DNA from: Deltaproteobacteria bacterium
GTDB taxonomy: Bacteria; Desulfobacterota; Desulfuromonadia; Desulfuromonadales; BM103
NCBI GenBank assembly: GCA_024636215.1
Contig: JAGXHL010000040.1
Location: forward strand, 1 to 8,791
Direction of reading: 5' to 3'
DNA: 8,791 bases
The translations under genes were made by a program, and so were the position numbers. The first letter of the stretch is position 1. The number at the start of each line of letters is the position of its first letter. This document shows positions 1 to 8,791 of this stretch, piece by piece. The notes beneath the pieces were generated by a model that made no database searches, was not told the DNA's origin, and saw only the letters and a program-made list of their open reading frames with translations.

Positions 1-809
1 ATGGTTTCAAAAATAACACTGCCGCCGATCAGACCGGGAACAGACAGGCCAAGGATGGTGATAACCGGCAGCAGGGCATTCCGCAGGGCGTGCTTGTAGA
101 TCACAGTCCTTTCCGATAAGCCTTTGGCACGTGCCGTGAGAATATAATCCTGGCGTATCACTTCGAGCATATTGGAGCGCATGTAACGCGAAAAGCCTGC
201 CAAACCACCGAAAGCTGAAACAAAGACCGGCATAATCAGGTGATGGACGATATCCCAGAACTGTCTTGCCGGACTCAGGTAATCGTAGCCGATCGATTTC
301 AGTCCGGCTACCGGGAAGATTCCCAGGCGCACACCAAAATAATCCATCATCAGCAGCGCCAGCCAGAAAGACGGCATGGCGAAACCGAGAAAAACAAAAA
401 TCGTCGTACCACGATCAAACGCACTGTTGCGACGTACCGCGGAAAGGATGCCGATCGGCACGGCAACAACCAGGATCACAACAATGGATAAGACGTTGAT
501 TAGAATGGTTATCGGCATGCGTTCGCTGATTTTTTCCAGAACCGGCCGGTTGTCCTGAGAAAAAGAATCGCCGAAATCAAGCGTAACGATTTGTTTCATC
601 CACAAGCCATATTGAACATACAACGGCTTGTCAAGGTTATAGCGCTCGCGCAAACGATCCCGCATGTCGACGCTCGATTTCGGATTGAGGTCGGTCTGCA
701 TATCAGTCGGCTCGCCGGGAGCCAGGTGGATGACAATAAAGCTGATCAGGGTAATACCGATCAACAGTGGAATCATCATGATCAGTCTTTTCGTGAGATA
801 AGCAAGCAT
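1..809 (-). CDS. ABC transporter permease, DppB/OppB type (3' end beyond window)
   Basis: Inner-membrane permease subunit of an Opp/Dpp-type (peptide/nickel family) ABC importer. The visible 269 residues start with [10 protein letters not shown] and a first membrane helix at about 9-29. A periplasmic segment with [15 protein letters not shown] (about 54-68) follows, typical of DppB-like proteins, then hydrophobic segments near 100-122, 134-157 and 188-206. The cytoplasmic EAA loop that contacts the ATPase is at about 216-248 ([15 protein letters not shown], then [10 protein letters not shown]). Family members are usually 300-340 residues, so roughly the last 40-70 are outside the window. The ATG at 809-807 is preceded by only a weak purine stretch (AAGAGAAAAC). 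The gene lies 140 nt downstream of the substrate-binding protein gene on the same strand, so the two very likely form one importer; the second permease and ATPases would be expected beyond position 1. The substrate is not determined by sequence. Family assignment is sure. Confidence 0.95.
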
Positions 810-845
810 GGTTTTCTCTTATTGAGGGCTTAGCCATCCCGTGTG

Positions 846-862
846 TTTTTGCGAGTGCATCA
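846..862 (-). repeat. 17-nt direct repeat, copy 2 (permease side)
   Basis: On the minus strand this reads TGATGCACTCGCAAAAA. It differs at one base from the copy at 928-944 (TGATACACTCGCAAAAA). The two copies lie 82 nt apart start to start in the 140-nt gap between the binding-protein and permease genes. The function is unknown; it may be a dispersed intergenic repeat or a binding site. Confidence 0.6.
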
Positions 863-892
863 TCTTATTGACTTCCGCAGTAAATAGACACC

Positions 893-935
893 AAAAAATC
901 GGAACGCAAAAGCCAGAGACGTCGGACTTTTTGCG
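893..935 (-). terminator. Imperfect hairpin with downstream T-run between binding-protein and permease genes
   Basis: On the minus-strand transcript CGCAAAAAGTCC (935-924) can pair with GGCTTTTGCG (914-905). This gives about ten pairs, including one G-U and one bulged A, with a loop of about nine or ten bases. A run of six T follows at 898-893, six bases past the stem. The stem is A/T-rich and the T-run is not adjacent, so this is a poor intrinsic terminator. It may act as a partial terminator or as an RNA 3'-end stabiliser that keeps binding-protein mRNA in excess over permease mRNA, a common pattern in ABC importer operons. That role is inferred. Confidence 0.35.
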
Positions 936-944
936 AGTGTATCA
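928..944 (-). repeat. 17-nt direct repeat, copy 1 (just after the binding-protein stop)
   Basis: The minus strand reads TGATACACTCGCAAAAA, starting five bases after the stop codon of the binding-protein gene. It matches 16 of 17 bases of the copy at 846-862. Its CGCAAAAA end is also the 5' arm of the hairpin at 905-935, so repeat and hairpin may belong to one element. Confidence 0.6.
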
Positions 945-949
945 ACGTT

Positions 950-2560
950 TCAGCGAGTATATTTCTGTTCGCTCTTCGGCACATACCATTCGATAAAGTT
1001 ATAGGTAATCCCGGCCGGTGCCGTCTCTATCCCACGAAAGCGTTTGGCCACGGCCGGCAGGGCTTCACCAACATAAAGAAACGTATAGGGCTGCTCCTCG
1101 GCAAGGATTTCCTGAAAACGATCATAGATCTGCTTGCGCTCTGCCTGGTCAAACGTTCGCCGGCCTTTTTCCAGCAGCTCGTCGACTTCCGGATTGCCGT
1201 ACTTGACGAAATTCAGTTCGCGCGGCGCCGTTTTGCTGGAGTGCCAGATATTAAACTGATCCGGTTCCGGACCACCGGTCCAGCCGAGGATGGTTGCATC
1301 GAAGTTTCCCGTAAAGATAAACTCTTTGAGGAAGGTCGCCCATTCGACAACCCGGATCTCAACGGCAATGCCAACTTCCTTGAGACGCCTTTGAATAATC
1401 TCAGCCGTCTTCGATCGCAGGTCGTTGCCCTGGTTGGTAACAATCGTAAAAGCCAGTTTCTCGCCGGCTTTATCCAGAACGCCATCGCCATTACTGTCAA
1501 TCCAGCCGGCCTCGGCAAGCAACGACCGCGACAGTTCAGGGTTGTATGGATAACGCTTCACCTTGGCATTGTAGACCCAGGTATCCGGCTTATAGGGTCC
1601 GGTTGCGGCCTGGCCCAGCCCAAGCAGAACACCATCGATGAGCTCCTGCTTGTTGATCGCGTGAGAGATGGCCTGACGGACGCGTTTATCCTGAAAGAGC
1701 GGTTTCGTCAGATTGTAACCGAGATAGGTGTAGCTGAACGACAGGTAGCGATACTTGTTGAAGTTGCGGGTAAAAGCCGGGGTGTCAGTCTGGGTCTGGT
1801 ACTGTATCGGAGTTAAACCCATGAAATCGAGGCCACCCGATTGCAACTCGAGAAATTGCGTTGAGCTGTCAGGAATCACCCGGTAGACGACACGGTGAAT
1901 ATAGGGTTGACCTTCAAAGTAGTTTGGATTGGCTAACAGCTCCACTTTTTCACCGGCATCCCATTTGACAAACATGTACGGCCCGGTGCCGATCGGGCTG
2001 CGTGAAAGAGGGCTTTTCGAGACATCCTGATCTTCGAGAAGATGCTTGGGATGCATCGCGGTCCCCCAACTTTCCAGAGCCGGAGCATAAGGTTTTTCAT
2101 AAGTAACACGGAAGGTGTAGGGATCGACGGCCTCCGCCCTGGCAACCTGCAGGAAATCCTCGGCATATGAGGTCGGCACATCGGGGTTGATGTACATCTG
2201 GTAGGTGAAAAGAACATCGGCACTGGTGAATGGGGCACCATCATGCCAGGTCACATCTTTGCGCAGATGGAAGGTAAAGGTCAGGTTATCCTCCGAGATC
2301 TCCCAGGTTTCGGCCAATTCGCCTTCGAGTTGTAAATTTTTGTCGTAGCGTATCAGACCGTTATAAACCAGACGGTTAATATCACTTGAGGCCGAGTCGG
2401 ATGACAGCACCGGCAACAGGTTGTTCGGTTCGCCGATCGACGCCTCGATGAAGGTGTCACCATGGACCGGCTTCGCCGCATCACCTTCAGCCGGGATCAC
2501 CGCCTGCTGCTTTTCGCAGCCGGCCAGTAGACACAACAGAACAAACAGGAGAAATCTCAC
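950..2560 (-). CDS. ABC transporter substrate-binding lipoprotein, SBP_bac_5 (DppA/OppA/NikA) family
   Basis: Extracytoplasmic solute-binding protein of a peptide/nickel-type ABC importer; it captures the ligand and delivers it to the permease encoded next. It has 536 residues, the usual size. A short lipoprotein signal ends in lipobox LAGC with lipidated Cys15, so the protein is membrane-anchored. The SBP_bac_5 signature is at about 97-121 (FHLRKDVTWHDGAPFTSADV), preceded by NRLVYNGLIRYDKNLQLEGELAETWE at about 62-87. Later family landmarks are the VRQAISHAINKQELIDGV segment, an AGW segment before an acidic DSNGDGVLD loop, and the closing NFIEWYVPK. The start is GTG at 2560-2558, supported by a strong AAGGAG six bases upstream. 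The acidic DSNGDGVLD loop resembles a calcium-binding loop and occurs in many relatives. The gene lies 88 nt after a LolB-like lipoprotein gene and 140 nt before the permease gene. The ligand cannot be told; oligopeptide is the default guess. Confidence 0.95.
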   Translation of the reverse strand: MRFLLFVLLCLLAGCEKQQAVIPAEGDAAKPVHGDTFIEASIGEPNNLLPVLSSDSASSDINRLVYNGLIRYDKNLQLEGELAETWEISEDNLTFTFHLRKDVTWHDGAPFTSADVLFTYQMYINPDVPTSYAEDFLQVARAEAVDPYTFRVTYEKPYAPALESWGTAMHPKHLLEDQDVSKSPLSRSPIGTGPYMFVKWDAGEKVELLANPNYFEGQPYIHRVVYRVIPDSSTQFLELQSGGLDFMGLTPIQYQTQTDTPAFTRNFNKYRYLSFSYTYLGYNLTKPLFQDKRVRQAISHAINKQELIDGVLLGLGQAATGPYKPDTWVYNAKVKRYPYNPELSRSLLAEAGWIDSNGDGVLDKAGEKLAFTIVTNQGNDLRSKTAEIIQRRLKEVGIAVEIRVVEWATFLKEFIFTGNFDATILGWTGGPEPDQFNIWHSSKTAPRELNFVKYGNPEVDELLEKGRRTFDQAERKQIYDRFQEILAEEQPYTFLYVGEALPAVAKRFRGIETAPAGITYNFIEWYVPKSEQKYTR

Positions 2561-2563
2561 AAG

Positions 2564-2613
2564 GGACTCCTTTGTGAAGCCGGACCATCATAACGCTCTG
2601 TTTTCAGGAGTCC
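2564..2613 (-). promoter_or_regulatory. Possible RBS-sequestering stem in the leader of the substrate-binding protein gene
   Basis: In the minus-strand mRNA GGACTCCT (2613-2606) is perfectly complementary to AGGAGTCC (2571-2564), with 34 bases between. The 3' arm covers AGGAG of the Shine-Dalgarno. If formed, the stem would hide the ribosome site in the 88-nt gap between the LolB-like gene and the binding-protein gene. The complementarity is seen; a regulatory role is inference, and the long loop makes the stem only moderately stable. Confidence 0.4.
2567..2572 (-). promoter_or_regulatory. Shine-Dalgarno of the substrate-binding protein gene
   Basis: AAGGAG on the minus strand, six bases before the GTG at 2560-2558. 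It decides this non-ATG start, which is also the one giving a proper lipoprotein signal. Five of its six bases lie in the 3' arm of an 8-bp inverted repeat (2564-2571 with 2606-2613). Confidence 0.85.
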
Positions 2614-2648
2614 AGGGACAGCTGCAGCGTCGGGACAGTCGCCTCACA

Positions 2649-3443
2649 CTATAATTCGTCTAATGAAATAACCGTTACACCCGCCGGGGGTGTGAGTTGA
2701 AAGATACCGGAACGCAATACGCCATTGGTTTCAAGGTCCGTAAATTCGAGACTGGCAGTGCTCTTCTGCTCAGGAATTTCAATCCTGAAGAAATGCGGGA
2801 AGCTGAGCCCTCCCTCTGCGAAATTTCCGTAAGCAATCTTCATGAGCAGGTTGTCGCGATCGAAATAACTCACCTCAACAAGCTGACGCAAAGGATTAAA
2901 GATCAATTCCTGACGATGCGGCGAGCCGTTGCGTAGCAGCAGCCAGCCGCCCTCCTGAAGTTCAAAAGCCTCTTCACTCCAGGCATTTATCATCGGCGGC
3001 TGGTAGAGCAGAACACGGACCAGATCATCCGGGCGCAAGGGGATACGTACAAATCGGCCGAGATTTTCCGGTGTCGCTGCTCCAGTGTAATAGAGGTTCT
3101 GAGAAGGCAGCAAGATCCCGAGCTTGTCACCGTCAGCTGCCAGCAACAGCAAGGGCGAGCCGAAAGGGCTCAAGGTTTCGGCGCGCAGTCGATTCGGCTT
3201 TTCGGCCAGGATGACCTGGGTGCCGTTCATTGTATTGTCGGGCGTGCGCACCTTAACCCTGGCCAGCCCTTGTACTGTAGAAATCCGGGCAGAGCTCGCA
3301 GACCACTCCTGCATGAGCCCGGCGGCAAAGCTTTGGCTTACCTGCTCGCCAACCTGCTTTGGACGAACCGGGGCGCAGGCAGCCAGCAGGGCCATGAGGA
3401 CGACACTTAACAACAGTGTAAAAAAAGAGGCATAATGTGACAC
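2649..3443 (-). CDS. LolB/DUF4292-like lipoprotein
   Basis: Predicted outer-membrane-type lipoprotein of 264 residues. The signal peptide (about 1-22) has a long hydrophobic core and ends in lipobox LAAC with Cys23; the residue after Cys is Ala, not the Asp that retains lipoproteins in the inner membrane of enterobacteria. After a helical linker, residues from about 55 (STVQGLARVKVRTPD) run as alternating beta strands: GTQVILAEKPNRLRAETLSPFG at about 74-95, then LLLAADGDKLGILLPSQNLYYTG. This resembles the half-barrel of LolB and DUF4292 proteins, which bind lipids or lipidated partners. The start is GTG at 3443-3441 with AAAGG eight bases upstream; it lies 11 nt after the TPR gene stop, so the two genes are almost certainly co-transcribed and probably translationally coupled. 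The pairing suggests a cell-envelope role, for example lipoprotein or polymer handling. The exact function is unknown; family placement is from fold-like sequence pattern only. Confidence 0.85.
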   Translation of the reverse strand: MSHYASFFTLLLSVVLMALLAACAPVRPKQVGEQVSQSFAAGLMQEWSASSARISTVQGLARVKVRTPDNTMNGTQVILAEKPNRLRAETLSPFGSPLLLLAADGDKLGILLPSQNLYYTGAATPENLGRFVRIPLRPDDLVRVLLYQPPMINAWSEEAFELQEGGWLLLRNGSPHRQELIFNPLRQLVEVSYFDRDNLLMKIAYGNFAEGGLSFPHFFRIEIPEQKSTASLEFTDLETNGVLRSGIFQLTPPAGVTVISLDEL

Positions 3444-3454
3444 AGGCCGAACCT

Positions 3455-5173
3455 TTACAGAGTATCTGCAAGCTTTTCAAGCTTGCTGCGAAGATCGAGA
3501 TTGTCAGGCTGAAGGTGGAGTGCCTTTTCAAAGGCGGCGCGCGCCTCATCCAGGTTATTCAGCGCAAGATGAATATCGCCAAGATGCTCAAGAATGACAG
3601 CATCTTCGGCAAGTTTGCGGCTGGCTTCCTCTGTGACCTTGAGAGCTTCAACCAAACGACCCAATCGATAATAGACCCAACCCAGAGTATCCAGAATATG
3701 CGGTGCGGGTTTTAACTTTATGGCACGTTCGGCGTAAATCAATGCTTCATCGAGGTCGCGATTGTCAACAGCCAGCGCATAGGCAAGAAAGTTCAGGGCT
3801 TCAGCATGTTCATCATCAACAGCAAGCAGATCCCTTGCTGCCTGCATGGCCTCTGCATGCTGTCCGCTACGCTCCAGAATCAGCGTTCTCTGATAAAGCA
3901 GATCGATATTATCCGGGTAAAGTTCAACACCACGCTCGACCGTAGCGAGCGCTTGCCCATACTGTCCATCGGCCATGTAGAGTGATCCCAGATAGTTGAA
4001 AACTTGCGGTCGCGGTTGCCCCTCGGCCATTCTCGATTCGAACAGCATGATCGCTTCGCTGATGCGCCCGGTTTGCAGATAGATGTAGCCGATATGGGAC
4101 AAGGCATCGTCATAAAGAGCGGACTCCTTGTCAATGCCAAGAAAAGCTTCAAGCGCCGGTTGCCACTCGGACTGGCTTTCGTAGGCCGTACCCAAGTAAT
4201 AGCGGGCCGGTTCGAGATCCGGTTTCAAATCGAGAATCGTATTGAAGGTTGAGATAGCGTCTGACCAGCGCTGCTGTTCCAGAAAGATCAGCCCCATCTT
4301 GCGACGCGCATCAAAATCTTCGGGCTTGAGCTCAACGATAATGTTGAGCTCTTCCAGGGCATCGCCATAGCGTTTCATACCGACATAGATACGCGCAAGG
4401 TGATGACGCAAAGTAAAATCGAGCGGACGCTGCTTAAGAACATCGGCAAAAACATCCAGCGCGTTCTGCCACTCTTTGAGCTCTTCATAGAGGAGACCAA
4501 GCTCCAGGTATGCCTGATCCATACCTGGATAACGACGAATCAGATCTCGATATTGCTCCACCGCCAGAAGATGCAAACCGGTCTCTCGATAGAGACGTGC
4601 CATCGCCAGGCGTCCGGACATGGAATCCGGAAAACGTTTCAACAATTCTTTCAGTTGTTCTGCAGCAAGATCAACGTCTCCGACACGCACAAGCGCTATG
4701 GCCAGATGCAGACGGACCTCTTCATTATCCGGATCGAGTTCCAGTGCGTGACGGAAATAGGGTATGGCCTTATCCGCTTGACGGTTGCTGAAATAGGCAT
4801 TGGCCAGGATCAAGTTGGCCTTCATGGAGTCCGGATTGCGCAACAGACTGTCTTCAACAGTTCGTATGGCGTTCTCCGGCTGATCAATAGCGATATAGAG
4901 TTCAGCGAGTTCAAAGCTTAAGTCTTCGTCGCCGGGATCATAATCAATGGCCTTGCGATAGGCTTCAAGAGCAGCGTCATGATCACCCTCGTTCAGCAAC
5001 ATGCGCGCACGCGCGTAATGAAAGTATGCGTTCGCTTGAGGTTCGTTCAGCCGAGAGACATAGGGCGCCTCATTCGCGGCGCCTTCCAGGATGTCACCCT
5101 GGACATCGGCAGTCACACAACCACTCAACAAGAGGGCCAGCAGAAGAGTAATTTGACAGCGGAGCAAAGGCAT
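3455..5173 (-). CDS. TPR-repeat lipoprotein (about 15 tetratricopeptide repeats)
   Basis: Envelope lipoprotein of 572 residues made almost wholly of TPR helices, a protein-protein interaction scaffold. The signal MPLLRCQITLLLALLLSGC has its lipid-bearing Cys at residue 19. From about residue 48 to the end the sequence is a run of roughly 15 units of about 34 residues, with the typical small/large residue pattern and the D/N-P turn (for example AIDYDPGDEDL, ALELDPDNEEV, ALHLQPDNLDL). The open frame continues upstream to a TTG at 5236, but that would put 21 polar residues before the signal peptide, and a promoter-like sequence lies inside the extra part, so the ATG at 5173-5171 is chosen. No good Shine-Dalgarno is visible before it. 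It is the first gene of the leftward unit, 11 nt before the LolB-like gene. A similar TPR plus small-lipoprotein pairing occurs in related bacteria (recollection). The partner and process are unknown. Confidence 0.92.
   Translation of the reverse strand: MPLLRCQITLLLALLLSGCVTADVQGDILEGAANEAPYVSRLNEPQANAYFHYARARMLLNEGDHDAALEAYRKAIDYDPGDEDLSFELAELYIAIDQPENAIRTVEDSLLRNPDSMKANLILANAYFSNRQADKAIPYFRHALELDPDNEEVRLHLAIALVRVGDVDLAAEQLKELLKRFPDSMSGRLAMARLYRETGLHLLAVEQYRDLIRRYPGMDQAYLELGLLYEELKEWQNALDVFADVLKQRPLDFTLRHHLARIYVGMKRYGDALEELNIIVELKPEDFDARRKMGLIFLEQQRWSDAISTFNTILDLKPDLEPARYYLGTAYESQSEWQPALEAFLGIDKESALYDDALSHIGYIYLQTGRISEAIMLFESRMAEGQPRPQVFNYLGSLYMADGQYGQALATVERGVELYPDNIDLLYQRTLILERSGQHAEAMQAARDLLAVDDEHAEALNFLAYALAVDNRDLDEALIYAERAIKLKPAPHILDTLGWVYYRLGRLVEALKVTEEASRKLAEDAVILEHLGDIHLALNNLDEARAAFEKALHLQPDNLDLRSKLEKLADTL
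3468..3486 (-). other. Perfect 8-bp hairpin at the 3' end of the TPR gene
   Basis: GCAAGCTT and AAGCTTGC are separated by three bases (GAA on the minus strand), ending 11 bases before the stop codon and about 25 bases before the GTG of the next gene. In RNA this is a tight stem-loop close to the ribosome-binding region of the LolB-like gene. It also encodes the repeated KLEKLA residues, so it may be a by-product of coding. Confidence 0.5.
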
Positions 5174-5194
5174 AGAAGGTCCGTTATGAGGGGA

Positions 5195-5223
5195 ATGATT
5201 CCAAATAAAGGTAGCACAGTCAA
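5195..5223 (-). promoter_or_regulatory. Candidate sigma70 promoter for the leftward TPR-lipoprotein-ABC unit
   Basis: On the minus strand TTGACT (5223-5218) is followed after exactly 17 bases by AATCAT (5200-5195), which matches 5/6 and 4/6 of consensus. The -10 box lies 21 bases before the ATG at 5173. A second TTGAC (TTGACC, 5236-5231) with TACCTT (5213-5208) at 17 bases is a weaker overlapping alternative. Either would place the start point inside the extended open frame, which supports the shorter TPR protein. Confidence 0.5.
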
Positions 5224-5261
5224 CCTGTATGGTCAATCAGACTGCCCCCTCCAGCACAAGC

Positions 5262-5289
5262 TTTACATGCATATATCTTCTGATAATCT
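5262..5289 (+). promoter_or_regulatory. Weak promoter-like sequence facing the pseudogene
   Basis: TTTACA and TAATCT are separated by 16 bases in the divergent intergenic region, in an A/T-rich patch. The -35 is good and the -10 is poor. It could be the old promoter of the gene now decayed at 5401-5989. The rest of 5224-5400 shows no gene that I can support. Confidence 0.25.
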
Positions 5290-5908
5290 TTAAGAAAATT
5301 TTGCTGTGAGCGACTTGGCCAGTGATCGCCACACCAACGTATTCTGGACTGTTGTAATTCGCTTTTATGCAAACGCATTTCTGACGGTCGCATAACTGCC
5401 ATGGACCAACTTCATCCACAATTGCTGGAACCTTCTGCCTATCCGGAAGCGACTCAAGCCGTCGACTTCAGCCATGGCGACCTTCATACAGCGAACATCT
5501 GCATGACTGATCCGATCTGCATTTACGACTGCATCGAATTCAATCGTCGTTACCGGGTTGCCGACATTATTGCCGATCTGGCCTTTCTGCTCATGGATCT
5601 CGAATTCCGCGGCCGTCGGGATCTGGCAGAAGAACTGATGAGACAATACTGCTGCAGAGTTCATTATCAGTCAGCAAAGTGTTATTGTCGACGCATCTTT
5701 TGCAAAGGAAGATCAGCGCCAGAGATTCATCCGGCTTGCCGCGCAGGCTGGATGTCCCGTCTGGTTGCTGCACCTGGAATGCCCGGACAATGTGACATTG
5801 CAAAGGCTCGATCAACGCGTTGATGACGTTTCTGGTGGCAGAAGAGAGCTCTATTCCCGGCAGAAGGACGGCTTCAGCCCTATCCAGGCAAGAAATCATG
5901 TCGTTACT

Positions 5909-5932
5909 GTCGACAGCACCCGTGCTGTCGAC
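5909..5932. promoter_or_regulatory. Perfect 24-bp palindrome, candidate operator
   Basis: Left arm GTCGACAGCAC (5909-5919), two-base centre CC, right arm GTGCTGTCGAC (5922-5932), with no mismatch. By simple base statistics an 11-bp perfect arm pair with so short a centre is not expected in a window of this size. It directly abuts TATAAT and contains most of the -35 box and all of the spacer of the promoter at 5910-5938, a place where a dimeric repressor would block RNA polymerase. It lies inside the 3' end of the pseudogene, where coding constraint is relaxed. As RNA it would be a tight hairpin, but no T-run follows. Confidence 0.7.
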
Positions 5933-5938
5933 TATAAT
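5910..5938 (+). promoter_or_regulatory. Near-consensus sigma70 promoter for the membrane protein-symporter pair
   Basis: TCGACA (5910-5915, 5/6) and a perfect TATAAT (5933-5938) are spaced by 17 bases. Transcription would begin near 5944-5946, giving a leader of about 40 bases to the ATG at 5986, with AGGAG in it. This is the best promoter match I see in the window. It lies within pseudogene sequence and is interlocked with the palindrome. Confidence 0.65.
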
Positions 5939-5972
5939 GTGCAGTCACTTCTTTGCAGAGCATTGACCTCTC

Positions 5973-5977
5973 AGGAG
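5973..5977 (+). promoter_or_regulatory. Shine-Dalgarno of the small membrane protein gene
   Basis: AGGAG lies eight bases before the ATG at 5986. It fixes this start rather than an upstream TTG at 5953 in the same frame. Confidence 0.75.
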
Positions 5978-5985
5978 CAGTTCAC

Positions 5986-6255
5986 ATGAAATCGGCGCGT
6001 AAACTGCCATTAAAAGATGCCTGGGTCATCTGGTTTCTTCTCGGCGTGGTGATGATCAATTACCCGTTTCTGCATATTTTCAACAAAGAGGTGCTGATCT
6101 TCGGCATACCGCTGACGATCCTTTACTTCTACATCGGCTGGCCGGTTTCCATCTTCGTCATCTATCTCTTTACAGTTTATCTCGTCAGGCGCTCGCCGGA
6201 CCGTGATGCCCCCAAAAACCATCAGGAGAACGATTCGCACGGAGAAAGATCGTGA
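5986..6255 (+). CDS. Small two-helix membrane protein, DUF3311-like, symporter partner
   Basis: An 89-residue inner-membrane protein. Two hydrophobic segments are visible, about 12-30 (AWVIWFLLGVVMINYPFL) and about 45-67 (ILYFYIGWPVSIFVIYLF), joined by a short loop with FNKEVLIFGIPL. The pattern P-x-L-x-x-x-F-N then FGIPL then a W-containing second helix resembles DUF3311 proteins, which are often encoded directly upstream of sodium:solute symporters. The C-terminal 20 residues are highly charged and probably cytoplasmic. ATG at 5986 overlaps the TGA that closes the preceding pseudogene frame, and its own TGA overlaps the GTG of the symporter gene (GTGA), so the two proteins are likely made together. 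A role as accessory or small subunit of the symporter-receptor is inferred from this linkage; no enzymatic motif is seen. Confidence 0.88.
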   Translation: MKSARKLPLKDAWVIWFLLGVVMINYPFLHIFNKEVLIFGIPLTILYFYIGWPVSIFVIYLFTVYLVRRSPDRDAPKNHQENDSHGERS

Positions 6256-8791
6256 TTTCCGTCACCATTGTCGCCCTGACATCACTGCTGTATTTCGGTA
6301 TTCTTTTTGCTGTCGCTTATTACGCAGATCGACAACACGCTCGGGGGCAAAGCCTGGTTGACAACCCTTCTGTTTACTCATTGTCTCTGGCTGTGTATTG
6401 CACATCCTGGACTTTTTACGGCAGTGTCGGGCGTGCGGCAACCTCCGGCATCGACTTTCTGGCCATTTACCTGGGTCCGACACTGATCGCATTTTCATGG
6501 TGGTTTTTGCTCCGCAAAATGGTGCGCATCAGCAAAGAGCAGAATATCACCAGCATCGCCGACTTCATTTCCAGCCGCTATGGCAAATCGCCACTGCTCG
6601 GTGCCGTTGTCACAATATTCGCGGTTATCGGCATCATGCCTTACATTGCTTTGCAGCTGAAAGCCGTTTCCCGCACCTTTGACCTGCTGGTCTACCCTCT
6701 CGCCACGGTTGATATAAGGATGCATGTCCTGCCAAAACTTGAGTTACATTTTGATTCGGCACTCGTGGTTGCTTTGATACTGGGAATTTTCGGCATTATA
6801 TTCGGAGCAAGGCATCTGGACGCTTCGGAGCGACACGAAGGGCTGGTTGCCGCAATCGCCCTTGAGTCAGTGGTCAAAATTATCGCTTTTGTCGCTGCCG
6901 GTTTATTTGTCACTTATGGACTGTTTGATGGTTTTGCCGATATCTTTCGCGACTTTCTGCTCCGCTTTCCTGAACGTAGCCATCTGCTGATGCTCGGTAC
7001 AGGTGAAAACAGCTACGCCCACTGGCTGAGCATGACCGTCATCTCAATGATGGCCATCATGTTTCTGCCACGTCAGTTTCACATTATGGTTATCGAGAAC
7101 TGCCGCGAAGACCATATCCGCAGCGCCATGTGGCGCTTTCCTGCGTACATGGTCATTATCAACCTGTTTGTCATCCCGATCGCTCTTGGCGGACTGCTGC
7201 TTGCCAACGGCGACACATACAATGCCGACTTTTTCGTCATTACCCTGCCGCTCCAATATGGCCACCCCTGGTTAGCCCTGCTGGTCTTTCTCGGAGGATT
7301 CTCAGCATCGGCAGGCATGGTGATGGTTTCATCGGTGGCATTGTCCACTATGATTCTCAACCACCTGATCGTACCGATCATCCTCAAGTTTCATACCGGC
7401 GCCAGTGAACTGTCCGGTTTGCTTCTCAACATCAAACGGCTTTGCATCCTGGCGGTTATCTTTCTTGGTTATGTTTATTACCGTTTACTCGGTGAATCAG
7501 CAGCCCTGGTCAATATCGGCCTGATTTCCTTTGTCGCTGCCACCCAGTTTGCCCCGGCCGTTATCGGCGGTCTCTACTGGCGCCAGGCAACTCGCCGCGG
7601 GGCCGCCGTCGGCTTGATCCTTGGTTTTATCGTATGGTTCTACACGCTCCTCATACCGTCCTTTGTGCAATCCGGCTGGCTAAGCACAGCGCTTATCGAA
7701 CAGGGCCTTTGGGGACTGGCCATTCTGAATCCAACCGAACTGTTCGGGCTCAGCGGCTTTGATTTGTGGACGCATTCACTTTTCTGGACCATGTTTGTCA
7801 ACCTCGGCAGTTACCTGACAATCTCTCTACTCACGGCACCGAGTACTGAAGAGCTGGAGCAAGTCCATAAATTTGTCGACGTTTTCAATCCCGCGCCCAG
7901 AAAGAAAGAGAGAACCCGGATCACCAGGGCACCGACAATCATCGAATTCGTCGATCTGATGGCAAAATTCATCGGTACAAAACAGGCCCATGCAGCGATC
8001 AGCGAATACATGAATAATCGTGAAATTGATGAAAAAGGCGGCCTGTCAGAACAAGATCTCCTTAAACTGAAACGCTTTACCGAACTGACACTGGCCGGTT
8101 CGGTCGGTGCCGCACCAGCCCGCATCATCGTCGACAAATACCTCTCGGCGCGCGGCAGTCACATGGAAGATGTATTTGACCTGTTCGGATCGGTCAATAT
8201 CAGCCGCACGGCAAGTCGTGAGCAGCTGAGCGTCCTGTACGATGCGGCGCGGTCCATCGCGAGCGGCAATGATCTACAGTCGATACTCGATGAAATACTT
8301 GTCATTTTTACCGATCAATTCAAATTTGACCTTTGCGTCATCCGGATCCTTGACGAGGATCGGCAGACCCTGACTGCTCGCAGTCAGCGTGGCATGTCGT
8401 CTGAACACTTTGGGGAATCGGAGCGCGATCTGACGAGCGATACCTTTATCGGAGAAACCTTTTTGACCAACAGTGTCAGCGTGGTCAACGACTCGGATGT
8501 TATCAGCAAGATAAAAACAGCACAGATTATTCACCGCGAGAAGATTCTCTCCTTTGCCCACGCTCCAATCTCGATTGAAGGACAACCGATTGGTGTCCTC
8601 TCAGCATTTTCACGCTCAGCAAAAGGCATCTTTACCAAGGAATTCCTCGAGTTGTTTACCAGCCTTGCCGGACTGGTCGGCATTGCATGGCGCAATGCTG
8701 AACAAACCGAACATCTCATCAGAGCCCGTGAACAGCAGCGTGAGCTCGCTATTGCCAAAGGCATCCAGCTCGGCTTGCTGCCGACCAGCAC
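6252..8791 (+). CDS. Sodium:solute symporter-STAC-GAF-phosphatase fusion receptor (3' end beyond window)
   Basis: Membrane transporter-sensor; 846 residues are visible and the C-terminus is cut. Residues about 1-530 form an SSS-family domain with many hydrophobic helices, close in style to the transporter part of CbrA/CrbS (SLAVYCTSWTFYGSVG near 45-60; FLPRQFHIMVIENCREDHIR; WRFPAYMVIINLFVIPIALGG). Residues about 566-634 resemble the STAC linker that joins SSS domains to kinases, with AGSVGAAPARIIVDKYL around 615-631. A GAF-type ligand-binding domain spans about 659-817. A coiled link leads to ELAIAKGIQLGLLP (831-844), which is how SpoIIE/PP2C-type phosphatase domains (RsbU-like) begin after GAF or PAS domains. 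The output would then be serine/threonine dephosphorylation, typically of an anti-sigma-factor antagonist. No histidine kinase H-box is seen before the cut. The start is GTG at 6252 with GGAG seven bases upstream. The solute is unknown; small organic acids or amino acids are plausible from the family. The phosphatase call rests on few residues. Confidence 0.9.
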   Translation, partial: MISVTIVALTSLLYFGILFAVAYYADRQHARGQSLVDNPSVYSLSLAVYCTSWTFYGSVGRAATSGIDFLAIYLGPTLIAFSWWFLLRKMVRISKEQNITSIADFISSRYGKSPLLGAVVTIFAVIGIMPYIALQLKAVSRTFDLLVYPLATVDIRMHVLPKLELHFDSALVVALILGIFGIIFGARHLDASERHEGLVAAIALESVVKIIAFVAAGLFVTYGLFDGFADIFRDFLLRFPERSHLLMLGTGENSYAHWLSMTVISMMAIMFLPRQFHIMVIENCREDHIRSAMWRFPAYMVIINLFVIPIALGGLLLANGDTYNADFFVITLPLQYGHPWLALLVFLGGFSASAGMVMVSSVALSTMILNHLIVPIILKFHTGASELSGLLLNIKRLCILAVIFLGYVYYRLLGESAALVNIGLISFVAATQFAPAVIGGLYWRQATRRGAAVGLILGFIVWFYTLLIPSFVQSGWLSTALIEQGLWGLAILNPTELFGLSGFDLWTHSLFWTMFVNLGSYLTISLLTAPSTEELEQVHKFVDVFNPAPRKKERTRITRAPTIIEFVDLMAKFIGTKQAHAAISEYMNNREIDEKGGLSEQDLLKLKRFTELTLAGSVGAAPARIIVDKYLSARGSHMEDVFDLFGSVNISRTASREQLSVLYDAARSIASGNDLQSILDEILVIFTDQFKFDLCVIRILDEDRQTLTARSQRGMSSEHFGESERDLTSDTFIGETFLTNSVSVVNDSDVISKIKTAQIIHREKILSFAHAPISIEGQPIGVLSAFSRSAKGIFTKEFLELFTSLAGLVGIAWRNAEQTEHLIRAREQQRELAIAKGIQLGLLPTS

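Follow-up and report, generated by a model that had tools for sequence, protein, structure and literature searches.

Introduction

What is the role, if any, of a perfect palindrome that runs straight into a promoter-like hexamer near the end of a decaying gene? This question is raised by positions 5909-5938 of the window, i.e., of the whole stretch of 8,791 nucleotides that was analyzed. Read directly, positions 5909-5932 form GTCGACAGCAC-CC-GTGCTGTCGAC, an 11-2-11 palindrome with zero mismatches and no strand of its own. It is abutted by TATAAT (5933-5938), which follows TCGACA (5910-5915) at a distance of 17 nt (spacer 5916-5932), all on the plus strand. The palindrome, the boxes and their 17-base spacing had been reported in a preliminary description and were found again letter for letter; the same description took the site for the operator of a dimeric repressor. 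Promoters located within genes have been described before, chiefly on the basis of RNA data. Based on a comparison with related loci, we propose that positions 5910-5938 very probably represent a conserved sigma70-type promoter, which would transcribe an operon encoding a small membrane protein and a symporter-GAF-phosphatase protein and would have outlasted the kinase gene upstream, with the palindrome as a by-product.

Results

Architecture of the locus

The TCGACA/TATAAT pair is the top promoter-like match in the window, with 11 of 12 positions matched (6/6 in the -10 and 5/6 in the -35 element). Because the same scan returned nine matches against 7.1 expected in shuffled sequence, the promoter score alone proves little. 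The palindrome is the sole perfect inverted repeat of the window with arms of 11 and a spacer of 0-6, and no such repeat occurred in any of 40 order-1 Markov simulations of the same length. Related real DNA (270,843 bases) gave six such matches at five loci, two of these loci being orthologous and one palindrome being counted twice. No RNA family reached the gathering threshold in the window. A plasmid origin was discarded as a candidate, with positions 5401-6600 lacking a near match.

The preliminary description had placed the promoter in the tail of a decayed gene, and this is borne out by the remnants found. Positions 5401-5655 (plus strand, ends approximate) carry the remnant of an APH-type domain (Pfam APH, E 6.9e-6). 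Behind it, in a different frame, comes what is left of the AAA/P-loop kinase domain of the same gene, namely its C-terminal portion (5660-5989, plus strand); both remnants were aligned to the intact gene of locus L083. The latter lies in the closest genome examined (G019), in which the symporter is 91% identical and the kinase gene is found intact directly upstream; it counts 410 residues within the locus and 518 as an open frame in the genome, with an AAA_33 domain in the scanned part. Compared to this nearest intact copy, the window copy misses approximately 0.4 kb including the P-loop, and its frame is changed. The host gene is open in relatives, some frames being cut by the locus edge. The remnant has as homologues short AAA-type proteins that end in a similar way, e.g., VDTTGAVDYNVQS; two carry the name 'predicted kinase'. 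The names of the nearest symporter proteins suggest that the window derives from a Desulfuromonadales bacterium. In the remnant reading frame, which ends at 5989, the palindrome corresponds to eight whole codons (VDSTRAVD) and TATAAT to the next two (Tyr-Asn), while the -35 element is situated inside the codons V-D-S. The stop codon TGA (5987-5989) overlaps the next start as ATGA, and the identical 4-nt overlap is present in 20 of 33 relatives with a kinase gene, starts being placed by homology.

As originally described, the promoter faces membrane-protein and symporter genes; the DUF3311-like identity proposed there was not confirmed, no Pfam or NCBIfam model for it being matched. The first gene behind the promoter encodes a small membrane protein (5986-6255, plus strand) for which Pfam gives only BrkB, below the cut-off, and NCBIfam no model at all. 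It recurs in relatives before the symporter, and its ATG is preceded at 8 nt by a putative ribosome-binding site AGGAG (5973-5977, plus strand), read directly and identical in L083. The second gene (6252-8791, plus strand) starts with a GTG overlapping the preceding stop, encodes a Na+/solute symporter-GAF protein (Pfam SSF and GAF) and runs off the window; in its full-length relatives, a phosphatase domain of the SpoIIE type forms the end of the protein (SpoIIE was found in P0003). Divergently, the minus strand (3-5236) encodes a transporter permease (by reading), a family 5 solute-binding protein, a TPR protein (Pfam) and a putative lipoprotein. The TPR gene adjoins the promoter region, close upstream, in many relatives that have lost the kinase gene.

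Conservation of the promoter among relatives

Conservation was scored in genomes belonging to the same order as G001, at 89 loci for which upstream DNA was available, comprising 30 initial loci, L081 and 60 loci from the symporter places listed (L086 and L144 were dropped, having no upstream DNA). A promoter was counted at ≥11/12 matches to TCGACA-N17-TATAAT or TCGACA-N17-TATACT. By this measure, 44 of the 89 relatives (window excluded) have it in front of the same symporter operon. Kinase gene and promoter occur together at 26 loci, the promoter without the gene at 18, the gene without the promoter at seven and neither at 38, the last two classes standing against our reading. The promoter is thus present in 26/33 relatives with and in 18/56 without the kinase gene, counts that are neither independent events nor a census because the relatives share ancestry, some genomes give two or three loci (L101 and L102 are near-identical) and not all listed places were taken. 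The near-consensus promoter of the preliminary description is supported in that the same letters and spacing are kept in about half of the relatives. The letters of the spacer vary among relatives and are weakly kept in the consensus of loci without a kinase gene, whereas its length is kept in promoter-bearing loci.

Without scoring of the second -35 base, ≥10/11 was reached by 45 of the 90 upstream regions of relatives and window, compared to none in the reversed control, three on the opposite strand and one in shuffled sequence. TCGACA is present in 42 of these 45 regions, and the unscored second base is invariably C (45 of 45). On the Geobacter side, two of six loci carry a -10-like hexamer at the same place (GATAAT in L007, AATAAT in L009); the promoter site may therefore be older or partly shared. 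Another pair, TTGAC[A/T]-N17-GATAAC, is seen at loci without the kinase gene (L136, L139, L140, L143, L146 and L149; also L003 and L017), at a similar distance to the small membrane protein gene.

Codon constraint in the kinase gene

A promoter embedded in codons may be mimicked by protein coding alone: the kinase would need Val-Asp-Thr/Ser and Asp-Tyr-Asn-Val, and there would be no promoter. These residues indeed recur among homologues, yet we consider this explanation very improbable in view of the synonymous codon choice. In a codon alignment of 33 relatives and 176 columns, based on each gene's own codon usage and on a null that treats genes as independent, synonymous constraint is strongest at the two -10 codons (AAT for Asn with z 6.5, TAT for Tyr with z 6.3; ranks 1 and 2 of 176). 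The Val/Ile codon of the -35 element (NTC) ranks fourth of 176 with z 5.1, and its Asp codon has z 3.4. Tyr is encoded by TAT in 25 of 26 cases against 15.1 expected, and the T-ending form is used in 29 of 29 Asn/Thr codons against 17.0 expected. Across the 33 relatives, the Asn column contains 26 Asn, three Thr (ACT), one Ser (AGT), two Gln and one His. At the Thr and Ser loci the residue has changed and a -10-like box is kept (TATACT or TATAGT); the Gln and His loci belong to the seven gene-bearing loci without promoter. Tyr-Asn is found at that position in none of the six Geobacter-side orthologues, which equally argues against a requirement of the protein. Finally, the boxes persist at 18 loci where the sequence examined has no intact kinase gene, and such loci contradict a purely coding explanation unless all those losses are recent.

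The third rank is taken by alignment column 181, in the last codons of the kinase near the stop/start overlap; constraint there is expected if the start region of the next gene is also fixed. Taken together, ranks 1, 2 and 4 of 176 and the retention at 18 of the 56 loci where the DNA examined shows no intact host gene indicate that the boxes are under selection as DNA.

Loss of the kinase gene and retention of the promoter

In the symporter tree, the window groups with L083 (support 100/100), this pair with L084 and L085 (98/94), and L087 comes next with weaker support (82/82). The kinase gene is kept in L083, L091, L093 and L094 and absent in L084/L085, in L087, in L088-L090 with L092, and in L095. 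If the gene was not regained, this distribution reads as several separate losses on the branches of the window's clade. The promoter is retained in the gene-less loci L084/L085, L087 and L095; it is not retained in this form in L088-L090 with L092, in L101/L102 and in L111. The downstream genes persist where the upstream kinase gene is lost.

None of the 18 promoter-only loci has an intact kinase gene in the DNA examined, and two keep a weak scrap. A search for the gene elsewhere in ten gene-loss genomes, at least one of which looks incomplete (G017, 1.6 Mb), gave no match in four and only a relative of 31-36% at another place in six. In L084, L085, L087, L095, L113 and L154, the boxes are 12/12 identical to those of L083, whereas the 60 nt to their left match L083 at merely 14-25 of 60 positions in an ungapped comparison. 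Kinase scraps (E ≤ 0.01) are left in five of the 56 gene-less loci (L113, L132, L135, L168 and L169) and all of them overlap the promoter position; the matches in L113 and L132 are weak (E 0.010 and 0.007). At the scrap, the promoter is degraded in L135, and its -35 element is changed to TCAATA in L168/L169. From these comparisons, the promoter seems to freeze some host-gene codons in many relatives and frequently to survive the loss of that gene.

Origin of the palindrome

The reading as an operator supposes that a dimeric repressor binds 5909-5932 across the -35 element and spacer and thereby blocks the promoter. The arms are perfect and lie over the -35 element, and their symmetry is indeed unusual: under a codon null for VDSTRAVD with the codon usage of the window, the probability of a perfect 11/11 is 2.9e-4. 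However, the same null expects 5.8 of 11 pairs (5.4 for the residues of L083), and since GTCGAC, which encodes Val-Asp and occurs twice, is self-complementary, part of the symmetry comes free. The palindrome thus appears unusual, yet partly a free consequence of the repeated Val-Asp codons.

Arm pairing was scored in the 49 relatives with a promoter site of ≥10/12. Symmetry upstream of orthologous symporter genes, the absence of which the preliminary description had named as evidence against its operator, is not kept: the average is 5.4 of 11 pairs where the kinase gene is present (28 relatives) and 4.7 of 11 where it is absent (21 relatives). L083 alone approaches the window with 10/11 pairs; the other 48 scored relatives remain at 1-7/11, the level predicted by the codons. 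The Val and Asp codons of the right arm show no synonymous constraint (z -0.9 and -1.1). The search for further copies that had been suggested, allowing ≤3 mismatches to the 24-mer, retrieved from 15 of the nearest genomes (the window's own genome being outside this set) only the orthologous site of the closest genome. Seven scanned ORFs of the window (the permease ORF lay outside the scan) contain no regulator family save a BTAD match, which sits on the TPR protein and is taken for its TPR repeats. With arms that are not kept, an unconstrained right arm and no further copies in these 15 genomes, the operator proposed earlier is not borne out, and we judge it improbable in spite of the perfect arms and the 10/11 pairs of L083. 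A lineage-specific operator confined to the window species and L083 may be considered as a variant.

A perfect stem in a transcript arriving from upstream could alternatively act as a hairpin that terminates or attenuates transcription reading through from the kinase gene. This is the least probable of the explanations we weighed, barely credible given that the stem is followed by no T-run, is absent from the terminator-like sites of the plus strand here, is not conserved and sits upstream of the expected transcription start. An intrinsic terminator was rejected for this stem without a T-run on the plus strand. We take the palindrome for a by-product, presumably composed of GTCGAC occurring twice and of chance synonymous choices in the window species and its closest relative, and regard it as incidental to the promoter.

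The constant C and class I fumarase promoters

In 20 genomes, the exact string TCGACA-N17-TATAMT gave 30 matches compared to six with the reversed pattern. By reading of the downstream frames, 11 precede the symporter, 12 a class I fumarase (Pfam Fumerase matches the L173 product) and seven others; apart from the symporter and fumarase sites, the exact string is near background in these genomes. In the same genomes, TTGACA gave 10 matches (control 10) and T[A/G]GACA six (control 12), and in 14 genomes outside the order TCGACA-N17-TATAMT gave a single match (control 3). Among the fumarase loci L230-L259, 25 of 30 reach ≥10/11, with C as second -35 base in 25/25; the remaining five have no TCGACA promoter by this score. 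In 23 of the 30 loci, TGTATACA is found by reading between the boxes, and it is absent from the symporter sites; in the fumarase spacer it is likely an operator. An 18-nt spacer gave six matches (control 12), five of which (in G034, G040, G041, G042 and G051) lie just upstream of fumarase starts.

A wider TCGACA regulon in the sampled genomes was considered and rejected. A 16-nt spacing gave five matches (control 4) with no gene family apparent, and a relaxed -10 element in 12 genomes gave 96 matches against 72 in the control, with no third cross-lineage family recognized by eye. Fumarase and symporter operon lie approximately 12-19 kb apart, start to start, on the same contig, and are thus neighbours, in G001, G047, G049, G050, G094, G095, G096, G109 and G110 and farther apart in G031, G126, G055 and G136 (no systematic count).

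These data bear on the possibility of a dedicated promoter class, in which the C of the -35 element would be read by an alternative sigma factor or an activator and the symporter operon would be co-regulated with class I fumarase. The C, invariant in symporter and fumarase sites though unscored, and the enrichment of the TCGACA string over its controls inside the order speak in favor. On the other side, the relaxed search disclosed no third family, TGTATACA marks most fumarase spacers and no symporter site, a sixth of the fumarase loci do without the promoter, and the same picture would arise from an ordinary sigma70 promoter that is kept weaker than consensus at two loci. We therefore hold co-regulation by a dedicated recognizer to be possible, yet doubtful. 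The same tentative standing applies to its boldest form, a Desulfuromonadales-wide TCGACA-N17-TATA(A/C)T class with an obligatory C and a sigma factor or activator of its own, which would dictate C-terminal residues of the kinase and outlast it on several branches. HgtR and RpoS are candidate regulators of Geobacter TCA genes and may serve as leads. The passages of PMC545781 examined contain neither TCGACA nor TGTATAC.

Discussion

In this study, we propose that the promoter lay, in the ancestor, inside the last codons of the upstream APH/AAA-kinase gene, the stop of which often overlaps the next start. It would have fixed the synonymous codons, and probably the residues (Tyr-Asn), open to the kinase gene. 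In all likelihood, an RNA polymerase holoenzyme containing a sigma70-family factor binds 5910-5938; it would start near 5943-5946, giving a predicted leader of approximately 42 nt that carries AGGAG. Transcription would then cover the membrane protein gene (5986) and the symporter-GAF-phosphatase gene (6252); from the sequence comparison, we infer that the promoter fires and drives these genes. In relatives with a whole kinase gene, the promoter would be operon-internal and uncouple the downstream genes from the kinase. Since these genes would no longer depend on a promoter in front of the kinase, the latter could be lost with the downstream genes still expressed. The kinase gene is decaying in the lineage of the window and gone in several others, with the promoter remaining. 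As to the second -35 base, its constant C may hold promoter strength down, or may be read by another sigma factor or a bound activator.

Several known systems offer comparison. According to a study on magnetosome operons (PMC8547445), intragenic promoters are conserved between related species and can express downstream genes without the primary promoter. The likeness lies in promoters inside operon genes that are conserved among relatives; the difference is that the magnetosome host genes are intact, whereas the kinase gene is in decay or has disappeared, the boxes constrain its codons and activity is predicted from sequence. For Epsilonproteobacteria, a comparison (PMC3847290) describes internal sigma70 promoters whose presence tends to follow the downstream gene, as it does here; few positions are conserved there (6 of 41 shared orthologues), whereas the letters and spacing of our promoter hold at nearly half of the sampled loci of one order, also without the host gene. 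With the canonical sigma70 promoter TTGACA-N17-TATAAT, the site shares the spacing, the -10 element and five of six -35 bases; it differs in the second base, C at all 45 scored sites, and TTGACA itself is unenriched at this spacing in the 20 genomes. The class I fumarase promoters have the same TCGACA and TATA(A/C)T boxes, mostly with 17-nt spacing, but are located outside a kinase gene, mostly contain TGTATACA in the spacer and often carry an A after TCGACA.

In the open literature, which included few subscription papers, no title or abstract was found on a TCGACA promoter in Geobacter or Desulfuromonas or on a promoter that survives once its host gene is lost. Conserved intragenic promoters as such are already known; what sets this case apart is the double evolutionary signature together with the survival after gene loss. 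Evolution gives evidence of this promoter twice: nowhere in the examined part of the host gene is synonymous constraint tighter than at its boxes, and these often remain after the gene is lost. The locus thereby offers a natural experiment on whether the presence of an internal promoter allows the gene in front of it to be lost. The same signature, codon-frozen boxes combined with retention after gene loss, could be sought elsewhere. In addition, the unvarying non-consensus C, common to the fumarase promoters, represents a clear lead to a putative recognizer in this iron- and sulfur-reducing order.
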